DNA from: Hyphomicrobiales bacterium
GTDB taxonomy: Bacteria; Pseudomonadota; Alphaproteobacteria; Rhizobiales; Rhizobiaceae
Direction of reading: 5' to 3'
DNA length: 64,000 nucleotides
Assembly (NCBI GenBank): GCA_900471515.1
Contig: UCFC01000004.1
Location: 62,001-126,000, forward strand
Shown here: piece after piece, positions 1 to 64,000 of the stretch
Layout of the letters: every line of letters starts with the position of its first letter
How positions within the stretch are numbered: the stretch's first letter is position 1
The notes under the pieces: model-generated
Database searches by the model: none
Told to the model about the DNA's origin: nothing
What the model saw: only the letters and a program-made list of their open reading frames with translations
Position numbers and translations under genes: made by a program

Positions 1-142
1 CGAAGAAGAGGCGCAGGCCAATCCGCGTGCCCGTTCCGCCAAGCTGCGTGCCGGCCAGCGCACCGCTGCCCCCGCCGAAGCCGAGGACATGTCGCTCTTC
101 GGATTTCCCAATCTTGCCAGCCTCGGAAAGCTTGGAGGTTGA
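1..142 (+). CDS. rsmH: 16S rRNA m4C1402 methyltransferase, C-terminal end (partial)
   Basis: Only the last 46 codons are present, in the frame starting at base 2 and ending with TGA at 140-142. The piece contains [10 protein letters not shown], the conserved C-terminal motif of RsmH (MraW), which N4-methylates C1402 of 16S rRNA. Its position directly before ftsL is the standard start of dcw clusters. The stop is one base from the ATG of the next gene, so the two are probably cotranscribed and translationally linked. The catalytic domain lies outside the window. Confidence 0.85.
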
Positions 143-143
143 T

Positions 144-575
144 ATGCTGAGAACGTTCGATCTTGTGCTCATCGGCGTCATGACGGCGGCAGCCGCCGTC
201 ACCTACACGATCAAGCATCGCGCCGAGCTGAAGCTCGAGGAGGTTCATCGCCTCGAGGCGGAGATCAAGCTGGAGAAGGACACGATCGATCTCCTGAAGG
301 CCGACTGGGCGCTGCAATCGCAGCCGAACCGGCTGGAGCGGCTGGTCAATGTCTACAATAGCGAGCTGCAGCTGCAGCCGACGGATTCGACCGCGCTTGC
401 CCATGCGCGCGAACTGCCGATGCTGAAATCCGAAGTTCCGCCGCCCGACATTGCCGAAGCCAAGGCCGGCGCCAAGCCCGGCTCTGCCGCCAAGGCGCAG
501 CCGGTCCCGATGCCGGCGCCGCGCCAGGCCGAAGAGCAGGAGCCGGACGAGATCGAAACGGGAGCGCTGGAATAA
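144..575 (+). CDS. ftsL: cell division protein FtsL-like
   Basis: This is a 143-residue bitopic membrane protein. A short N-terminus is followed by one membrane segment (about residues 4-20), then a coiled-coil-like stretch rich in Glu, Lys and Leu (about 22-60), and a low-complexity Ala/Pro/Lys tail. FtsL forms the FtsQLB subcomplex that activates septal wall synthesis by FtsW-FtsI. The sequence is poorly conserved, so the call rests on size, topology and its place between rsmH and ftsI. The ATG at 144 has AGCTTGGAGG just upstream. Its TAA overlaps the ftsI ATG (TAATG). Confidence 0.85.
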   Translation: MLRTFDLVLIGVMTAAAAVTYTIKHRAELKLEEVHRLEAEIKLEKDTIDLLKADWALQSQPNRLERLVNVYNSELQLQPTDSTALAHARELPMLKSEVPPPDIAEAKAGAKPGSAAKAQPVPMPAPRQAEEQEPDEIETGALE

Positions 576-2323
576 TGTCCTTTCTTTCCCGCATCATGGT
601 GCTGAAAAGCCAGGCGCATTTTTCCGCCGGCGTCTATAACCGTTTCGGGGCTCCGTCCGGCATGGCGATCGAGGGCTCGCGCAAGCGCAAGTCCGGGCAG
701 GCCAAAAGCCGCGTGGGCCTGCTCATCGTCGGCTTCACCGCCCTCTATGCCGTCATCGGCGGACGTCTCGTCGAATATGCGATGAAGGAGCCGGAATCGG
801 TTTCGTCCATCCTGCCGCCCGATCGGCTGATGGCATCGCGTCCCGATATCGTCGACCGCAACGGCGAAGTGCTGGCGACCGATATCCGCACCGTTTCGCT
901 GTTTGCCGAGCCGAACAAGATCGTCGATGCCGACGAGGCCGTCGAGAAGCTGCAGACGGTGCTTTCCGACCTCGACGTCAAGGACACCTACAAGAAGCTG
1001 TCGAACCGCACCTCGCATTTCGCCTGGCTGCGCCGCCAGTTGACGCCGAAGCAGCAGAGCCAGATCCTGGCGCTCGGCATTCCCGGCATCGGCTTCCGGC
1101 CGGAGAAGCGCCGCTTCTATCCGGGCGGGGCGACGGCTGCGCATATCCTCGGCTACGTCAATATCGATAACCGCGGCGTTGCCGGCATGGAGAAATATAT
1201 CGACGATCAGGGGCTTGCCGATCTTGCCTCGGTCGGCATGACGAGCAACCAGCCGCTGGAGCCGGTCCGCCTGTCGATCGATGTGCGCGTGCAGGCGATC
1301 GTGCGCGATGTCGTTGCCAATGCCGTCGTCAACTACAAGGCCAAGGGGGCAGGGGCCGTCGTGCTCGACGCGCATACGGGCGAGGTGCTCGGCATGGCCT
1401 CGGCGCCGGATTTCGATCCGAACAATCCGCAGGAAGGGTCCAAGGACGGCTGGCTGAACCGCATGTCGAACGGCACGTTCGAAATGGGCTCGACCTTCAA
1501 GACCTTCTCGACCGCCATGGCGATCGACAGCGGCAAGGTTTCCCTCAAGGACAGTTTCGACGCCACCAACCCGATCCGTATCGGCGGTTTCACCATTCAC
1601 GATTTCCACGGCCAGCGCCGCTGGCTGACCGTGCCCGAAATCTTCGAATATTCGTCCAATATCGGCACGGCGCGGATGATCGATATCGTCGGCATGGAGA
1701 TGCAGAAGGACTATCTGACGCGCCTCGGCCTGCTGACCAAGATGCAGACCGAGCTGCCGGAAGTGAAGATGCCGAGCCAGCCGCGCGTCTGGAAGAAGAT
1801 CAACTCGATCACGATCTCCTTCGGCCATGGTGTGGCGACCACGCCGCTGCAGACGGCGGTTGCCGGGGCGGCGCTCATCAACGGCGGCAAGCTCATCGAG
1901 CCGACTTTCCTGCCGCGCAGCCGCGAACAGGCCGACGAAGTTGCCGAGGTCGTCGTCAAGAAAAGCACCAGCGACGATATCCGCTATCTCTTCAAGCTGA
2001 ACGGCAAGAAAGGCTCCGGCCGCAATGCCGACGTGCCGGGCTTCAATGTCGGCGGCAAGACCGGAACGGCCGACAAGGTGGTCAACGGCCGCTATGCTAC
2101 CAATCTGAATTTCAACGCTTTTCTGGCGGCTTTCCCGATCGACGATCCGAAATACGTGGTGCTGACCTTCTGCGACGAACCGCTTGACGGCGAGCAGCAT
2201 CAGCGCATCGCCGCCTATACGGCAGCCCCCATGGTCAAGAACATCGTGCGCCGCGCCGCGCCGATCCTCGGTGTGGAACCGGAATTTGGCGAAGACGGCT
2301 CGGCCTTGTTGGTGTCTTATTGA
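575..2323 (+). CDS. ftsI: septal peptidoglycan transpeptidase FtsI (PBP3)
   Basis: At 582 residues this is the usual size for the monofunctional class B penicillin-binding protein that crosslinks septal peptidoglycan. There is one N-terminal membrane anchor (about residues 46-65), a dimerisation domain, then the transpeptidase domain. All three active-site motifs are present: S306-T-F-K309 with the nucleophile serine, S360-S-N362, and K495-T-G497. The start overlaps the ftsL stop by one base. It is the partner of the glycosyltransferase FtsW encoded later in the same run of genes. Confidence 0.97.
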   Translation: MSFLSRIMVLKSQAHFSAGVYNRFGAPSGMAIEGSRKRKSGQAKSRVGLLIVGFTALYAVIGGRLVEYAMKEPESVSSILPPDRLMASRPDIVDRNGEVLATDIRTVSLFAEPNKIVDADEAVEKLQTVLSDLDVKDTYKKLSNRTSHFAWLRRQLTPKQQSQILALGIPGIGFRPEKRRFYPGGATAAHILGYVNIDNRGVAGMEKYIDDQGLADLASVGMTSNQPLEPVRLSIDVRVQAIVRDVVANAVVNYKAKGAGAVVLDAHTGEVLGMASAPDFDPNNPQEGSKDGWLNRMSNGTFEMGSTFKTFSTAMAIDSGKVSLKDSFDATNPIRIGGFTIHDFHGQRRWLTVPEIFEYSSNIGTARMIDIVGMEMQKDYLTRLGLLTKMQTELPEVKMPSQPRVWKKINSITISFGHGVATTPLQTAVAGAALINGGKLIEPTFLPRSREQADEVAEVVVKKSTSDDIRYLFKLNGKKGSGRNADVPGFNVGGKTGTADKVVNGRYATNLNFNAFLAAFPIDDPKYVVLTFCDEPLDGEQHQRIAAYTAAPMVKNIVRRAAPILGVEPEFGEDGSALLVSY

Positions 2324-2387
2324 GTGTGAATCAATGTCGGCGTCGATTCGTAAGGGGCGATCGACCTGAACCAGAAAAGTGCATTCG

Positions 2388-3848
2388 ATGAAATTGCGGG
2401 ACATCGCCGGAAATGCGTTTCCGGAACTCAAAGCTGAACTCGAAGGGCCGGCCGGGGCGCTGGAGATAACAGGATTGTCTTCCGACAGCCGGAAGATCGC
2501 ACCCGGAATGGCTTTCGTGGCAATTGCCGGCTCCAAGGCCGATGGCGCGGGCTTCATTGCCGATGCCGTTGCCAAGGGCGCTGCCGTCGTCATCGCAGCC
2601 CATGCCACCGAAACCTCCGTGCCGGTGCTGGTCGTTGCCGAGCCGCGGCGTTTCCTCTCCGTTGCCGCCTCGCGCTTCCATGGCCGCCAGCCGGCGACGA
2701 TGGTCGCGGTGACGGGGACGGCGGGCAAGACTTCGGTCGCATCCTTCACGCGCCAGATCTGGGCGCATGCCGGCCATGCGGCCGCGATGATCGGCACGAC
2801 CGGCGTCGTTTCGCCGACGCGCAACGAATACGGCTCGCTGACGACGCCCGATCCGGTTTCGCTGCACAGGCTGCTTGCCGAACTTGCCGACGAAGGCGTG
2901 ACACATGCCGCGATGGAGGCGTCGAGCCACGGCCTCGACCAGTATCGCCTCGACGGCGTGACGCTGGCGGCTGCCGCCTTCACCAATCTCGGCCGCGACC
3001 ATATGGATTACCATCCGACGGTCGAGGACTATATGGCCGCCAAGATGCATCTCTTCGATCGGGTGCTGCCGAAAGGCTCGCCCGCCGTCGTTTTCGCCGA
3101 CGATCCGTGGTCGGAGCAGGCGATCAGGGCGGCAACGGCTGCCGTCCACGATGTGCGCACGGTCGGGCGCAAGGGCACTTATCTGACGCTGAAGCGCGTG
3201 GAGCATTTCCGGCACAAGCAGGTGGCGGAAATCCACGCCGAAGACGAGATCTTCGAGGTGGATATCCCGCTCGCCGGCGATTTCCAGATCGCCAATGCGC
3301 TGGTTGCGGCAGCCCTTGCCATGTCGACGGGCGTGCCGGCGAAGGTGGCGATGGCGGCGCTCGAAAAGCTGCAGGGCGCTTCCGGCCGTCTCGAGCTGGT
3401 CGGTCACACCAGGGACGGCGCGCTTGCCTATGTCGATTACGCCCATAAGCCGGATGCGCTGGAAAACGTGCTAAACTCGGTGCGGCCGTTCACGACGGGC
3501 CGCGTGATCGTCGTGTTCGGCTGCGGCGGCGACCGCGACCGCGGCAAGCGGCCGATCATGGGCGAAATCGCCTGCCGGCTGGCCGATGTCGTGATCGTCA
3601 CCGACGACAATCCGCGCTCGGAAGAGCCGGCCGCGATCCGCGCCGAGATCATGGCGGCGGCCAAATGCGCTTCGGAGATCGGCGATCGCGCCAAGGCGAT
3701 CCGCGAGGCGGTGCTGCAGCTGAAGTCCGGCGATACGCTGATCGTCGCCGGCAAGGGACATGAAGAAGGGCAGACGGTCGGCAGCGTCACGCTGCCGTTT
3801 TCCGATCATGCCGAAGTGCGCAAGGCTTTGGAGGAGCGGGTACCATGA
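2388..3848 (+). CDS. murE: UDP-MurNAc-L-Ala-D-Glu:meso-DAP ligase
   Basis: This Mur ligase of 486 residues adds the third stem-peptide residue in the cytoplasm. The ATP loop GTAGKT is at about 110-115. The DNPR motif (in [10 protein letters not shown]), which recognises meso-diaminopimelate, indicates DAP rather than lysine, as expected for a Gram-negative. The ATG at 2388 gives the usual N-terminus MKLRDI; an in-frame GTG at 2379 is possible, and neither has a strong ribosome-binding site. A 64 bp gap separates it from ftsI, and its stop overlaps the murF start (ATGA). Confidence 0.97.
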
Positions 3849-5278
3849 ACTGGCTCTGGACCACCGAAGACATGGTCGCCGCGATGGCGGGCCGCCCGTT
3901 CGGCTCGCTGCCGCAGGGCATTACCGGCATTTCCATCGACAGCCGCTCGATTGCGCCCGGCGAGGCCTTTTTCGCGATCAAGGGCGACCGCGTGGACGGG
4001 CACGATTATGCTTCGATGGCCGTGGCAAACGGCGCGTCGCTGCTGGTTGTCAGCGAGGCGCGCCTGCCGGCCATGGGGCGGCTGACGGTGCCGATGATCG
4101 TGGTCGAGGACGTGCTTGCCGCGCTCGGCAAGCTGGGACAGGCATCGCGCGAACGCTCGCGGGCGAAGATCGTCGCCGTCACCGGTTCGGTCGGCAAGAC
4201 GACGACGAAGGAGATGCTGCGCCATGTCTTGTCTCCCTCCGGCAAGGTGCATGCCTCAGTTGCTTCCTTCAACAATCACTGGGGCGTGCCGCTGACGCTC
4301 GCGCGCATGCCGATCGACACCTATTTCGGCGTCTTCGAGGTCGGCATGAACCATCCGGACGAGATCCGGCCGCTGGTGGCGATGATCCGCCCGCATGTCG
4401 CCGTCGTCACGACGGTCGCGCCGGCCCATCTCGGCAATTTCCAGAGCATCGAGGAGATCGCCGCCGCCAAGGCCGAGATCTTCGAAGGGCTGGAGCCCGG
4501 CGGCGACGTGGTTCTCAACCGCGACAACGACCAGTTCACCTTCCTGGAGCAGGCGGCGCAGGCGCTTGGCATCACCAGAATCCATTCCTTCGGCCAGCAC
4601 GCCAAGGCGGAATTCCGTCTTGCCGAATTCAACGGCTCGGACGAAAGCTCGACACTCTGGATGACCGTCGGCGGCGATACAAAGGAAGTGCGTATCGGTG
4701 CGCCGGGCCGCCACATTGCCGAAAACGCGCTGGCCGCACTGGGTGTCGTCACCATTGTCGGGGCCAGTCTCGACAAGGCCATCGAGGCGCTTGCGACGTT
4801 GAAGCCGGAAAAGGGCCGGGGCAAGCGCTACCGCCTTCCGATCGGCAACGGCAGCTTCACGCTGATCGACGAAAGCTACAACGCCAATCCGGCCTCCATG
4901 CGCGCGGCGATCGCGCTGCTGGCAAGCGCCGAACCGACCGGGCGGGGGCGACGCGTCGCCGTGCTCGGCGACATGCTGGAAATGGGCGAGTTTGCGCCGC
5001 AGGTCCATGCCGACCTTGCCGGGCCGCTGCTGGCGGCCGGCCTGGAACATGTCTGGCTCGCCGGGCCTGAAATGGTGGCGCTGAAAGAATCGCTTCCCGA
5101 CAGCGTCGCGGTCGAGCATCGCGAAAAGACGGAAGAATTGTTGGAATTCGTATTGAACTCGGTCGCACCTGGCGACGTGTTGATGGTGAAGTCGTCGCTG
5201 GGGATCGGTTTCGGCAAGATTGTCGCTGCGCTCCTTGACAAGTACCCGCCAGTTTCCGACACGCAACGCGAACCATGA
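3845..5278 (+). CDS. murF: UDP-MurNAc-tripeptide:D-Ala-D-Ala ligase
   Basis: This 477-residue Mur ligase attaches the D-Ala-D-Ala dipeptide to complete UDP-MurNAc-pentapeptide. The P-loop GSVGKTT is at 114-120, followed by the family sequences NNHWGVP and [11 protein letters not shown]. The substrate dipeptide comes from Ddl, encoded downstream at 15403. The ATG overlaps the murE stop by four bases, a typical sign of translational coupling. Confidence 0.97.
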
Positions 5279-5298
5279 TCGGGCAAAAGGGGCCTTGA

Positions 5299-6399
5299 AT
5301 GCTGATTTGGCTAGTTGAACTGTCGGAATATTTCAAATTTCTGAATTTGTTCAGGTATATTACCTTCCGGGCTGGTGCCGCTCTCTTCACCTCCGCTCTC
5401 ATCGTCTTCCTCTTCGGGCCTGCCATCATCAACTCGCTGCGCATCCGGCAGGGCAAGGGCCAGCCGATCCGTGCCGACGGGCCGCAGACGCATTTCAAGA
5501 AGGCGGGCACGCCGACCATGGGCGGCCTGATGATTCTCGCCGGCATTGTCGGGGCGTCGCTGCTCTGGGCCGATCTTTCCAACGTCTATGTGGTGGCGAC
5601 GCTGCTCGTGACGCTCGGCTTCGGCGCCATCGGCTTCTATGACGATTATCTCAAGGTCACGAAGCAGAGCCACAGGGGCTTTTCGGGCAAGGCGCGCCTC
5701 GGCATCGAATTCGTCATTGCCGGCATCGCCGTCTATTTCATGATGCGCACGGCGCTCGTCTCCGGCCCGGCCGGCTCGACCTTCGGCTCCTCGATCGCAT
5801 TCCCCTTCTTCAAGGACTTCCTGATCAATATCGGCATCATGTTCGTCGTTTTCGGCGGTTTCGTCATCGTCGGCGCCGGCAATGCCGTGAACCTGACCGA
5901 CGGCCTCGACGGGCTTGCCATCGTGCCGGTCATGATCGCCGCGGCCGCTTTCGGCATCATCGCCTATCTTGCCGGCAACGCGGTCTTTGCCAATTACCTG
6001 CAGATCAATTTCGTGCCCGGTACCGGCGAGCTTGCCGTGGTGCTCGGCGCGGTCATCGGCGCAGGCCTCGGCTTCCTCTGGTTCAACGCGCCGCCGGCCG
6101 CCATCTTCATGGGCGATACCGGGTCTCTCGCCCTCGGCGGCACGATCGGCACGGTTGCCGTTGCCACCAAGCACGAGATCGTCATGGCGATCGTCGGCGG
6201 CCTCTTCGTCATGGAAACGCTGTCGGTCATCATCCAGGTCGGTTTCTTCAAGATGACCGGCCGGCGCGTCTTCCTCATGGCGCCGATCCACCATCATTTC
6301 GAAAAGAAGGGCTGGACGGAAAGCCAGGTGGTGATCCGCTTCTGGATCATCGCCGTCGGCCTTGCCATGCTCGGCCTTTCGACCCTGAAGCTGCGGTGA
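5299..6399 (+). CDS. mraY: phospho-MurNAc-pentapeptide transferase MraY
   Basis: This polytopic membrane enzyme of 366 residues transfers phospho-MurNAc-pentapeptide to undecaprenyl phosphate, making lipid I. It has about ten hydrophobic segments. Catalytic aspartates are visible in GFYDDYLK (D115-D116) and NLTDGLDGL (198-206), and the conserved histidine cluster in [11 protein letters not shown] near the C-terminus. It begins 20 bp after murF and lies in the usual position in the cluster. Confidence 0.97.
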
Positions 6400-6406
6400 G
6401 GCGGTC

Positions 6407-7819
6407 ATGATCCCGGTCACGACGCTTGCGGATAAGAAGGTCGCTCTTTTCGGTCTCGGCGGTTCCGGCTCGGCCACGGCCAGGGCCTTGATTGCAGGCG
6501 GGGCCGATGTCACGGCCTGGGACGACAATCCCGACAGCGTCGCCAAGGCTGCGGCGGACGGCATCCGCACCGCCGACCTTCGCACGATCGACTGGAGCGC
6601 GCAGGCGCTCTTCGTGCTTTCGCCGGGTGTGCCGCTCACCCACCCGAAGCCGCATTGGACCGTCGATCTTGCGCGTGCCGCCGGCGTCGATATTGTCGGC
6701 GATGTCGAGCTCTTCGTGCGCGAGCGGCGCGCGCATGCGCCCGATTGCCCGTTCATCGCGATCACCGGCACGAACGGCAAGTCGACGACGACGGCGCTGA
6801 TCGCCCATATCCTGAAAGCGAGCGGCCGCGACACGCAGCTCGGCGGCAATATCGGCACGGCCGTGCTGACGCTCGATCCGCCGAAAGCCGAGCGCTATTT
6901 CGTCGTCGAGTGCTCTTCCTACCAGATCGACCTGGCGCCCACGCTCAACCCGTCCGCCGGCATCCTGCTCAACCTGACGCCCGATCATCTCGACCGGCAC
7001 GGCACGATGCAGCACTATGCCGATGTCAAGGAACGGCTGGTCGCCGGCAGCGCTGTCGCCGTTGTCGGCGTGGACGACAGTTTCTCGGCGCTGATCGCCG
7101 ACCGTATCGAGCGGGCAGGGGTGAAGGTGACGCGCATTTCGCGGCGCAACGTGCTGGCTGACGGTATCTATGCCGAGGGCAGCCGGCTCATCCGGGCAAC
7201 GGGCGGCTCCATGCTGCCCTTCGTCGATCTCGACGGTATCCAGACGCTGCGTGGCAGCCACAACGCGCAGAATGCCGCCGCCGCCGTCGCGGCCTGCCTT
7301 GCCGTCGGTGTCTCTCCCGACGATATTCGCGCGGGTCTTGCATCCTTCCCCGGCCTCAAACATCGCATGCAGCCGGTCGGCCGTCGCGGCCATGTCACCT
7401 TCGTCAACGATTCCAAGGCGACGAACGCGGATGCCGCGGCTCCCGCGCTTTCGAGCTACGACCGGATCTACTGGATTGCCGGCGGCCTGCCCAAGGCGGG
7501 CGGGATCACGACGCTTGCGCCTTTCTTTCCGCGCATCGCCAAGGCCTATCTCATCGGCGAGGCGGCGGCGGAATTTGCCGCCACACTGGGCGAGGCGGCG
7601 CCCTACGAAATATCGGGCACGCTGGAACGGGCGGTGGCGCATGCGGCAGCTGACGCGGCCAAGGATGAGACCGGTCCGGTGGCCGTCATGTTATCCCCGG
7701 CTTGCGCAAGCTTCGACCAGTACAAGAATTTTGAAGTCAGGGGCGATGCCTTTGTCAGCCATGTGGCTGCCCTTGACGGCGTGACGATGCTGATCAATTC
7801 GGCAACAGGAGGCAAATGA
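6407..7819 (+). CDS. murD: UDP-MurNAc-L-alanine:D-glutamate ligase
   Basis: This 470-residue Mur ligase adds D-glutamate to UDP-MurNAc-L-Ala. An N-terminal Rossmann-like segment (FGLGGSGSA, about residues 15-23) is followed by the ATP loop GTNGKST at 121-127 and the family sequence [11 protein letters not shown]. It starts 7 bp after mraY and ends one base before the ftsW ATG. Confidence 0.97.
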
Positions 7820-7820
7820 C

Positions 7821-8975
7821 ATGGTGAGCCGCGCGGAACGTGGAGCATTGGCCGATTGGTTCTGGACCATCGACCGTTTCTTCCTGGCCCTGTTCCTGTT
7901 CCTGATGGGCATAGGTTTCATGCTCTCCTTTGCGGCGTCTCCGGCGGTTGCCGAACGCATCGGGCTCGAACCCTTCCACTTCGTCAAGCGCCATGCGGCC
8001 TTCATGATCCCGTCGATCGCCGTCATGCTCGGCCTTTCCTTCCTGACGCCGCGCCAGGTGCGGCGCACGGCGATTATCCTGCTGATCGTGGCGCTCGCGA
8101 TGATGCTGCTGGCGCTGTTCTTCGGTGTCGAGGTCAAGGGGTCCCGCCGCTGGGTCACGCTTGCCGGCATCTCCATCCAGCCCTCGGAATTCATGAAGCC
8201 GGCCTTCGTCGTGGTCTGCGCCTGGCTCTTTTCCGAACATGCCCGCCAGCCGGAGATTCCGGGCAACCTCTTTGCCATCATCCTGTTCGGCATGGTCGCG
8301 GCCCTTCTCGTGGCGCAGCCCGACCTTGGCCAGACGATCCTGACGACAGCCGTCTGGGGCGGCATGTTCTTCATGGCCGGCATGCCGTGGCTCTGGATCA
8401 TCGTGCTCGGCGTCGGCGGTGCCGGCGGCCTTGTCACCGCCTATTACGTCTTCCCGCACGTGGCGGGCCGAATAGACAAGTTCCTTACCGGCGAGGGCGA
8501 CACGTTCCAGATCGATACCGCCCGCGAGGCGATCATCCGCGGCGACTGGTTCGGGCAGGGGCCGGGCGAGGGCATCGTCAAGCGCATTATTCCGGATGCC
8601 CATACCGACTTCATCTTCTCGGTCGCGGCCGAAGAATTCGGCATCGTCTTCTGCATTGCGCTCGTCGCCATCTTCACGGTGCTGGTGCTGCGCGGCCTCT
8701 CGCATGCCTATCGCGAACGCAACGATTTCAACCGCTTTGCCGTCGCCGGCCTGGTGCTGCAGATGGGCATCCAGTCGATCATCAATATCGGCGTCAATCT
8801 CGAACTGCTGCCGGCCAAGGGCATGACGCTGCCGCTGATTTCCTATGGCGGATCGTCGATGGTGGCGATCTGCGTCACGGCCGGCTTCATTCTGGCGCTG
8901 ACGCGCCATCGCCCGGAAAAACGTGCGCAGGACCGGAGCCTTTTCCGCGTGCCGCACGGCATGCCGGCGGAGTAG
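7821..8975 (+). CDS. ftsW: septal peptidoglycan glycosyltransferase FtsW (SEDS)
   Basis: This 384-residue polytopic SEDS protein polymerises lipid II glycan strands at the septum together with FtsI. Hydrophobic segments run through the whole length. Family motifs include KGSRRWVTLAGISIQPSEFMK, with the conserved QPSE, a large extracytoplasmic loop (FQIDTAREAIIRGDWFGQGPGEG) and the C-terminal LPLISYGGSS. RodA is the alternative for this family, but the dcw context makes FtsW clear. Confidence 0.97.
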   Translation: MVSRAERGALADWFWTIDRFFLALFLFLMGIGFMLSFAASPAVAERIGLEPFHFVKRHAAFMIPSIAVMLGLSFLTPRQVRRTAIILLIVALAMMLLALFFGVEVKGSRRWVTLAGISIQPSEFMKPAFVVVCAWLFSEHARQPEIPGNLFAIILFGMVAALLVAQPDLGQTILTTAVWGGMFFMAGMPWLWIIVLGVGGAGGLVTAYYVFPHVAGRIDKFLTGEGDTFQIDTAREAIIRGDWFGQGPGEGIVKRIIPDAHTDFIFSVAAEEFGIVFCIALVAIFTVLVLRGLSHAYRERNDFNRFAVAGLVLQMGIQSIINIGVNLELLPAKGMTLPLISYGGSSMVAICVTAGFILALTRHRPEKRAQDRSLFRVPHGMPAE

Positions 8976-8981
8976 GGTCTC

Positions 8982-10106
8982 ATGAGCAAGGGCATCGTCC
9001 TTCTTGCCGCCGGGGGAACCGGCGGCCACGTCTTTCCGGCCGAAGCGCTCGCCTTCAAGCTGAGGGAGCGCGGCTATTCGGTCCATCTCGTCACCGACAG
9101 CCGTGCGGAGCGTTACGCCGGCAAGTTTCCGGCCGACGAGATCCATGTCGTGCCGTCGGCGACGATCGGTTCGAAGAACCCGGTGGCCGTCGCGCGTTCG
9201 CTGTGGAAGCTCTGGACGGGCATGCGGGCGGCAAAGCGGCTGATCGGCCGGCTGAAGCCGGTTATCGTCGTCGGCTTCGGCGGCTATCCGACCGTGCCGC
9301 CGCTGCTGGCCGCCACACGGCTTGGCGTGCCTTCGATGCTGCATGAGCAGAATGCCGTCATGGGCCGCGCCAACAAGGCGCTGGCGCCGCGCGTCAAGGC
9401 GATTGCCGGCGGCTTCCTGCCGGAAAACGGCGGCGCTTTTTCCGGCAAGACGATCGCGACCGGCAATCCCGTGCGCCCGGCGATCCTTGCCGCGGCAGAG
9501 CAGCCCTATGTGCCGTCGCATCCCGGCGAGCCGTTCAACCTCGTCGTCTTCGGCGGCAGCCAGGGCGCGCAATATTTCTCCAAGGCGATGCCGACGGCGA
9601 TCAGCCTGCTTGACGACGCATTGCGGGCGCGGCTCAGAGTGACGCAGCAGGTGCGCCCGGAGGATATGGAAATGGTGCGCGGCTGCGTGGCGCAATTGCA
9701 GATGGGCGCGGATATCGCCCCGTTTTTCAATGATATGGCGGAACGTCTTGCCGGGGCGCATCTGGTCATCTGCCGCTCCGGGGCTTCGACGGTTTCGGAA
9801 ATCTCGGTCATCGGACGCCCGGCCGTGTTCGTGCCTTATCCGCATGCGCTCGATCACGACCAGGCCGCGAATGCCGCAGCCCTTGCCGCGACCGGCGGAG
9901 CCAGGGTGATCGCGCAGGCCGAGCTTTCGCCGGAGCGCCTTGCCTCGATCCTGACGCATGCGATGAACGAACCGGAAAAGCTCGCCGGCATGGCGGCGGC
10001 GGCCAAGCTGGCGGGAAAACCTGACGCGGCGAACTTGCTTGCCGACATGGTTGAGGCTATTGCCGCCGGCAAGACAGTTGCAGAACTCAAGGGGGCACGC
10101 GCATGA
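8982..10106 (+). CDS. murG: UDP-GlcNAc:lipid I GlcNAc transferase MurG
   Basis: This GT28 glycosyltransferase of 374 residues converts lipid I to lipid II on the inner face of the membrane. The N-terminal glycine-rich motif GGTGGH (11-16) is characteristic. Other family motifs are [22 protein letters not shown] and the donor-site GGSQGA. The stop overlaps the murC start by four bases (ATGA). Confidence 0.97.
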
Positions 10107-11518
10107 AGCTGCCAAAGGCAATCGGCCTTGTCCATTTCATCGGCATCGGCGGTATCGGCATGAGCGGTATCGCAGAGGTGCTGCACAATCTCGGCCATCG
10201 GGTGCAGGGATCGGACCAATCCGACAGCGCCAATGTTCAGCGCCTTCGCGACAAGGGCATCGAGGTTTTCGTCGGCCACAAGGCGGAAAATCTCGGCGAC
10301 GCCGAAGTCGTGGTCGTCTCGACCGCGATCAAGAAGAGCAATCCGGAACTCGTCGCCGCGCGCGAGAAGCTGCTGCCGGTGGTGCGTCGCGCCGAGATGC
10401 TGGCCGAGCTGATGCGCTTCCGCAATGCGATCGCCATCGGCGGCACGCATGGCAAGACGACGACGACCTCGCTCGTCGCCACGCTGCTCGAAGCCGGCGG
10501 CCTGGACCCGACGGTCATCAACGGCGGCATCATCAATGCCTATGGCACGAATGCGCGCATGGGCGAGGGCGAGTGGATGGTGGTGGAGGCCGACGAATCC
10601 GACGGCACCTTCCTGAAGCTGCCTGCCGACGTCGCCGTCGTTACCAATATCGACCCTGAACATCTCGACCATTACGGCAATTTCGACGCCGTGCGCGCCG
10701 CCTTCCGGCAGTTCGTCGAGAACGTGCCTTTCTACGGTTTCGGCGTCATGTGCCTCGATCATCCCGAGGTGCAGGCGCTGGTCGGCCGCATCGAGGACCG
10801 CAAGGTCATCACCTATGGCGAAAACCCGCAGGCCGACGTGCGCTTCATGAACGTGCGCATCGAAGGCACGCGCTCGGTCTTCGATGTCGAGATCCGCCGC
10901 CGCCGCACGGGCGAAGTCATCCGGCTCGACAATCTCGTCATGCCGATGCCCGGCCGTCACAATATCGCCAATGCCACGGCGGCCATTGCCGTTGCCAACC
11001 GTCTCGGCATTTCACGCGAGGATATCGCCAAGGGGCTTGCCTCCTTCGGCGGCGTCAAGCGTCGCTTCACGCTGACGGGCGAATGGAACGGCGTGCAGAT
11101 CTTCGACGATTACGGCCATCACCCGGTCGAGATCAAGGCGGTGCTGCGCGCCGCCCGCGAGGCCTGCAAGGGCAGGATCATCGCCGTGCACCAGCCGCAT
11201 CGTTATACCCGCCTGTCGAGCCTGTTCGAGGAATTCGCCGCCTGCTTCAACGATGCCGACAGCATTTTCATCGCGCCTGTCTATGCCGCGGGTGAAGACG
11301 CGATCGAGGGGGCGGATTCGGAATCGCTCGTTTCCCGTATCAAATCGGGTGGCCATCGCGATGCCCGCTTCCTTCCTTCGGCGGAAGCTCTACCGCAGAT
11401 GGTAGCAGAAATTGCAAAGCCCGGGGACTTTGTGGTTCTCCTGGGTGCTGGTAGCATTACATACTGGGCAGCAGCGCTGCCGAAGCAGTTGCAAGACCTT
11501 TCAGGAAAGTCCGCATGA
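10103..11518 (+). CDS. murC: UDP-MurNAc:L-alanine ligase
   Basis: At 471 residues, this ligase adds L-alanine, the first stem-peptide residue. The N-terminal UDP-binding motif GIGGIGM is at 14-20, the ATP loop GTHGKTTT at 114-121, and EADESDGTF follows. Overlaps of four bases with both murG and murB indicate one translationally coupled unit. Confidence 0.97.
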
Positions 11519-12489
11519 AACAGGTTAAAGGGGAAAAGCTACTTGCCTCTCTCGGAGAGGGCGTAAAAGACATTCGCGGCCGACTGACGCCGGATGCACC
11601 CATGGACCGCGTCACCTGGTTCCGCGCCGGCGGTCTGGCCGAGCTGATGTTCCAGCCGCATGACGAGGAAGACCTCATCGCCTTCCTCAAGATATTGCCG
11701 GATGAGGTGCCGCTGACGGTGGTCGGTGTCGGCTCGAACATCCTGGTGCGCGACGGCGGTATTCCCGGTGTCGTGCTGCGCCTCTCGGCCAAGGGTTTCG
11801 GCTTTGTCGAACTCGCCGGCGAAAACCGCATTCTCGCCGGCGCCATCTGCCCGGACAAGCACGTGGCCGCCATGGCGATGGACAACGGTATCGGCGGTTT
11901 CGCCTTCTACTACGGCATTCCCGGCGGCATCGGCGGCGCTGCCCGCATGAATGCCGGCGCCAACGGCTCGGAGACGAAGGATCGCGTCGTTGAAGTGCGG
12001 GCGATCGACCGCAAGGGCAACAGGCATGTGCTGACGAATGCCGAGATGGGCTATTCCTATCGCCATTCGGGTGCGGCCGACGATCTGATCTTCACTTCGG
12101 TTCTGTTCGAGGGGTATCCGGACGACCGGGCCAAGATCCGCGCCGAAATGGATGCTGTGCGCAACCACCGCGAGACGGTGCAGCCGATCCGCGAAAAGAC
12201 CGGCGGTTCCACCTTCAAGAATCCGGAGGGCCATTCGGCCTGGAAGCTGATCGACGAGGCGGACTGCCGCGGGCTCGTCATCGGCAGCGCGCAGATGTCG
12301 TCGCTTCACTGCAACTTCATGATCAACATGGGGCAGGCGACCGGCTACGATCTCGAATATCTCGGCGAGGAAGTGCGCCGCAAGGTTTTCGAAAGCTCCG
12401 GCATCAAGCTGGAATGGGAAATCAAGCGCCTCGGGCTCTTCATGCCCGGCCGCGAGGTCCGTCCCTTCCAGGGCGTCACGACCGAATAG
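11515..12489 (+). CDS. murB: UDP-N-acetylenolpyruvoylglucosamine reductase
   Basis: This FAD-dependent reductase of 324 residues makes UDP-MurNAc from the enolpyruvyl intermediate using NADPH. FAD-binding sequences GVGSN (about 71-75) and [15 protein letters not shown] are present, and the catalytic serine lies in GGSTFKNP (S232). It is the last + strand gene of the first dcw block. The TAG is two bases from the stop of the convergent epimerase gene, with no clear terminator between them. Confidence 0.97.
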
Positions 12490-12491
12490 GG

Positions 12492-13421
12492 CTATTTTAC
12501 CGCCAGCCTCAGACCCTCGCGCGGCGTGACGGCCGGCGACCAGCCGAGCACGTCGCGGGCGTGGGATATGTCCACCTGCAGCGAACCGCAGAGGCGCTGG
12601 TAGACAGCATCTTTGCCCGCGATCCTGGCAGCTATATGCATCAGAGACGGGGGGAAGGGCACCAGCATCGGCTTGACGCCGAGGCCCGCTGCAATGCCTT
12701 CTATCAGTGCCGGGGTCGATAGGTCTTCACCATCGCCTGCCAGAAAGGTTTCGCCCGCTGCTGCCGGATGCTGCATGCAGGTGATGATAAGGTCGATGAG
12801 GTTCTGTACCGCGACCAGTGTGCGGCGGTTCTTCAGCGAGGCGAAGGGCAGAGGCAATTTCCTGCGGACAAGACCGACGAGCAGGGCAAAGTTGCCGCGC
12901 GCGCCAGGGCCATAGACCAGCGGAGGCCTGACGACGACGACTTCCATGCCGGTGCGATCAGCAATCTCGCGAAGACCGATCTCGCTTTCCATCTTCGAAA
13001 TGCCGTAGGGATCGATGGGTTTCGGCTGGTCGTCGTGCCGGAACGGTCGATCGTTCTCTTCGCCGTTGACCTTGATGGTGCTGATGAAGACAAAGCGCCT
13101 CACGCCGGCACGGGCTGCCTGTTCTGCAAGATTGAGGGTGGAGGCGGTGTTGGCGCGGCGGAAATCCGCCAAGGGATCGCTCGACATGTCGTTCATGATG
13201 TGAACGCGGGCGGCGAGATGGACGATGACGCCGATGCCCTCAAGAGCCGCGGTCCAATCGGTCGTCTCTGTTATGTCGATGGGGAGATACCTGATATCTG
13301 CGGGGAAGGTAGATGTCGCCGATCGCGTCGTCGCCGTCACGTCGCAAATCCGATCCGTGTGCAAACGCGCGACAAGAGGGGCGCCGACGAAGCCGGCTGC
13401 GCCGGTGACGAGGCATCGCAT
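12492..13421 (-). CDS. NAD-dependent epimerase/dehydratase family protein
   Basis: This extended short-chain dehydrogenase has 309 residues. The N-terminal NAD-binding loop GAAGFVG is at 7-13, and the catalytic Tyr-Lys pair is in YGISK near residue 145, as in UDP-glucose 4-epimerase relatives. The substrate cannot be told from sequence; a nucleotide sugar is likely. The ATG has GGGAGAAG upstream. It faces murB head-on and lies inside the dcw region, so it is probably not part of that operon. Confidence 0.85.
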   Translation of the reverse strand: MRCLVTGAAGFVGAPLVARLHTDRICDVTATTRSATSTFPADIRYLPIDITETTDWTAALEGIGVIVHLAARVHIMNDMSSDPLADFRRANTASTLNLAEQAARAGVRRFVFISTIKVNGEENDRPFRHDDQPKPIDPYGISKMESEIGLREIADRTGMEVVVVRPPLVYGPGARGNFALLVGLVRRKLPLPFASLKNRRTLVAVQNLIDLIITCMQHPAAAGETFLAGDGEDLSTPALIEGIAAGLGVKPMLVPFPPSLMHIAARIAGKDAVYQRLCGSLQVDISHARDVLGWSPAVTPREGLRLAVK

Positions 13422-13481
13422 GATCTTCTCCCTGTTTGCTCGTGAAGGCTTTCGCTAGCCGGAAGTCTTGCGTGCATCAAC

Positions 13482-13512
13482 AAAAAAGCCGCGACGGCGG
13501 GCGTCGCGGCTT
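13482..13512 (-). terminator. rho-independent terminator of the MFS gene
   Basis: A ten-base stem (AAGCCGCGAC pairing with GTCGCGGCTT, 7-base loop) lies at 13486-13512. On the + strand it is preceded by six A residues, so on the minus strand it is followed by a U run. It sits 20 bp past the MFS stop and isolates that gene from the epimerase downstream. Confidence 0.85.
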
Positions 13513-13532
13513 CCTGTTTCTGTTGAAACGTC

Positions 13533-14831
13533 TCAGACTTCCTCGCGACCCGACAAAAGGATGCAGAGGAGCGAGATCGCAGCCGAGGCTGCGAGATAGT
13601 AGCCGACATAGGTGAGACTGTAGTTGGTCGCGAGCCAGGTGGCGATATAGGGAGCAAGCGAGGCGCCGAAAATGCCGCCGAGATTGAAGGTCATCGAGGC
13701 GCCGGTGTAGCGCACCATGGTCGGGAAGGGGGCGGCCAGGGCCGCGCCGATCGGACCATAGGTGAAGCCCATCAGGCCGAGGCCGATGATCGAGCACAGG
13801 ACGGCGCCGGTCAGGCCCGCCGTCAGCAGGCTGGCATAGAAGAAGCCGAAGATGGCGATGGCGATCGTCGTCAGGATCAGGATCAGGCGACGCGAGTAGC
13901 GGTCGGACAGCCAGCCGGACAGCGGGATCGTCAGGCCGAAGAAGACGACGCCGACGAGCTGGACGACCAGGAACTGCTCACGCGAATAGCCGAGTTTCGT
14001 CGTGCCCCAGGAGAGCGTGAAGACCGTCATCAGGTAGAAGAGCACGAAGGTGGCGACCGCGATGAACGTGCCGAGGATCAGACTGCGCAGGTGGCCGCGG
14101 AAGACGGTCGCGACCGGAACGGCGACGCGCTCGTGTTTTTCGACGGCCTTCTGGAATTCCGGCGTTTCGGCGATCTTCAAGCGGACATAGAGGCCGACGG
14201 CGACGAGCGCGAGGCTGGCGATGAAGGGAATGCGCCAGCCGTAAGCGAGGAAATCCTCGTTGCTCATGGTCTCCGCCAGAATCAGGAAGAAGCCGGAGGA
14301 GAGGATGAAGCCGATCGGCGCGCCGAGCTGCGGGAACATGGCGTACCAGCTGCGCTTGCCGGGAGGGGCGTTTTCCGTCGCGAGCAGCACGGCGCCGCCC
14401 CATTCGCCGCCGAGGCCGAGGCCCTGGCCGAAACGGCACAATGCGAGCAGCAGCGGGGCGGCGATGCCGATCGCGTCGTAACCCGGCAGGATGCCGATGA
14501 CCACGGTCGAAAGGCCCATGGTCATCAGAGCCGCCACAAGCGTCGCCTTGCGGCCGATCTTGTCGCCGAAATGGCCGAAGACCACGGCGCCGAAGGGGCG
14601 GGCGAAGAAGGCGATCGAGAAGGTCACGAGCGACTGCAGGAGCGCGGAAGTCGGATCGCTCGACGGGAAGAAGAGGTGGGGGAAGACGATGACGGCTGCC
14701 GTCGCATAGACGTAGAAGTCAAAAAATTCGATCGTGGTGCCGATAAGGCTCGCGATCAGAACACGAGCCGGGGAATTGACTTGCGTGCTGTTCGAAGCGG
14801 GAGTCGGCGATACGGATATCGCGTCAGACAT
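13533..14831 (-). CDS. MFS transporter, metabolite:H+ symporter (MHS) type
   Basis: This polytopic inner-membrane protein has 432 residues and about 12 hydrophobic segments. Sequences such as GLGLGGEWGGAVLLATENA and SWYAMFPQLGAPIGF are typical of the MHS branch (ShiA, KgtP and ProP relatives), which import organic acids or osmolytes with protons. The substrate is unknown. The ATG at 14831 is preceded by TGGAATAAC; the reading frame stays open upstream but that part looks non-coding. It has its own terminator and is transcribed away from ddl. Confidence 0.85.
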   Translation of the reverse strand: MSDAISVSPTPASNSTQVNSPARVLIASLIGTTIEFFDFYVYATAAVIVFPHLFFPSSDPTSALLQSLVTFSIAFFARPFGAVVFGHFGDKIGRKATLVAALMTMGLSTVVIGILPGYDAIGIAAPLLLALCRFGQGLGLGGEWGGAVLLATENAPPGKRSWYAMFPQLGAPIGFILSSGFFLILAETMSNEDFLAYGWRIPFIASLALVAVGLYVRLKIAETPEFQKAVEKHERVAVPVATVFRGHLRSLILGTFIAVATFVLFYLMTVFTLSWGTTKLGYSREQFLVVQLVGVVFFGLTIPLSGWLSDRYSRRLILILTTIAIAIFGFFYASLLTAGLTGAVLCSIIGLGLMGFTYGPIGAALAAPFPTMVRYTGASMTFNLGGIFGASLAPYIATWLATNYSLTYVGYYLAASAAISLLCILLSGREEV

Positions 14832-15402
14832 TGTTATTCCATTCAGTTTACGGATTTGCCTTGGGAAGGCTGATGGGGTCTTAACGCAATTTTCATCATG
14901 CGCAAACGCCAGAAGGCGCAAGAATATGACGTAAATTGTATTATTTTTTCGCCCTTGCCCGCACCTGCCGGCTTTGCCGATCCCGGGCGGCGGATGTGTT
15001 TCAATCCGGGTCATCTTGCTTCTTTTGCGCCGAGCGCCGGGCAGGGCCGGGCGACTCGCATTGATTAACGAAAGTGCCGCGTCTCGTCGGCGATCCTTCA
15101 TGCCCGGGAGTGCTGTTTCGCCGGCCGCTTCTCTTCATGGATGAACGCGATTCCATATCCCTTTGAAGACATGGATTTTTCCAGCGTCTCTCAAGCTTGC
15201 GCATTGCATGATGCCGGAAAGCGGGAAATCGGCAAAAGGCAAAAAATTGCAAATGTTAGGAGCCGGGAGTTAACGAAAGTAAACGGTTCGTTAACCATAA
15301 TGATGCTCTAATGCACCCAAGCCAGACAAAGGCCGCCGATCGGAGCAACAGCTCCGCGCAAGCTTCGGTCCGGCAGAGTGAAAGTTATTTTTGGGGGTGT
15401 TG
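14832..15402. other. 571 bp divergent intergenic region, MFS gene and ddl
   Basis: No convincing gene is present; the one ORF here (minus strand, 15001-15252) has no family resemblance or ribosome-binding site. The sequence is more AT-rich than its surroundings at 14880-14950 and 15220-15310. The 11-mer TTAACGAAAGT occurs twice, at 15065 and 15270, the second inside the palindrome described separately. A GATTC (a CcrM-type GANTC methylation site) is at 15149. It must hold the promoter of the ddl-ftsQAZ transcript and that of the MFS gene. Confidence 0.6.
15269..15298 (+). promoter_or_regulatory. GTTAACGAA palindrome with CtrA-type half-site
   Basis: GTTAACGAA (15269-15277) and TTCGTTAAC (15287-15295) form a perfect 9+9 bp inverted repeat with a 9-base spacer. 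The right arm continues into TTAACCAT (15291-15298), which equals the half-site reported for CtrA, the alphaproteobacterial cell-cycle regulator, in rhizobia. It lies 105-134 bp upstream of ddl, at the head of the ftsQ-ftsA-ftsZ run. CtrA binding is inferred, not shown. Confidence 0.55.
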
Positions 15403-16329
15403 ATGAGTCGCGAGCACGTAGCTGTCCTGATGGGCGGATTTTCCTCGGAGAGGCCCGTCAGCCTTTCTTCGGGAAAGGCGTGTGCCGATGCTCTCGAGGC
15501 CGAAGGTTTCAAGGTAACGCGTATCGATGTCGACCGCGACGTTTCCGAAAAGCTCTCCGCCCTGAAGCCCGATGTTGCCTTCAATGCCTTGCATGGGCCT
15601 TTCGGCGAGGACGGCACGATACAGGGCATCCTCGAATATCTGCAGATCCCCTATACGCATTCGGGCGTGCTTGCCTCCGCGCTTGCCATGGACAAGGGCA
15701 AGGCGAAGCGCGTGGCCGCTGCCGCCGGCGTCCCGGTGGCCGAATCGCAGGTGCTGAACCGCTTCTCGTTTCCGTCGGAACATCCGATGAAGGCGCCTTA
15801 TGTGGTCAAGCCCGTGCGGGAAGGCTCCAGCTTCGGTGTCGTCATCGTCGGCGAGGATCAGGCGCATCCGCCGCAGATCATCGGCTCGGCCGAATGGCGC
15901 TATGGCGAAGAGGTCATCGTCGAGCGTTATATCCATGGTCGCGAGCTGACCTGCGGCGTCATGGGCGATCAACCCATGGATGTCATCGAGGTGGTGCCGC
16001 AGGGCCACAATTTCTATGATTACGACTCCAAGTATGCGGCGGGCGGTTCAAAACATGTCTTGCCGGCTAAAATTTCACCGAAAATTTACCAAAAAATACA
16101 AACATTGGCGTTAAGGGCGCATCAAGCAATCGGTTGCCGCGGCGTCAGTCGGTCCGACTTTCGTTACGACGATCGTTTCTCCGAAGACGGCGAGCTCATC
16201 TGGCTGGAGGTCAATACCCAGCCAGGCATGACGCCAACCTCCCTTGTGCCCGAAATGGCCGGCCATGCCGGATATTCCTTTGGTGCATTTCTCCGGTGGA
16301 TGGTGGAGGACGCGTCTTGTTTGCGTTGA
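15403..16329 (+). CDS. ddl: D-alanine:D-alanine ligase
   Basis: This ATP-grasp enzyme of 308 residues makes the D-Ala-D-Ala used by MurF. Motifs include the N-terminal [10 protein letters not shown], the substrate loop [13 protein letters not shown], and the metal-binding end [17 protein letters not shown]. The ATG at 15403 is chosen over upstream in-frame TTG and GTG codons because GGGGGTG at 15393-15399 is a well placed ribosome-binding site. The end overlaps the ftsQ start by 13 bases. Confidence 0.95.
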
Positions 16330-17249
16330 CGGTCAAAAGGATAGGGCGCCCCAGCCGTCATGCCGAGCTTCCCTATGCGGAGGCCGAGGACCGGCGCGTG
16401 CTGCCGCGGCCGCTGCGCCGTGTCGTGCGCTTCCTCGTCAGTCTCGGGACCGGCCGTATTCATATCCCGGCCCATACGGGCACCGTTTCGGCGCTCGGCT
16501 TCCTGGCCGCGACCGGCCTTTACGGCATGTCGCTTGGCGGTCACACCGAGGTCGTGGCGCAGGCGACGACAAGCGCCGTCGGATTTGCCATCGAGGATGT
16601 GAAGGTCTCGGGCAACAGTCAGACTTCGGAAATCGAGATCCTGCAGCTTCTCGGCCTCGACGGCACGACATCGCTCGTCGCGCTCGATGTCGATGCCGCC
16701 CGCCAGAAGATCGCGCGCCTTCCCTGGGTCGAGAATGTCGAAGTCCGCAAGGTCTATCCGAAGACGATCGAGGTGAAGCTTTCGGAGCGCAGCGCTTACG
16801 CCATCTGGCAGCACGGCCAGGAGCTTTCGCTGATCGAGAAGAACGGCAGCGTGATCGCGCCGCTTCGCGACAACAAGTTTTCGACCCTGCCGCTCGTCGT
16901 CGGCCGCGATGCCGAAACTGCCGCGGCCTCGCTCGAGGATATCTTTGCGAAGTGGCCGGACGTCAAGTCGCGCGTGAAGGCCTATGTCTGGGTGTCCGGC
17001 CGCCGCTGGGACCTGCACATGGACAATGGCGTCGTCGTCAAGCTGCCGGAAGACGATGTCGATCAGGCGCTTGCGGCGCTTTCGAAATTCGACAGGGAAC
17101 AGCAGCTTCTGGAGCGCGATATCGCTGCGGTCGATCTGAGGCTGCCGGATCGCACGACGATCCAGCTGACGCCGGAGGCGGCAGCCCGCCGGCAGGCGGC
17201 GGTCGCGGCGCGCACCAAGGATTTGAAGAAGGCGGGGCAGAATATATGA
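16317..17249 (+). CDS. ftsQ: cell division protein FtsQ
   Basis: This bitopic divisome protein has 310 residues: a basic cytoplasmic N-terminus, one membrane segment at about 55-72, a POTRA domain (about 90-160, beginning [10 protein letters not shown]) and the periplasmic FtsQ domain. It recruits FtsL and FtsB. The start is taken as TTG at 16317 because GGAGGA lies 7 bases upstream, no ATG is available before the membrane segment, and MFALTVK makes a sensible N-terminus. The TGA overlaps the ftsA start (ATATGAG). Confidence 0.93.
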
Positions 17250-18577
17250 GCATGTTCGGTTCATCCCATTTCGGATTGCCGCGCCTGAAGCCGCTTTCGT
17301 CGAAGCGGTCGCATATCGTTTCGGTGCTCGATATCGGCTCGACCAAGGTCGTCTGCATGATCGGCCGGCTGACGCCGCGCGAGGAAAGCCAGATCCTGCC
17401 GGGCCGCACGCACAATATCGAGATCATCGGCATCGGCCATCAGCGTTCGCGCGGCATCAAGACCGGCGTGATCGCCGATCTCGACGCGCTGGAAGGCGTC
17501 ATCCGTCTCGCCGTCGATGCGGCCGAGCGTATGGCGGGCCTCACCGTCGAGAGCCTGATCGTCAACCTGACGGCCGGCCGTCTCGGCAGCGATATCTATA
17601 CCGCCACCATCGATCTCGGCGGCCAGGAAGTCGAGCTGAACGACCTGAAGAAGGTGCTGTCGGCCGCCTGCCAGCAGTCGCTGCGACAGGACCGCGCCGT
17701 GCTGCATTCGCTGGCAACGGGCTTTTCGCTCGACGGCGAGCGCGGCATTCGCGATCCGCTGGCAATGTACGGCGATGCGCTCGGCGTCGACATGCATGTC
17801 GTCACCGCCGAACGCTCGGCGCTTAAAAATCTCGAGCTCAGCGTCAACCGGGCGCATCTTTCGGTGGAAGGAATCGTTGCGACACCTTATGCATCCGGTC
17901 TTGCCGCACTGGTCGACGATGAAGTCGAACTTGGCTGTGCGGCCATCGACATGGGCGGCGGCACGACGACGATTTCGGTCTTTGCCGAGGGCAAGCTGGT
18001 CCATACCGATGCTGTCGGCCTCGGCGGTCATCATGTGACGACCGACCTCGCACGCGGCCTTTCCACACGGATCGAGGATGCTGAACGTTTGAAGGTGGTC
18101 CACGCTTCGGCGCTGACCAACTCTTCCGACGAGCGCGAGCTGATCTCCATTCCGCCGATCGGCGAGGATGATCGCGATCAGCCGACGCAGGTGCCGCGGG
18201 CTCTGGTTTCGCGCATCGTTTCGGCGCGCATCGAGGAGACGATGGAACTCATCCGCGACCGCATCCAGCGCTCGGGCTTCAGCCCGATCGTCGGCAAGCG
18301 TGTCGTGCTGACGGGCGGCGCAAGCCAGCTGACCGGCCTTGCCGAAGTGGCGCGCCGCATCCTGGCCCGCAACGTTCGCATCGGCCGTCCGATGGGTGTC
18401 TCGGGCCTGCCGACGGCAGCCAAGGGACCGGCCTTTTCGACGGCCGTGGGGCTGATGATCTATCCGCAGGTCGCGGACATGGAAACACATGCGTCACAGA
18501 GCAGCCTGCTCCTGTCGCTTGGAGGAAATAACAGCCGCATCGCCCGCATGGGCCAGTGGCTGAAGGAAAGCTTTTGA
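17246..18577 (+). CDS. ftsA: cell division protein FtsA
   Basis: This actin-like ATPase of 443 residues tethers FtsZ to the membrane. The phosphate-1 motif VLDIGSTKVVCMIG is at 27-40 and the phosphate-2 motif AAIDMGGGTTTISVF near residue 235. The C-terminal amphipathic membrane-targeting helix (GQWLKESF) is intact. ATG at 17246 overlaps the ftsQ stop; an ATG two codons later is an alternative. ftsZ follows 56 bp downstream. Confidence 0.95.
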   Translation: MSMFGSSHFGLPRLKPLSSKRSHIVSVLDIGSTKVVCMIGRLTPREESQILPGRTHNIEIIGIGHQRSRGIKTGVIADLDALEGVIRLAVDAAERMAGLTVESLIVNLTAGRLGSDIYTATIDLGGQEVELNDLKKVLSAACQQSLRQDRAVLHSLATGFSLDGERGIRDPLAMYGDALGVDMHVVTAERSALKNLELSVNRAHLSVEGIVATPYASGLAALVDDEVELGCAAIDMGGGTTTISVFAEGKLVHTDAVGLGGHHVTTDLARGLSTRIEDAERLKVVHASALTNSSDERELISIPPIGEDDRDQPTQVPRALVSRIVSARIEETMELIRDRIQRSGFSPIVGKRVVLTGGASQLTGLAEVARRILARNVRIGRPMGVSGLPTAAKGPAFSTAVGLMIYPQVADMETHASQSSLLLSLGGNNSRIARMGQWLKESF

Positions 18578-18633
18578 AATTGAGTGAATTGGCCGGCGTG
18601 GCGATGCGGCCATAAAGAGAAGGAACAGGTACC

Positions 18634-20346
18634 ATGACTATCAAGCTGCAGAAGCCTGACATCACCGAATTGAAGCCGCGCATCACCGTATTCGGCGTCG
18701 GCGGCGGCGGCGGCAATGCTGTCAATAACATGATCTCCGCGGGCCTCCAGGGCGTCGACTTCGTCGTTGCCAATACGGATGCCCAGGCGCTGACCATGAC
18801 GAAGGCCGAACGGGTCATCCAGCTCGGCGCCAACGTCACCGAAGGCCTCGGCGCAGGTTCGCAGCCGGAAGTCGGCCGCGCGGCCGCAGAAGAGTGCATC
18901 GACGAGATCATCGACCACCTGAACGGCACGCATATGTGCTTCGTCACCGCCGGCATGGGCGGCGGCACCGGTACGGGTGCTGCTCCCGTCGTCGCACAGG
19001 CCGCCCGCAACAAGGGCATCCTGACGGTCGGCGTCGTCACCAAGCCGTTCCACTTCGAAGGCGGGCGCCGCATGCGCCTGGCCGAAGCCGGCATCCAGGA
19101 ACTGCAGAAGTCTGTCGATACGCTCATCGTCATTCCGAACCAGAACCTCTTCCGTATCGCCAACGACAAGACGACCTTCGCCGACGCCTTCGCCATGGCC
19201 GACCAGGTTCTCTATTCGGGCGTTGCCTGCATCACCGACCTGATGGTGAAGGAAGGTCTCATCAACCTCGACTTCGCCGACGTCCGCTCGGTCATGCGCG
19301 AAATGGGCCGCGCGATGATGGGTACCGGCGAAGCTTCCGGTTCGGGCCGCGCCATGCAGGCCGCCGAAGCGGCAATCGCCAACCCGCTGCTCGACGAAAC
19401 CTCGATGAAGGGCGCACAGGGCCTCTTGATCTCCATCACCGGCGGTCGCGACCTCACCCTCTTCGAAGTCGACGAAGCTGCGACCCGCATCCGCGAAGAA
19501 GTCGATCCGGACGCCAACATCATCCTCGGCGCGACCTTCGACGAATCGCTCGAAGGCATCATCCGCGTGTCGGTCGTCGCGACCGGCATCGATCGTGCCA
19601 TGGGCGAGGGCACCGACCGCGTGTTCCAGCCGGCCGCAAAGCCCGCTATCCGTCCCTCCGCGGCCGTTGCTCCGGCACCGGCCGCAGTTCAGCCTGCTCC
19701 GGTCATGCAGGCACCGAAGGCCGACCAGGTTGCGCAGACCATCCGCGAGGCTGAAGTCGCGATGGAACGCGAACTGGAAATCCCGGCCCCGCGTGCCGCT
19801 GCTCCGATCCAGCAGCAGCCGGTCATGCAGGAAACCTTCCGCCCGCAGAGCAGGATCTTCGCTTCCGCCCCGGAAGCGGCCCCTGTCATCCGCCCGGCTC
19901 CGGTCCAGCAGGCTCCCGTGATGCAGCAGCCGGCTCCGCAGCCGGTCATGCAGCAGCAGCCGGTCCGCCATGAGCCGGTCATCCGCCAGGCGCCCGAGCC
20001 GGTCCGCATGCCGAAGGTCGAAGACTTCCCGCCGGTCGTCCAGGCCGAACTCGACCACCGCTCGCAGCCGGCCGCTTCCCACGTTCAGGAAGAGCGCGGC
20101 CCGATGGGACTGCTGAAGCGAATCACCAATTCGCTCGGCCGTCGCGAAGAGGAAGTCGCTCCGGAAATGACCTCTGCGCCGGCGGCTTCTTCGCAGCAGC
20201 GCCGCCCGCTGTCGCCGGAAGCAAGCCTCTACGCACCGCGTCGCGGCAACCTTGACGACCAGGGCCGCGCGGTGCCGCAGGCCCGCATGATGCAGGAAGA
20301 CGACCAGCTGGAAATCCCGGCCTTCCTGCGCCGGCAGTCGAACTGA
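18634..20346 (+). CDS. ftsZ: cell division GTPase FtsZ, long-linker form
   Basis: This tubulin homologue forms the division ring. The GTP signature GGGTGTG is at 109-115, and [13 protein letters not shown] at 21-33. It has 570 residues, against about 380 in E. coli. The excess is a Pro/Gln/Ala-rich linker from about 320 to 550 with repeated PVMQ/QPVMQ units, followed by the conserved C-terminal peptide [13 protein letters not shown] that binds FtsA. Long linkers are normal for FtsZ in Rhizobiales. A strong terminator follows. Confidence 0.97.
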
Positions 20347-20366
20347 GAAGCGCACTTCTCCACAGA

Positions 20367-20396
20367 AAACGCCCGGGATCGAAATCCCGGGCGTTT
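20367..20396 (+). terminator. terminator after ftsZ
   Basis: A perfect 13-bp stem, AAACGCCCGGGAT with ATCCCGGGCGTTT, closes over a CGAA tetraloop, 21 bp after the ftsZ stop. The A/T ends give a U-rich 3' side in either direction. It should end most of the ddl-ftsZ transcript before lpxC. Confidence 0.9.
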
Positions 20397-20606
20397 GCAT
20401 TTCTACATGCTTGAATTCTAAATGCTTTTGCCGCTGCGGATTTCGTAACAAATCGAAACGAACAGTGATTTGGATTGCAGCGCCGGTCCACGTAAGTATG
20501 AGGCAAGCGAACTGCCCTTAGAGTCCGCTTGGCGTGGTTCGGGCAGTGTAGAAGAAAGATCCGGCCTGATGGCAACAGCGGGTGCGGAAGAATAAAGGCA
20601 GAACTT

Positions 20607-21563
20607 ATGGGACTTGGCTTGTTGGGCTTTCAGACGACGGTATCGCGTCCGGTGACTCTTTCGGGCATCGGCGTTCATTCGGGTGCCGACGTTTCGATCA
20701 CCTTCAATCCGGCCGAAGCCGGCACCGGCGTCGTCTTCCAGCGCGTGCATGAAAACGGTGACGTCACCGAACTGAAGGCCGTTTCCTCGCAGGTCGGCAA
20801 TACCGATCTCTGCACCGTTCTCGGCTTCTCGCCGGCCCATTCCGTCGCGACGATCGAACATGTCATGGCGGCCGTCTATGCGCTCGGCCTCGACAATGTC
20901 GTCATCGAAGTCACCGGCGCCGAAATGCCGATCATGGATGGCAGCTCGGTTCCCTTCGTCGAAGCCATCGAACAGGTCGGCCTCGTTTCCCTCGGCGTCA
21001 AGCGCCGCTACATCCGCATCACCAAGCCGGTTCGCATCGAGCATGGCGGTTCCTGGAGCGAGTTCCGCCCCTATGACGGCACGCGCTTCGAAGTCGAGAT
21101 CGATTTCGAATGCCCGCTGATCGGCCGCCAGAAGTGGGAAGGCGATCTCACCGCCGCCGTCTTCAAGACCGAGTTGTCGCGTGCGCGCACCTTCGGCTTC
21201 ATGCGCGATGTCGAGCGTCTCTGGGCCTCGGGCCACGCTCTCGGCTCCTCGCTCGAAAACTCGGTCGTCATTTCCGACGACAATACCGTCATCAATGTCG
21301 AAGGCCTGCGCTACGCCAAGGACGAGTTCGTGCGTCACAAGACGCTGGATGCCGTCGGCGACCTGGCGCTTGCCGGCGCACAGTTCATCGGCTGCTACCG
21401 TTCCTATCGCGGCGGCCACAAGATGAATGCCAACGCTCTCAAGGCGCTGCTGAGCGACCCGACCGCCTATGAAGTGGTCGAGACCTCGACGCCGCGCCAG
21501 CGCGTTGCCGTTCGCGAATTCATTGCAGTCAGCGCTCCGGAATTCGCCCCCTGGTCGGCATGA
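20607..21563 (+). CDS. lpxC: UDP-3-O-acyl-GlcNAc deacetylase LpxC
   Basis: This zinc amidase of 318 residues catalyses the committed step of lipid A synthesis. The zinc ligands are visible: H85 (in EHVMAA), H244 and D248 (in RHKTLDAVGD). H271 (GGHKMNA) is the general acid. The ATG at 20607 gives the normal N-terminus MGLGLLGFQTTV. The 260 bp after ftsZ contain the ftsZ terminator, so lpxC probably has its own promoter there. It is flanked by terminators on both sides. Confidence 0.96.
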   Translation: MGLGLLGFQTTVSRPVTLSGIGVHSGADVSITFNPAEAGTGVVFQRVHENGDVTELKAVSSQVGNTDLCTVLGFSPAHSVATIEHVMAAVYALGLDNVVIEVTGAEMPIMDGSSVPFVEAIEQVGLVSLGVKRRYIRITKPVRIEHGGSWSEFRPYDGTRFEVEIDFECPLIGRQKWEGDLTAAVFKTELSRARTFGFMRDVERLWASGHALGSSLENSVVISDDNTVINVEGLRYAKDEFVRHKTLDAVGDLALAGAQFIGCYRSYRGGHKMNANALKALLSDPTAYEVVETSTPRQRVAVREFIAVSAPEFAPWSA

Positions 21564-21590
21564 CCTCCAGTATACCAATTAAGGCCAGGG

Positions 21591-21617
21591 CCGCCTCCCA
21601 ACGGGGGCGGTTTTTTT
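21591..21617 (+). terminator. terminator after lpxC
   Basis: CCGCCTCC (21591-21598) pairs with GGGGGCGG (21603-21610), with one G-U pair and a CAAC loop, followed by seven T residues. It is a textbook rho-independent terminator 27 bp after the lpxC stop. Confidence 0.92.
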
Positions 21618-21858
21618 ATGGAGAAGGGGCGGACGGGCGCGCTGATAGATGTTTTGCGGCATATATTTAGCCGTCGCCGCTTCGAATGCTGGTGAAAAGC
21701 CCGACATTCTCGGCGGTGCTGCCACAAAAATGCGTTAATGCGTGATCATTGCGTTGCTCTCGATGGGTATTTGTGGCTAGAAACGCCAGCTAGGCGTGGC
21801 TGCCGTGGAGTGGACGGCGGCGGTGGGATTCTTTCGAATGGCTTATGCAAGGTCTGAC

Positions 21859-22707
21859 ATGATGATGAAGACAGCGCGCGCTTTGCTCGCATCCTTGATG
21901 GTGCTGAGCGCAGGCGCCTTGATTTCCGGCTGCCAGTCGGACCCTGATATCGACATCACCAAGCTCGGCCTCGAGACCGATCCGCCTGACGTGCTCTACA
22001 CGCAGGGCCTTGCCAATATGAAGGCCGGCAACATGGCCGAGGCGGCGCGCAAGTTCGACGCGATCGACGCGCAGAACCCGTTCTCGGAATGGGCGCGCAA
22101 GGCGCTCGTCATGAGCACCTTCGTCAAATACCGCCAGGGCCGCTTCGACGACGCGCTCGCGTCGGGCAACAAATACATGGCGCAGTATCCGAAATCCAAG
22201 GATGCCGCCTACGTGCAGTATCTGGTGGGGCTGACCTATTCCAAGCAGATCGTCGACGTGACGCAGGACCAGCGCGCCTCGCAGAAGACCATCGAGGCGA
22301 TGCAGGCCGTCGTCGACAACTATCCCGATTCCGAATATGTCGACGACGCGCAGGCCAAGATCCGCTTCGCGCGCGACCAGCTCGCCGGCAAGGAAATGCA
22401 GGTCGGCCGCTACTATATGGAGCGCAAGGAATATCTCGCCGCGATTTCGCGCTTCCGCATCGTCGTCGAGAAATATCCGAACACGAACCAGGTCGAGGAG
22501 GCGCTTGCCCGTCTCGTCGAAGCCTATTACGCGATGGGTGTGGTCGAAGAGGCGCAGACCGCCGCCGCCGTCCTCGGTCACAATTATCCCGACAGCCAGT
22601 GGTATGCTGATTCGTACAAGCTGCTGCAGTCGGGTGGCGCGGAGCCGCGTGAAAACAAGGGTTCGTGGATCGCCGCAGCGGGCAAGAAACTCCTTCTCGG
22701 TTCCTGA
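21859..22707 (+). CDS. bamD: outer membrane assembly lipoprotein BamD (ComL)
   Basis: This TPR lipoprotein of 282 residues belongs to the BAM complex that inserts beta-barrel proteins. A lipoprotein signal peptide ends in the lipobox ISGC near residue 25. TPR-type helices follow, for example [26 protein letters not shown] and [25 protein letters not shown] at 21859 is preferred because AAGG lies 8 bases upstream; ATG at 21838 is a possible earlier start. recN begins 5 bp downstream. Confidence 0.92.
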
Positions 22708-22712
22708 GGCCA

Positions 22713-24386
22713 ATGCTGATCCAGCTTTCGATCCGCGATATCGTTCTGATCGAGCGGCTGGATCTTGCCTTCGAGATCGGCCTCTCCGTGTTGACGGGTG
22801 AGACGGGTGCTGGCAAATCCATCCTGCTCGACAGTCTTTCGCTGGCCCTTGGCGGGCGCGGCGACGGCGGCCTCGTGCGCCATGGCGAGGACAAGGGGCA
22901 GGTGACGGCCGTCTTCGATGTCGGCATGGATCACGGCGCCCGCAAGCTGTTGCGCGAAAACGGCATCGACGACGAAGGCGACCTGATCTTCCGCCGCCAG
23001 CAATCCTCCGACGGCCGTACCAAGGCCTATGTGAACGACCAGCCGGTCAGCGTGCAGCTGATGCGCCAGGCCGGCCAGATGCTGGTCGAAATCCACGGCC
23101 AGCATGATGACCGCGCGCTTGTCGATACAAATGCCCACAGGACGCTGCTGGATGCCTTTGCCGGCATCAGCGAGGATGTGCAGGGCGTGGCGGCGCTTTA
23201 CCGCCAGTGGCGCGACAGTGAACGCACGCTGAAGAAACATCGCGAGAAGGTCGAGGCTGCGGCCCGCGAGGCGGATTATCTGCGGGCGTCGGTCGAGGAG
23301 CTGGAAAAACTCTCGCCGCGCGACGGCGAGGAGGACGAACTTGCCGACCGCCGCCAGAAGATGATGAAGGCCGAGCGCATCGCCGGCGATATTGCCGAGG
23401 CTTCCGAATTCCTGAACGGCAATGCCTCTCCGGTGCCGCATATCGCCTCGCTGGTGCGCCGCCTCGAGCGCAAGAGCCATGAGGCGCCCGGCCTGCTGGA
23501 AGACACGGTGGCGCTGCTGGACGCCGCGCTGGACCAGCTTTCCAACGCGCAGATGGAAGTGGAAGCGGCGCTGCGCAAGACCGAATACGACCCGAAGGAG
23601 CTGGAGCGCGTCGAGGAGCGGCTGTTTGCACTGCGCGCCGCCTCGCGCAAATATTCCGTTCCCGTCACCGAGCTTCCGGCGCTTGCCGTGCGCATGATCA
23701 ACGACCTTGCCGATCTCGATGCCGGCGAGGAACGCCTGTCCAAGCTCGAGGCCGAAGTCGGTGCCGCCAAGGCGACCTACGATGCGGCCGCCCGCTCGCT
23801 CTCGGAGAAGCGGCACCATGCCGGCGATGCGTTGGCGCAGGCCGTCATGGCCGAGCTGCCGGCGCTCAAGCTCGAGCGCGCCCGTTTCATGGTGGAGATC
23901 ACGACCGATGCGGAGGAAGCGACGGCCGAGGGCATCGATGTCGTCGAATTCCATGTCCAGACCAATCCGGGCACGCGGCCGGGCTCGATCATGAAGGTTG
24001 CCTCGGGCGGCGAACTTTCGCGTTTCCTGCTGGCGCTCAAGGTGGCGCTCGCCGACCGTGGTTCGGCGCCCACACTCGTCTTCGACGAAATCGACACCGG
24101 TGTCGGCGGGGCGGTGGCGGACGCGATCGGCCAGCGGCTGAAGCGGCTTTCGGAGAAGGTACAGGTTCTCTCCGTTACCCACGCGCCGCAGGTGGCGGCC
24201 CGCGCGGCCACGCATCTGCTGATCTCCAAGGGACCGTCCGGCGAAGGTTCCGACAAGATCGCCACGCGCGTTGCCACCATGGCGCAGAAGGACCGCACCG
24301 AAGAGATCGCCCGTATGCTTGCCGGCGCTTCCGTGACGGAAGAGGCGAGGGCGGCCGCGGCGCGTCTGCTGTCGGGCAATGGTTAG
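22713..24386 (+). CDS. recN: DNA repair protein RecN
   Basis: This SMC-like ATPase of 557 residues acts in double-strand break repair. The Walker A motif GETGAGKS is at 29-36. A central coiled coil (about 150-370) splits the ATPase, and the C-terminal part has the ABC signature SGGELSRFLLAL and Walker B TLVFDEIDTG. Pairing with bamD five bases upstream is common in rhizobia. Confidence 0.95.
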   Translation: MLIQLSIRDIVLIERLDLAFEIGLSVLTGETGAGKSILLDSLSLALGGRGDGGLVRHGEDKGQVTAVFDVGMDHGARKLLRENGIDDEGDLIFRRQQSSDGRTKAYVNDQPVSVQLMRQAGQMLVEIHGQHDDRALVDTNAHRTLLDAFAGISEDVQGVAALYRQWRDSERTLKKHREKVEAAAREADYLRASVEELEKLSPRDGEEDELADRRQKMMKAERIAGDIAEASEFLNGNASPVPHIASLVRRLERKSHEAPGLLEDTVALLDAALDQLSNAQMEVEAALRKTEYDPKELERVEERLFALRAASRKYSVPVTELPALAVRMINDLADLDAGEERLSKLEAEVGAAKATYDAAARSLSEKRHHAGDALAQAVMAELPALKLERARFMVEITTDAEEATAEGIDVVEFHVQTNPGTRPGSIMKVASGGELSRFLLALKVALADRGSAPTLVFDEIDTGVGGAVADAIGQRLKRLSEKVQVLSVTHAPQVAARAATHLLISKGPSGEGSDKIATRVATMAQKDRTEEIARMLAGASVTEEARAAAARLLSGNG

Positions 24387-24462
24387 ATTCCCTTGCCGGT
24401 GACAGTGGTGACAAGCCGAGGGCGTTAGGATATCTGACCTTGCCCACCGGTGAGGTCCATTC

Positions 24463-24981
24463 ATGCGGCTTTTCCATTTCAGTGACGATCCCGCCATTGC
24501 CGTCTTCGAGCCGCGTCCGGTTCGCATTCCATCCGAGCGTCCGCCGGGCCAGGAATGGCTGAACGGGCCGCTCGTCTGGGCGATCGATGATATCAATGAC
24601 TTCCTATATCTCTTTCCACGCGATTGCCCGCGCATCCTGGTCTGGGCAAAGTCCGATACGACCGCGGAGGATCAGAGCCTGCTCGGTGGCTGGCGGGGTA
24701 CCGCCTATATCGAGCGCGGCTGGCTGGAGCGACTGGAGACCGAAACCATCCATCGCTACGAGATGCCGCTGGATCATTTCGAAGATATTCAGGATGCCGG
24801 AATGTGGGTGTCGCGCAGTACCGTCGTGCCGCTCGCGCTTACGGCCCTGTCGGGGCTTCACCGGGAATTTGCACCGCGCGGCATCGAGCTCAAGGTCGTC
24901 GATAGTCTCACGCCGGTGAAGGCTTTGCGAGACACGACATTGCATGTCAGCGCCATCAGGATGCGCAACGCGCAGCCATAA
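24463..24981 (+). CDS. conserved protein of unknown function (DUF6886-like)
   Basis: A 172-residue soluble protein with no signal peptide or membrane segment. It starts MRLFHFSDDPAIAVFEPRPV, which resembles a small family I know as DUF6886; that assignment is from memory. It has a well conserved-looking Trp/Asp/Glu-rich core (GPLVWAIDDINDFLYLFPRDCPR). The start has GGTGAGG nine bases upstream. It lies between recN and ligA on the same strand. No function can be assigned. Confidence 0.75.
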   Translation: MRLFHFSDDPAIAVFEPRPVRIPSERPPGQEWLNGPLVWAIDDINDFLYLFPRDCPRILVWAKSDTTAEDQSLLGGWRGTAYIERGWLERLETETIHRYEMPLDHFEDIQDAGMWVSRSTVVPLALTALSGLHREFAPRGIELKVVDSLTPVKALRDTTLHVSAIRMRNAQP

Positions 24982-25049
24982 TTCCAAACGTCGGTACTAT
25001 TTCAATCGCGGCAATTTGCTCTAAAACCATTGCAGATTCTCTGGAGTGA

Positions 25050-27212
<2,163 letters not shown>

Positions 27213-27216
27213 CGGA

Positions 27217-27245
27217 AGGCCGGCGATAAGGCCGGCCTCTTTGTT
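27217..27245. terminator. bidirectional terminator between ligA and GNAT gene
   Basis: AGGCCGGC (27217-27224) and GCCGGCCT (27231-27238) form a perfect 8-bp stem with a 6-base loop, followed by CTTTGTTT on the + strand. The two flanking genes converge on it, with the stem starting 4 bp after the ligA stop. Confidence 0.8.
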
Positions 27246-27776
27246 TCACGCCCTCAGCCGTGCCATCGTGTAGGCATCGACATATTGCCCGTCGCGATAG
27301 CCGAAGGACCGGAGCAGGCCCTCCTTCTCGAAGCCGAATTTTTCATAGAGGCGGATGGCGGCTGCGTTGTCGGTGTAGACGGTCAGCTCCATCCGTTTGA
27401 TGTCGTGCCAGTTGTCGGCGGCGTCGAGCATGGCGGCCATCAGGAAGGTGCCGATGCCGCGGCCGGTGAAATCGTCATGCACCCCCATGCCGAGATTTGC
27501 GGCGTGCTGGCGCCGTCCCTCGAAGCGGTTCATGCCGGCATTGGCGACGAGCTTGCCGTCGAGTTCGACGACGAGATTGAGCGCGCCTGGCGAGGGGTTT
27601 TCCATGCGCTTGCGCACCGCGTCGATGCTTTGAAAGGGCGGGCGCAGCGTGCCGGCGCGGTAGCCGGGCAGGTTCATCAGTTCGGTGACGGCCTCGGCGT
27701 CGCTCATGCGCAGGGCGCGCACGACAAGGCCCGGCAAGGAAGGTTTTTCGGGTGGGGTATCCTGACTGGCTGACAT
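27246..27776 (-). CDS. GNAT-family N-acetyltransferase
   Basis: A 176-residue acetyltransferase using acetyl-CoA. The acyl-CoA loop (motif A, GVHDDFTGRGIGTFLM, with the R/QxxGxG/A pattern) and motif B (AAIRLYEKFGFEKEGLLRSFGYRDG) are clear and resemble SpeG/RimJ-type enzymes acting on amines or N-termini; the substrate is unknown. Two adjacent ATG codons (27779 and 27776) follow AAGGAG; the second has the better spacing. The ribosome-binding site is part of an inverted repeat described separately. Confidence 0.85.
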   Translation of the reverse strand: MSASQDTPPEKPSLPGLVVRALRMSDAEAVTELMNLPGYRAGTLRPPFQSIDAVRKRMENPSPGALNLVVELDGKLVANAGMNRFEGRRQHAANLGMGVHDDFTGRGIGTFLMAAMLDAADNWHDIKRMELTVYTDNAAAIRLYEKFGFEKEGLLRSFGYRDGQYVDAYTMARLRA

Positions 27777-27779
27777 CAT

Positions 27780-27808
27780 GCTCTCCTTGGGTTTCAAAAG
27801 AGGAGAGC
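27780..27808 (-). promoter_or_regulatory. hairpin covering the GNAT Shine-Dalgarno
   Basis: GCTCTCCT (27780-27787) and AGGAGAGC (27801-27808) are perfect 8-bp inverted repeats with a 13-base spacer. On the minus-strand mRNA the 3' arm is the Shine-Dalgarno AGGAG, ending directly before the first ATG, so the folded form would hide the ribosome-binding site. The geometry is seen in the sequence; regulation by temperature, ligand or sRNA is inference. Confidence 0.5.
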
Positions 27809-27815
27809 GGAGTTT

Positions 27816-27848
27816 CCGAAACCCTGCTTTCCTCGGCAGGGTTTTCGG
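27816..27848 (-). other. second stem-loop in the GNAT 5' leader
   Basis: CCGAAACCCTGC (27816-27827) pairs with GCAGGGTTTTCGG (27836-27848), a 12-bp stem with one bulged base and an 8-base loop. It lies just upstream of the hairpin that covers the GNAT ribosome-binding site, so the minus-strand leader could hold two consecutive hairpins. The + strand transcript could also form it. Confidence 0.45.
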
Positions 27849-28048
27849 GGATGATCGGACTGCTAGTGACGCAGCATCGTTCCCGCGTACCCTGCAAGGG
27901 TCGTGGTGATAAGATGCATATTGTGGGTCACAGAGTTGATCATGGGCGGGAGTTTCGCCATTCGCGTGCAGATGTCAACAGGGCATGATTTGCCTTCGGA
28001 TGCAGCTATCCTTATTCCAGTAGCACAGACGATTCGGATATTTGCCCC

Positions 28049-28639
28049 GTGAAGACCATCGCCATCGATTTCGAGACAGCCAACGAACAGCGCGGCAGCG
28101 CCTGCTCGGTCGGGCTTGCCTGGATCGAGGACGGGCAGGTGACGCGGGTGGAGGAGCGGCTGATCCGGCCGCGCGACATGCGCTTTTCCGGCATGAATAT
28201 CGCCATTCACGGCATCCGGCCCGAACATGTCGAGGATGCGCCGGAATTTCCCGAAGTCATGGACGAGTTCGTCGACGATTTCCGCGGCGCCACGATGATC
28301 GCCCATAATGCCGCCTTCGATTTCAGCGTCTGGCGGGCAAGCCTCGATCTCTACCGGCAATCCTATCCGGAACTGACCTATCTCTGCAGCCTGAAGATGG
28401 CGCAGCGCATCTGGCCGCATTTCCTGTCGCACCGGCTGAACCTGATTGCCGACCATCTCGGCCTGCGTTTCGTCCACCACAATGCGGCGGAAGATGCCGC
28501 CGTCTGTGCGGCGGCGGCAATCGAGATGGCAAAGGCGGTCAAGGCCGCGACGGTTGCTGCCATTCCCGCCGTGATCGGCATGAAGCCCGGCCGGTTGACG
28601 GCCTCCGGCTACGAACCCTGCACCTGCCGCAAGGCATAG
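28049..28639 (+). CDS. 3'-5' exonuclease, DnaQ/DEDD superfamily
   Basis: A 196-residue exonuclease domain protein. Exo I motif IAIDFETAN gives D7 and E9, Exo II is HNAAFDFSVW and Exo III is HNAAEDAAVCA, i.e. the DEDDh set of metal ligands. It resembles stand-alone epsilon-type proofreading domains, without any polymerase-binding region I can recognise. A GTG start at 28049 is used; no strong ribosome-binding site is visible. The C-terminus (ASGYEPCTCRK) is unusually cysteine-bearing. Confidence 0.85.
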   Translation: MKTIAIDFETANEQRGSACSVGLAWIEDGQVTRVEERLIRPRDMRFSGMNIAIHGIRPEHVEDAPEFPEVMDEFVDDFRGATMIAHNAAFDFSVWRASLDLYRQSYPELTYLCSLKMAQRIWPHFLSHRLNLIADHLGLRFVHHNAAEDAAVCAAAAIEMAKAVKAATVAAIPAVIGMKPGRLTASGYEPCTCRKA

Positions 28640-28707
28640 GACCCCACGTTTCTTGTAAAGATTAAGGTCATTCTTATCTTAGCTTCCGGATCAACACGGG
28701 AGTTGCC

Positions 28708-29196
28708 ATGTCCACGTTCCGCAATGTTTTCCTCGCGGCAGCATTCCTTGCCGGCTCCGCAGGCGCGACCTCGGCAGAGGTCGTCGGCAAGGTCGGGGTC
28801 GACTGGATCGGCAATGACATCATTGTCGAGGCGGTGTCCGATCCCGAGGTGAAAGGCGTGACATGCCATGTCACCTATTTCGACCGCAGCCTGATCGACC
28901 GGTTCAAGAACGGCAACTGGTTCGAGGACCCTTCCAACAATTCCATCGCCTGCCGCCAGACGGGGCCGATCGAGATCGGCAATATCGACATGTCCAAGGA
29001 TGGCAGCGAGGTGTTCCGGCAGGGCATGTCGCTGATCTGGAAGACGCTTGCGGTCAACAGGATCTACGACAAGACCAACAATACGCTGATCTATCTCGCC
29101 CATTCGCGGCAGGTAACGGATGGGTCGGCGAAGATGTCGATTTCGACCATCCCGCTCTACGGGCAGGATGTGGTGTGGAAGAACGGGAAGCCTTGA
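28708..29196 (+). CDS. creA: CreA family exported protein
   Basis: A 162-residue protein with an N-terminal signal peptide (about 1-23, ending GATSA) followed by the CreA-family body: VGVDWIGNDIIVEAVSDPEVKGV, CHVTYFDR, and the IACRQTGPI segment with a second cysteine. The family is conserved in proteobacteria and is of unknown function, presumably periplasmic; the two cysteines may form a disulfide. The gene stands alone and is followed by a repeat element. Confidence 0.85.
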   Translation: MSTFRNVFLAAAFLAGSAGATSAEVVGKVGVDWIGNDIIVEAVSDPEVKGVTCHVTYFDRSLIDRFKNGNWFEDPSNNSIACRQTGPIEIGNIDMSKDGSEVFRQGMSLIWKTLAVNRIYDKTNNTLIYLAHSRQVTDGSAKMSISTIPLYGQDVVWKNGKP

Positions 29197-29217
29197 GGGC
29201 TTGTGAGTTCGTGACAA

Positions 29218-29361
29218 AGACCCCGCCCCAAACCCCTCCCCACAAGGGGGAGGGGCTTAACCTGCCGCAACTGCTTGCCGCATCTTCGAGGTTTCGGGAG
29301 GAGCGAGGCGCCGCTCCGGGTTAGTCCCTCCCCCTTGTGGGGAGGGGTTGGGGAGGGGTCT
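29218..29361. repeat. intergenic palindromic repeat, Rhizobiales type
   Basis: Arms at 29218-29259 and 29322-29361 are near-perfect inverted copies of each other (ACCCCTCCCCACAAGGGGGA core), and each arm can itself fold because CCCCTCCC pairs with GGGAGGGG. The 62-base centre is ordinary sequence. This C/G-block palindrome is of the kind dispersed between genes in Rhizobiales genomes. It separates creA from the convergent cheW gene. Confidence 0.7.
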
Positions 29362-29392
29362 TCTTACGGCTTGAAATCATGCCGTCCAAAAC

Positions 29393-29418
29393 AAAAAAAG
29401 GCCCGGACAACCGGGCCT
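29393..29418 (-). terminator. terminator of the mcp-cheW unit
   Basis: GGCCCGG (29400-29406) and CCGGGCC (29411-29417) form a 7-bp stem with an ACAA loop. Seven A residues precede it on the + strand, giving a U tract on the minus strand. It lies 25 bp past the cheW stop. Confidence 0.88.
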
Positions 29419-29442
29419 CCGCATTCGAAATATCGAAATATA

Positions 29443-29910
29443 TCAAGCCGCTTCGCGGGCCAGCTCGTCGGCGATGACCGTGTCGAGGTTGAGGAAGCAG
29501 ACCATGGTCTTTTCCAGAGCCACGATGCCGCGGCAGAAGGCGCGCTGGGCTTCCGGGATGATTTCCGGCGGCGGCTGCAGGTCTTCGCTCTTGATGGTCA
29601 TCATGTCGGAAACCTGTTCGACCAGCAGGCCGACCAGCTTGCCGGCGATATCGGTGACGATGATGGCGGAACGCTCGGAGGGTTCCGTCATCTTCATGCC
29701 GAGGCGGCAGGCCATGTCGATGACCGGGATCACGGCACCGCGCAGGTTGATGAGGCCGAGGACGTAGGGCGGGGTGTGCGGCATCGGGGTTACCGGCGCC
29801 CAGCCGCGGATTTCGCGGATCGCCATGATATCGATGCAGAACTCCTGGTCGCCCAGGTGGAACGAGACGATTTCGAGGTAGGCGCCCGACTGTTTGATGG
29901 CGTTGCTCAT
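29443..29910 (-). CDS. cheW: chemotaxis coupling protein CheW
   Basis: A single CheW domain of 155 residues, which links chemoreceptors to the kinase CheA. Family sequences include FHLGDQEFCIDIMAIREI, APVTPMPHTPPYVLGLINLRGAVIPVIDM and GLLVEQVSDM. The ATG is two bases from the stop of the mcp gene, so both are on one transcript. No cheA or other che genes are in the window, so this is a receptor-plus-coupler pair away from a main chemotaxis locus. Confidence 0.93.
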   Translation of the reverse strand: MSNAIKQSGAYLEIVSFHLGDQEFCIDIMAIREIRGWAPVTPMPHTPPYVLGLINLRGAVIPVIDMACRLGMKMTEPSERSAIIVTDIAGKLVGLLVEQVSDMMTIKSEDLQPPPEIIPEAQRAFCRGIVALEKTMVCFLNLDTVIADELAREAA

Positions 29911-29912
29911 GA

Positions 29913-31880
29913 TCAGAATTCTTCCCAGTTGTCTCCGGCCGGAGAGGAGGCGAGTGTCTTGGCGGCGGCGCCGCCCGTGAAGGCTCCCGCGACCTTGCCG
30001 ATGAGGCTCCGTGCGGGTGAGTGTTTCGGATGCGAGGCTGCGGAGGCTTCTCGCGGCGTTGGACGGGCGCTCATGCCCTCGCCGATATTGAACTGCCGAA
30101 CCAGCTGCGTCAGGTTTTCCGCGTCACTTGCGAGCGTGTGGCTGGCGGCGTTCGTTTCTTCCACCATGGCCGCATTCTTCTGCGTCACCTGATCCATCTG
30201 GCTGATGGCTGTATTGATTTCGTTCAGTCCGACCGATTGTTCGCGCGCAGAGGTTACGATTGATTTAACATGACCGTCGATCCGGAGAACATCTTCGCCG
30301 ATCTGGCGCAGAGCCTCGCCGGCAGCCGTCACCAGTTCGCCGCCGGTTTTGACCTCGGCGCCGGATTTTCCGATCAAGGCCTTGATATCCTTGGCGGCGC
30401 CGGCCGCGCGGCCGGCCAGTTCCCGCACTTCCTGGGCGACGACCGCAAAGCCCTTGCCGGCTTCACCGGCACGCGCTGCTTCGACGCCGGCGTTCAGCGC
30501 CAGCAGATTCGTCTGGAAGGCGATCTCGTCGATGACGTTGATGATGGTGCCGATCTCGCGGGAGGCATTTTCGATTCGCTCCATGGCGGCCATCGCGTCG
30601 GTCACGATGACGTCCGACTTTTCCGTGTTCTGGCGGGTATGGGCGACCATATGGCCGACTTCCTCGGCGCGGCTGGTGGCGTTGCGCACGGTGGACGTAA
30701 TCTCGTCGAGGGCTGCCGAGGTCTGTCCCAGCGAGGCCGCCTGCTGCTCGGTGCGCTTGGCGAGATCGTCGGCGGCGGCGCGCATCTGGCGGCTGCTGGC
30801 CTGGATCGAGCTGCTGTTCTCGGCAATGTTGCCCATCGCCTGGCGCAGGCGCATGGCGGTCTGGTTGAAATCCTGGCGCAGCCGTTCCAACTCGTCGCGG
30901 AAGGGCCGGTCGATGCTGGCGGTCAGGTCGCCATTGGCAAGGCGCGTCAGGCCCTGTCCGAGGGCGGTGACGGCGGCGCTCAACGCCTCGGCATCGGCGA
31001 GCCTGGCGGCTTCGCGTTCGTGCCGCTCGGCATCGCTGCGATTCCGGTCGGTCGCGGCGCGCGTTTCCAGATCGATCTTTTCGATGGCGGCAAGGCGGAA
31101 GCTTTCGGCGGCGCGGGCCATTTCGCCGATCTCGTCGCCGCGCTCCTTGCCGGCGACGTCGCTCGTCAGGTCGCCGTTCAGGATGCGCAGCATGCTTTCG
31201 CGAACGGAAGCAACGCCGCGGCGGATGGAGCCGCCATGGATATATTGCAGCACGGCCATGGTGAGGATGGCGATGATGCCGAGCGCGATCTGGATGACGA
31301 GCGAGCTGCGGGACGTCTCGTTGGCGCTGTCGATGCGGTTGCGGGCAAGGACCGTGCCGTCATTGGCGAACTTGTCGAGGGTGGCGGTGAGCTTGTCGCC
31401 GGCACCGTCGATGAAATCGTCGATCTTGTCGAACTCGGCGTCGGGCGCGCCCTGTTCGACGAGCGCCTTGAGGTCGATCTGGATTGCCTGGCGAAGGGCG
31501 GCGACATCGGCATCGTAGCTCTTCAAGAGGTCGCCGGCTTTCAGTTCCCCGGCGAGGGCGCTCAGTTCCTTCGAGCCGTTGGAGAGGGTTGCGAGCGAGT
31601 CGGCGACGATTTTCATGCGTTCGGGCTGGACGGTCTTCTCGTCCTTGTCGACGATCGTGTCCATGGCGGCGAGAACCAGCGTCAGGCCGGCGACGCGCAT
31701 GTCGTTGATGCTGTCGATACTCTGCTGGATCTCGCCGGCGCGGCTGAGGCCGATATCGACCTGCATGTTCTCGTACCAGCCGATGCCGAGCATCGAGCCG
31801 AAGCCGATGAAGGCTGCGCCGCCGAGCGTCCAGAGCCGCTGGCCGACCGAAAGGTTTCTGCGAACCGTCGAATTTGTCAT
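29913..31880 (-). CDS. methyl-accepting chemotaxis protein
   Basis: A 655-residue transmembrane chemoreceptor: TM1 at about 16-36, a helical periplasmic sensor domain (about 37-190), TM2 at about 193-215, a HAMP domain (216-270) with further HAMP-like helix to about 350, and the cytoplasmic signalling domain whose tip reads AFQTNLLALNAGVEAARAGE. The C-terminus ends NWEEF, matching the pentapeptide that tethers CheR/CheB in enteric receptors. ATG at 31880 is preceded by GGAGGG; the open frame upstream is not needed. Confidence 0.93.
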   Translation of the reverse strand: MTNSTVRRNLSVGQRLWTLGGAAFIGFGSMLGIGWYENMQVDIGLSRAGEIQQSIDSINDMRVAGLTLVLAAMDTIVDKDEKTVQPERMKIVADSLATLSNGSKELSALAGELKAGDLLKSYDADVAALRQAIQIDLKALVEQGAPDAEFDKIDDFIDGAGDKLTATLDKFANDGTVLARNRIDSANETSRSSLVIQIALGIIAILTMAVLQYIHGGSIRRGVASVRESMLRILNGDLTSDVAGKERGDEIGEMARAAESFRLAAIEKIDLETRAATDRNRSDAERHEREAARLADAEALSAAVTALGQGLTRLANGDLTASIDRPFRDELERLRQDFNQTAMRLRQAMGNIAENSSSIQASSRQMRAAADDLAKRTEQQAASLGQTSAALDEITSTVRNATSRAEEVGHMVAHTRQNTEKSDVIVTDAMAAMERIENASREIGTIINVIDEIAFQTNLLALNAGVEAARAGEAGKGFAVVAQEVRELAGRAAGAAKDIKALIGKSGAEVKTGGELVTAAGEALRQIGEDVLRIDGHVKSIVTSAREQSVGLNEINTAISQMDQVTQKNAAMVEETNAASHTLASDAENLTQLVRQFNIGEGMSARPTPREASAASHPKHSPARSLIGKVAGAFTGGAAAKTLASSPAGDNWEEF

Positions 31881-32254
31881 GAAGCCACCCTCCGCCCAAG
31901 GCGGTTTTTCGTTCCCTCGATTTATGCTGATCCGGTCCATGCTCCGGCCGACGTCATGTCGGAACAGCGCCGAAGCACTGTAGGCATTACTAAATATAGA
32001 TATCCGAAATTAAGCCTTTCCTAACGATGTATTTTTCCGGAGCTGCTTCGCGGCACTCCCGGCAAGCCGTTAGAAAGGCGCAGCAATTGCTCTTGGTGCG
32101 GCTTTTTCCGCAGCTTTTGCCCGGCATTTGTCATTCATCAAGCTGGGACAATTAATCACGGGTGATAATACGCATTCTTGAATTGCGCGCTCATGATCGC
32201 GACTATAATCACACAGGCAGATGGATGGATGTCCGTGCTGGTAGGGGTCATGCA
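31881..32254. other. 374 bp divergent region between mcp and sco
   Basis: No gene is supported here. A TATAAT hexamer at 32204-32209 could be the -10 box for the sco gene, with only poor -35 candidates upstream. A CTATAT element on the minus strand near 31995-32000 could serve mcp. The stretch 31975-32035 is AT-rich compared with its surroundings. No clear terminator or repeat was seen. Confidence 0.4.
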
Positions 32255-32857
32255 ATGAAGAATTTCCGTATCGCCGTCTGGATCGCAGTGCTGGCGCTTG
32301 CCGGCGTGCTCGGCTGGTTCACGCTGGACCAGAGCCGGACGAGGGAGATCGTGGCGGAGGGGCCGTTCGGCGTGCCGTTCACGCTCGTGTCGCAGACAGG
32401 CCAGCCGATCACGGAACAGGCGCTGCGCGGCAAGCCCACGGCGCTGTTCTTCGGTTTCACGCATTGCCCCGAGGTCTGCCCGACGACGCTCTTCGAACTC
32501 GACGGCTGGATGGCGAAAGTCGATCCCGAGGGCAAGAAGCTGCAGGCCTATTTCGTGACCGTCGATCCCGAGCGCGATACGCCCGAGATCATGAACCAGT
32601 ATGTTTCCAACGTTTCCAAGCGCATTACCGGCATTTCCGGCTCGCCCGACAAGATCGCCGAGGTCATCAAGGGCTTCCGCGTCTATGCCAAGAAGGTGCC
32701 GGTCGACGAGAAGAACCCGAACGGCGACTATACGATGGACCATACGGCCTCGGTTTTCCTGCTCGATTCGGCAGGCCGCTTTGCGGGAACGATCTCCTAT
32801 GGCGAAAACCCCGATACGGCGATAAAGAAGCTTGAGAATCTCGTCGCCAAGGGATGA
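32255..32857 (+). CDS. SCO1/SenC family copper chaperone
   Basis: A 200-residue membrane-anchored thioredoxin-fold protein. One N-terminal membrane segment (about 5-24) precedes the domain, which has the copper-binding C71-x3-C75 (THCPEVCPTT) and H163 (MDHTASVF). Such proteins deliver copper to the CuA site of cytochrome oxidase or act as thiol reductases. The ATG at 32255 has TAGGGG upstream. No oxidase genes are nearby. prmA follows 58 bp downstream. Confidence 0.93.
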   Translation: MKNFRIAVWIAVLALAGVLGWFTLDQSRTREIVAEGPFGVPFTLVSQTGQPITEQALRGKPTALFFGFTHCPEVCPTTLFELDGWMAKVDPEGKKLQAYFVTVDPERDTPEIMNQYVSNVSKRITGISGSPDKIAEVIKGFRVYAKKVPVDEKNPNGDYTMDHTASVFLLDSAGRFAGTISYGENPDTAIKKLENLVAKG

Positions 32858-32915
32858 CCGGCCGCTTGCAGCACTGCGCCGGTAGCGGGCGACGCAACCG
32901 GAAAGACCGCCTATC

Positions 32916-33794
32916 GTGAGTGAAATCCGCCTTTACGTGACGACGACCGAAAAGCAGGCCGAGCAGATTCTCGACCTGATGTCGGAGGTTTTCGGCGAAG
33001 AAGACTTCGCCATCGCCACGACCGAAATCGACGAGAAGAAGGATATCTGGGAAGCTTCGGTCTATATGATGACCGCGGATGAAGCCGATGTGCGCGCCCG
33101 TGTCGAGGCGGCGCTGCGGCTTTCCTTTCCCGAAGCGACGCTCGAGCGTGAAGTCATTCCCGATATCGACTGGGTCTCGAAGTCGCTCGAGGGCCTGAAG
33201 CCTGTCAGGGCAGGGCGCTTCCTCGTTCACGGCTCGCACGACCGCGACAAGGTCCGCACCGGCGATATCGCCATCGAGATCGATGCCGGCCAGGCTTTCG
33301 GCACCGGCCATCACGGCACGACGGCCGGCTGCCTGGAGGTGATCGACCGGGTGCTGAGGGCGCGCACGGTGCGCAATGCGCTCGATCTCGGCACGGGCAG
33401 CGGGGTGCTGGCGATTGCCGTGCGCAAGCTTCGCAACATTCCGGTTCTGGCAACCGATATCGACCCGATCGCCGTGCGCGTGGCGGCCGAGAACGTGCGC
33501 CGCAACGGCATTACCAGCGGCATCAGCACGGTGACGGCGCCGGGTTTCCATTCGACCGCCTTTTCCGAACACGGGCCGTTCGATCTCATCATCGCCAATA
33601 TCCTGGCGCGGCCGCTGATCAAGATGGCGCCGCAGCTCGTCGCCCACCTGGCGCCGGGCGGATCGGTGATCCTGTCGGGCATCCTTGCCGAGCAGCGCTG
33701 GAAGGTGCTGGCGGCCTATAACGGCGCCAAGCTGCGCCATGTGCGCACGATCTGGCGCAACGGCTGGGTGACGATCCATCTCGATCGCCCGTAA
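32916..33794 (+). CDS. prmA: ribosomal protein L11 methyltransferase
   Basis: A 292-residue SAM-dependent methyltransferase. The N-terminal part binds L11, and the C-terminal Rossmann domain has motif I ALDLGTGSGVLAIA and the NILARPL motif. AFGTGHHGTT is the family hallmark. Translation starts at GTG 32916 (sequence begins MSEIRLYVT). It is convergent with the small-RNA transcript on the opposite strand, whose terminator starts 22 bp past its stop. Confidence 0.95.
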   Translation: MSEIRLYVTTTEKQAEQILDLMSEVFGEEDFAIATTEIDEKKDIWEASVYMMTADEADVRARVEAALRLSFPEATLEREVIPDIDWVSKSLEGLKPVRAGRFLVHGSHDRDKVRTGDIAIEIDAGQAFGTGHHGTTAGCLEVIDRVLRARTVRNALDLGTGSGVLAIAVRKLRNIPVLATDIDPIAVRVAAENVRRNGITSGISTVTAPGFHSTAFSEHGPFDLIIANILARPLIKMAPQLVAHLAPGGSVILSGILAEQRWKVLAAYNGAKLRHVRTIWRNGWVTIHLDRP

Positions 33795-33815
33795 TCGCGG
33801 GGAATCCGGAGCAAG

Positions 33816-33842
33816 AAAAAAGGCGGTGCCAGTGGCACCGCC
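33816..33842 (-). terminator. terminator of the minus-strand sRNA/small ORF transcript
   Basis: GGCGGTGCC (33822-33830) and GGCACCGCC (33834-33842) make a perfect 9-bp stem with a 3-base loop. Six A residues (33816-33821) on the + strand become a U tract on the minus strand. There is no T run on the other side, so its direction is minus, away from prmA. Confidence 0.88.
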
Positions 33843-33957
33843 CTGGACCGGCATTCAATCCGGTCATGCCCGCGAGCCGAAGGAGGAGATGCTCAAGCGG
33901 GCTCTACTTCATTCCGATAGGCCGGTCCGGTGGAGGGAGGAGGAACGGACCGGCTTC
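33816..33957 (-). ncRNA. cuckoo-like small RNA with two anti-Shine-Dalgarno loops
   Basis: Read on the minus strand, a 9-bp stem (GCCGGTCCG with CGGACCGGC, 33921-33929/33946-33954) closes a 16-base loop containing CCTCCTCCC. Next a 10-bp stem with a two-base bulge (33868-33877 with 33891-33902) closes a loop with CTCCTCC. A short stem (33846-33851/33860-33865) and the terminator follow. Two GC-rich stem-loops displaying CCUCCUCCC-type loops is the definition I know for cuckoo RNAs of alphaproteobacteria, thought to interact with Shine-Dalgarno-like sequences. It may be processed from the mRNA of the small ORF directly upstream. Confidence 0.75.
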
Positions 33958-33961
33958 AAGC

Positions 33962-34135
33962 TCAGAATGCGTAGCTCGGTGCGCCCTTGTGGCGCGTGGA
34001 ACGCTGGCCGGCTGCGAGCACCTTGAGGCTGTCCTCATGCTGCGGGCGGCGGGCGCCGATGATATGACGCACAGTCTGGCGTTCGCCAGCCTGTACCGGG
34101 CTGCTGTAAGCGAAGCGCGAGAGAGAGGCGGTCAT
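33962..34135 (-). CDS. 57-residue basic small protein upstream of the sRNA
   Basis: An ORF starting MTASLSRFAYSS and ending HKGAPSYAF, rich in Arg, His and Gln, with no membrane segment. Codons end mostly in G or C, as in neighbouring genes. AAGGA lies nine bases before the ATG. Its TGA is only four bases from the start of the sRNA region, and both share one terminator. In Rhodobacter, related sRNAs follow a small DUF1127 gene; this protein does not show the DUF1127 motif. Function unknown. Confidence 0.6.
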   Translation of the reverse strand: MTASLSRFAYSSPVQAGERQTVRHIIGARRPQHEDSLKVLAAGQRSTRHKGAPSYAF

Positions 34136-34413
34136 TTCAAGAAATCCTTGTGTTGTGGTTCGTCCCGAACCGTTCGATGCGCTCTATATAGCTATTCCGG
34201 CATGCGGCGGCAGAGGGTTTGTTTCATTGCAGCCATGCGCGCAATGCATGAAGCGTGCCAGTTTCCCACATCGAGACACATTTCTGCCAAATTATTGGGC
34301 GGCCGGCGCCATCAAGGCGCCTTGCGTCGCTTTTTCTCCCCATTGACTGAAAAATCGCTAACATGGCGGCTATCCCATTAACCGGATTCGTTTCATTCAT
34401 TCGGGTTTTCAGC

Positions 34414-36249
34414 ATGTTCCAGTCTTTCGAAGTCACCTCCACGCCGCAGTTCGGCAGGGACCGGGTTTTTGCACTGCGCGCCAGTTTCGACGCGCTCGGC
34501 ATCGATGCCTTCCTCGTGCCGCGCGCCGACGAGTTCAACGGCGAATATGTGCCGGCCTGCGCGGAGCGGCTGTCGTGGCTGACGGGCTTTACCGGCTCGG
34601 CGGGCATTGCGCTGGTCACGCGGACGGAAGCGATCGTCTTTGTCGACGGCCGTTACGTGACGCAGCTGGCGGAGCAGGTGGACGGTTCGGTCTTTACCGG
34701 CGGCGATCTCGTCAACGAGCCGCCGCATGTCTGGCTGCCGGCGCATGGCAGGAAGGGGCTGAAGCTCGGGATCGATCCCTGGCTGCATTCGGGCGCGGAC
34801 GTGCGCAAGCTCGAAAAGGCGCTGTCGGAAATCGGCGGCGAACTGGTCTTCCTGCCGCATAATCCGCTCGACAGGCTGTGGGCCGACCGGCCGGCGGAGC
34901 CGCTGGGCGCCGTCACCATCCAGAACGTGGCGCAGGCGGGCGTTCTCGCCAAGGACAAGATCGCCACCATTGCCGCCGATCTCGGCAAGAAGAACCTGAA
35001 GGCCGTGCTGATCGCCGATCCGTCCTCCATTGCCTGGATCTTCAATATCCGCGGCGCCGACGTGCCGCATACGCCGCACCCCCTGGCGCGCGCCATCATC
35101 CATGCCGACGGCAGGGCCGAACTCTTCCTCGACAAACGCAAGACCGGCATCGAGCCGGAAGCCTATCTGGCGCAGATCGCCACCCAGCTCGCGCCCTCTC
35201 TGCTGGAAGAGAAACTCGCAGCCGTCGCCAGGGATGGCGGCCGCATCCTCATCGATCCCGATATCGCCTCCTATGCGCTGGCCGAAATCATCCGCAAGGC
35301 GGGCGGCGAAGTGGTGGAGGGCATCGATCCGGCAAAGCTGCCGCGGGCGGTGAAGAATACGACCGAGATCAACGGTTCGGCGGCCGCGCACCTGCAGGAC
35401 GGGGCGGCGATGGTGGAATTCCTCTACTGGCTGTCGCAGAGCAAGCCCGGCACGATCACCGAGATCGGCGCGGCCGAGCGGCTGGAGGCGGCGCGCGCCC
35501 GGATGGGCCAGAGCATGCAGAACCCGCTGAAGGATATTTCCTTCGACACGATTTCGGGGGCAGGCGAACATGCCGCCATCATGCATTACCGGGTGACGAC
35601 GGCGACCGACCGGCATATCCAGGCCGGCGAACTTTTCCTCATCGATTCCGGCGCGCAATATATCAACGGCACGACCGATATTACCCGCACGGTCGGCATC
35701 GGCGCCGTCAGCGAAGAGCACAGGCGCTTCTTCACGCTGGTGCTGAAGGGCATGATCCAGATCGCGACGGCGCGCTTCCCGAAGGGCACGCGCGGCTGCG
35801 ACCTCGATCCGCTGGCGCGCATCGCGCTGTGGCGGGCAGGGGCCGATTTCGCGCATGGCACCGGCCACGGCGTCGGCTCCTACCTTTCGGTCCACGAGGG
35901 GCCGCAGCGCATTTCGCGGCTGTCGACGCAGGAACTGCTGCCGGGCATGATCCTGTCGAACGAGCCGGGCTACTATCGGCCGGGCCATTTCGGCATCCGC
36001 ATCGAGAACCTGATTTACGTGCGGGAGGCGGAGGCCATCGACGGCGGCGACATGCCGATGCTCAGCTTCGAGACGCTGACCTTCTGCCCGATCGACCGCA
36101 GCCTCGTCATTCCCGAACTGCTGACGCATGACGAGCTGCACTGGTTCAACGACTATCACCGCTGCACGCGCGAGGCGCTGATGCCGCTGATCCACGACCA
36201 TGACGTCAAGGCATGGCTGGAGAACGCGACGCTGCCGCTGGAATACTGA
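34414..36249 (+). CDS. Xaa-Pro aminopeptidase (peptidase M24, aminopeptidase P type)
   Basis: At 611 residues this is the long form of aminopeptidase P, with two creatinase-like N-terminal domains and a C-terminal pita-bread metallopeptidase domain. Metal ligands are visible in LIDSGAQYINGTTDITRT (two Asp), HGTGHGVGSYL (His), ILSNEPGYY (Glu) and GIRIENL (Glu). It cleaves N-terminal residues before proline. ATG at 34414 is preferred (MFQSFEV); the open frame extends upstream to 34363. Only a weak ribosome-binding site is visible. Confidence 0.93.
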   Translation: MFQSFEVTSTPQFGRDRVFALRASFDALGIDAFLVPRADEFNGEYVPACAERLSWLTGFTGSAGIALVTRTEAIVFVDGRYVTQLAEQVDGSVFTGGDLVNEPPHVWLPAHGRKGLKLGIDPWLHSGADVRKLEKALSEIGGELVFLPHNPLDRLWADRPAEPLGAVTIQNVAQAGVLAKDKIATIAADLGKKNLKAVLIADPSSIAWIFNIRGADVPHTPHPLARAIIHADGRAELFLDKRKTGIEPEAYLAQIATQLAPSLLEEKLAAVARDGGRILIDPDIASYALAEIIRKAGGEVVEGIDPAKLPRAVKNTTEINGSAAAHLQDGAAMVEFLYWLSQSKPGTITEIGAAERLEAARARMGQSMQNPLKDISFDTISGAGEHAAIMHYRVTTATDRHIQAGELFLIDSGAQYINGTTDITRTVGIGAVSEEHRRFFTLVLKGMIQIATARFPKGTRGCDLDPLARIALWRAGADFAHGTGHGVGSYLSVHEGPQRISRLSTQELLPGMILSNEPGYYRPGHFGIRIENLIYVREAEAIDGGDMPMLSFETLTFCPIDRSLVIPELLTHDELHWFNDYHRCTREALMPLIHDHDVKAWLENATLPLEY

Positions 36250-36258
36250 GCCGCGCTG

Positions 36259-36567
36259 TTAAAGACCGATCGTGTGCCGCCAGGTCATGACGATGATCCA
36301 GGCGGCCACGAGCATCCAGGTGTGCGAGAAGCGCAGGCCGATGACGAGGGCAACCGCGAGCGCCAGCTTCGAATCCCAGCCGCCGATGAAGAAGGCGGGG
36401 GCGACGAGCGTGGTCAGCACGGCGGCCGGCACGGCATTCAGCGCCGCTTCCATGCGCGGCGGAATGCGCTTCATCCTGGTGATCATGATATAGCCGCCGA
36501 TGCGCGTGGCATAGGTCGCGGCTGCGGCTGCGAGGATGACGAGGGCCATGTGGAGATCGAATTCCAT
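36259..36567 (-). CDS. azlD: branched-chain amino acid exporter, small subunit AzlD
   Basis: A 102-residue membrane protein with about three to four hydrophobic segments and the family motif YATRIGGYIM. It forms the AzlCD exporter with the product of the gene just upstream. The ATG (36567) overlaps the upstream stop region as TGAGATG, so translation is likely coupled. It is convergent with the aminopeptidase gene, 9 bp away. Confidence 0.9.
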   Translation of the reverse strand: MEFDLHMALVILAAAAATYATRIGGYIMITRMKRIPPRMEAALNAVPAAVLTTLVAPAFFIGGWDSKLALAVALVIGLRFSHTWMLVAAWIIVMTWRHTIGL

Positions 36568-36568
36568 C

Positions 36569-37300
36569 TCAGACCTCGTGGGTTTCGATGTTGAGGGCAT
36601 CGGCTTCGAGATCCGGCTCCTCCGCGGGCAGGGGCAGGAGGGCGGCAAGCAGGATGCCGGCCGCGGCCCCCAGGCTCACATGCCAGGGCGATCCGACGAA
36701 ATGATAGGCGATGACGGAGGCGACCGCGCTCGTCAGCGCCACGGGCAGGAAATTGTCGCGCTTGCGGAAGCCGAGAACGATGCCGAGGAAATAGGTCGGC
36801 AGCAGGATGTCGAGACCGATCGTCCTGGGATCGCCGATAAGGGTGCCGAGCATGCCGCCGACGAGGCTGACCAGGACCCAGGGAATATAGATGACGATGC
36901 CGAAGCCGAGATACCAGATGAAGGTCACGGGCTTGCCTGCCTCGCCGCGCTTGACGGTTTCGGCAAATTGCGGATCGACGAGCAGGAAGAAGGTGAAGAA
37001 CTTCTGGAGCGTGGTAAAATGCCTGATATAGCGGGCGATGGCCGCCGAATAGAGCACGTGGCGGAAATTGACCGCAAGGATCGACAGCACGATCACCCAG
37101 GCCTGAACGTTATGGCCGAAAAGCTCGATACCGACCAGCTGGCTGGCGCCGGCATAGACGGTGGCGCTCATGAAGGTGAGTTCGGAGAGCGACATGCCCT
37201 GTTCGGCGGCAAGCGCGCCGAACAGCGCTCCGAAGGGGGCAGAGGCGAGCGCCACGGGAAAGCCGCCCCGCAAACCTTCGACAAAGTCGGCGCGATTCAT
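36569..37300 (-). CDS. azlC: branched-chain amino acid exporter, large subunit AzlC
   Basis: A 243-residue polytopic membrane protein of the AzlC family. The N-terminus has the family pattern GFPVALASAPFGALFGALAAEQGMSLSEL, and FAGASQL-like AGASQLVGIELFG follows. With AzlD it exports branched-chain amino acids or analogues. AGGA lies about ten bases before the ATG. Confidence 0.92.
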   Translation of the reverse strand: MNRADFVEGLRGGFPVALASAPFGALFGALAAEQGMSLSELTFMSATVYAGASQLVGIELFGHNVQAWVIVLSILAVNFRHVLYSAAIARYIRHFTTLQKFFTFFLLVDPQFAETVKRGEAGKPVTFIWYLGFGIVIYIPWVLVSLVGGMLGTLIGDPRTIGLDILLPTYFLGIVLGFRKRDNFLPVALTSAVASVIAYHFVGSPWHVSLGAAAGILLAALLPLPAEEPDLEADALNIETHEV

Positions 37301-37433
37301 GGGAATTCATCCTGTTGGAATTGAGATTTCCCTCTATGGTGTCTCACCTGCCGCGGCAATTGAATTTCCTTGATTCACCAATCGATTTTGATGAAGCGTG
37401 GCCGGTTTACGTCACCGGCAGGCGAGAGGGACG

Positions 37434-37685
37434 ATGAAGAAGATCGAGTTTTCGAAAGAGGAAAAGGCGCAGATCGTGGCGCATATCCGCCAGTATTTCG
37501 ACCGCGAACTGGACCCGATCGGCGCGCTGCCGGCGGAATTCCTGCTGGAGTTCTTCGCTGAGAAGATCGGTCCCTATTTCTACAATCGCGGGCTCAGGGA
37601 TGCCCATGCCGCCTTCCTGAAGAAGATGGAGGATTTCGGCGAGGAGATCTATCTGCTGGAGCGTGAGGGCGAGAAAAGGGACTGA
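37434..37685 (+). CDS. DUF2164 family protein
   Basis: An 83-residue soluble, strongly charged protein beginning MKKIEFSKEEKAQIVAHI. The segment FFAEKIGPYFYNRGLRDA is typical of DUF2164, whose function is unknown. GAGAGGGA precedes the ATG. The TGA abuts the stop codon of the convergent pncA gene with no base between them, so there is no room for a terminator. Confidence 0.85.
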   Translation: MKKIEFSKEEKAQIVAHIRQYFDRELDPIGALPAEFLLEFFAEKIGPYFYNRGLRDAHAAFLKKMEDFGEEIYLLEREGEKRD

Positions 37686-38312
37686 TTATTCGGCCAGAAT
37701 ATCCGCGCTCTTGGCGATGGCGATGCCGCGCCCGCGCATTTCCTCGATTGCGGCAGCGACACCGTCAGGACTGATGCCGCGGCTGGCGTCTTCCACGAAG
37801 CGGACCTTGACGCCGGGGATCAGGTCGAGCGCGTCGAGGGCGGAGAATTTCACGCAATAATCGGTCGCGAGCCCGCAGACGTCGAGTTCCGTGACGCCCT
37901 GATCGATGAGGAAATCGGCAAGCCCTGTCACGGCATCCTGATCGTTGTCGCGGAAGGCGGAATAGCTGTCGACGTTGCGGTTTTCGCCCTTCTGCTGGAT
38001 GAGGTCGATCTGGGCCGAATGAAGCGCGGGATGCAGCTCGGCGTCACGCGTATATTGCACGCAGTGATCCGGCCAGAGCATCTGCGGCTTGCCGGAGAGC
38101 TCGCCCATCTCGAAAGGGTTCTTGCCAGGGTGGGAGGAGGCAAAACTGCCGTGATCGGCCGGGTGCCAATCCTGCGAGGCGACGATGAGATCGTATTTGC
38201 CGCTGTCGATCAGGCTGTTGGCGACGGGGACGACTTCATGGCCATCGAGAACCGGCAGATTACCTCCGGGACAGAAGCCATTCTGAATATCGACCAGTAG
38301 CAACGCCTTCAT
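37686..38312 (-). CDS. pncA: nicotinamidase
   Basis: A 208-residue isochorismatase-fold amidase that converts nicotinamide to nicotinate for NAD recycling; PncA also activates pyrazinamide. The catalytic triad is D8, K108 and C153 (GLATDYCVKFSALDA). The metal-binding D48, H50 and H54 are in SQDWHPADHGSF. The ATG at 38312 gives MKALLLVDIQNGF, the family N-terminus. Confidence 0.95.
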   Translation of the reverse strand: MKALLLVDIQNGFCPGGNLPVLDGHEVVPVANSLIDSGKYDLIVASQDWHPADHGSFASSHPGKNPFEMGELSGKPQMLWPDHCVQYTRDAELHPALHSAQIDLIQQKGENRNVDSYSAFRDNDQDAVTGLADFLIDQGVTELDVCGLATDYCVKFSALDALDLIPGVKVRFVEDASRGISPDGVAAAIEEMRGRGIAIAKSADILAE

Positions 38313-38714
38313 CAAGCTATTCCTTACGCATATCGCACCGCAAAATGCCAACCGCTGTCGGCGCAATCAACTAGTGGATTTCCGGGGGGCGGGGCGCAAG
38401 TGCTAATTCTAGTATGAAGGGTGGCAAATGGCAGCATCAACGTATTTTTTCTGGGCGAAATCGTCCTATACGCGAAAACGGCAAGTATCTCGCCCTCTGT
38501 ATCAGGATTTATGCATGCGCTAAGGGGCGGATGCCTGAAGACAAAACCGTCTTCCCGTTCGCCAACGTCGTCAGGCCATGCAGCGTAAACGCCCGGTGAC
38601 GCGCAGGGCAGGGCCGTCTCAAAGGTGGCGCTGGATCTTGGAAGAGGCTGCGGCGCGGAAGGCGCAGAGGGTCGCAGGCAGTGCGGCGCGGAACGTGAAT
38701 TGCGGCCTGTCATC
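38313..38714. other. about 400 bp without a supported gene
   Basis: This lies between the pncA start and the EF-hand gene end, both on the minus strand. It must contain the pncA promoter. A 61-codon + strand ORF (38414-38599) has no ribosome-binding site and no recognisable family. Nothing else stands out. Confidence 0.4.
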
Positions 38715-38736
38715 GAGGCTCCCCCGGCGGAGCCTC
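38715..38736 (-). terminator. stem-loop after the EF-hand gene
   Basis: GAGGCTCC (38715-38722) pairs with GGAGCCTC (38729-38736), an 8-bp stem with a 6-base loop, 6 bp past the stop of the EF-hand gene on the minus strand. There is no T run, so it may stabilise the 3' end or act as a weak terminator. Confidence 0.5.
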
Positions 38737-38742
38737 ATGAGA

Positions 38743-39234
38743 TCAGGCCGTCTGGCCGCTGTCGCCGGTGGCGGCGGGCGAATTGCCATAGGTCGTCTGG
38801 TATGCGCGAAGCGCGGTCTGCATGTCGGTCAGGACCTTGGCCATCAGGCCGCCGTCTTCATCGTCGTCGCCGGCTGCGGCAATCTTCTCAGGGTCGGCGG
38901 AAAGAAGCTCGGATGTGGTCAACTTGCCGTCGCCATTCGCATCAAGGGCAGAGAGCGCACCCTTGGAATCGTCGCTGCTATCGTCCGTGCCGGAGCCGTC
39001 GCTCTCGGTCTTCTGGAGCGAGAGCATGACGGCCAGAATATCGGCCGTGATTTTCTGGACGATATCGGTGCCGGAAGAATCGTCATCGCCGGTGGACGCG
39101 GTACTGGCGGGCGAGGACTGGGAGGCGGCGGCGAGCTCATCGGCAGAGACGACGCCGTCACCGTTCGTATCGAGGGGATTGAGAGGGGCTTTATACTGGG
39201 TCAGCGTGCTGCCCAGGGCTGATACACTGGTCAC
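38743..39234 (-). CDS. EF-hand calcium-binding protein
   Basis: A 163-residue acidic protein with two canonical EF-hand loops: DTNGDGVVSADE near residue 22 and DANGDGKLTTSE near 98. They are separated by Ser/Asp/Gly-rich linkers. No signal peptide or membrane segment is visible. The GTG start at 39234 is supported by AAGGAGG five bases upstream. Calcium binding is well supported by the loops; the role is unknown. Confidence 0.8.
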   Translation of the reverse strand: MTSVSALGSTLTQYKAPLNPLDTNGDGVVSADELAAASQSSPASTASTGDDDSSGTDIVQKITADILAVMLSLQKTESDGSGTDDSSDDSKGALSALDANGDGKLTTSELLSADPEKIAAAGDDDEDGGLMAKVLTDMQTALRAYQTTYGNSPAATGDSGQTA

Positions 39235-39396
39235 TTGAACCTCCTTTGAAGGTCTTGTGAAGCCTGCCTTTCATGGGCGGGCAGTGACCGGGCTAAGCTG
39301 ATTTGCGGGTTCGGTCAAAGCGGCGTTTTGTCATCTGGAGAAACGGGCGCGGCCTTGCCTGCGATTCCTCGGGTAGCGCCAGCGCAAAAGGAGCGG

Positions 39397-41889
39397 TCAG
39401 ACCCGCTCCACGAAGCCATCCAGCACGCGCTTCTGGCCGGCGCGGTCGAAATCGATCGTCAGCTTGTTGCCTTCGATGCCCGATATCGAGCCGTTGCCGA
39501 ATTTCTGGTGGAAGACACGGTCGCCGAGGGAGAAGCGCGAGGGTTCGGTGGCGGTGGATTTGGCCACCAGTTCGCCCTCGATCGTGCGGCCGCGCGGGCC
39601 GCTTTCGCCGTAGCCGATGCGCTCCACGGCATGGCCGGAGCGGGTGCCCCAGTTGTCGCGGGTGGCGTCGGTCTTGTTTTGCTGGGCGCGTTTCCAGCCG
39701 GGGGTGGAATAGGAATTGGAGAAGGGATCGGCCTTGTCGAAACGCGACTGGCCGTAACCGCCGCCGCGGCCATAGCCGCCGTAGCTCTGCTCCATCTCGG
39801 CCACTTCGACATGGGTTTCCGGCAGTTCGTCGAGGAAGCGCGAGGGGATGGTCGACTGCCAGAGGCCGTGGATGCGTCGGTTGGAGACGAACCAGATGTG
39901 GCAATGGCGCTTGGCGCGGGTGATGCCGACATAGGCGAGGCGGCGTTCTTCCTCGAGGCCGGCGCGGCCGGATTCGTCGAGCGAGCGCTGGTGCGGGAAG
40001 AGGCCTTCCTCCCAGCCGGGCAGGAAGACGGTATCGAATTCCAGGCCCTTGGCCGAATGCAGGGTCATGATGGAAACGGCGTCGAGATCCTCGTTCTGCT
40101 CGGCATCCATGACGAGCGAGACGTGCTCCAGGAAGCCGCGCATGGATTCGAAGCTTTCCATCGAGCGGATCAGTTCCTTGAGGTTTTCAAGGCGACCCGG
40201 CGCTTCGGCGCTCTTGTCGTTCTTCCACATGTCGGTATAGCCGGACTCTTCGAGGATCTGCTCGGCAAGCTCGGTATGTGGTGTGTTTTCAAGCAGTTCC
40301 TGCCATCGGCGGAAAGATTGAATCACGTCGAAGAGGGCCTTGCGGGCCTTCGGCTTCAGCTCGTCCGTCTCGATCATGTCGGCGGCGGCGGCCAGCATCG
40401 GGATATCGCGGGCGCGGGCGTAATCGTGCAGCGCGCGTACCGTCGTGTCGCCGAGGCCGCGCTTCGGCGTGTTGATGATGCGCTCGAAGGCGAGGTCGTC
40501 GGCCGGTTGGGCGACCAGGCGGAAATAGGCCATGGCATCGCGGATTTCGAGGCGCTCGTAGAAGCGCGGGCCGCCGATGACGCGGTAGTTGAGGCCAAGC
40601 GTGACGAAGCGATCTTCGAATTCGCGCATCTGGAAGGAGGCGCGCACCAGGATCGCCATGTCGTTCAGCAGATGCTTCCTGCCGTCGGCATCGCCGCGCT
40701 GCAGGCGCTCGATCTCTTCGCCGATGGCGCGCGCTTCCTCCTCGGAATCCCAGGAGGCGTGGACCTGCACCTTGACGTCGTCAGGGTCGGAGCGATCGGT
40801 GAAAAGCGTCTTGCCGAGGCGGCCTTCGTTATGGGTGATGAGATGGGCGGCGGCACCCAGGATATGGGCCGTCGAGCGGTAGTTGCGCTCGAGCTTGATG
40901 ACCTTGGCGCCGGGGAAATCCTTCTCGAAGCGCAGGATATTGTCCACTTCCGCGCCGCGCCAGCCGTAGATCGACTGGTCGTCATCGCCGACGCAGCAGA
41001 CATTCTGCGGCTCGCCCTTGCTCCGCTGGGCGAGAAGCCGCAGCCACATATATTGGGCGGTGTTGGTGTCCTGATACTCGTCGACGAGGATATAGCGGAA
41101 CTTCTGGTGATATTCCTTGAGCAGATCCGGCTGCTTGCGGAAGATCGCGATCGGATGCATCAGGAGATCGCCGAAATCGCAGGCGTTGAGCGTCGAGAGG
41201 CGGTTCTGATAAGCGAAATAGAGATCGCGGCCGCGGCCATTGGCGAAGGCGCGCGCGTCACCTTCCGGAATATCGGCGGGGCCGAGGCCCTTGTTCTTCC
41301 AGGTGTCGATCATGCCGGCGAACTGCTTGGCCGGCCAGCGCTTGTCGTCGAGGCCCTCGGCCTGGATGAGCTGCTTGATGAGGCGGATGACATCGTCCGT
41401 ATCGAGGATGGTGAAATCCGAGCGCAGGCCGACAAGTTCGGCATGGCGGCGCAAGAGCTTGACGCCGATCGAGTGAAAGGTGCCGAGCCAGGGCATGCCT
41501 TCGACGGCGCCGCCGACGAGAAGGGCGATGCGCTCCTTCATCTCGCGGGCGGCCTTGTTGGTGAAGGTCACGGCGAGGATCTGCGAGGGGAAGGCGCGGC
41601 CGGTCGACAGGATATGGGCGATGCGGGTGGTCAGCACGCGCGTCTTGCCGGTGCCGGCGCCGGCGAGCACGAGAACCGGGCCTTCCAGCGTCTCGACCGC
41701 TTCGCGCTGTTCCGGGTTGAGGCCCGAGAGATAATCGGGGCGGCCGCCATCGCGGGCCGCCATGGCGCGGGCGGCAATGCCGCCGCCGGCAGCGGGCGCC
41801 CTTGCGGGTGCGGCGGGCTGCTGCGGCTTGCGCGGCGCTTCGCCCGGTTCCTCGTCGAAGAAGGGCATATCGTCGAAACTATTGTTCAT
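39397..41889 (-). CDS. uvrD: UvrD/PcrA-type DNA helicase
   Basis: A superfamily 1A helicase of 830 residues acting in nucleotide excision and mismatch repair. Walker A GAGTGKT is at 77-83, motif II is DEYQDTN, and motifs QSIYGWRGA and VMTLHSAKGLEFDTVF-like (SIMTLHSAKGLEF) follow. A disordered Pro/Ala-rich N-terminal extension of about 50 residues precedes the helicase core. The C-terminal part has a Gly/Tyr-rich stretch and a Tudor-like end (GDRVFHQKFGNGSISGIEG) that in PcrA binds RNA polymerase. Confidence 0.95.
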   Translation of the reverse strand: MNNSFDDMPFFDEEPGEAPRKPQQPAAPARAPAAGGGIAARAMAARDGGRPDYLSGLNPEQREAVETLEGPVLVLAGAGTGKTRVLTTRIAHILSTGRAFPSQILAVTFTNKAAREMKERIALLVGGAVEGMPWLGTFHSIGVKLLRRHAELVGLRSDFTILDTDDVIRLIKQLIQAEGLDDKRWPAKQFAGMIDTWKNKGLGPADIPEGDARAFANGRGRDLYFAYQNRLSTLNACDFGDLLMHPIAIFRKQPDLLKEYHQKFRYILVDEYQDTNTAQYMWLRLLAQRSKGEPQNVCCVGDDDQSIYGWRGAEVDNILRFEKDFPGAKVIKLERNYRSTAHILGAAAHLITHNEGRLGKTLFTDRSDPDDVKVQVHASWDSEEEARAIGEEIERLQRGDADGRKHLLNDMAILVRASFQMREFEDRFVTLGLNYRVIGGPRFYERLEIRDAMAYFRLVAQPADDLAFERIINTPKRGLGDTTVRALHDYARARDIPMLAAAADMIETDELKPKARKALFDVIQSFRRWQELLENTPHTELAEQILEESGYTDMWKNDKSAEAPGRLENLKELIRSMESFESMRGFLEHVSLVMDAEQNEDLDAVSIMTLHSAKGLEFDTVFLPGWEEGLFPHQRSLDESGRAGLEEERRLAYVGITRAKRHCHIWFVSNRRIHGLWQSTIPSRFLDELPETHVEVAEMEQSYGGYGRGGGYGQSRFDKADPFSNSYSTPGWKRAQQNKTDATRDNWGTRSGHAVERIGYGESGPRGRTIEGELVAKSTATEPSRFSLGDRVFHQKFGNGSISGIEGNKLTIDFDRAGQKRVLDGFVERV

Positions 41890-41980
41890 GGCGCGTAATG
41901 TAGTGATTCGGGAAGGAAAGACCAGAAAAGATGTTCTGCTTTCATTCCCTGGGGCTCAGCTATCCTCAAGCGGTTTATTT

Positions 41981-41998
41981 GCCGGTCGATAGACCGGC
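41981..41998. other. stem-loop between the DUF1275 gene and uvrD
   Basis: GCCGGTC (41981-41987) and GACCGGC (41992-41998) are perfect inverted repeats around GATA. The hairpin lies in the 159 bp gap between two minus-strand genes. No U tract follows on the minus strand, so a terminator role is doubtful. Confidence 0.4.
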
Positions 41999-42048
41999 CC
42001 GGCAGTTGTAGCCCATCGGGCAACGACCCGCGCGCCGAAGGACTGCAA

Positions 42049-42726
42049 TCAAGCGGCCTTCGGCGTGGAGAAGGCAAGGCAGACCGAGACCAGCGCAAAG
42101 AGCGGCGGCAGGGCGAAGCACCAGGTGCCCACCGTGGCAAAGAGCAGGGCGGCAAGGCCGCAGCCAAGCGCGAAGGCGCAGACGGCGACCACCATGCGCG
42201 ACAGGCGGGCTCTTGCCGGCCTTGCCTGGTCGCCCGACCTGGCATGGGCAAGGTCGCCGAGATCGATCATGATCTGCGTCATTGTGCCTGTCATCAGCGT
42301 GCTCGGGGGTGACGAACCGAGATGGATGCGGTGGGCGGCGTTCTGGATCGCCATGGCGATGACGAGCAGCATGCCGGTCGCCACCAGCGGGAAGCCGTCC
42401 GCATTGGTGAAAGGCGCAAGCAGGATGGCTGAGGCGCCGCCGGCAATCAGGAACAGCAGCTTTATCACCAGCAGGAGGCGCAGGCCCCTTTCGTCGCCGG
42501 GCGGGACTTTGTGCGTCAGGTAACGCAGCACAAGGATTGTCAGGCAGAAGACCGGCAGGGCCAGAAGCTTGGTGATGACGCCTGACGTGCCATGGGTGAG
42601 GGCGGCGCCGAGCGTCACGAAATTGCCGGTGACGTGAGCGGGGAAAAGACCGTCGAGAGCCAGGAAGCCCGATGTATCGACATAACCGCCGGTGAGGGTC
42701 AAAAGCACGGGCAGGGCTGGGCGCAT
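42049..42726 (-). CDS. DUF1275 (YoaK) family membrane protein
   Basis: A 225-residue protein with about six hydrophobic segments. The family pattern is clear: LTLTGGYVDTSGFLALDGLFPAHVTGNFVTLG near the N-terminus and AMAIQNAAHRI...STLMTGTMTQ in the middle. Function is unknown; members are inner-membrane proteins, possibly transporters. The ATG at 42726 starts MRPALPVLL, and the upstream open frame is not coding. Confidence 0.85.
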   Translation of the reverse strand: MRPALPVLLTLTGGYVDTSGFLALDGLFPAHVTGNFVTLGAALTHGTSGVITKLLALPVFCLTILVLRYLTHKVPPGDERGLRLLLVIKLLFLIAGGASAILLAPFTNADGFPLVATGMLLVIAMAIQNAAHRIHLGSSPPSTLMTGTMTQIMIDLGDLAHARSGDQARPARARLSRMVVAVCAFALGCGLAALLFATVGTWCFALPPLFALVSVCLAFSTPKAA

Positions 42727-42854
42727 CGTCTTCCCCTTCGCTGGGCGGCTCGGCCTACTCTGCCGCGACCGCGCGGGTTTCTGCAAGGCGGCCGCCGGGA
42801 AATTCCGTCGTTGCGGCGGGAAAGCTCCCGCCGCCGTGCCAGTGCGTGCGATCG

Positions 42855-43676
42855 CTACGCCTTGATGAAGGCGAGAACGTCGGCGTTGAACTTGTCGGCC
42901 TCGGTCTGGGCGAGGCCGTGTGGGGCGCCCGGATAGACCGTCAGCGTGCCGTTCTTCAAAAGCTTGATGCCCTTTTCGGCGGCGGCCTTGATCGGCACGA
43001 TCTGGTCGGCGTCGCCGTGGATGAGCAGGGCCGGAACGTCGATCTTCTTCAGGTCGTCGCTGTAGTCGACCTCGGAGAACTCGCGGATGCAATCGTAATG
43101 GCCCTTGATGCCGCCGGCCATGCCCATCAGCCAGAAGGTTTCGCGCAGGCCCTCGTTGACCTTGGCGCCATCGCGGTTGAAGCCGTAGAAGGGCATGGTG
43201 AGGTCGCGGTAGAATTGCGAGCGGTCGCTGGCCGTGCCCTTGCGGATGCCGTCGAAGACTTCGATCGGCAGGCCTTCGGGATTTTCAGCCGTCTTCAGCA
43301 TCAGCGGCGGAACGGCGCCGACGAGCACGACCTTGGCGACGCGGCCGGTGCCGTGGCGGCCGATATAGTGGGCGACTTCGCCGCCGCCGGTGGAATGGCC
43401 GACCATGACGAGGTTCTTGAGGTCGAGCTTTTCGATGAGCTCGGCGAGATCGTCGGCATATTGGTCCATATCGTTGCCGTTCCACGGCTGCGAGGAGCGG
43501 CCGTGGCCGCGGCGGTCATGGGCGATGACGCGGTAGCCGAGCCCGGCGAAATACAGCATCTGCACTTCCCAGGCGTCGCCCGAAAGCGGCCAGCCGTGGG
43601 AGAAGAGGATCGGCTGGCCGTTGCCCCAATCCTGGTAGTAGATCGTCGTTCCGTCCTTGGTGGTGATCGTCGGCAT
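42855..43676 (-). CDS. alpha/beta hydrolase, non-heme haloperoxidase-like
   Basis: A 273-residue alpha/beta hydrolase. Catalytic residues are S95 in GHSTGGGE, D224 in HGDADQIVP and H253 in GAPHGLAQT. Overall sequence ([29 protein letters not shown]) is that of cofactor-free haloperoxidases or perhydrolases, which are really esterases with peracid-forming side activity. The natural substrate is unknown. No signal peptide is visible, and it stands alone. Confidence 0.88.
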
Positions 43677-43981
43677 TGTCTCTGTCCTGTTCCGGGGTTG
43701 GGAGGTTCTGGCCCGATGGCCCAATCGTCTGTGCCGTGGTGCGTGGCGCGATCAGGAAACATGTTTGGAACGGGCCGCGGAAGTGATGCCTTGGTACAGG
43801 TTGCCCTATGCCTTTTTCCGCAGATCGAGCTGCGCGACGAGCAGGGGGCCGGCATGGCCGCAGACCTGTCCGGTGCCTTGCGCAGATCGGGCGCAAGGCT
43901 GCTGCGGGCTTCTTGCGGAACCGGCCTGCAGCATCGCTCAAGTAAAAGTGAGCGGACGGGTTATTTTCAAAGTTTGCTGAT

Positions 43982-43997
43982 ATTACAAATCTGTAAT
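43982..43997. promoter_or_regulatory. ATTACA-N4-TGTAAT operator-like palindrome
   Basis: A perfect 6+6 bp inverted repeat with spacer AATC, 127 bp upstream of the RND adaptor ATG. It resembles the ATTACA-N4-TGTAAT boxes bound by metal and oxidant responding OmpR-type regulators such as CusR and HprR. No such regulator gene is in the window, so the link is inference. Confidence 0.5.
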
Positions 43998-44031
43998 GAC
44001 GGGTGGTTACGCTTGCTGCCGGCCGGGGAAA

Positions 44032-44050
44032 GGTGCGATATTGTCGCACC
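44032..44050. promoter_or_regulatory. GGTGCGA-N5-TCGCACC palindrome
   Basis: Perfect 7+7 bp inverted repeat with spacer TATTG, 74 bp upstream of the RND adaptor gene. The symmetry suits a dimeric repressor (TetR-type, for example) or an RNA hairpin in the leader. Confidence 0.45.
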
Positions 44051-44124
44051 AGGCGGGACTCGTCATCCCGCACGCCTCTTTCGACCGACCCTGGACCTAA
44101 CCTCGAGTCCCTCCGGAGACGTGA

Positions 44125-45351
44125 ATGCCCTTTTGGAAGCAGTTTGTACTTTGCATCGTCGTCATTATCGCCGGCTTTGCCGCGTGGGTTTACTTTGTGC
44201 CCGGCGCCGGCGAGACGATGCGCAATGCCGGCATTCCTGACACTATCGTCTCCATGATCGCGCCCAAAGCCCAGGAAACGGCCGATGCCGGCGCGCAGCA
44301 GGCGCAGGGCGAACAGGCGCAGGGCGGGCAAGGGCAGGGGAACCGCCGGAACGGCGCAGGCAATGGCGGTGGCGGCGGGCGCAACGGCGCCGTTCTCGTC
44401 GTTACCCAGGCCGTGGTGCAGGGCGTCGTCAACGACCGGCTGAACGCGATCGGCACGGGCGACGCGATCCGCTCCGTTGCGGTGACGCCGCAGGCGACGG
44501 GCACGATCCGCGAAATTCTCATCAAGTCGGGCGACAGGGTCAAGCAGGGCCAGGTTCTCGCCAAGCTCGACAGCGAAGAGCAGGTGATTGCCCAGGGGCA
44601 GGCGCAGGTGGCGCTGAACAGCGCGCTCGAAAAGTCCAACCTCTACCACAACATCAAGTCCAGCGTGTCGCGCATGGACGTCTTCGATTCCGAAATCGCC
44701 GAGCAGAACGCCCGCCTGCAGCTGCAGGCCGCCGACCTCAACCTGGCCCGCCGCAACATCGTGGCGCCGATCGACGGCATCGTCGGCATCGTGCCGGTCA
44801 ATATCGGCGACAACGTCACCACCACGACGCCGATCGTGACCCTCGACGACCGCTCCGAGATCCTCGTCGATTTCTGGGTGCCGGAGCGTTTCGCCAACAC
44901 GGTTTCGGTCGGCCAGGCGGTCGAGGCGACATCGGTGGCGCGACCGGGCAAGATCTTCTCCGGCGAGCTTGAGGCGGTCGACAACCGTATCGATTCGGCA
45001 AGCCGGACGCTGCGCCTGCGCGGGCGCATCGACAACAGCTCGGACGAGCTGCGCGCCGGCATGTCCTTTGCCGTCAGCATGAAGTTTGCCGGTGACAAAT
45101 ACCCGGCGGTCAACCCGCTGTCGGTGCAATGGGATTCTCAGGGCTCCTTCGTCTGGCGGGTGAGCGAGGACAAGTCGCGCAAGGTCAGGGTCAGCGTCGT
45201 GCAGCGCAATCCCGATTATGTGCTGGTCAAGGCCGACGACCTGAAGGACGGCGACCAGATCGTTACCCAGGGCCTGCAGCGCGTGCGCGAAAACGGCGCC
45301 GTGCGCGTGGCAACCGATGTGGCCGCCAACGATAAGGTTGCCGCCCAATGA
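44125..45351 (+). CDS. RND efflux periplasmic adaptor (membrane fusion protein)
   Basis: A 408-residue adaptor of the HlyD/AcrA type. An N-terminal membrane anchor (about 5-23) is followed by a Gly/Gln/Asn-rich linker, then the lipoyl (VLAKLDSEEQV; RRNIVAPIDGIVGIVPVNIGDNV), helical hairpin and beta-barrel domains. It bridges the inner-membrane pump to an outer-membrane channel. TCCGGAGA precedes the ATG. The stop overlaps the pump gene by four bases (ATGA). No outer-membrane factor gene is nearby, so TolC or another channel elsewhere must serve. Confidence 0.93.
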   Translation: MPFWKQFVLCIVVIIAGFAAWVYFVPGAGETMRNAGIPDTIVSMIAPKAQETADAGAQQAQGEQAQGGQGQGNRRNGAGNGGGGGRNGAVLVVTQAVVQGVVNDRLNAIGTGDAIRSVAVTPQATGTIREILIKSGDRVKQGQVLAKLDSEEQVIAQGQAQVALNSALEKSNLYHNIKSSVSRMDVFDSEIAEQNARLQLQAADLNLARRNIVAPIDGIVGIVPVNIGDNVTTTTPIVTLDDRSEILVDFWVPERFANTVSVGQAVEATSVARPGKIFSGELEAVDNRIDSASRTLRLRGRIDNSSDELRAGMSFAVSMKFAGDKYPAVNPLSVQWDSQGSFVWRVSEDKSRKVRVSVVQRNPDYVLVKADDLKDGDQIVTQGLQRVRENGAVRVATDVAANDKVAAQ

Positions 45352-48300
45352 GCGTGACCGAGATCCACCCCGGCAAGCCGGAATCCGGCAAGGCGACCTT
45401 CACGGCGCTCTTCGTGCGCCGGCCGATCCTGGCTCTGGTCTTCAATACGCTGATGGTGGTGGCCGGTCTTGCCGCCTATGTGGGCGTGGAAGTGCGCGAA
45501 CTGCCCGATGTCGACCGGCCGGTCGTGACGGTGCGTACGACGTTCGACGGCGCTTCGCCGCAGACGATCGACCAGGAACTGACCAAGGTCATCGAAGGCG
45601 CTGTCGCGCGCGTCAGCGGCCTCAAATCCATCTCCTCCAGTTCGCAGTTCGGCCAGAGCCGGGTGACGCTGGAATTTTCCGATTCCATCGATCTGGCCGT
45701 TGCCGCCAACGACGTGCGCGACGCGATCGGCCGCATCACCCAGAACCTGCCCGACGAGGCGGATGCGCCGCAGATCGTCAAGGCGGATTCGGATTCCTCG
45801 GCGATCATGCGCCTTGCGGTGACGTCGGATACGCTCAACATGGACGACCTGACGCTGCTCGTCGAAAACGAGGTGGTCGATCGTCTGGCCTCCGTGGACG
45901 GCGTTGCCGATGTCGAGGAATACGGCGATCAGGAGAAGGTGTTCCGCGTCGATGTCGATCAGGGCGCGCTTGCCAGCCGCGGCCTGACCGTCGGCGATCT
46001 CACCAAGGCGCTCGACAATGCCGCACTCGACGTACCGGCCGGTTCGCTGAAGAGCATGATGCAGGATATCGTGGTGCGCGCCACCGCCAGCCTGCAGACG
46101 CCCGAAGATTTCCAGAACGTCATCCTGCAGGACAATGTGCGCCTCGGCGACGTTGCGACCGTGACGCTCGGGCCGCGTGACGGGGAAACCGCGCTGCGTT
46201 CCAACGGCAAGCCGGGCATCGGCCTCGGCATCATCAGGCAGGCGCAGTCGAACACGCTGAATATTTCCGCCGGCATTCACGCCGCCGTCGACCAGCTTTC
46301 CAAGACGCTGCCCAAGGGCACGACGATCGCCATTACCAGCGACGATGCCGTATTCATTCAGGGCGCGATCCACGAAGTGGTGCTGGCGCTGCTGCTCTCG
46401 GCCGTCATCGTCACCGTCGTCATCTATCTCTTCCTGCGCGACTGGCGCGCCACGCTCATCCCGTCGGTCTCGATGCCGGTGGCGCTGATCGGCACGCTGG
46501 CGGCGATCTACATGGTCGGCTTCTCGATCAATATCCTGACGCTGCTTGCGATCGTGCTGGCGACCGGCCTCGTGGTGGACGACGCGATCGTCGTGCTGGA
46601 AAACATCGTGCGGCGCCGCGCCGAGGGCATGGGGCCGCGCGCGGCCGCCGTGCTCGGCACGCGCGAGGTGTTCTTCGCCGTCATCGCGACGACGGCGACG
46701 CTTGCCGCCGTCTTCATCCCGCTCTCTTTCCTGCCGGGGCAGGTGGGCGGCCTGTTCCGCGAGTTCGGCTTCGTGCTGGCCTTCTCGGTCGGCCTGTCGT
46801 CGATCGTGGCGCTGACGCTGTGCCCGATGCTCGCCTCGCGCATGCTGACCAAGCCGATGATCGAGGATCACGGATTGCTCGGCCGCTTCGGCGAGGCATT
46901 TGCGGGCCTCTATAAATGGGCGCTGCACGCCTGCCTGAACGCGCCTGCCGTCGTCATCGTCTTCTCGCTCATCTTCGGCGGCGCTGCCGTGATCGCCTTC
47001 GGCACGGTCAAGAGCGAGCTGACGCCGGAAGAGGACCGCGCCATGGTGATGATGCGGCTGACGACGCCGCAGGGCTCCAGCCTCGATTACACGCGCGACA
47101 AGATGCAGCTCGTCGAGGAATATCTGCAGCCGCTGGTCGATAGCGGCGATATCCGGAACGTCTTCTCGATCTCCGGCCAGGGCGGCTCTTCCAACAGCGG
47201 CTTCATGGTGCTGACGCTGGCGCCCTGGGGCGAGCGCCACCGCACGCAGGCCGAGATCGTGCGCGACATCAACCAGGCGGCCTTCAAGGTGCCGGCGCTG
47301 CGCGGCAACGCGATCTCCTCGAACAGCCTGCGCATCCGCGGCGCCGGCAACGGCCTGCAGATGGCGCTGATCGGCAACGACCACGAGGCGCTGACGGCGG
47401 CCGCCGCCAAGCTGGTGCAGCAGCTCGATGCCAGCGGCCAGTACGATACGCCGCGCCTGACCAACGAACCGTCGCAGGCGCAGGTTTCCGTCGCCATCGA
47501 CCGCGAGCGCGCCTCCGATCTCGGCATCGACATTACCGGGCTTTCGACCGCCATCCAGTCGCTGCTCGAGGGACGCTCGGTCGTCGACGTCTTCGTCAAC
47601 GGCGAATCCTATCCGGTGCTTTTGACCTCGACGATGCGGCCGATCGACGATCCGACCGATCTCGAAAACGTCTTCCTGAAGACCGGCGACGGCAAGATCG
47701 TGCCGATGTCGGTCATCGCCTCGCTGAAGGAAGGTTCGGTCGCCCCGCAGCTCAACCGCGAACAGCAGCTTGCCTCCGTTGCGATCACCGCCGGGCTGAA
47801 GGACGGCATGTCGCTCGGCGATGCGGTCAAGAACGTCACGCAGATGGCAGAGCCGTTGCTGCCGCCGGGCGCGCGCCTGCTGCCGCTTGCCGAAGCCGCG
47901 ACGCTGGAGGAAAATTCGAGCGGCATGGCGCTGACCTTCGGCTTTGCGATCGTCATCATCTTCCTGGTGCTGGCGGCCCAGTTCGAAAGCGTGCTCTCGT
48001 CGCTCATCATCATGTCGACCGTGCCGCTCGGCCTTGCCTGCGCCGTCTTCGCGCTCATCATCACGGGCTCGAGCCTCAATATCTACAGCCAGATCGGTCT
48101 TGTGCTGCTTGTCGGCGTCATGGCCAAGAACGGTATCCTGATCGTGGAATTCGCCAACCAGCTGCGCGACCGTGGCGAGGACGTGCGCTCGTCGATCGAA
48201 AAGGCCTGCGCGCTTCGCCTGCGCCCGGTCATGATGACGATGATCGCCACCATTCTCGGCGGCGTGCCGCTGGTCTTTGCCCACGGCGCGGGCGCGGAAG

Positions 48301-48503
48301 CGCGCGTGGCGCTCGGCTGGGTCATTGTCGGCGGTCTCGGCTTTGCAACGCTGGTGACGCTGTTCATCACGCCGGTCGCCTATCTGCTGATTGCCCGCTT
48401 CGCCAAGCCGCATGCCCATGAGGAAGCGCGCCTGCACGAGGAAATGACGCATGCGACGCGGCCGAAGCCGGTATCGGAAGAGCAGCTCGAGGCCGCGGAG
48501 TAA
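45348..48503 (+). CDS. RND multidrug/solute efflux pump, AcrB type
   Basis: A 1051-residue inner-membrane proton antiporter with 12 predicted membrane segments and two large periplasmic loops. The paired TM4 aspartates of the proton relay are in ATGLVVDDAIVVLENIV, which fits the HAE1 (hydrophobe/amphiphile) class rather than heavy-metal pumps. Other family sequences are QSRVTLEFSDSIDLAVAANDVRDAI and GVMAKNGILIVEFANQLRD. It forms a two-gene operon with the adaptor, followed by a strong terminator. Confidence 0.95.
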   Translation: MSVTEIHPGKPESGKATFTALFVRRPILALVFNTLMVVAGLAAYVGVEVRELPDVDRPVVTVRTTFDGASPQTIDQELTKVIEGAVARVSGLKSISSSSQFGQSRVTLEFSDSIDLAVAANDVRDAIGRITQNLPDEADAPQIVKADSDSSAIMRLAVTSDTLNMDDLTLLVENEVVDRLASVDGVADVEEYGDQEKVFRVDVDQGALASRGLTVGDLTKALDNAALDVPAGSLKSMMQDIVVRATASLQTPEDFQNVILQDNVRLGDVATVTLGPRDGETALRSNGKPGIGLGIIRQAQSNTLNISAGIHAAVDQLSKTLPKGTTIAITSDDAVFIQGAIHEVVLALLLSAVIVTVVIYLFLRDWRATLIPSVSMPVALIGTLAAIYMVGFSINILTLLAIVLATGLVVDDAIVVLENIVRRRAEGMGPRAAAVLGTREVFFAVIATTATLAAVFIPLSFLPGQVGGLFREFGFVLAFSVGLSSIVALTLCPMLASRMLTKPMIEDHGLLGRFGEAFAGLYKWALHACLNAPAVVIVFSLIFGGAAVIAFGTVKSELTPEEDRAMVMMRLTTPQGSSLDYTRDKMQLVEEYLQPLVDSGDIRNVFSISGQGGSSNSGFMVLTLAPWGERHRTQAEIVRDINQAAFKVPALRGNAISSNSLRIRGAGNGLQMALIGNDHEALTAAAAKLVQQLDASGQYDTPRLTNEPSQAQVSVAIDRERASDLGIDITGLSTAIQSLLEGRSVVDVFVNGESYPVLLTSTMRPIDDPTDLENVFLKTGDGKIVPMSVIASLKEGSVAPQLNREQQLASVAITAGLKDGMSLGDAVKNVTQMAEPLLPPGARLLPLAEAATLEENSSGMALTFGFAIVIIFLVLAAQFESVLSSLIIMSTVPLGLACAVFALIITGSSLNIYSQIGLVLLVGVMAKNGILIVEFANQLRDRGEDVRSSIEKACALRLRPVMMTMIATILGGVPLVFAHGAGAEARVALGWVIVGGLGFATLVTLFITPVAYLLIARFAKPHAHEEARLHEEMTHATRPKPVSEEQLEAAE

Positions 48504-48527
48504 GTCTTTTTCAATACTTTCAAATGC

Positions 48528-48557
48528 GCCCGCCGGATCGTCCCGGCGGGCTTTTTT
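48528..48557 (+). terminator. terminator of the RND operon
   Basis: GCCCGCCGG (48528-48536) and CCGGCGGGC (48543-48551) form a perfect 9-bp stem with a 6-base loop, followed by six T residues, 25 bp after the pump stop. Confidence 0.93.
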
Positions 48558-48772
48558 ATGGTGTATGAAGTCTTGTGAAATAAGCTAAATTACTTCTGAA
48601 GTTTAGCCGTTTGTTAAGCATAACCGGCAATGATTGCGATCAGTAACCGGTCGGCCTTCTTTGTTTTCCGAAGGCCATTGCGCTGATTTCGCGGCGACGG
48701 CGGACATGAGTGTCCGCAGGAATTCGGTACATCCTGTTCTGTTGCGTTTTGTAGTGTTTTGGAGTTTGTACC
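48558..48772 (+). promoter_or_regulatory. flagellin upstream region with inverted repeat
   Basis: GCTAAA (48584-48589) and TTTAGC (48602-48607) flank a CTTCTGAAG palindrome (48593-48601), giving a nested dyad in an AT-rich stretch. TTAAGCAT at 48614-48621 differs by one base from the CtrA half-site TTAACCAT. The promoter of the flagellin gene should lie here; no sigma-28-like or standard -35/-10 pair could be fixed. Confidence 0.35.
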
Positions 48773-49771
48773 GTGAGTATTTATCAGCGCACCTCCGTGG
48801 ATGCGGCGCTTCATGTGCTGCGTGATATCAATCGGAAGATGACGGTGACGCAGAACCATATCACGACCGGTCTGCGCGTCGAAAAATCCAGTGACAATGC
48901 CGTTTACTGGTCGGTTGCGACGACAGCGCGCTCCGACAACAAGGCCCTGTCTGCCGTTCAGGATGCCCTCGGCATGGCGGCTGCCACCATGGGCACGGCC
49001 TCCGCCGGTGTCGAGAGCGTCGTCGACGTCGTCACCGAAATCAAGGCGAAGCTGGTCGCGGCGACGGAGCAGGGCGTCGACAAGACCAAGATCGGCGAAG
49101 AGCTCGAACAGCTGAAGGCGCAGCTGCGCAGCGTGTCGGAAGGCGCGGGCTTCAACAACGACAATTGGATCATCCTCGACAATACCAGCACGCCGACGCA
49201 GCCGCGCCAGATCCCGGCCTCCTTCATCCGCAACGCCGACGGCACGGTGTCGGTCGGCATGCTGAGCTACCATATCGACATCCCGCCGACCGGGGCGACC
49301 TCGTCCAAGGATGCGCGCTACGTGATCGACGATCGTGCCGGCGGCACCGGCGAATATGGCGTGCTGACCTCGGCCTTCTTCGCCACCGAACTCGGCACCG
49401 CCACGACCTGGGTGCTGGCGAAGAGCAAGAACGGCAATACGGCCGGCCAGACGGAAATCGGCCTGACGGCTGCGACCAGCAAACAGGACCTGAACGAGAT
49501 GATCAGCGTCGTCGATGCGGCGCTCATGCAGCTGACGGCGGTCGGCTCGGCCTTCGGCGCGCTCGAAAAGCGCATCAGCATGCAGGACGATTTTGCCAAG
49601 AGCCTGTCCGACAACATTACCGAGGGCATCGGCCGCCTTGTCGATGCGGATATGGAAGAGGAGTCGAGCAGGCTGAAGGCGCTGCAGACCCAGCAGCAGC
49701 TCGGCCTGCAGGCTCTCAACATCGCCAACGCCTCTTACGACAAGGTTCGCCAGCTCTTCCAGAATTTCTAA
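48773..49771 (+). CDS. flagellin
   Basis: A 332-residue flagellin with conserved terminal coiled-coil domains. The N-terminal domain reads ALHVLRDINRKMTVTQNHITTGLRVEKSSDNAVYW, and the C-terminal one DADMEEESSRLKALQTQQQLGLQALNIAN. The variable middle is short, as is usual in rhizobia. Translation starts at GTG 48773. It is not accompanied by other flagellar genes, so it is an additional flagellin outside the main locus. Confidence 0.93.
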   Translation: MSIYQRTSVDAALHVLRDINRKMTVTQNHITTGLRVEKSSDNAVYWSVATTARSDNKALSAVQDALGMAAATMGTASAGVESVVDVVTEIKAKLVAATEQGVDKTKIGEELEQLKAQLRSVSEGAGFNNDNWIILDNTSTPTQPRQIPASFIRNADGTVSVGMLSYHIDIPPTGATSSKDARYVIDDRAGGTGEYGVLTSAFFATELGTATTWVLAKSKNGNTAGQTEIGLTAATSKQDLNEMISVVDAALMQLTAVGSAFGALEKRISMQDDFAKSLSDNITEGIGRLVDADMEEESSRLKALQTQQQLGLQALNIANASYDKVRQLFQNF

Positions 49772-49791
49772 ACCCCGGTTCGCACCGATTG

Positions 49792-49819
49792 CCGCGCGGT
49801 GGCTGGGGCTGCCGCGCGG
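49792..49819 (+). other. hairpin and 10-bp direct repeat after the flagellin gene
   Basis: GCCGCGCGGT occurs at 49791 and again at 49811. Because CCGCGCGG is its own complement, the two copies (49792-49799 and 49812-49819) can pair around a 12-base loop. No clear T run follows; it may act as a weak terminator for either flagellin or, from the other side, the FMN reductase. Confidence 0.45.
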
Positions 49820-49845
49820 TCTGCCGTTTCGGGAACTATCCGGCT

Positions 49846-50433
49846 TCAGGCTGCCTTGGCGGCCATTGTCGCCCTGGCCCACCAGACGAGTTCGTCAAGC
49901 GCGGTCTTGGCCGTCGGCAGGAGGTTTGCCTCGATCTCGCTGATCGGCTTGTTGCCGAAAGCCGGATGGATGGCCCTGAAGTCGCCGCCGGCGATATGCA
50001 CGGCCGCATGGGTCGAGACCATCTGCAGTTCCACGCCGATGCCCCGCAGATGTTCGACGGCGCGCGTGGCGCCCGTGCTGCCGTAACCGATGGCGGTGAA
50101 GGGCTTGCGGTTCCACTCCTTATAGGCCTGATCGAGCGCGTTCTTCAGGGCGGCGGTGATCGAGTGGTTGTATTCGGCGACGACGAAAATATAGCCGTCG
50201 AAACGGCCGACCGTTTCCTGCCAGCGCACCGCTTCGGGATTCTGGCTCGGCATCCACAGGTTCGACGCCATTTCGTCGAAGAAGGGAAGAGGGTGGTCGC
50301 GCAGGTCGATCAGCTCCGGATCCATGTCGCCACGGGCTTGTGCCTGTTTCAAAATCCATTGTGCCGGGGCATCGGCGAATCGGGTGGGGCGGGTGGAACC
50401 GATAATCACGGCGATGCGGGGCTTAGAATTCAA
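49846..50433 (-). CDS. NADPH-dependent FMN reductase family protein
   Basis: A 195-residue flavodoxin-fold reductase. The FMN phosphate loop GSTRPTRFADAPAQW near the N-terminus and EYNHSITAALKNALD are typical of the family that includes azo- and quinone-reducing enzymes. A TTG start at 50433 is chosen because AGGAGG lies five bases upstream, giving MNSKPRIAVIIGSTRP. It is divergent from the HxlR regulator across 77 bp. Confidence 0.88.
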   Translation of the reverse strand: MNSKPRIAVIIGSTRPTRFADAPAQWILKQAQARGDMDPELIDLRDHPLPFFDEMASNLWMPSQNPEAVRWQETVGRFDGYIFVVAEYNHSITAALKNALDQAYKEWNRKPFTAIGYGSTGATRAVEHLRGIGVELQMVSTHAAVHIAGGDFRAIHPAFGNKPISEIEANLLPTAKTALDELVWWARATMAAKAA

Positions 50434-50449
50434 AGTAACCTCCTGTATG

Positions 50450-50470
50450 CTGGTTTCCAACGGTAACCAG
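50450..50470. promoter_or_regulatory. operator-like palindrome between FMN reductase and hxlR-type gene
   Basis: CTGGTTTCC (50450-50458) and GGTAACCAG (50462-50470) form an inverted repeat with one mismatch and a 3-base spacer, in the middle of the 77 bp between the divergent genes. The site is the likely target of the adjacent HxlR-family regulator. Confidence 0.6.
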
Positions 50471-50510
50471 ATTACGGACGGTTTGCGAAGGCGCACAAGG
50501 AGGCACTTTA

Positions 50511-50921
50511 TTGAAACCAGATAACCACGGGGAAACCGTCCCTTGCGAGGCCGCCGACGCGTGCGGACAGGTTCACGCCTGCGATCACATCAGCCGCGTG
50601 CTGGCGCGCATCAGCGACAAGTGGAGCCTGCTGGTGGTGCGCGTGCTCGGCCAGGGACCGCTGCGCTTCAACGCGCTTCGCCGCGAGGTCGGCGAAATCA
50701 GCCAGAAGGTGCTGGCATCGACGCTGCGGGAGCTTGAGGAGAACGGCTTCGTTTCCCGCACCGTCACGCCCACCACGCCGCCGCAGGTCGAATATGCGCT
50801 GACGGATCTCGGCCAGGAATTCCTGGACCCGGTTCGCGGCCTTGCCGAATGGGTCGTCGCCAACTCCGCGCGCATGGACGCGGCGCGGGCGGCCTATGCG
50901 AAGCGCCGCGGGATCGACTGA
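50511..50921 (+). CDS. HxlR family transcriptional regulator
   Basis: A 136-residue winged-helix regulator; the domain starts HISRVLARISDKWSLLVVRVL and contains the family sequences LRFNALRREVGEISQKVLASTLRELEENGFVSRTV and YALTDLG. Three cysteines, C12, C18 and C24, precede the helix-turn-helix; one N-terminal cysteine is used for redox sensing in YodB/QorR-type members. TTG start at 50511 with AGGAGG seven bases upstream. It likely controls the divergent FMN reductase. Confidence 0.9.
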   Translation: MKPDNHGETVPCEAADACGQVHACDHISRVLARISDKWSLLVVRVLGQGPLRFNALRREVGEISQKVLASTLRELEENGFVSRTVTPTTPPQVEYALTDLGQEFLDPVRGLAEWVVANSARMDAARAAYAKRRGID

Positions 50922-51084
50922 GGCAGGTGGGCGATTTGCCAACAAAATTGGTGATATCGGGACGGGGCTGCAACAGGGCGATGTTTCCCGTGGGGAATTT
51001 GGCTTATCAGATTGATATCTTCATCTTGTTGCCGCATTCCTTCATATCTGCTCGCACCAGCTTCGAACGGAGAACCTCCTGTCC

Positions 51085-51750
51085 ATGATCAAGAAATTCA
51101 TCCTTCTGGCCGTTGCGGCGAGCTACCTTTCAGCCTGCACGACGACCGATCCCTATACTGGTGAGCAGAAGGTATCGAACACCGCCGGTGGTGCCGCCCT
51201 TGGCGCGCTCGGCGGCGCTCTCGTCGGTGTCGCCGTCGGCGGCGGCGGCCACGGCAAGCGCAACGCGGCGCTGATCGGCGCCGGCATCGGCGCGCTCGCC
51301 GGCGGCGCGATCGGCAATTACATGGACCAGCAGGAAGCCGAGCTTCGCGCCCAGCTCGAAGGCACCGGCATTTCCGTCACCCGCCAGGGCGACAACATCA
51401 TCCTCAACATGCCGTCGAACATCACTTTCGATATCGACCAGGATGCGGTCAAGCCGGGCTTCTATCCGACGCTGAATTCCGTGGCGATCGTGCTGCGCAA
51501 ATTCAACCGCACGCTCATCGACATCAACGGCCACACGGATTCCACCGGCAGCCTGCAGCATAACCAGGAACTGTCGGAGCGCCGCGCCTATTCGGTCGCG
51601 AGCTACCTGCAGGGCCAGGGCATCGACCAGCGCCGCGTTTCGGCCGTCGGCTTCGGCCCGTCGCAGCCGGTCGCTTCCAACGCGACCGAAGCCGGCCGTG
51701 CGCAGAACCGCCGCGTCGAAATCCAGATCGCACCGATCACGCAGAGCTGA
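51085..51750 (+). CDS. OmpA family outer-membrane lipoprotein
   Basis: A 221-residue lipoprotein: signal peptide ending in LSAC (C18 lipidated), a glycine-zipper region with repeated GGA/GAG units (about 32-80), then a C-terminal OmpA domain (about 105-215) that binds peptidoglycan, with INGHTDSTGSLQHNQELSERRA and AEAGRAQNRRVEI-type motifs. It resembles YiaD. The ATG is preceded by CGGAGAACCTCC. A terminator follows. Confidence 0.92.
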   Translation: MIKKFILLAVAASYLSACTTTDPYTGEQKVSNTAGGAALGALGGALVGVAVGGGGHGKRNAALIGAGIGALAGGAIGNYMDQQEAELRAQLEGTGISVTRQGDNIILNMPSNITFDIDQDAVKPGFYPTLNSVAIVLRKFNRTLIDINGHTDSTGSLQHNQELSERRAYSVASYLQGQGIDQRRVSAVGFGPSQPVASNATEAGRAQNRRVEIQIAPITQS

Positions 51751-51785
51751 TCGGGCAGGGGCCGGCACGTCCTGTCAGGTCTTAC

Positions 51786-51820
51786 CGTCCTCCGCAGCGA
51801 TGCGGGGGACGTTTTCGTTT
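51786..51820 (+). terminator. terminator after the OmpA-family gene
   Basis: GTCCTCCGCA (51787-51796) pairs with TGCGGGGGAC (51801-51810) with one G-U pair and a GCGA loop, plus an outer C-G pair. It is followed by GTTTTCGTTT, 35 bp after the stop. Confidence 0.85.
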
Positions 51821-51909
51821 CAGGCGGCAAGGCGTCTGGCGGCCGGTTCGGCTTCGTGCTACAGCTTGCCCATGCGCATGATGACGACCAAAAAATGCAC
51901 GACGAAAAC

Positions 51910-52030
51910 GACCGTCCTTTCGGGGCGTTCCTCGGTGCATGCGCGGTCACTGGCATAGCGCAGATCACCCGAAGGCCCCACCGGAGACGGACGGGGCCGC
52001 AAAGCGAGACAGGTCCCGTTCTCTCATTCC
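51910..52030 (+). other. structured leader upstream of asd
   Basis: After the OmpA-gene terminator, about 225 bp precede asd with no convincing ORF. The segment can form a nested hairpin: GGCCCC (51974-51979) with GGGGCC (51993-51998), enclosing CCG/CGG around GAGA. A looser GACCG/CGGTC pairing (51910-51914/51944-51948) lies before it. It does not match a riboswitch class I can recall. Confidence 0.35.
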
Positions 52031-52045
52031 AGACGTGAGAGACAT

Positions 52046-53110
52046 ATGCTGACCAAACTCGACGATACCGCTTCAACCCTTTCCCGCCGGTTGCGCACGC
52101 CAACGCCTGCCGTCGCCATTGTCGGCGCCACGGGCGCGGTCGGCGTGGAACTGCTGCAATGCCTGGAGCGGCGGAATTTCCCGCTCAGCCGGCTGCGGCT
52201 GCTTGCTTCGGCCCGCTCCGCCGGCAGGACGCTGCCCTTTGCCGGACGGGAGATTGCCGTGGAGGAATTGGGCGAAGCGAGTTTCGAGGGGATCGATCTT
52301 GCGCTCTTTTCGGCCGGCAGCGGCATTTCCAGGCAATATGCCGATGCAGCGGTGCGGGCCGGCGCCATCGTCGTCGACAATTCCTCCGCCTTCCGCATGC
52401 ATGCCGACGTGCCGCTGGTCGTGCCCGAGGTGAATGGCGCGGCGCTGGCTTCCCACAGCGGCATCATCGCCAATCCGAATTGCGTGGCGGCGATCGCGAC
52501 CGTGGCGCTGGCGCCGCTGCACAGGGCGCATCCGATCCGCCGGCTGAACATCGCCACCTATCAGTCCGCGTCCGGGGCGGGGGCCGCGGCGATGGAGGAA
52601 CTGAGAGAATCGACTGCGGCCTATCTCAGAGGCGAGAGCTACCGGCCCCGCATCCTGCCGCATCCCTATGCCTTCAATTTCTTCAGCCACAATGCCGAGA
52701 TGGATCAGGAGAGCGGCTACAATGGCGAGGAACTGAAGGTGATTGCCGAAACGAGGCGCATTCTCGGCGCGGATGAGCTTCCGGTCGGCGTCACCTGTAT
52801 CCGCGTGCCGGTGCTGCGGGCGCACGGCATGGCGATCACGGCCACATTCGATGAAGCCGTAACGCCGGAGAAGGCGCGCGGCCTGCTGGCCGATGCGCCG
52901 GGGCTCAAGCTGGTGGACGACCGGGGCGCCAATCGTTTCCCTATGCCGTCGGAAGCGTCGGGGCAGGACGATGTGCTGGTCGGCCGCATCCGAAAGGATC
53001 TCGGCGATCCCTCGGGACGCAGCATCGCGCTCTTTGTCGTCGGCGACCAGTTGCTGAAGGGGGCGGCGCTGAACGCGGTGCAGATCGCCGAGGCGTTGCT
53101 GGTCCGCTGA
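52046..53110 (+). CDS. asd: aspartate-semialdehyde dehydrogenase
   Basis: A 354-residue NADP-dependent enzyme at the branch to lysine/DAP, threonine and methionine. The dinucleotide loop GATGAVG is near residue 27-33, and the catalytic cysteine C146 is in NPNCVAA. Family sequences YQSASGAGAAAMEEL and the active-site region CIRVPVLRAHG are present. The N-terminal 20 residues are a small extension. It supplies the DAP precursor used by MurE, although it is not linked to the dcw cluster. Confidence 0.95.
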   Translation: MLTKLDDTASTLSRRLRTPTPAVAIVGATGAVGVELLQCLERRNFPLSRLRLLASARSAGRTLPFAGREIAVEELGEASFEGIDLALFSAGSGISRQYADAAVRAGAIVVDNSSAFRMHADVPLVVPEVNGAALASHSGIIANPNCVAAIATVALAPLHRAHPIRRLNIATYQSASGAGAAAMEELRESTAAYLRGESYRPRILPHPYAFNFFSHNAEMDQESGYNGEELKVIAETRRILGADELPVGVTCIRVPVLRAHGMAITATFDEAVTPEKARGLLADAPGLKLVDDRGANRFPMPSEASGQDDVLVGRIRKDLGDPSGRSIALFVVGDQLLKGAALNAVQIAEALLVR

Positions 53111-53156
53111 AACGGATAGCAAAGGGTTCGTTGTTCCAGACAGGTCTTGCACTCTA

Positions 53157-53194
53157 CTCTCGTCAGCTCGGGACAAGCCCGAGCATGACGAGAG
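53157..53194. repeat. short palindromic repeat, convergent intergenic
   Basis: CTCTCGTCA plus GCTCGGG pairs with CCCGAGC plus TGACGAGAG, a 16-bp stem with one bulged A (53185) and an ACAAG loop. CTCGGG-ACAAG-CCCGAG with flanking TGACG is the look of a dispersed palindrome common in Rhizobiales. It lies between asd and the convergent DUF2000 gene and could also serve as a transcription stop. Confidence 0.65.
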
Positions 53195-53252
53195 AGACCT
53201 GGGGCGCTCCGGGGCCGGACGATCGCCCAGGCTCTCGCCGCCGCACGGTGCC

Positions 53253-53660
53253 TCACGCCTGCATCCTGGCGCCCTTGGTGATCTTGTCGACGACCTTCTT
53301 GTCGGCCCGGACGGCGATGCCGACCACCTTGGCGTCATCGGGGGCGTATTCGGCGAAGACGGCGCGATTGGCCGCATCGTGGCCGGTCGCAAACATTTCC
53401 TCGATGAAGACGGAGGAGGTCACGTCGCGCTCCAGCGCGCGGCGGTGGATCGTCGACATCGTCGCCTCGTCGGCGGCCAGCACGATGATCGGCTGGATGG
53501 ACAATGCGTTGAAGAGGTTGCCGGCGCGGTCCTTGTAGGGCTCGCCGATGATTTCGGGATATTGGGCGGCGATGCCTGTCGAAAGGAAGGCCGTGACATT
53601 CAGTTTCTGCCAGCCGGCAAGATTGTTTCGCAGGACGATCGCAATTTTGGTATCAAACAT
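53253..53660 (-). CDS. DUF2000 family protein
   Basis: A 135-residue soluble protein; it starts MFDTKIAIVLRNNLAGWQKLNVTAFL, which is characteristic of DUF2000, a family related to peptidyl-tRNA hydrolase 2 folds with unknown role. ATG at 53660 is preferred, with AAAGAG upstream; ATG at 53675 is an alternative. It is divergent from an AraC-family regulator only about 30 bp away, which suggests that the regulator controls it. Confidence 0.85.
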   Translation of the reverse strand: MFDTKIAIVLRNNLAGWQKLNVTAFLSTGIAAQYPEIIGEPYKDRAGNLFNALSIQPIIVLAADEATMSTIHRRALERDVTSSVFIEEMFATGHDAANRAVFAEYAPDDAKVVGIAVRADKKVVDKITKGARMQA

Positions 53661-53693
53661 TCCAGTCTCTTTCATCAGGGTATCGACAAGCCA

Positions 53694-54590
53694 TTGAGCC
53701 AGGATCTAACGCCACGGGCCTTCGAGGGTCTTGAACGTTTGTGCGAACCGCAGGCAGGCAGCGGCATCCTCACCGCGCCTGCCTTTCCCGGCATCGAGCG
53801 CATCGAGGCGCAGTTCTCGGGCAATATGTTCGAGCCGCACCGGCACGATACCTACGCGCTCGGCGTGACGCTGCACGGCGTGCAGACTTTCACCTATCGC
53901 GGCGAACGGCGCTTCAGCCTGCCGGGGCAGGTGATCGTGCTGCATCCCGACGAGGAGCATGACGGCGGGGCGGCGACCGAGGCGGGCCTGCATTACCGCA
54001 TGCTCTACATGGAGCCGGCGCTTCTGATGGAGTGCCTGGCGGCCGAGAAGATCGGCCTTCCCTTTGTCGACCAGCCCGTGATCGCCGACGGAGCGCTGGC
54101 GCAGGTGCTGCTCGCCGCGCTCGGCGAACTCGACCGGGAGCTCGACGAGCTTTTCGTCGACGATTTCGTCAGCCGTGTCGCCGGCGGCCTGTCGCGGCAT
54201 TCGCAGGTGCGCCGCCGGGCTCTGGGGCCGGTTGCCTGGAAACAGGTGCGGGCGGCGCGCGACTATCTGGAGGCGCATGCGCTGAGGGCCGTGCGCTCGG
54301 GCGAACTGGAAAACATTACCGGCCTCGACCGGTTCACCCTGTCACGGCATTTCCGCACGGCCTTCGCCACCAGCCCGCACCGCTACATGCTGATGCGGCG
54401 GCTGCAGCAGGCCAAGGCGCTGATGGGCGAGGGGGAGAGTTTTGCCGATGTGGCGGCGGCCACCGGTTTTGCCGACCAGGCGCATTTCATCCGGCATTTC
54501 AAGAAGGCCTATGGCGTGACGCCGGGGCGCTGGATGGGGCTTCAGCGGTTTTACGCGGCGGAAGCCGGCGGCGGACTGTCGCGCCCCTGA
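53694..54590 (+). CDS. AraC family transcriptional regulator
   Basis: About 298 residues. The N-terminal cupin-like sensor domain (PHRHDTYALGVTLHGVQTFTYRGERRFSLPGQ) is followed by two C-terminal helix-turn-helix motifs, the last reading FADVAAATGFADQAHFIRHFKKAYGVTPGRW. The start is uncertain: no ATG precedes the cupin domain, so TTG at 53694 is the best guess; TTG at 53736 is an alternative. The inducer is unknown. It is divergent from the DUF2000 gene. Confidence 0.82.
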   Translation: MSQDLTPRAFEGLERLCEPQAGSGILTAPAFPGIERIEAQFSGNMFEPHRHDTYALGVTLHGVQTFTYRGERRFSLPGQVIVLHPDEEHDGGAATEAGLHYRMLYMEPALLMECLAAEKIGLPFVDQPVIADGALAQVLLAALGELDRELDELFVDDFVSRVAGGLSRHSQVRRRALGPVAWKQVRAARDYLEAHALRAVRSGELENITGLDRFTLSRHFRTAFATSPHRYMLMRRLQQAKALMGEGESFADVAAATGFADQAHFIRHFKKAYGVTPGRWMGLQRFYAAEAGGGLSRP

Positions 54591-54690
54591 TTTCAAGGGG
54601 GCGAACGAGGCGGATGATGGAGGCGGCTCTTTCAACGCCCCCGATGTTGTGTCATCCGCGCATCATTCTCCGCAAAGTAGAAAACATCGG

Positions 54691-54719
54691 TTGGCAAAGT
54701 CGAATTTGTCCGGTACATA
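54691..54719 (+). promoter_or_regulatory. sigma-70-type promoter before the leader ORF and ABC exporter
   Basis: TTGGCA (54691-54696) and TACATA (54714-54719) are separated by exactly 17 bases. Transcription should start near 54726, giving a leader of about 240 nt before the ABC exporter ATG. Confidence 0.6.
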
Positions 54720-54757
54720 ACCTGTCACCGCTGCAGATCAACCAAAGGAGGCGTTGT

Positions 54758-54808
54758 ATGACATCAGCATTCATCGAAGTCCTCCCGTCCGGAATGATGC
54801 GACACTAG
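54758..54808 (+). CDS. 16-residue leader peptide
   Basis: The peptide MTSAFIEVLPSGMMRH is preceded by AAAGGAGG six bases before the ATG, one of the best ribosome-binding sites in the window. It lies between a good promoter and the ABC exporter gene, and its last codons overlap a 7-bp hairpin. That arrangement points to a regulatory leader ORF controlling the exporter by ribosome stalling or coupling. Translation is inferred; the peptide does not match a leader I know. Confidence 0.6.
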   Translation: MTSAFIEVLPSGMMRH

Positions 54809-54816
54809 GTCATTCC
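54791..54816 (+). promoter_or_regulatory. hairpin overlapping the leader-peptide stop codon
   Basis: GGAATGA (54791-54797) and TCATTCC (54810-54816) are perfect inverted repeats around 12 bases that contain the leader TAG. A ribosome at the leader stop would prevent this hairpin. Confidence 0.5.
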
Positions 54817-54819
54817 AAT

Positions 54820-54862
54820 TCGCGGCCCGCCAGGGGGCGCGAGATGCGGTTTTACTTTCTTT
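54820..54862 (+). promoter_or_regulatory. terminator-like hairpin in the ABC exporter leader
   Basis: TCGCG plus CCC pairs with GGG plus CGCGA (54820-54842), with one G/G mismatch and a 5-base loop. A T-rich stretch (TTTTACTTTCTTT) begins 8 bases later. It could act as an attenuator; the T tract is further from the stem than in a classical terminator. Confidence 0.4.
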
Positions 54863-54968
54863 CACAGCTCGACTGATCTGCCGGGACCCGTTCGTCCCCT
54901 GTTGCGGCTGTGTTCTTCAACTCTCGATTTTGGGGCCGGCTGCCGAAATGCGGGGTCGGACTGGTAAA

Positions 54969-56759
54969 ATGGCTCGCAAGAAGTTCGACTTCCGTGCCGA
55001 TGCGTATCGCAACGTGCTCGGCTTTGTTTTTCGTCAGTGGACGCATCGCCCCGCTCTGGTGGGCACCATCATCCTTCTGGTCATTGCCAGCACGCTGGCC
55101 GAAGTCCTGGTGCCGGTATTTTCCGGCCGGATCGTCGACGCGATCGCCGGCGGCAATGCGGCAGACGGCGCCATCCGCTCCTTCGCTGTCGTCGTGAGCC
55201 TTGGCCTGACCAGTGTCGCCCTGCGCTGGTTCATTTTTGCCGGGATCATCCGGCTGACGCTGCGCATCATGGTCGATGTGGTCAATAGCGGCTTCCACAA
55301 GGTGCAGCGCTTCTCGACCGACTGGCATGCCAACAGTTTTGCCGGCTCGACGGTGCGCAAGATCACCCGCGGCATGTGGGCGCTCGACGCGCTCAACGAC
55401 CTGCTGCTGATCGCCTTGCTGCCGTCGCTCGTCATGCTGGTGGGCGCCAGTATCGTGCTCGGCAGCTACTGGCCGGTCATGGGCCTGATCGTGGCTGCGG
55501 GATCGCTTGTTTATATCGGCGTGACCGTGGCGCTTTCGATGGGTTTCGTGTCGCCGGCGGCAAAGCTTGCCAATGCCTGGGACACGAAGCTCGGCGGCGC
55601 GCTGGCGGATGCCATCAGCTGCAACTCGGTGGTGAAAGCCTTCGGTGCCGAAAGACGCGAGGAGGAGCGCCTGCGCCATGTGCTTGCCAGGTGGGACAGC
55701 CGCACGCGGCGCACCTGGAAGCGCGGAACGCTGAACGGCACGATCCAGGGCTTCATGATGGTTTCCATGCAGGCCGGCATTCTCGGCACCGGCCTTGTCA
55801 TGTGGCAGCAGGGGCTGGCGACGCCCGGCGACATCACCTTCGTGCTGGCGATGTTCTTCGTCCTGCAGGGCTATCTGCGCTCGGTCGGGCAGGACATCAG
55901 AAACCTGCAGCGCGCCGTCAACGACATGGAAGAGCTTGTCCTGCTCGACAAGACGCCGCTCGGCATCGAGGACAGGCCGAACGCGAAGCCGATCGCAATC
56001 GGCAGGGGCGAGATCGCCTTCGACCGCGTCACCTTCCAGTATGGCGCCCATCCGACCGCGCTCTACGAGGATTTCTCGGTCACGATCAAACCGGGAGAGC
56101 GGGTCGGTCTGGTCGGGCATTCCGGGTCGGGCAAGACGACTTTCGTCAAGCTCATCCAGCGCCTCTATGACGTGAATGCCGGGGCGATCCGCATTGACGG
56201 GCAGAATATTGCCGAGGTGACGCAATCGAGCCTGCGCAGCCAGATCGCCATCGTGCAGCAGGAGCCCATCCTGTTTCACCGCACTCTGGCCGAGAACATC
56301 GCCTACGGACGGCCGAATGCCTCCAGACGCGAGATCGAGAATGCGGCACGGCAGGCGAGCGCCCATGGTTTCATCATGGACCTGCCGAAGGGCTATGAGA
56401 CGATGGTGGGCGAACGCGGCGTCAAGCTTTCGGGCGGCGAGCGTCAGCGCGTTGCCATCGCGCGGGCGTTTCTGGCCGATGCGCCGGTGCTGATCCTGGA
56501 CGAGGCCACCTCCAGCCTCGACAGCGAGAGCGAAGTGCAGATCCAGCAGGCCATGGAGCGCCTGATGGACGGCCGCACGACGCTGGTCATCGCCCACCGC
56601 CTTTCGACGGTGCGGGCGCTGGACCGGCTGCTCGTCTTCGACAAGGGAATGATCGTCGAAGAGGGCGACCATCAGGCGCTCATCCGGCTCAACGACGGCA
56701 TCTATCGCCGGCTGTTCGAGCGGCAGGCTCTCGAACTGACCAAGGGGCTTGTGGCCTAG
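54969..56759 (+). CDS. ABC exporter, fused membrane and ATPase domains
   Basis: A 596-residue half-transporter of the MsbA/multidrug type that works as a dimer. Six membrane segments fill about 1-320. The nucleotide-binding domain has Walker A GHSGSGKT (383-390), signature LSGGERQR (487-494), Walker B VLILDE (507-512) and the H-loop IAHRLSTVRALD. The substrate is unknown; drugs or lipids are typical. ATG at 54969 is preferred over upstream in-frame starts. A promoter, leader ORF and hairpins precede it. Confidence 0.93.
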   Translation: MARKKFDFRADAYRNVLGFVFRQWTHRPALVGTIILLVIASTLAEVLVPVFSGRIVDAIAGGNAADGAIRSFAVVVSLGLTSVALRWFIFAGIIRLTLRIMVDVVNSGFHKVQRFSTDWHANSFAGSTVRKITRGMWALDALNDLLLIALLPSLVMLVGASIVLGSYWPVMGLIVAAGSLVYIGVTVALSMGFVSPAAKLANAWDTKLGGALADAISCNSVVKAFGAERREEERLRHVLARWDSRTRRTWKRGTLNGTIQGFMMVSMQAGILGTGLVMWQQGLATPGDITFVLAMFFVLQGYLRSVGQDIRNLQRAVNDMEELVLLDKTPLGIEDRPNAKPIAIGRGEIAFDRVTFQYGAHPTALYEDFSVTIKPGERVGLVGHSGSGKTTFVKLIQRLYDVNAGAIRIDGQNIAEVTQSSLRSQIAIVQQEPILFHRTLAENIAYGRPNASRREIENAARQASAHGFIMDLPKGYETMVGERGVKLSGGERQRVAIARAFLADAPVLILDEATSSLDSESEVQIQQAMERLMDGRTTLVIAHRLSTVRALDRLLVFDKGMIVEEGDHQALIRLNDGIYRRLFERQALELTKGLVA

Positions 56760-56779
56760 GCAGGGCTATCTGAGCCGAA

Positions 56780-56805
56780 GCACCGGTGCGTTGAAGCGCC
56801 GGTGC
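56780..56805. terminator. hairpin between convergent ABC and AbrB-type genes
   Basis: GCACCGG (56780-56786) and CCGGTGC (56799-56805) form a 7-bp stem with a 12-base loop in the 57 bp between two convergent genes. No T run is visible in either direction, so termination would be weak. Confidence 0.5.
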
Positions 56806-56816
56806 CTCATCTCCGC

Positions 56817-57902
56817 TCAGGCGGAATTTTCAGCCAGCCCGGAGCGCCTGGCGATGAAGCGGGCGAGCGCCGGGCCGATCAGCAATATGATCAGGAAACG
56901 GCCGGTCTGCATGGCCATGACGAAGGGCACGTCGACATCGCTCGAGGCGGCGATGATGGCGACGGAATCCGCGCCGCCGGGGCTGGTGGCGAGATAGGCG
57001 GTCAGCGGGTCGATGCCGGCGAATATGTGAAGCGCCACCGCCATGCAGCCGCAGAGCGCCATCAGGATGATGATCGAGGCCGAGACGCGCGGCAGGGCGC
57101 GGGCGGCATGTTTGATGATGGAGCGGGTGAAACGCAGGCCGATGCTCCAGCCGATCATCGCGTAGCTCAAGGCCAGGATCCAGGTCGGCAGCTCGATCTT
57201 GAGGAGGCCGAAACCCTGCAGCACGGCGCCGGCAAATAGCGGAACCACGATATTGCCGCCCTGGATGCGGAAGCGGAAGACCGCGTAGCAGCAGAGGGCG
57301 GCGAAGGTGACGGTGAGGGCGAAGGCCGGCCAGTCGACCGGCGGGAAGAAGATGACAGGCGGCGGCGCTTCGCCATCGGCGGCCACCCAGAGGCGGGAGA
57401 TGACGGAGGCGCCGACGGCGACGAAAACGACACGCAGATATTGCATGAAGGCGACGAGGCGGGCATCGGCGCCATAGGCTTCCGACATGATGACCATGGC
57501 CGAGGCGCCGCCGGGCGTCGAGCCCCAGACGGCGGTGGTGCCGGGCAGCACCTGCCAGCGCGTCAGGAGCCAGCCGAGGCCGGCAGCGATGGCGATGACG
57601 GAAACGATGAAGACGAAGAAGAGCGGCGCGTCCTTCGCCATGGTGCCGAGAATGTCGGGCGTGATGTTGCGCGCCATCAGGAGGCCGACCAGCACCTGGC
57701 CGAACTGCAGCGGCCAGTAGGGCACGCGCAGCTGCCCCTTGCCGATGGTGAGCGCCAGGACGATGGCCGCGACCATCGGGCCGATCAGCAGCGAGGCGGG
57801 CAGGGCAAAGAGTTCGAGGAAGAGGACGAGAATGGCCGACAAGGCGAGCAGCAATGCCCATTTGGGCAGGCTCGCTTTCTGATGGAAGCTGCTTGCGTCC
57901 AA
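56817..57902 (-). CDS. AbrB family integral membrane protein (PF05145 type)
   Basis: A 361-residue polytopic protein with about 10 hydrophobic segments in two homologous halves, each with the pattern PGGASAMVIMSEAYGADARLVAFMQ or SPGGADSVAIIAASSDVDVPFVMAMQ. The family is often mislabelled ammonia monooxygenase or AbrB regulator; it is a membrane protein of unknown, probably transport, function. A TTG start at 57902 with GGGGAC seven bases upstream gives MDASSFHQK. The frame stays open far upstream but that part overlaps the LysR gene and is not coding. Confidence 0.85.
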   Translation of the reverse strand: MDASSFHQKASLPKWALLLALSAILVLFLELFALPASLLIGPMVAAIVLALTIGKGQLRVPYWPLQFGQVLVGLLMARNITPDILGTMAKDAPLFFVFIVSVIAIAAGLGWLLTRWQVLPGTTAVWGSTPGGASAMVIMSEAYGADARLVAFMQYLRVVFVAVGASVISRLWVAADGEAPPPVIFFPPVDWPAFALTVTFAALCCYAVFRFRIQGGNIVVPLFAGAVLQGFGLLKIELPTWILALSYAMIGWSIGLRFTRSIIKHAARALPRVSASIIILMALCGCMAVALHIFAGIDPLTAYLATSPGGADSVAIIAASSDVDVPFVMAMQTGRFLIILLIGPALARFIARRSGLAENSA

Positions 57903-58063
57903 AATTGTAGTCCCCGAACTTTTCGACCGGAGCAGGCCCGAAGGCGAAGGTGGGAGGAGGCCCCGGCAGCATGAAGAGGCCGGCTGCGAGGGCCGGCAGG
58001 CGCAGCCCCGGTATAGGCGCGCGGCGGCCAAGGGGTCAATTGCGGAATCTGGCCTTTTTGCGC

Positions 58064-58966
58064 CTAAAGCCTGACGTGTTCGGCAAGGAAATCGAGCAGG
58101 GCGCGAACGCGCGCCGGCAAGGGGCCGCCCTGGCCGATATAGACGGCATAAAAATCCTCGACATCGCCGGGATTGAGCGCCTCCAGCACCGGAACGAGCC
58201 GGCCGGCGGCGATATCGGCGCGAACCGTGAAATCGGCGAGGCGGGCAAGGCCGGCGCCGGCGAGGGCCAGATAGCGCATGGCCTCGCCATCGCCGACCTG
58301 CAGGCCCGGCGTGAGCGGGATGGTGACTGTCTCGCCATTGTCCATGAGCGACCAGCCTTCCAGCGCCCGGGCATAGGAAAAGCCGATGCGGCGATGGGCG
58401 TGCAGCTCTGCGACCGAGCGCGGCTCGCCATGCCGCTTGAGATAGTCGGGCGAGGCGACGATGGTCTTTCTGGCCGAGCCGAGCTTGCGGGCGATCAGGC
58501 TCGACGTCTTCAGCGGCCCGGTGCGGATCGCCACATCGGCGCGCTCTTCCAGGAGATCGACGATCCTGTCCGTATGGGTAATATCGAGCGTCACGCCCGG
58601 ATGCCCGGCCATGAAGGCCGGGATCAGCGGCGCGAGAACATGGTTGCCGAAGGAGCCGCTGGTATTGACGGCGATGCGGCCGGCCGGCTGTTCGCCGGCC
58701 GAGGCGAAACGCTCGGCCTCCGATATGTTGGCGAGGATCGCCACACTGCGCTCGTAGAAGGCGCAGCCTTCCGGCGTCAGCTGCAGCTTGCGCGTCGAGC
58801 GGTTGACGAGGCGGGCGCCGAGCCTTGCTTCCAGCCGGGCGACCAGCTTGCTGACGGCCGACGGCGTCATGCGCCGCGCCTCTGCGGCGGCGGAAAAGCC
58901 GCCGCGTTCGACGACGCTGACGAAGACTTCCATTTCGCCGGATCGATTGATGTCCTGACGGCTCAT
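58064..58966 (-). CDS. LysR family transcriptional regulator
   Basis: A 300-residue regulator: winged helix-turn-helix at about 10-68 (MEVFVSVVERGGFSAAAEARRMTPSAVSKLVARLEARLG), then a periplasmic-binding-protein-like effector domain. It resembles the CrgA/DmlR-like subgroup that commonly sits next to and regulates an oxidoreductase. It is divergent from the aldo/keto reductase gene across 91 bp containing an inverted repeat. Confidence 0.92.
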   Translation of the reverse strand: MSRQDINRSGEMEVFVSVVERGGFSAAAEARRMTPSAVSKLVARLEARLGARLVNRSTRKLQLTPEGCAFYERSVAILANISEAERFASAGEQPAGRIAVNTSGSFGNHVLAPLIPAFMAGHPGVTLDITHTDRIVDLLEERADVAIRTGPLKTSSLIARKLGSARKTIVASPDYLKRHGEPRSVAELHAHRRIGFSYARALEGWSLMDNGETVTIPLTPGLQVGDGEAMRYLALAGAGLARLADFTVRADIAAGRLVPVLEALNPGDVEDFYAVYIGQGGPLPARVRALLDFLAEHVRL

Positions 58967-58983
58967 GATGAATTGAAATCACA

Positions 58984-59014
58984 GATGATATGCTGCGAGG
59001 CAATCTATATCATC
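58984..59014. promoter_or_regulatory. LysR-type operator candidate
   Basis: GATGATAT (58984-58991) and ATATCATC (59007-59014) are perfect 8-bp inverted repeats with a 15-base spacer, an AT-rich dyad in an otherwise GC-rich region, lying between the divergent lysR and aldo/keto reductase genes. Confidence 0.6.
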
Positions 59015-59057
59015 GAGCCGGCCGGGTCTATCTCTTCACGAAACAGGAGATCGGATC

Positions 59058-60107
59058 ATGGAATACAGAAATCTCGGCGCATCGGGCCTGAAGGTGCCGG
59101 TGCTGAGCTTCGGGGCCGGCACTTTCGGCGGCAGCGGGCCGCTTTTCGGCGCCTGGGGCACGACGGACGCGCAGGAGGCGCGGCGGATGGTGGATATCTG
59201 CCTGGAGGCGGGTGTCGCCCTGTTCGATACGGCCGACGTCTATTCGGCCGGCGCTTCCGAGGAGGTGCTGGGGCAGGCGATTTCGGGAAGGCGCGATGCG
59301 GTGCTGATCTCGACCAAGACGGCGCTGCCGATGGGCGAGGGGCCGAACGACTGGGGCACGTCGCGGGCGCGGCTGATGCGCGCGACCGAGGATGCGCTGC
59401 GCCGGCTCGGCACCGACTATATCGACCTTCTGCAGCTTCACGCCTTCGATGCCTCGACGCCGGTCGAGGAGGTGCTTTCGGCGCTCGACCGGCTGGTTGC
59501 CTCGGGCAAGGTGCGTTATGTCGGCGCGTCCAATTTTTCCGGCTGGCAGCTGATGAAATCGCTCGGGCTTTCCGAAAAATACGGCTACCCGCGTCATGTC
59601 GCCCACCAGGTCTATTATTCGCTGGCGGGCCGCGACTATGAGTGGGAGCTGATGCCGCTGGCCGCCGACCAGCAGGTGGGGGCGCTCGTCTGGAGCCCGC
59701 TCGCCTGGGGGCGGCTGACCGGAAAGATCCGGCGCGGTGCGGCGCTTCCCGAGGCTAGCCGCCTGCACCGGACGGCGGATTACGGCCCGCCTGTCGACGA
59801 CGAGAGGCTTTTCGATATTGTCGATGTGCTGGACGCGATCGCTGCCGAGACCGGCAGGACGGTGCCGCAGATCGCCATCAACTGGCTGATCGGCCGGCCG
59901 ACGGTTGCAAGCGTCATCATCGGCGCGCGCAACGAGGAACAGCTCCGGCAAAATCTCGGTGCCGTCGGCTGGCGGCTGACGCCGGAGCAGATCGGGCGGC
60001 TGGATGCGGTCAGTGCCGTGACGCCGCCCTATCCCTATTTTCCCTATTATCGGCAGGAGGGCTTCGCGCGGCTCAACCCGCCTGCGGTTCCTACAACAAA
60101 GCCCTGA
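59058..60107 (+). CDS. aldo/keto reductase
   Basis: A 349-residue NADPH-dependent TIM-barrel oxidoreductase. The catalytic tetrad is D57 (LFDTADVY), Y62, K87 (ISTKTALP) and H128 (LLQLHAFD). The C-terminal cofactor region SVIIGARNEEQLRQNL is present. It resembles the YajO/general stress subgroup. The substrate is unknown. It is probably regulated by the divergent LysR protein. Confidence 0.93.
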   Translation: MEYRNLGASGLKVPVLSFGAGTFGGSGPLFGAWGTTDAQEARRMVDICLEAGVALFDTADVYSAGASEEVLGQAISGRRDAVLISTKTALPMGEGPNDWGTSRARLMRATEDALRRLGTDYIDLLQLHAFDASTPVEEVLSALDRLVASGKVRYVGASNFSGWQLMKSLGLSEKYGYPRHVAHQVYYSLAGRDYEWELMPLAADQQVGALVWSPLAWGRLTGKIRRGAALPEASRLHRTADYGPPVDDERLFDIVDVLDAIAAETGRTVPQIAINWLIGRPTVASVIIGARNEEQLRQNLGAVGWRLTPEQIGRLDAVSAVTPPYPYFPYYRQEGFARLNPPAVPTTKP

Positions 60108-60160
60108 TGACATCTTCCCGAATCTTGGCTGGACAGCCGCTTTGACTTGCCTCATACCCG

Positions 60161-60185
60161 GCCTGCTACAGATGCTGTAGCAGGC
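60161..60185. promoter_or_regulatory. perfect 11-bp hairpin before the GlcD-type gene
   Basis: GCCTGCTACAG (60161-60171) and CTGTAGCAGGC (60175-60185) are perfect inverted repeats around ATG, 25 bases before the next gene start. It could be an operator, a structure near the ribosome-binding site or the end of the upstream transcript; no T run follows. Confidence 0.5.
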
Positions 60186-60210
60186 TGTGGAATGCAGGGA
60201 GATCAAGGGC

Positions 60211-61623
60211 ATGGCACTGCGCGACGCAAAGGCCGGGGTGCGAAACGAGGCGGGCATCGAGGCCGTCACCGGCATTCTCAAACAGCGCTTCGGAGAGCGC
60301 TTCCAGACCGGCCAGGCTTTTCGCGCCCAACATGCGCACACGACCACCTATATTCCCGCCCAATTGCCCGACGGCGTGATGTTTGCCGAGACCGCCGACG
60401 ATGTGAAGACCGTCGTCAGGGCCTGCGCCGACCATAAGGTGCCGGTGATCGGCTTCGGCACCGGCTCCTCGCTCGAGGGGCAGGTCAATGCGCCGAACGG
60501 GGGCATTTCCATCGATTTCAGCCGGATGAATCGGGTGCTCGAAGTCAATCCCGAGGATCTCGACTGCACGGTCGAGCCGGGCGTCACGCGCGAGGCCCTG
60601 AACCTCCATCTGCGCGATACCGGCCTGTTTTTCCCGATCGATCCCGGCGCCAACGCCTCGATCGGCGGCATGACCTCGACGCGGGCCTCCGGCACCAATG
60701 CCGTACGTTACGGAACGATGAAGGACAATGTGCTTGCCGTTACGGCAGTCACCGCGTCCGGCGAGGAAATCCGCACGGCGCGGCGTGCCCGCAAGTCGTC
60801 CGCCGGCTACGACCTGACGCGGCTTTTCGTGGGGGCGGAGGGTACGCTCGGCATCCTGACCTCGGTGACGCTGCGCCTGCACGGCATCCCGCAGAAGATC
60901 GCCGGCGGCGTCTGCGCGTTCCCGAGCGTCAAGGCGGCCTGCGATGCCGTCATCATGACGATCCAGATGGGTATTCCGGTCGCGCGCATCGAGCTTGTCG
61001 ATGCGCTGCAGATGCGCGCCAGCATCGCCTATGCCAAGCTTCCCTATGAGGAAAGCCCGGCGCTCTTCCTCGAATTCCACGGCACGGAGGAGACGGTGGC
61101 GCTGCAATCGGCCGCCTTTGCCGAGATCGCCGCCGAATGCGGCGGCGGCGAATTCAAATGGGCGGCGAGCCCGGAGGAGCGGGCCAGGCTCTGGAAGGCG
61201 CGTCACGACGCCTATTGGTCGGTGCGGGCGCTGGCGCCGGGGCTTGCCGTACTTTCGACCGATGTTTGTGTTCCGATATCGCGGCTTGCGGATTGCGTTG
61301 CCGAAACGCAGGCCGATATCGAGGCAAACGGTTTGCTGGCGCCGATCGTCGGCCATGCGGGCGACGGGAACTTCCATGTGCAGCTTCTGTTCGACGACAA
61401 GAGTGCGGCGGGCATTGCCACGGCCGAGGAATTCGTTGCCCGGCTGAACGCGCGGGCGCTGGCGATGGACGGAACATGCACGGGCGAACACGGGATCGGG
61501 CAGGGGAAAATGGCGTTTCTGGAGCAGGAGCTCGGGGGGAGCGTGGATCTGATGCGCCAGATCAAGCGATCGCTCGATCCCGACAATATCCTCAATCCCG
61601 GCAAGATTTTTTATCTGGGCTGA
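60211..61623 (+). CDS. FAD-linked oxidase, D-lactate/glycolate dehydrogenase (GlcD/Dld2) type
   Basis: A 470-residue VAO-family flavoprotein that oxidises a 2-hydroxy acid to the keto acid. The FAD-binding part has VIGFGTGSSLEGQVNAPNGGISIDFS and PIDPGANASIGGMTSTRASGTNAVRYGTM. Catalytic and metal-site histidines are in GHAGDGNFH and GEHGIGQGK. D-lactate is the likely substrate because it stands without glcE/glcF. ATG at 60211 has AAGGG closely upstream. Confidence 0.9.
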   Translation: MALRDAKAGVRNEAGIEAVTGILKQRFGERFQTGQAFRAQHAHTTTYIPAQLPDGVMFAETADDVKTVVRACADHKVPVIGFGTGSSLEGQVNAPNGGISIDFSRMNRVLEVNPEDLDCTVEPGVTREALNLHLRDTGLFFPIDPGANASIGGMTSTRASGTNAVRYGTMKDNVLAVTAVTASGEEIRTARRARKSSAGYDLTRLFVGAEGTLGILTSVTLRLHGIPQKIAGGVCAFPSVKAACDAVIMTIQMGIPVARIELVDALQMRASIAYAKLPYEESPALFLEFHGTEETVALQSAAFAEIAAECGGGEFKWAASPEERARLWKARHDAYWSVRALAPGLAVLSTDVCVPISRLADCVAETQADIEANGLLAPIVGHAGDGNFHVQLLFDDKSAAGIATAEEFVARLNARALAMDGTCTGEHGIGQGKMAFLEQELGGSVDLMRQIKRSLDPDNILNPGKIFYLG

Positions 61624-61712
61624 AAATGGAACAATCTCATGATCTTGGCCCTTGCTCCCGGCATGAATAGCGCTAGTGTCGGCAACAGAATCCCGAATGG
61701 AGAATCCCTGAC

Positions 61713-64000
61713 TTGGTAGGCCGGTTCCTCGTCTTTCTAGGAGGAGTGATCGTCGTAGTGCTCTTCGTGGCGCTGCTGGCACCGCTGTTCATCGACTGGA
61801 CGGACTTCCGCAAGAATTTCGAGGATCAGGCAAGCCGCATCATCGGCAAGAAGGTGACGGTTCACGGCACGGTCGATGCGCGGCTTCTGCCCTTTCCGTC
61901 CGTGACGCTGCATGACGTGCGCGTCGGCCAGGAGGAAGACGGCACGCCGGTCGTGCAGGTCGAGCAGTTCTCCATGGATGCCGAGCTTGCACCGTTCCTG
62001 TCCGGCGAAGCGCTGATCTTCGACATGCGCGTCGTCAACCCCAAGGTGCGGCTGCGGCTTCTGAAGGACGGCTCGCTGGACTGGATGCGCGGCAGCCAGC
62101 CGGAAATCCCGGCCAAGACCGTCGTTCTGGAAAACGTGCATGTCAACGGCGGCGAGATCGAGTTCGTCGACGACCAGTCCGGCCGTTCGCGCAGCGTGAC
62201 GGGACTGAACGCCGAGATGTCGGCGAAATCGCTCGCCGGTCCATGGCGTATCGAGGGCGACGGCTCGCTCGACGGCGAACATGGCAGTTTCTCCGTTTCC
62301 AGCAATCAGCCGGACGAGAGGGGCGTGCTGCGCGTGCGCACCCGGCTTGCGCCGGACAAGCATCCCGTCACGGTCGATCTCGACGGCGAGCTGAAGCTGG
62401 TCGACAGCCGGCCGAACTATCAGGGCACGCTCTCTGCCGCGATCGAAAGCCGCGAGGGCAAGACCGAGAAGGGGGAGGCGCCGCCGCGCCTCAAGGGGCG
62501 GTTCGAGCTTACCAACGATCGCATCCGCATTCCCGAATACCGCATGGAAGTCGGCTCGACCAGCGACCCCTACGTGATCACCGGCGAGGCGACGCTCGAT
62601 ACCGGCAGTGCGCCGGAATTCCTGCTGACCGCCGACGGCCAGCAGATCGACGTCAACCGCATCGGCAATCAGGGCGCGGCCGGCAAGACCAATCGCGACC
62701 CGGCCGTTTCGGCGCGCCAGCGGCTGAGCTCGCTGCTCGATATTGTCGGCCAGGTGCCGATCCCGCAGGTGCCGGGCAAGGCGACGGTGCGCCTGCCGGC
62801 CATCGTGGCCGGCGATACGACGATCCGCGACGTGGCGCTGGAACTGGAGCCCGCCGGCAACGGCTGGATGATCGACAGCGCCGTCGGCACGCTGCCCGGC
62901 CGCACGCAGGTGGAAGGCAAGGGCAAGCTGACGCTGACGGGCGATCCCTCCTTCAACGGCCAGATGGTGGTTGCCTCCAGCCAGCCGACGGGGCTCGCCT
63001 CCTGGCTGGCGGGCTCGGTCGACCCGGCCATCCGGCAGCTGCGGCAGGCGGGCTTTTCCGCCAATGTCAGCCTGACGCACGATCTGCAGCGCTTCGAGAA
63101 TCTGGAAATCGCCATCGGTGCCGCGACGCTGAAGGGCCGGCTGGAGCGGCAGGCGACCGAGGGCCAGACGCCGTCGCTTTCGGTGGCGCTGAACGGCGAT
63201 GCGCTCGACCTCGATGCGCTGCGGGCGCTGACCGGGCTCTTTACCGGCCAGGATGCCGGCGACAACGTGCTCGACCACCGGATTGCCGCGCAGCTCAAGG
63301 CCGACAAGTTCACCGCCTTCGGCGTGCAGGCCGAGAATGTCGAGACCACGTTTACGCTCGCTGACGGCGCGCTTTCCGTCGACCGGCTTTCGATCAAGAA
63401 CCTTGCGGGCGCGGAACTGACGGCGACGGGCAAGGCCGAGGGATCGCTGCTCGACTACAAGGGCACCGGCGAGATCACCTTCAAGGCCGCCGATCCCGGC
63501 CCCTTCTTCGCCATGCTGCGCGAGCACCTGCCGCATCACCCGGTCATGGACCGGCTGGTGCGCAACGCGGGCTGGTACGGCAACACGGCGCTGCGCGGCG
63601 CGCTGACGCTCGGCGGCGATGACGGCAACGCGCTGGCGGTGACGCTGGCCGGTGTCACCAACGGCAGCCGCGTCAATCTCGACTACCGCATGTCCGACCT
63701 CCTGGCGCTGACCGGCAACGGCACGACGACGCTTGAAGCGACGCTCGACAATGCCGTGCCGTCGATCCTCTTCGGGCAGGCGGGCCTCGATCCGCTGCCG
63801 GTCGATGCCGGCGCCAACGGGCGCCTGACGCTGAAGGTGACGGCAAGCGACAACGATCCGGCCGATGCGGCGCTGACCTTTGCCACCGACCGGACCTCGT
63901 TTACGGCAAACGGCAAGGTCGATGTGCGGCCCGATACGTTCATGAACGGCAATGTCGCCGTTTCGCTGGAAAGCGCCGATCTCGACCCCTACCTGGTCAT
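61713..64000 (+). CDS. AsmA family protein (partial, runs off the end)
   Basis: At least 762 codons are visible. One N-terminal membrane segment (about 4-27) is followed by the AsmA start IDWTDFRKNFEDQASRIIGKKVTVHGTVDARLLPFPSVTLHDVRVG, then a long beta-rich periplasmic part. AsmA-like proteins bridge inner and outer membranes and are linked to phospholipid transport. A TTG start at 61713 gives the complete membrane segment (MVGRFLVFLGG), with TGGAGA about ten bases upstream. The C-terminus is outside the window. Confidence 0.88.
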   Translation, partial: MVGRFLVFLGGVIVVVLFVALLAPLFIDWTDFRKNFEDQASRIIGKKVTVHGTVDARLLPFPSVTLHDVRVGQEEDGTPVVQVEQFSMDAELAPFLSGEALIFDMRVVNPKVRLRLLKDGSLDWMRGSQPEIPAKTVVLENVHVNGGEIEFVDDQSGRSRSVTGLNAEMSAKSLAGPWRIEGDGSLDGEHGSFSVSSNQPDERGVLRVRTRLAPDKHPVTVDLDGELKLVDSRPNYQGTLSAAIESREGKTEKGEAPPRLKGRFELTNDRIRIPEYRMEVGSTSDPYVITGEATLDTGSAPEFLLTADGQQIDVNRIGNQGAAGKTNRDPAVSARQRLSSLLDIVGQVPIPQVPGKATVRLPAIVAGDTTIRDVALELEPAGNGWMIDSAVGTLPGRTQVEGKGKLTLTGDPSFNGQMVVASSQPTGLASWLAGSVDPAIRQLRQAGFSANVSLTHDLQRFENLEIAIGAATLKGRLERQATEGQTPSLSVALNGDALDLDALRALTGLFTGQDAGDNVLDHRIAAQLKADKFTAFGVQAENVETTFTLADGALSVDRLSIKNLAGAELTATGKAEGSLLDYKGTGEITFKAADPGPFFAMLREHLPHHPVMDRLVRNAGWYGNTALRGALTLGGDDGNALAVTLAGVTNGSRVNLDYRMSDLLALTGNGTTTLEATLDNAVPSILFGQAGLDPLPVDAGANGRLTLKVTASDNDPADAALTFATDRTSFTANGKVDVRPDTFMNGNVAVSLESADLDPYLV

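Follow-up and report, generated by a model that had tools for sequence, protein, structure and literature searches.

Paired anti-Shine-Dalgarno hairpins behind a small gene in Rhizobium: a candidate cuckoo-type RNA at the 3′ end of an mRNA

In the window (the whole stretch of 64,000 nucleotides that was analysed), the minus strand between two genes that are taken, by the look of their proteins, to be prmA and pepP carries a small open reading frame (ORF), two adjacent hairpins with anti-Shine-Dalgarno loops and an intrinsic terminator. It is likely that these parts belong to a small-protein mRNA controlled by the regulator LsrB/VtlR, whose 3′ end is a cuckoo-type small RNA (sRNA) pairing with the Shine-Dalgarno (SD) sequences of several mRNAs. 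The original prediction of a cuckoo-type RNA is partly supported, namely by the paired hairpins, the terminator, the conservation of the unit and the compensatory changes in its stems; the partial motif of the second loop and the position of the unit at the 3′ end of an ORF fit it less well.

Structure of the locus

The prmA gene occupies positions 32916-33794 of the plus strand and ends 21 nt from the end of the hairpin unit, and pepP (aminopeptidase P) starts on the plus strand at about 34414. The ORF and the hairpins lie between them on the opposite strand to both. The features are as follows:

34232-34250, minus strand: LysR-type box (C)ATGC-N7-GCATGGC, roughly -70 to -56 relative to the predicted start; candidate LsrB/VtlR site
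34186-34191, minus strand: -10-like CTATAT, with the predicted start about 7 nt downstream
34135-33962, minus strand: ORF of 57 codons (MTASLSRFAYSS...GAPSYAF), with an AAGGA ribosome-binding site before the start
33954-33921, minus strand: hairpin SL1, 9-bp stem, loop UUCCUCCUCCCUCCAC holding the exact motif CCUCCUCCC
33902-33868, minus strand: hairpin SL2, stem of 6+4 bp with a 2-nt bulge, loop AUCUCCUCCUUCG
33865-33846, minus strand: hairpin SL3, 6-bp stem without the motif
33842-33816, minus strand: intrinsic terminator, GC-rich stem of 9-11 bp at 33842-33822, UUUUUU ending at 33816

The two consecutive minus-strand stems described earlier, one of 9 bp and one of 10 bp with a bulge, were confirmed by the sequence and by folding, as was the exact motif CCUCCUCCC in the loop UUCCUCCUCCCUCCAC of SL1. 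CCTCC-rich sequences had been claimed for both loops, and both have them, but SL2 carries CUCCUCC, a partial motif and not CCUCCUCCC. The terminator with a U tract closes the unit as described (stem 33842-33822, six U to 33816); SL3 is absent from the earlier description. The gap between the genes, described earlier as normally left blank in annotation, is not empty, as the 57-codon ORF ends 7 nt ahead of SL1. The minimum free energy (MFE) of the unit at 33957-33816 on the minus strand is -65.8 kcal/mol (z = -4.38), and none of 200 dinucleotide shuffles folded as low.

Both strands of the window contain 42 CTCCTC sites, four of them inside a hairpin loop by a loose criterion, and SL1 and SL2 account for two of these four. 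Single loop-borne sites are not enriched in the window, since 40 Markov copies of it had a mean of 5.3 per copy against four in the real sequence. A neighbouring pair of CTCCTC loops, 25-80 nt apart, appeared once among the 40 copies. The number of adjacent motif-bearing hairpins, two, lies within the range of two to four that defines cuckoo RNAs.

The Rfam scan of the window revealed no family above its cut-off. With loose limits, the best matches were suhB (RF00519; 19.7 bits, cut-off 41) and ar14 (RF02344; 16.3 bits at the locus and 14.3 in a genome search, gathering cut-off 58.8), and both candidates were rejected. The stem pattern of SL2 occurs once in the genome, with no second copy. Antisense action on prmA was also put aside, because the 21-nt gap leaves no overlap without read-through. 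In the scanned plus-strand stretch 33795-33960 no prmA terminator was found; a read-through transcript of prmA would carry GGAGGAGG loops complementary to those of the sRNA and might act as a sponge.

Relatives of the ORF with 61-100% identity were found at 70 loci in Rhizobium and Rhizobiales records; the locus of R. johnstonii 3841 is in NC_008380.1:3442688-3445858. The differences from the 63 homologues of the same length fall on codon positions 1, 2 and 3 in numbers of 348, 221 and 746, and by this conservation the ORF is judged to be coding. The predicted 5′ untranslated region (34150-34185, minus strand) has a GGTTCG...CGAACC stem before the ribosome-binding site, which is conserved in the Rhizobium set of loci described below.

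Conservation and history of the hairpins and the small gene

A query of 341 bases covering the unit matched, wholly or partly, in all 90 genomes of the same genus, own genome included, and outside the genus in three of 60 genomes, there in stretches of 22-28 bases only. Further comparison used the Rhizobium set of 71 loci, comprising the window and 70 loci found via the protein and not via the RNA. At least two separate C-rich clusters follow the ORF in all 71 loci, and the exact CCTCCTCCC is present in 42 and missing from 29. In plain MFE folds of the whole unit, CTCCTC lies in two hairpin loops in 46 loci and in a single loop in 24; the one remaining locus has it in no hairpin loop.

Covariation was assessed on 48 loci of the 71, hand-picked for spread and aligned with MAFFT, with the structure taken from the window. 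This structure pairs 89.4% of the cells, compared with 87.7% in shuffles and 33-45% when the partner was slid. Twelve pairs show double changes against 4.6 in shuffles, with none of 500 shuffles as high. Further pair types did not exceed the shuffles in the same alignment (29 against 27.0; 94 of 500 as high), and sliding the partner by +1 gave 44 cells changed on both sides against 26 for the real structure. Pairing is 100% in SL2, 99.8% in the terminator, 81.3% in SL3 and 72.4% in SL1, where the low value is partly due to one-column shifts in the alignment. In the SL2 stem, six of the ten pairs have changed on both sides and four never vary. Compensatory changes in the stems of relatives, whose lack had been named as counting against the original prediction, are present.

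When 92 loci were folded one by one, the first cluster lay in a hairpin loop in all 92 and the second in 89. These counts err on the high side, since of many fold windows the best one was retained and since 21 of the 92 loci were included for carrying the motif. Two or three motif clusters are present in 89 of the 92 loci examined; in three loci (L152, L247 and L319) the loop of the terminator is itself a third motif loop, which is also seen in ar14. The stem sequence of SL1 varies strongly among loci, and that of SL2 is nearly invariant. The SL2 stem CCCGC-(UU/UC)-GAGC...GCUC-GCGGG, 2-nt bulge included, has hardly changed between several genera (seen in L152, L153, L164, L197, L306, L314 and L318) and differs in L247 and L319. 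It is possible that this stem is a protein site.

The small gene is distributed far more widely. A profile search extended with distant homologues placed its family in 179 of 297 genomes and 77 of 109 genera of the bacterial family, and a broader profile in 101 of 249 genomes and 52 of 111 genera of the order; some of these matches are short or weak, and misses may be technical because scoring was limited to the best 22-26 candidates of each genome. Roughly one of the listed places was taken from each genus, which gave 85 loci with 88 ORFs (L193 and L253 denote a single place). prmA downstream and pepP upstream, both opposite, flank 79 of the 88 ORFs. A hairpin with a motif loop stands 3′ of the ORF in 11 of the 88; L177, L178 and L180 have one CCTCCC each outside a loop, and the rest have neither a hairpin with the motif nor CCTCCC behind the ORF. 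This suggests that the small gene predates the hairpins. At L250 and L254 it is present in two tandem copies, the second more diverged.

A quick tree was built from PrmA and PepP fragments of 85 of 94 loci, those with sufficient sequence of both proteins; among the loci missing from it are L164 and L183, which bear hairpins. The 18 hairpin-bearing rows of the tree need two changes against 16.6 in shuffles, and all of them, with the twice-taken place L193/L253, make up a set of 20 with an SH-aLRT support of 98%. The tree fits one gain of the hairpins and a loss, though the counts alone do not separate gain from loss.

Inspection of the prmA side in 30 genomes, 22 of them without an earlier protein match, revealed hairpins and ORF apart from each other. 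Six of the seven same-genus loci beside prmA have the hairpins and a diverged ORF. The seventh, L310, has another ORF, by its look presumably an IS200-type transposase, and the unit match of this genome is on another contig. Of the 23 remaining loci, four (L314, L315, L318 and L319) have hairpins, and the pair is absent from the other 19. In L314, L315 and L318, each from one genome of a different genus, the ORF is absent or decayed and the box, the hairpins and the terminator are kept; a scripted search at the usual spacing did not recover a CTATAT-like -10 in these three. L313 lacks the hairpin pair and has the same genus code as L161, L164 and L251, so further losses have occurred. The history slightly favoured by these data is the birth of an sRNA in a 3′ untranslated region: the hairpins would have been gained once, in an ancestor of the clade that includes Rhizobium, and the ORF would later have decayed in some descendants, in which an independent sRNA with the inherited LysR-type promoter would remain.

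Hairpins at the 3′ end are frequent protectors of mRNAs, and those of the unit begin 7 nt past the stop codon. They could act in cis only, stabilising the 3′ end of the mRNA, or could repress it by pairing of UCCU loops with its own AAGGA, since UCCUU of loop 2 is complementary to the AAGGA before the ORF; there would then be no trans-acting sRNA. This explanation is improbable, given that L314, L315 and L318 have kept the hairpins and the promoter box with the ORF absent or decayed, and that stability alone would not require C-rich loops to be conserved on top of changing SL1 stems.

Promoter region and small protein

The upstream element has the form ATGC-N7-GCATRGCTCCCATGA, with CTATAT 43-44 nt after its ATGC-N7-GCAT part (43 in the window). 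The box is present in 70 of the 71 loci of the Rhizobium set and in 93 of 159 loci overall, and its spacing to the -10 is 43-44 nt in 84 of the 93 loci that have it. The -10 in the 71 upstream regions reads CTATATA in 58 and TTATAAG or TTATATA in ten, and none was found in three. Box and spaced -10 together precede 21 of the 88 family ORFs, compared with a mean of 0.125 and a maximum of two in 200 mononucleotide shuffles, the box pattern having been refined after seeing the loci where it is counted. The extended promoter pattern is not unique in the window (two matches with up to two mismatches, 0.39 expected). As a simple scan found no E. coli-type sigma-70 promoter at the unit, the start of transcription is a prediction only.

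All 71 loci of the Rhizobium set also match a relaxed sigma-54-like pattern, so that the motif could be read as a sigma-54 promoter, TGGCACG-N4-ATGC, and the unit as controlled by RpoN and nitrogen instead of by a LysR-type regulator. This reading was put aside as very unlikely, because the aligned distant homologues lack the TGGCACG half, and many of them keep ATGC-N7-GCAT and its spacing to the -10.

In the own genome, a like box precedes a DUF1127 gene and an ar14 locus. The core of the box matches 42 times genome-wide, the copy in the window included, and two of the other 41 matches were recognised at DUF1127/ar14 loci; this is not an independent result, as the pattern was written after seeing the boxes there. 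The same genome has, beside tandem suhB/AbcR-type RNAs, a gene that looks like a LysR-type one and, by its place, is presumably LsrB. LsrB was reported to activate nfeR1 and to bind its promoter between -72 and -57 (PMC10746234). VtlR is the same regulator in Agrobacterium, where it was found to bind three promoters, those of abcR1, vrsA and atu1667, the last being a small-protein gene (PMC7486931). The box in the window was compared by position with the LsrB site known from nfeR1, and the two agree; the published VtlR box is given there as a figure only. By this analogy, the unit is probably controlled by LsrB/VtlR, which would bind at the box.

Neither Pfam nor NCBIfam has a match for the 57-aa protein of the window. 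Distant members of its family read like DUF1127, with what is taken to be the motif of that domain (LDD..L..LG.SREELR). An hhalign comparison of 26 family members with the seven DUF1127 proteins that the own genome encodes gave a probability of 94.5 and an E-value of 7.6e-8 over 33 columns; the profile-profile score was 36.3, and none of 100 column shuffles scored above 13.3. The Pfam DUF1127 model matches two of the 26 members, with an E-value of 0.06 at best, and the Rhizobium rows alone reach a probability of 2.2 with the DUF1127 profile. On sequence grounds, the small protein seems to be remotely related to DUF1127 as a family; since a match is missing when the Rhizobium rows are used by themselves, the relation holds at the family level and the branch of Rhizobium has drifted away. 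A plain DUF1127 label for the protein was rejected, as Pfam and NCBIfam are silent on it and say little for its relatives. One of ten proteins matched aCcr1 with 15.8 bits (against 60); this was put down to chance, and a literature search on aCcr1 returned nothing.

The own genome has four ar14 loci over the cut-off and seven DUF1127 genes. The loci noted there (L109, L110, L111, L112, L165 and L166) are on contigs C33, C39, C54 and C57, and on C57 and C54 ar14 loci and DUF1127 genes are close together. At L165, four CTCCTC motifs, seen at the level of sequence, lie 3′ of a DUF1127 gene.

Known RNA families and proposed function

The cuckoo RNA family was reportedly described by Reinkensmeier and Giegerich in 2015 with a thermodynamic matcher. 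The open literature as searched does not mention the locus; the 2015 paper is outside that search and possibly lists it. The name prmA does not occur in the literature texts searched for that word. With the cuckoo RNAs SmelA075/SmelA099 of Sinorhizobium meliloti the unit shares adjacent hairpins with CCUCCUCCC-type loops and the occurrence of several such loci per genome (PMC3927594, PMC4504443). It differs by the CUCCUCC of loop 2 and by following an ORF. Cuckoo RNAs were described as having 'similar loop motifs' (PMC3927594) and have variable stems, whereas in the unit SL1 is variable and the SL2 stem nearly invariant.

Like the unit, NfeR1, of the ar14 family, has anti-Shine-Dalgarno loops and, in its promoter, a LysR-type site in the region of -70 to -56 (PMC10746234), but ar14 RNAs have three hairpins with an identical motif. 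The AbcR/MmgR RNAs (suhB) are likewise alphaproteobacterial and have CU-rich anti-Shine-Dalgarno stretches (PMC7143759), with a structure that differs from that of the unit; AbcR1 was reported to be activated by VtlR in Agrobacterium (PMC7486931).

The order of parts is that of ccaF1-CcsR1-4 of Rhodobacter sphaeroides, a locus of the CIN1 type, in which short DUF1127 genes occur with CcsR-like RNAs: a small-protein gene is followed by RNA and one terminator (PMC10253847). RNase E processing of a single precursor is a further mark of this type. The CcsR RNAs were reported there to modulate C1 metabolism and stress defence (PMC10253847). The Rhodobacter locus has four CcsR RNAs, a DUF1127 protein and an RpoHI/RpoHII promoter, in contrast to one two-hairpin unit, a protein not recognised as DUF1127 and a LysR-type box in the window. 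If the likeness extended to function, the locus would be a dual-function one, its small protein binding its own hairpins and aiding their maturation as CcaF1 does for CcsR. The family-level relation to DUF1127 (hhalign 94.5, E 7.6e-8; score 36.3 against at most 13.3) agrees with this idea, which is nevertheless doubtful: Pfam and NCBIfam do not recognise the protein, the Pfam model finds two of 26 members at a best E-value of 0.06, the Rhizobium rows alone fail the DUF1127 profile (probability 2.2), and RNA binding by DUF1127 proteins is itself disputed (PMC12501420).

The locus is called here a cuckoo-type RNA and is not filed as ar14 or CcsR. In the favoured reading, that of an LsrB/VtlR-controlled small-protein mRNA ending in this RNA, there would be one minus-strand transcription unit between prmA and pepP, about 360 nt long from the predicted start to the terminator. 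The promoter at about 34180 would be switched on by a LysR-type activator, probably LsrB/VtlR, and the mRNA would encode the 57-aa small protein, its ORF being translated. The 3′ end, either within the mRNA or cleaved near the stop codon to an RNA of about 140-150 nt, would present the anti-Shine-Dalgarno loops. These may base-pair with several mRNAs at their SD regions and reduce the translation of these mRNAs, in the manner reported for NfeR1, the loops of which silence ntrB and two transporter mRNAs (PMC10746234). Two actions had been proposed for the locus, sequestration of SD sequences and titration of ribosomes. The analysis gave no support to titration, and the NfeR1 literature (PMC10746234) speaks rather for a masking of SD sequences in target mRNAs.

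With this finding, a symbiont genus gains a likely anti-Shine-Dalgarno regulator, accompanied by a small protein and by a likely activator. The host genome already has its ar14 loci, and the new unit would be placed in the probable LsrB/VtlR circuit. As the ORF with the hairpins, the ORF alone and the hairpins alone occur in different genomes, natural comparisons are available, which may show how coding mRNAs yield sRNAs and what role small DUF1127-like proteins have for adjoining anti-Shine-Dalgarno RNAs.
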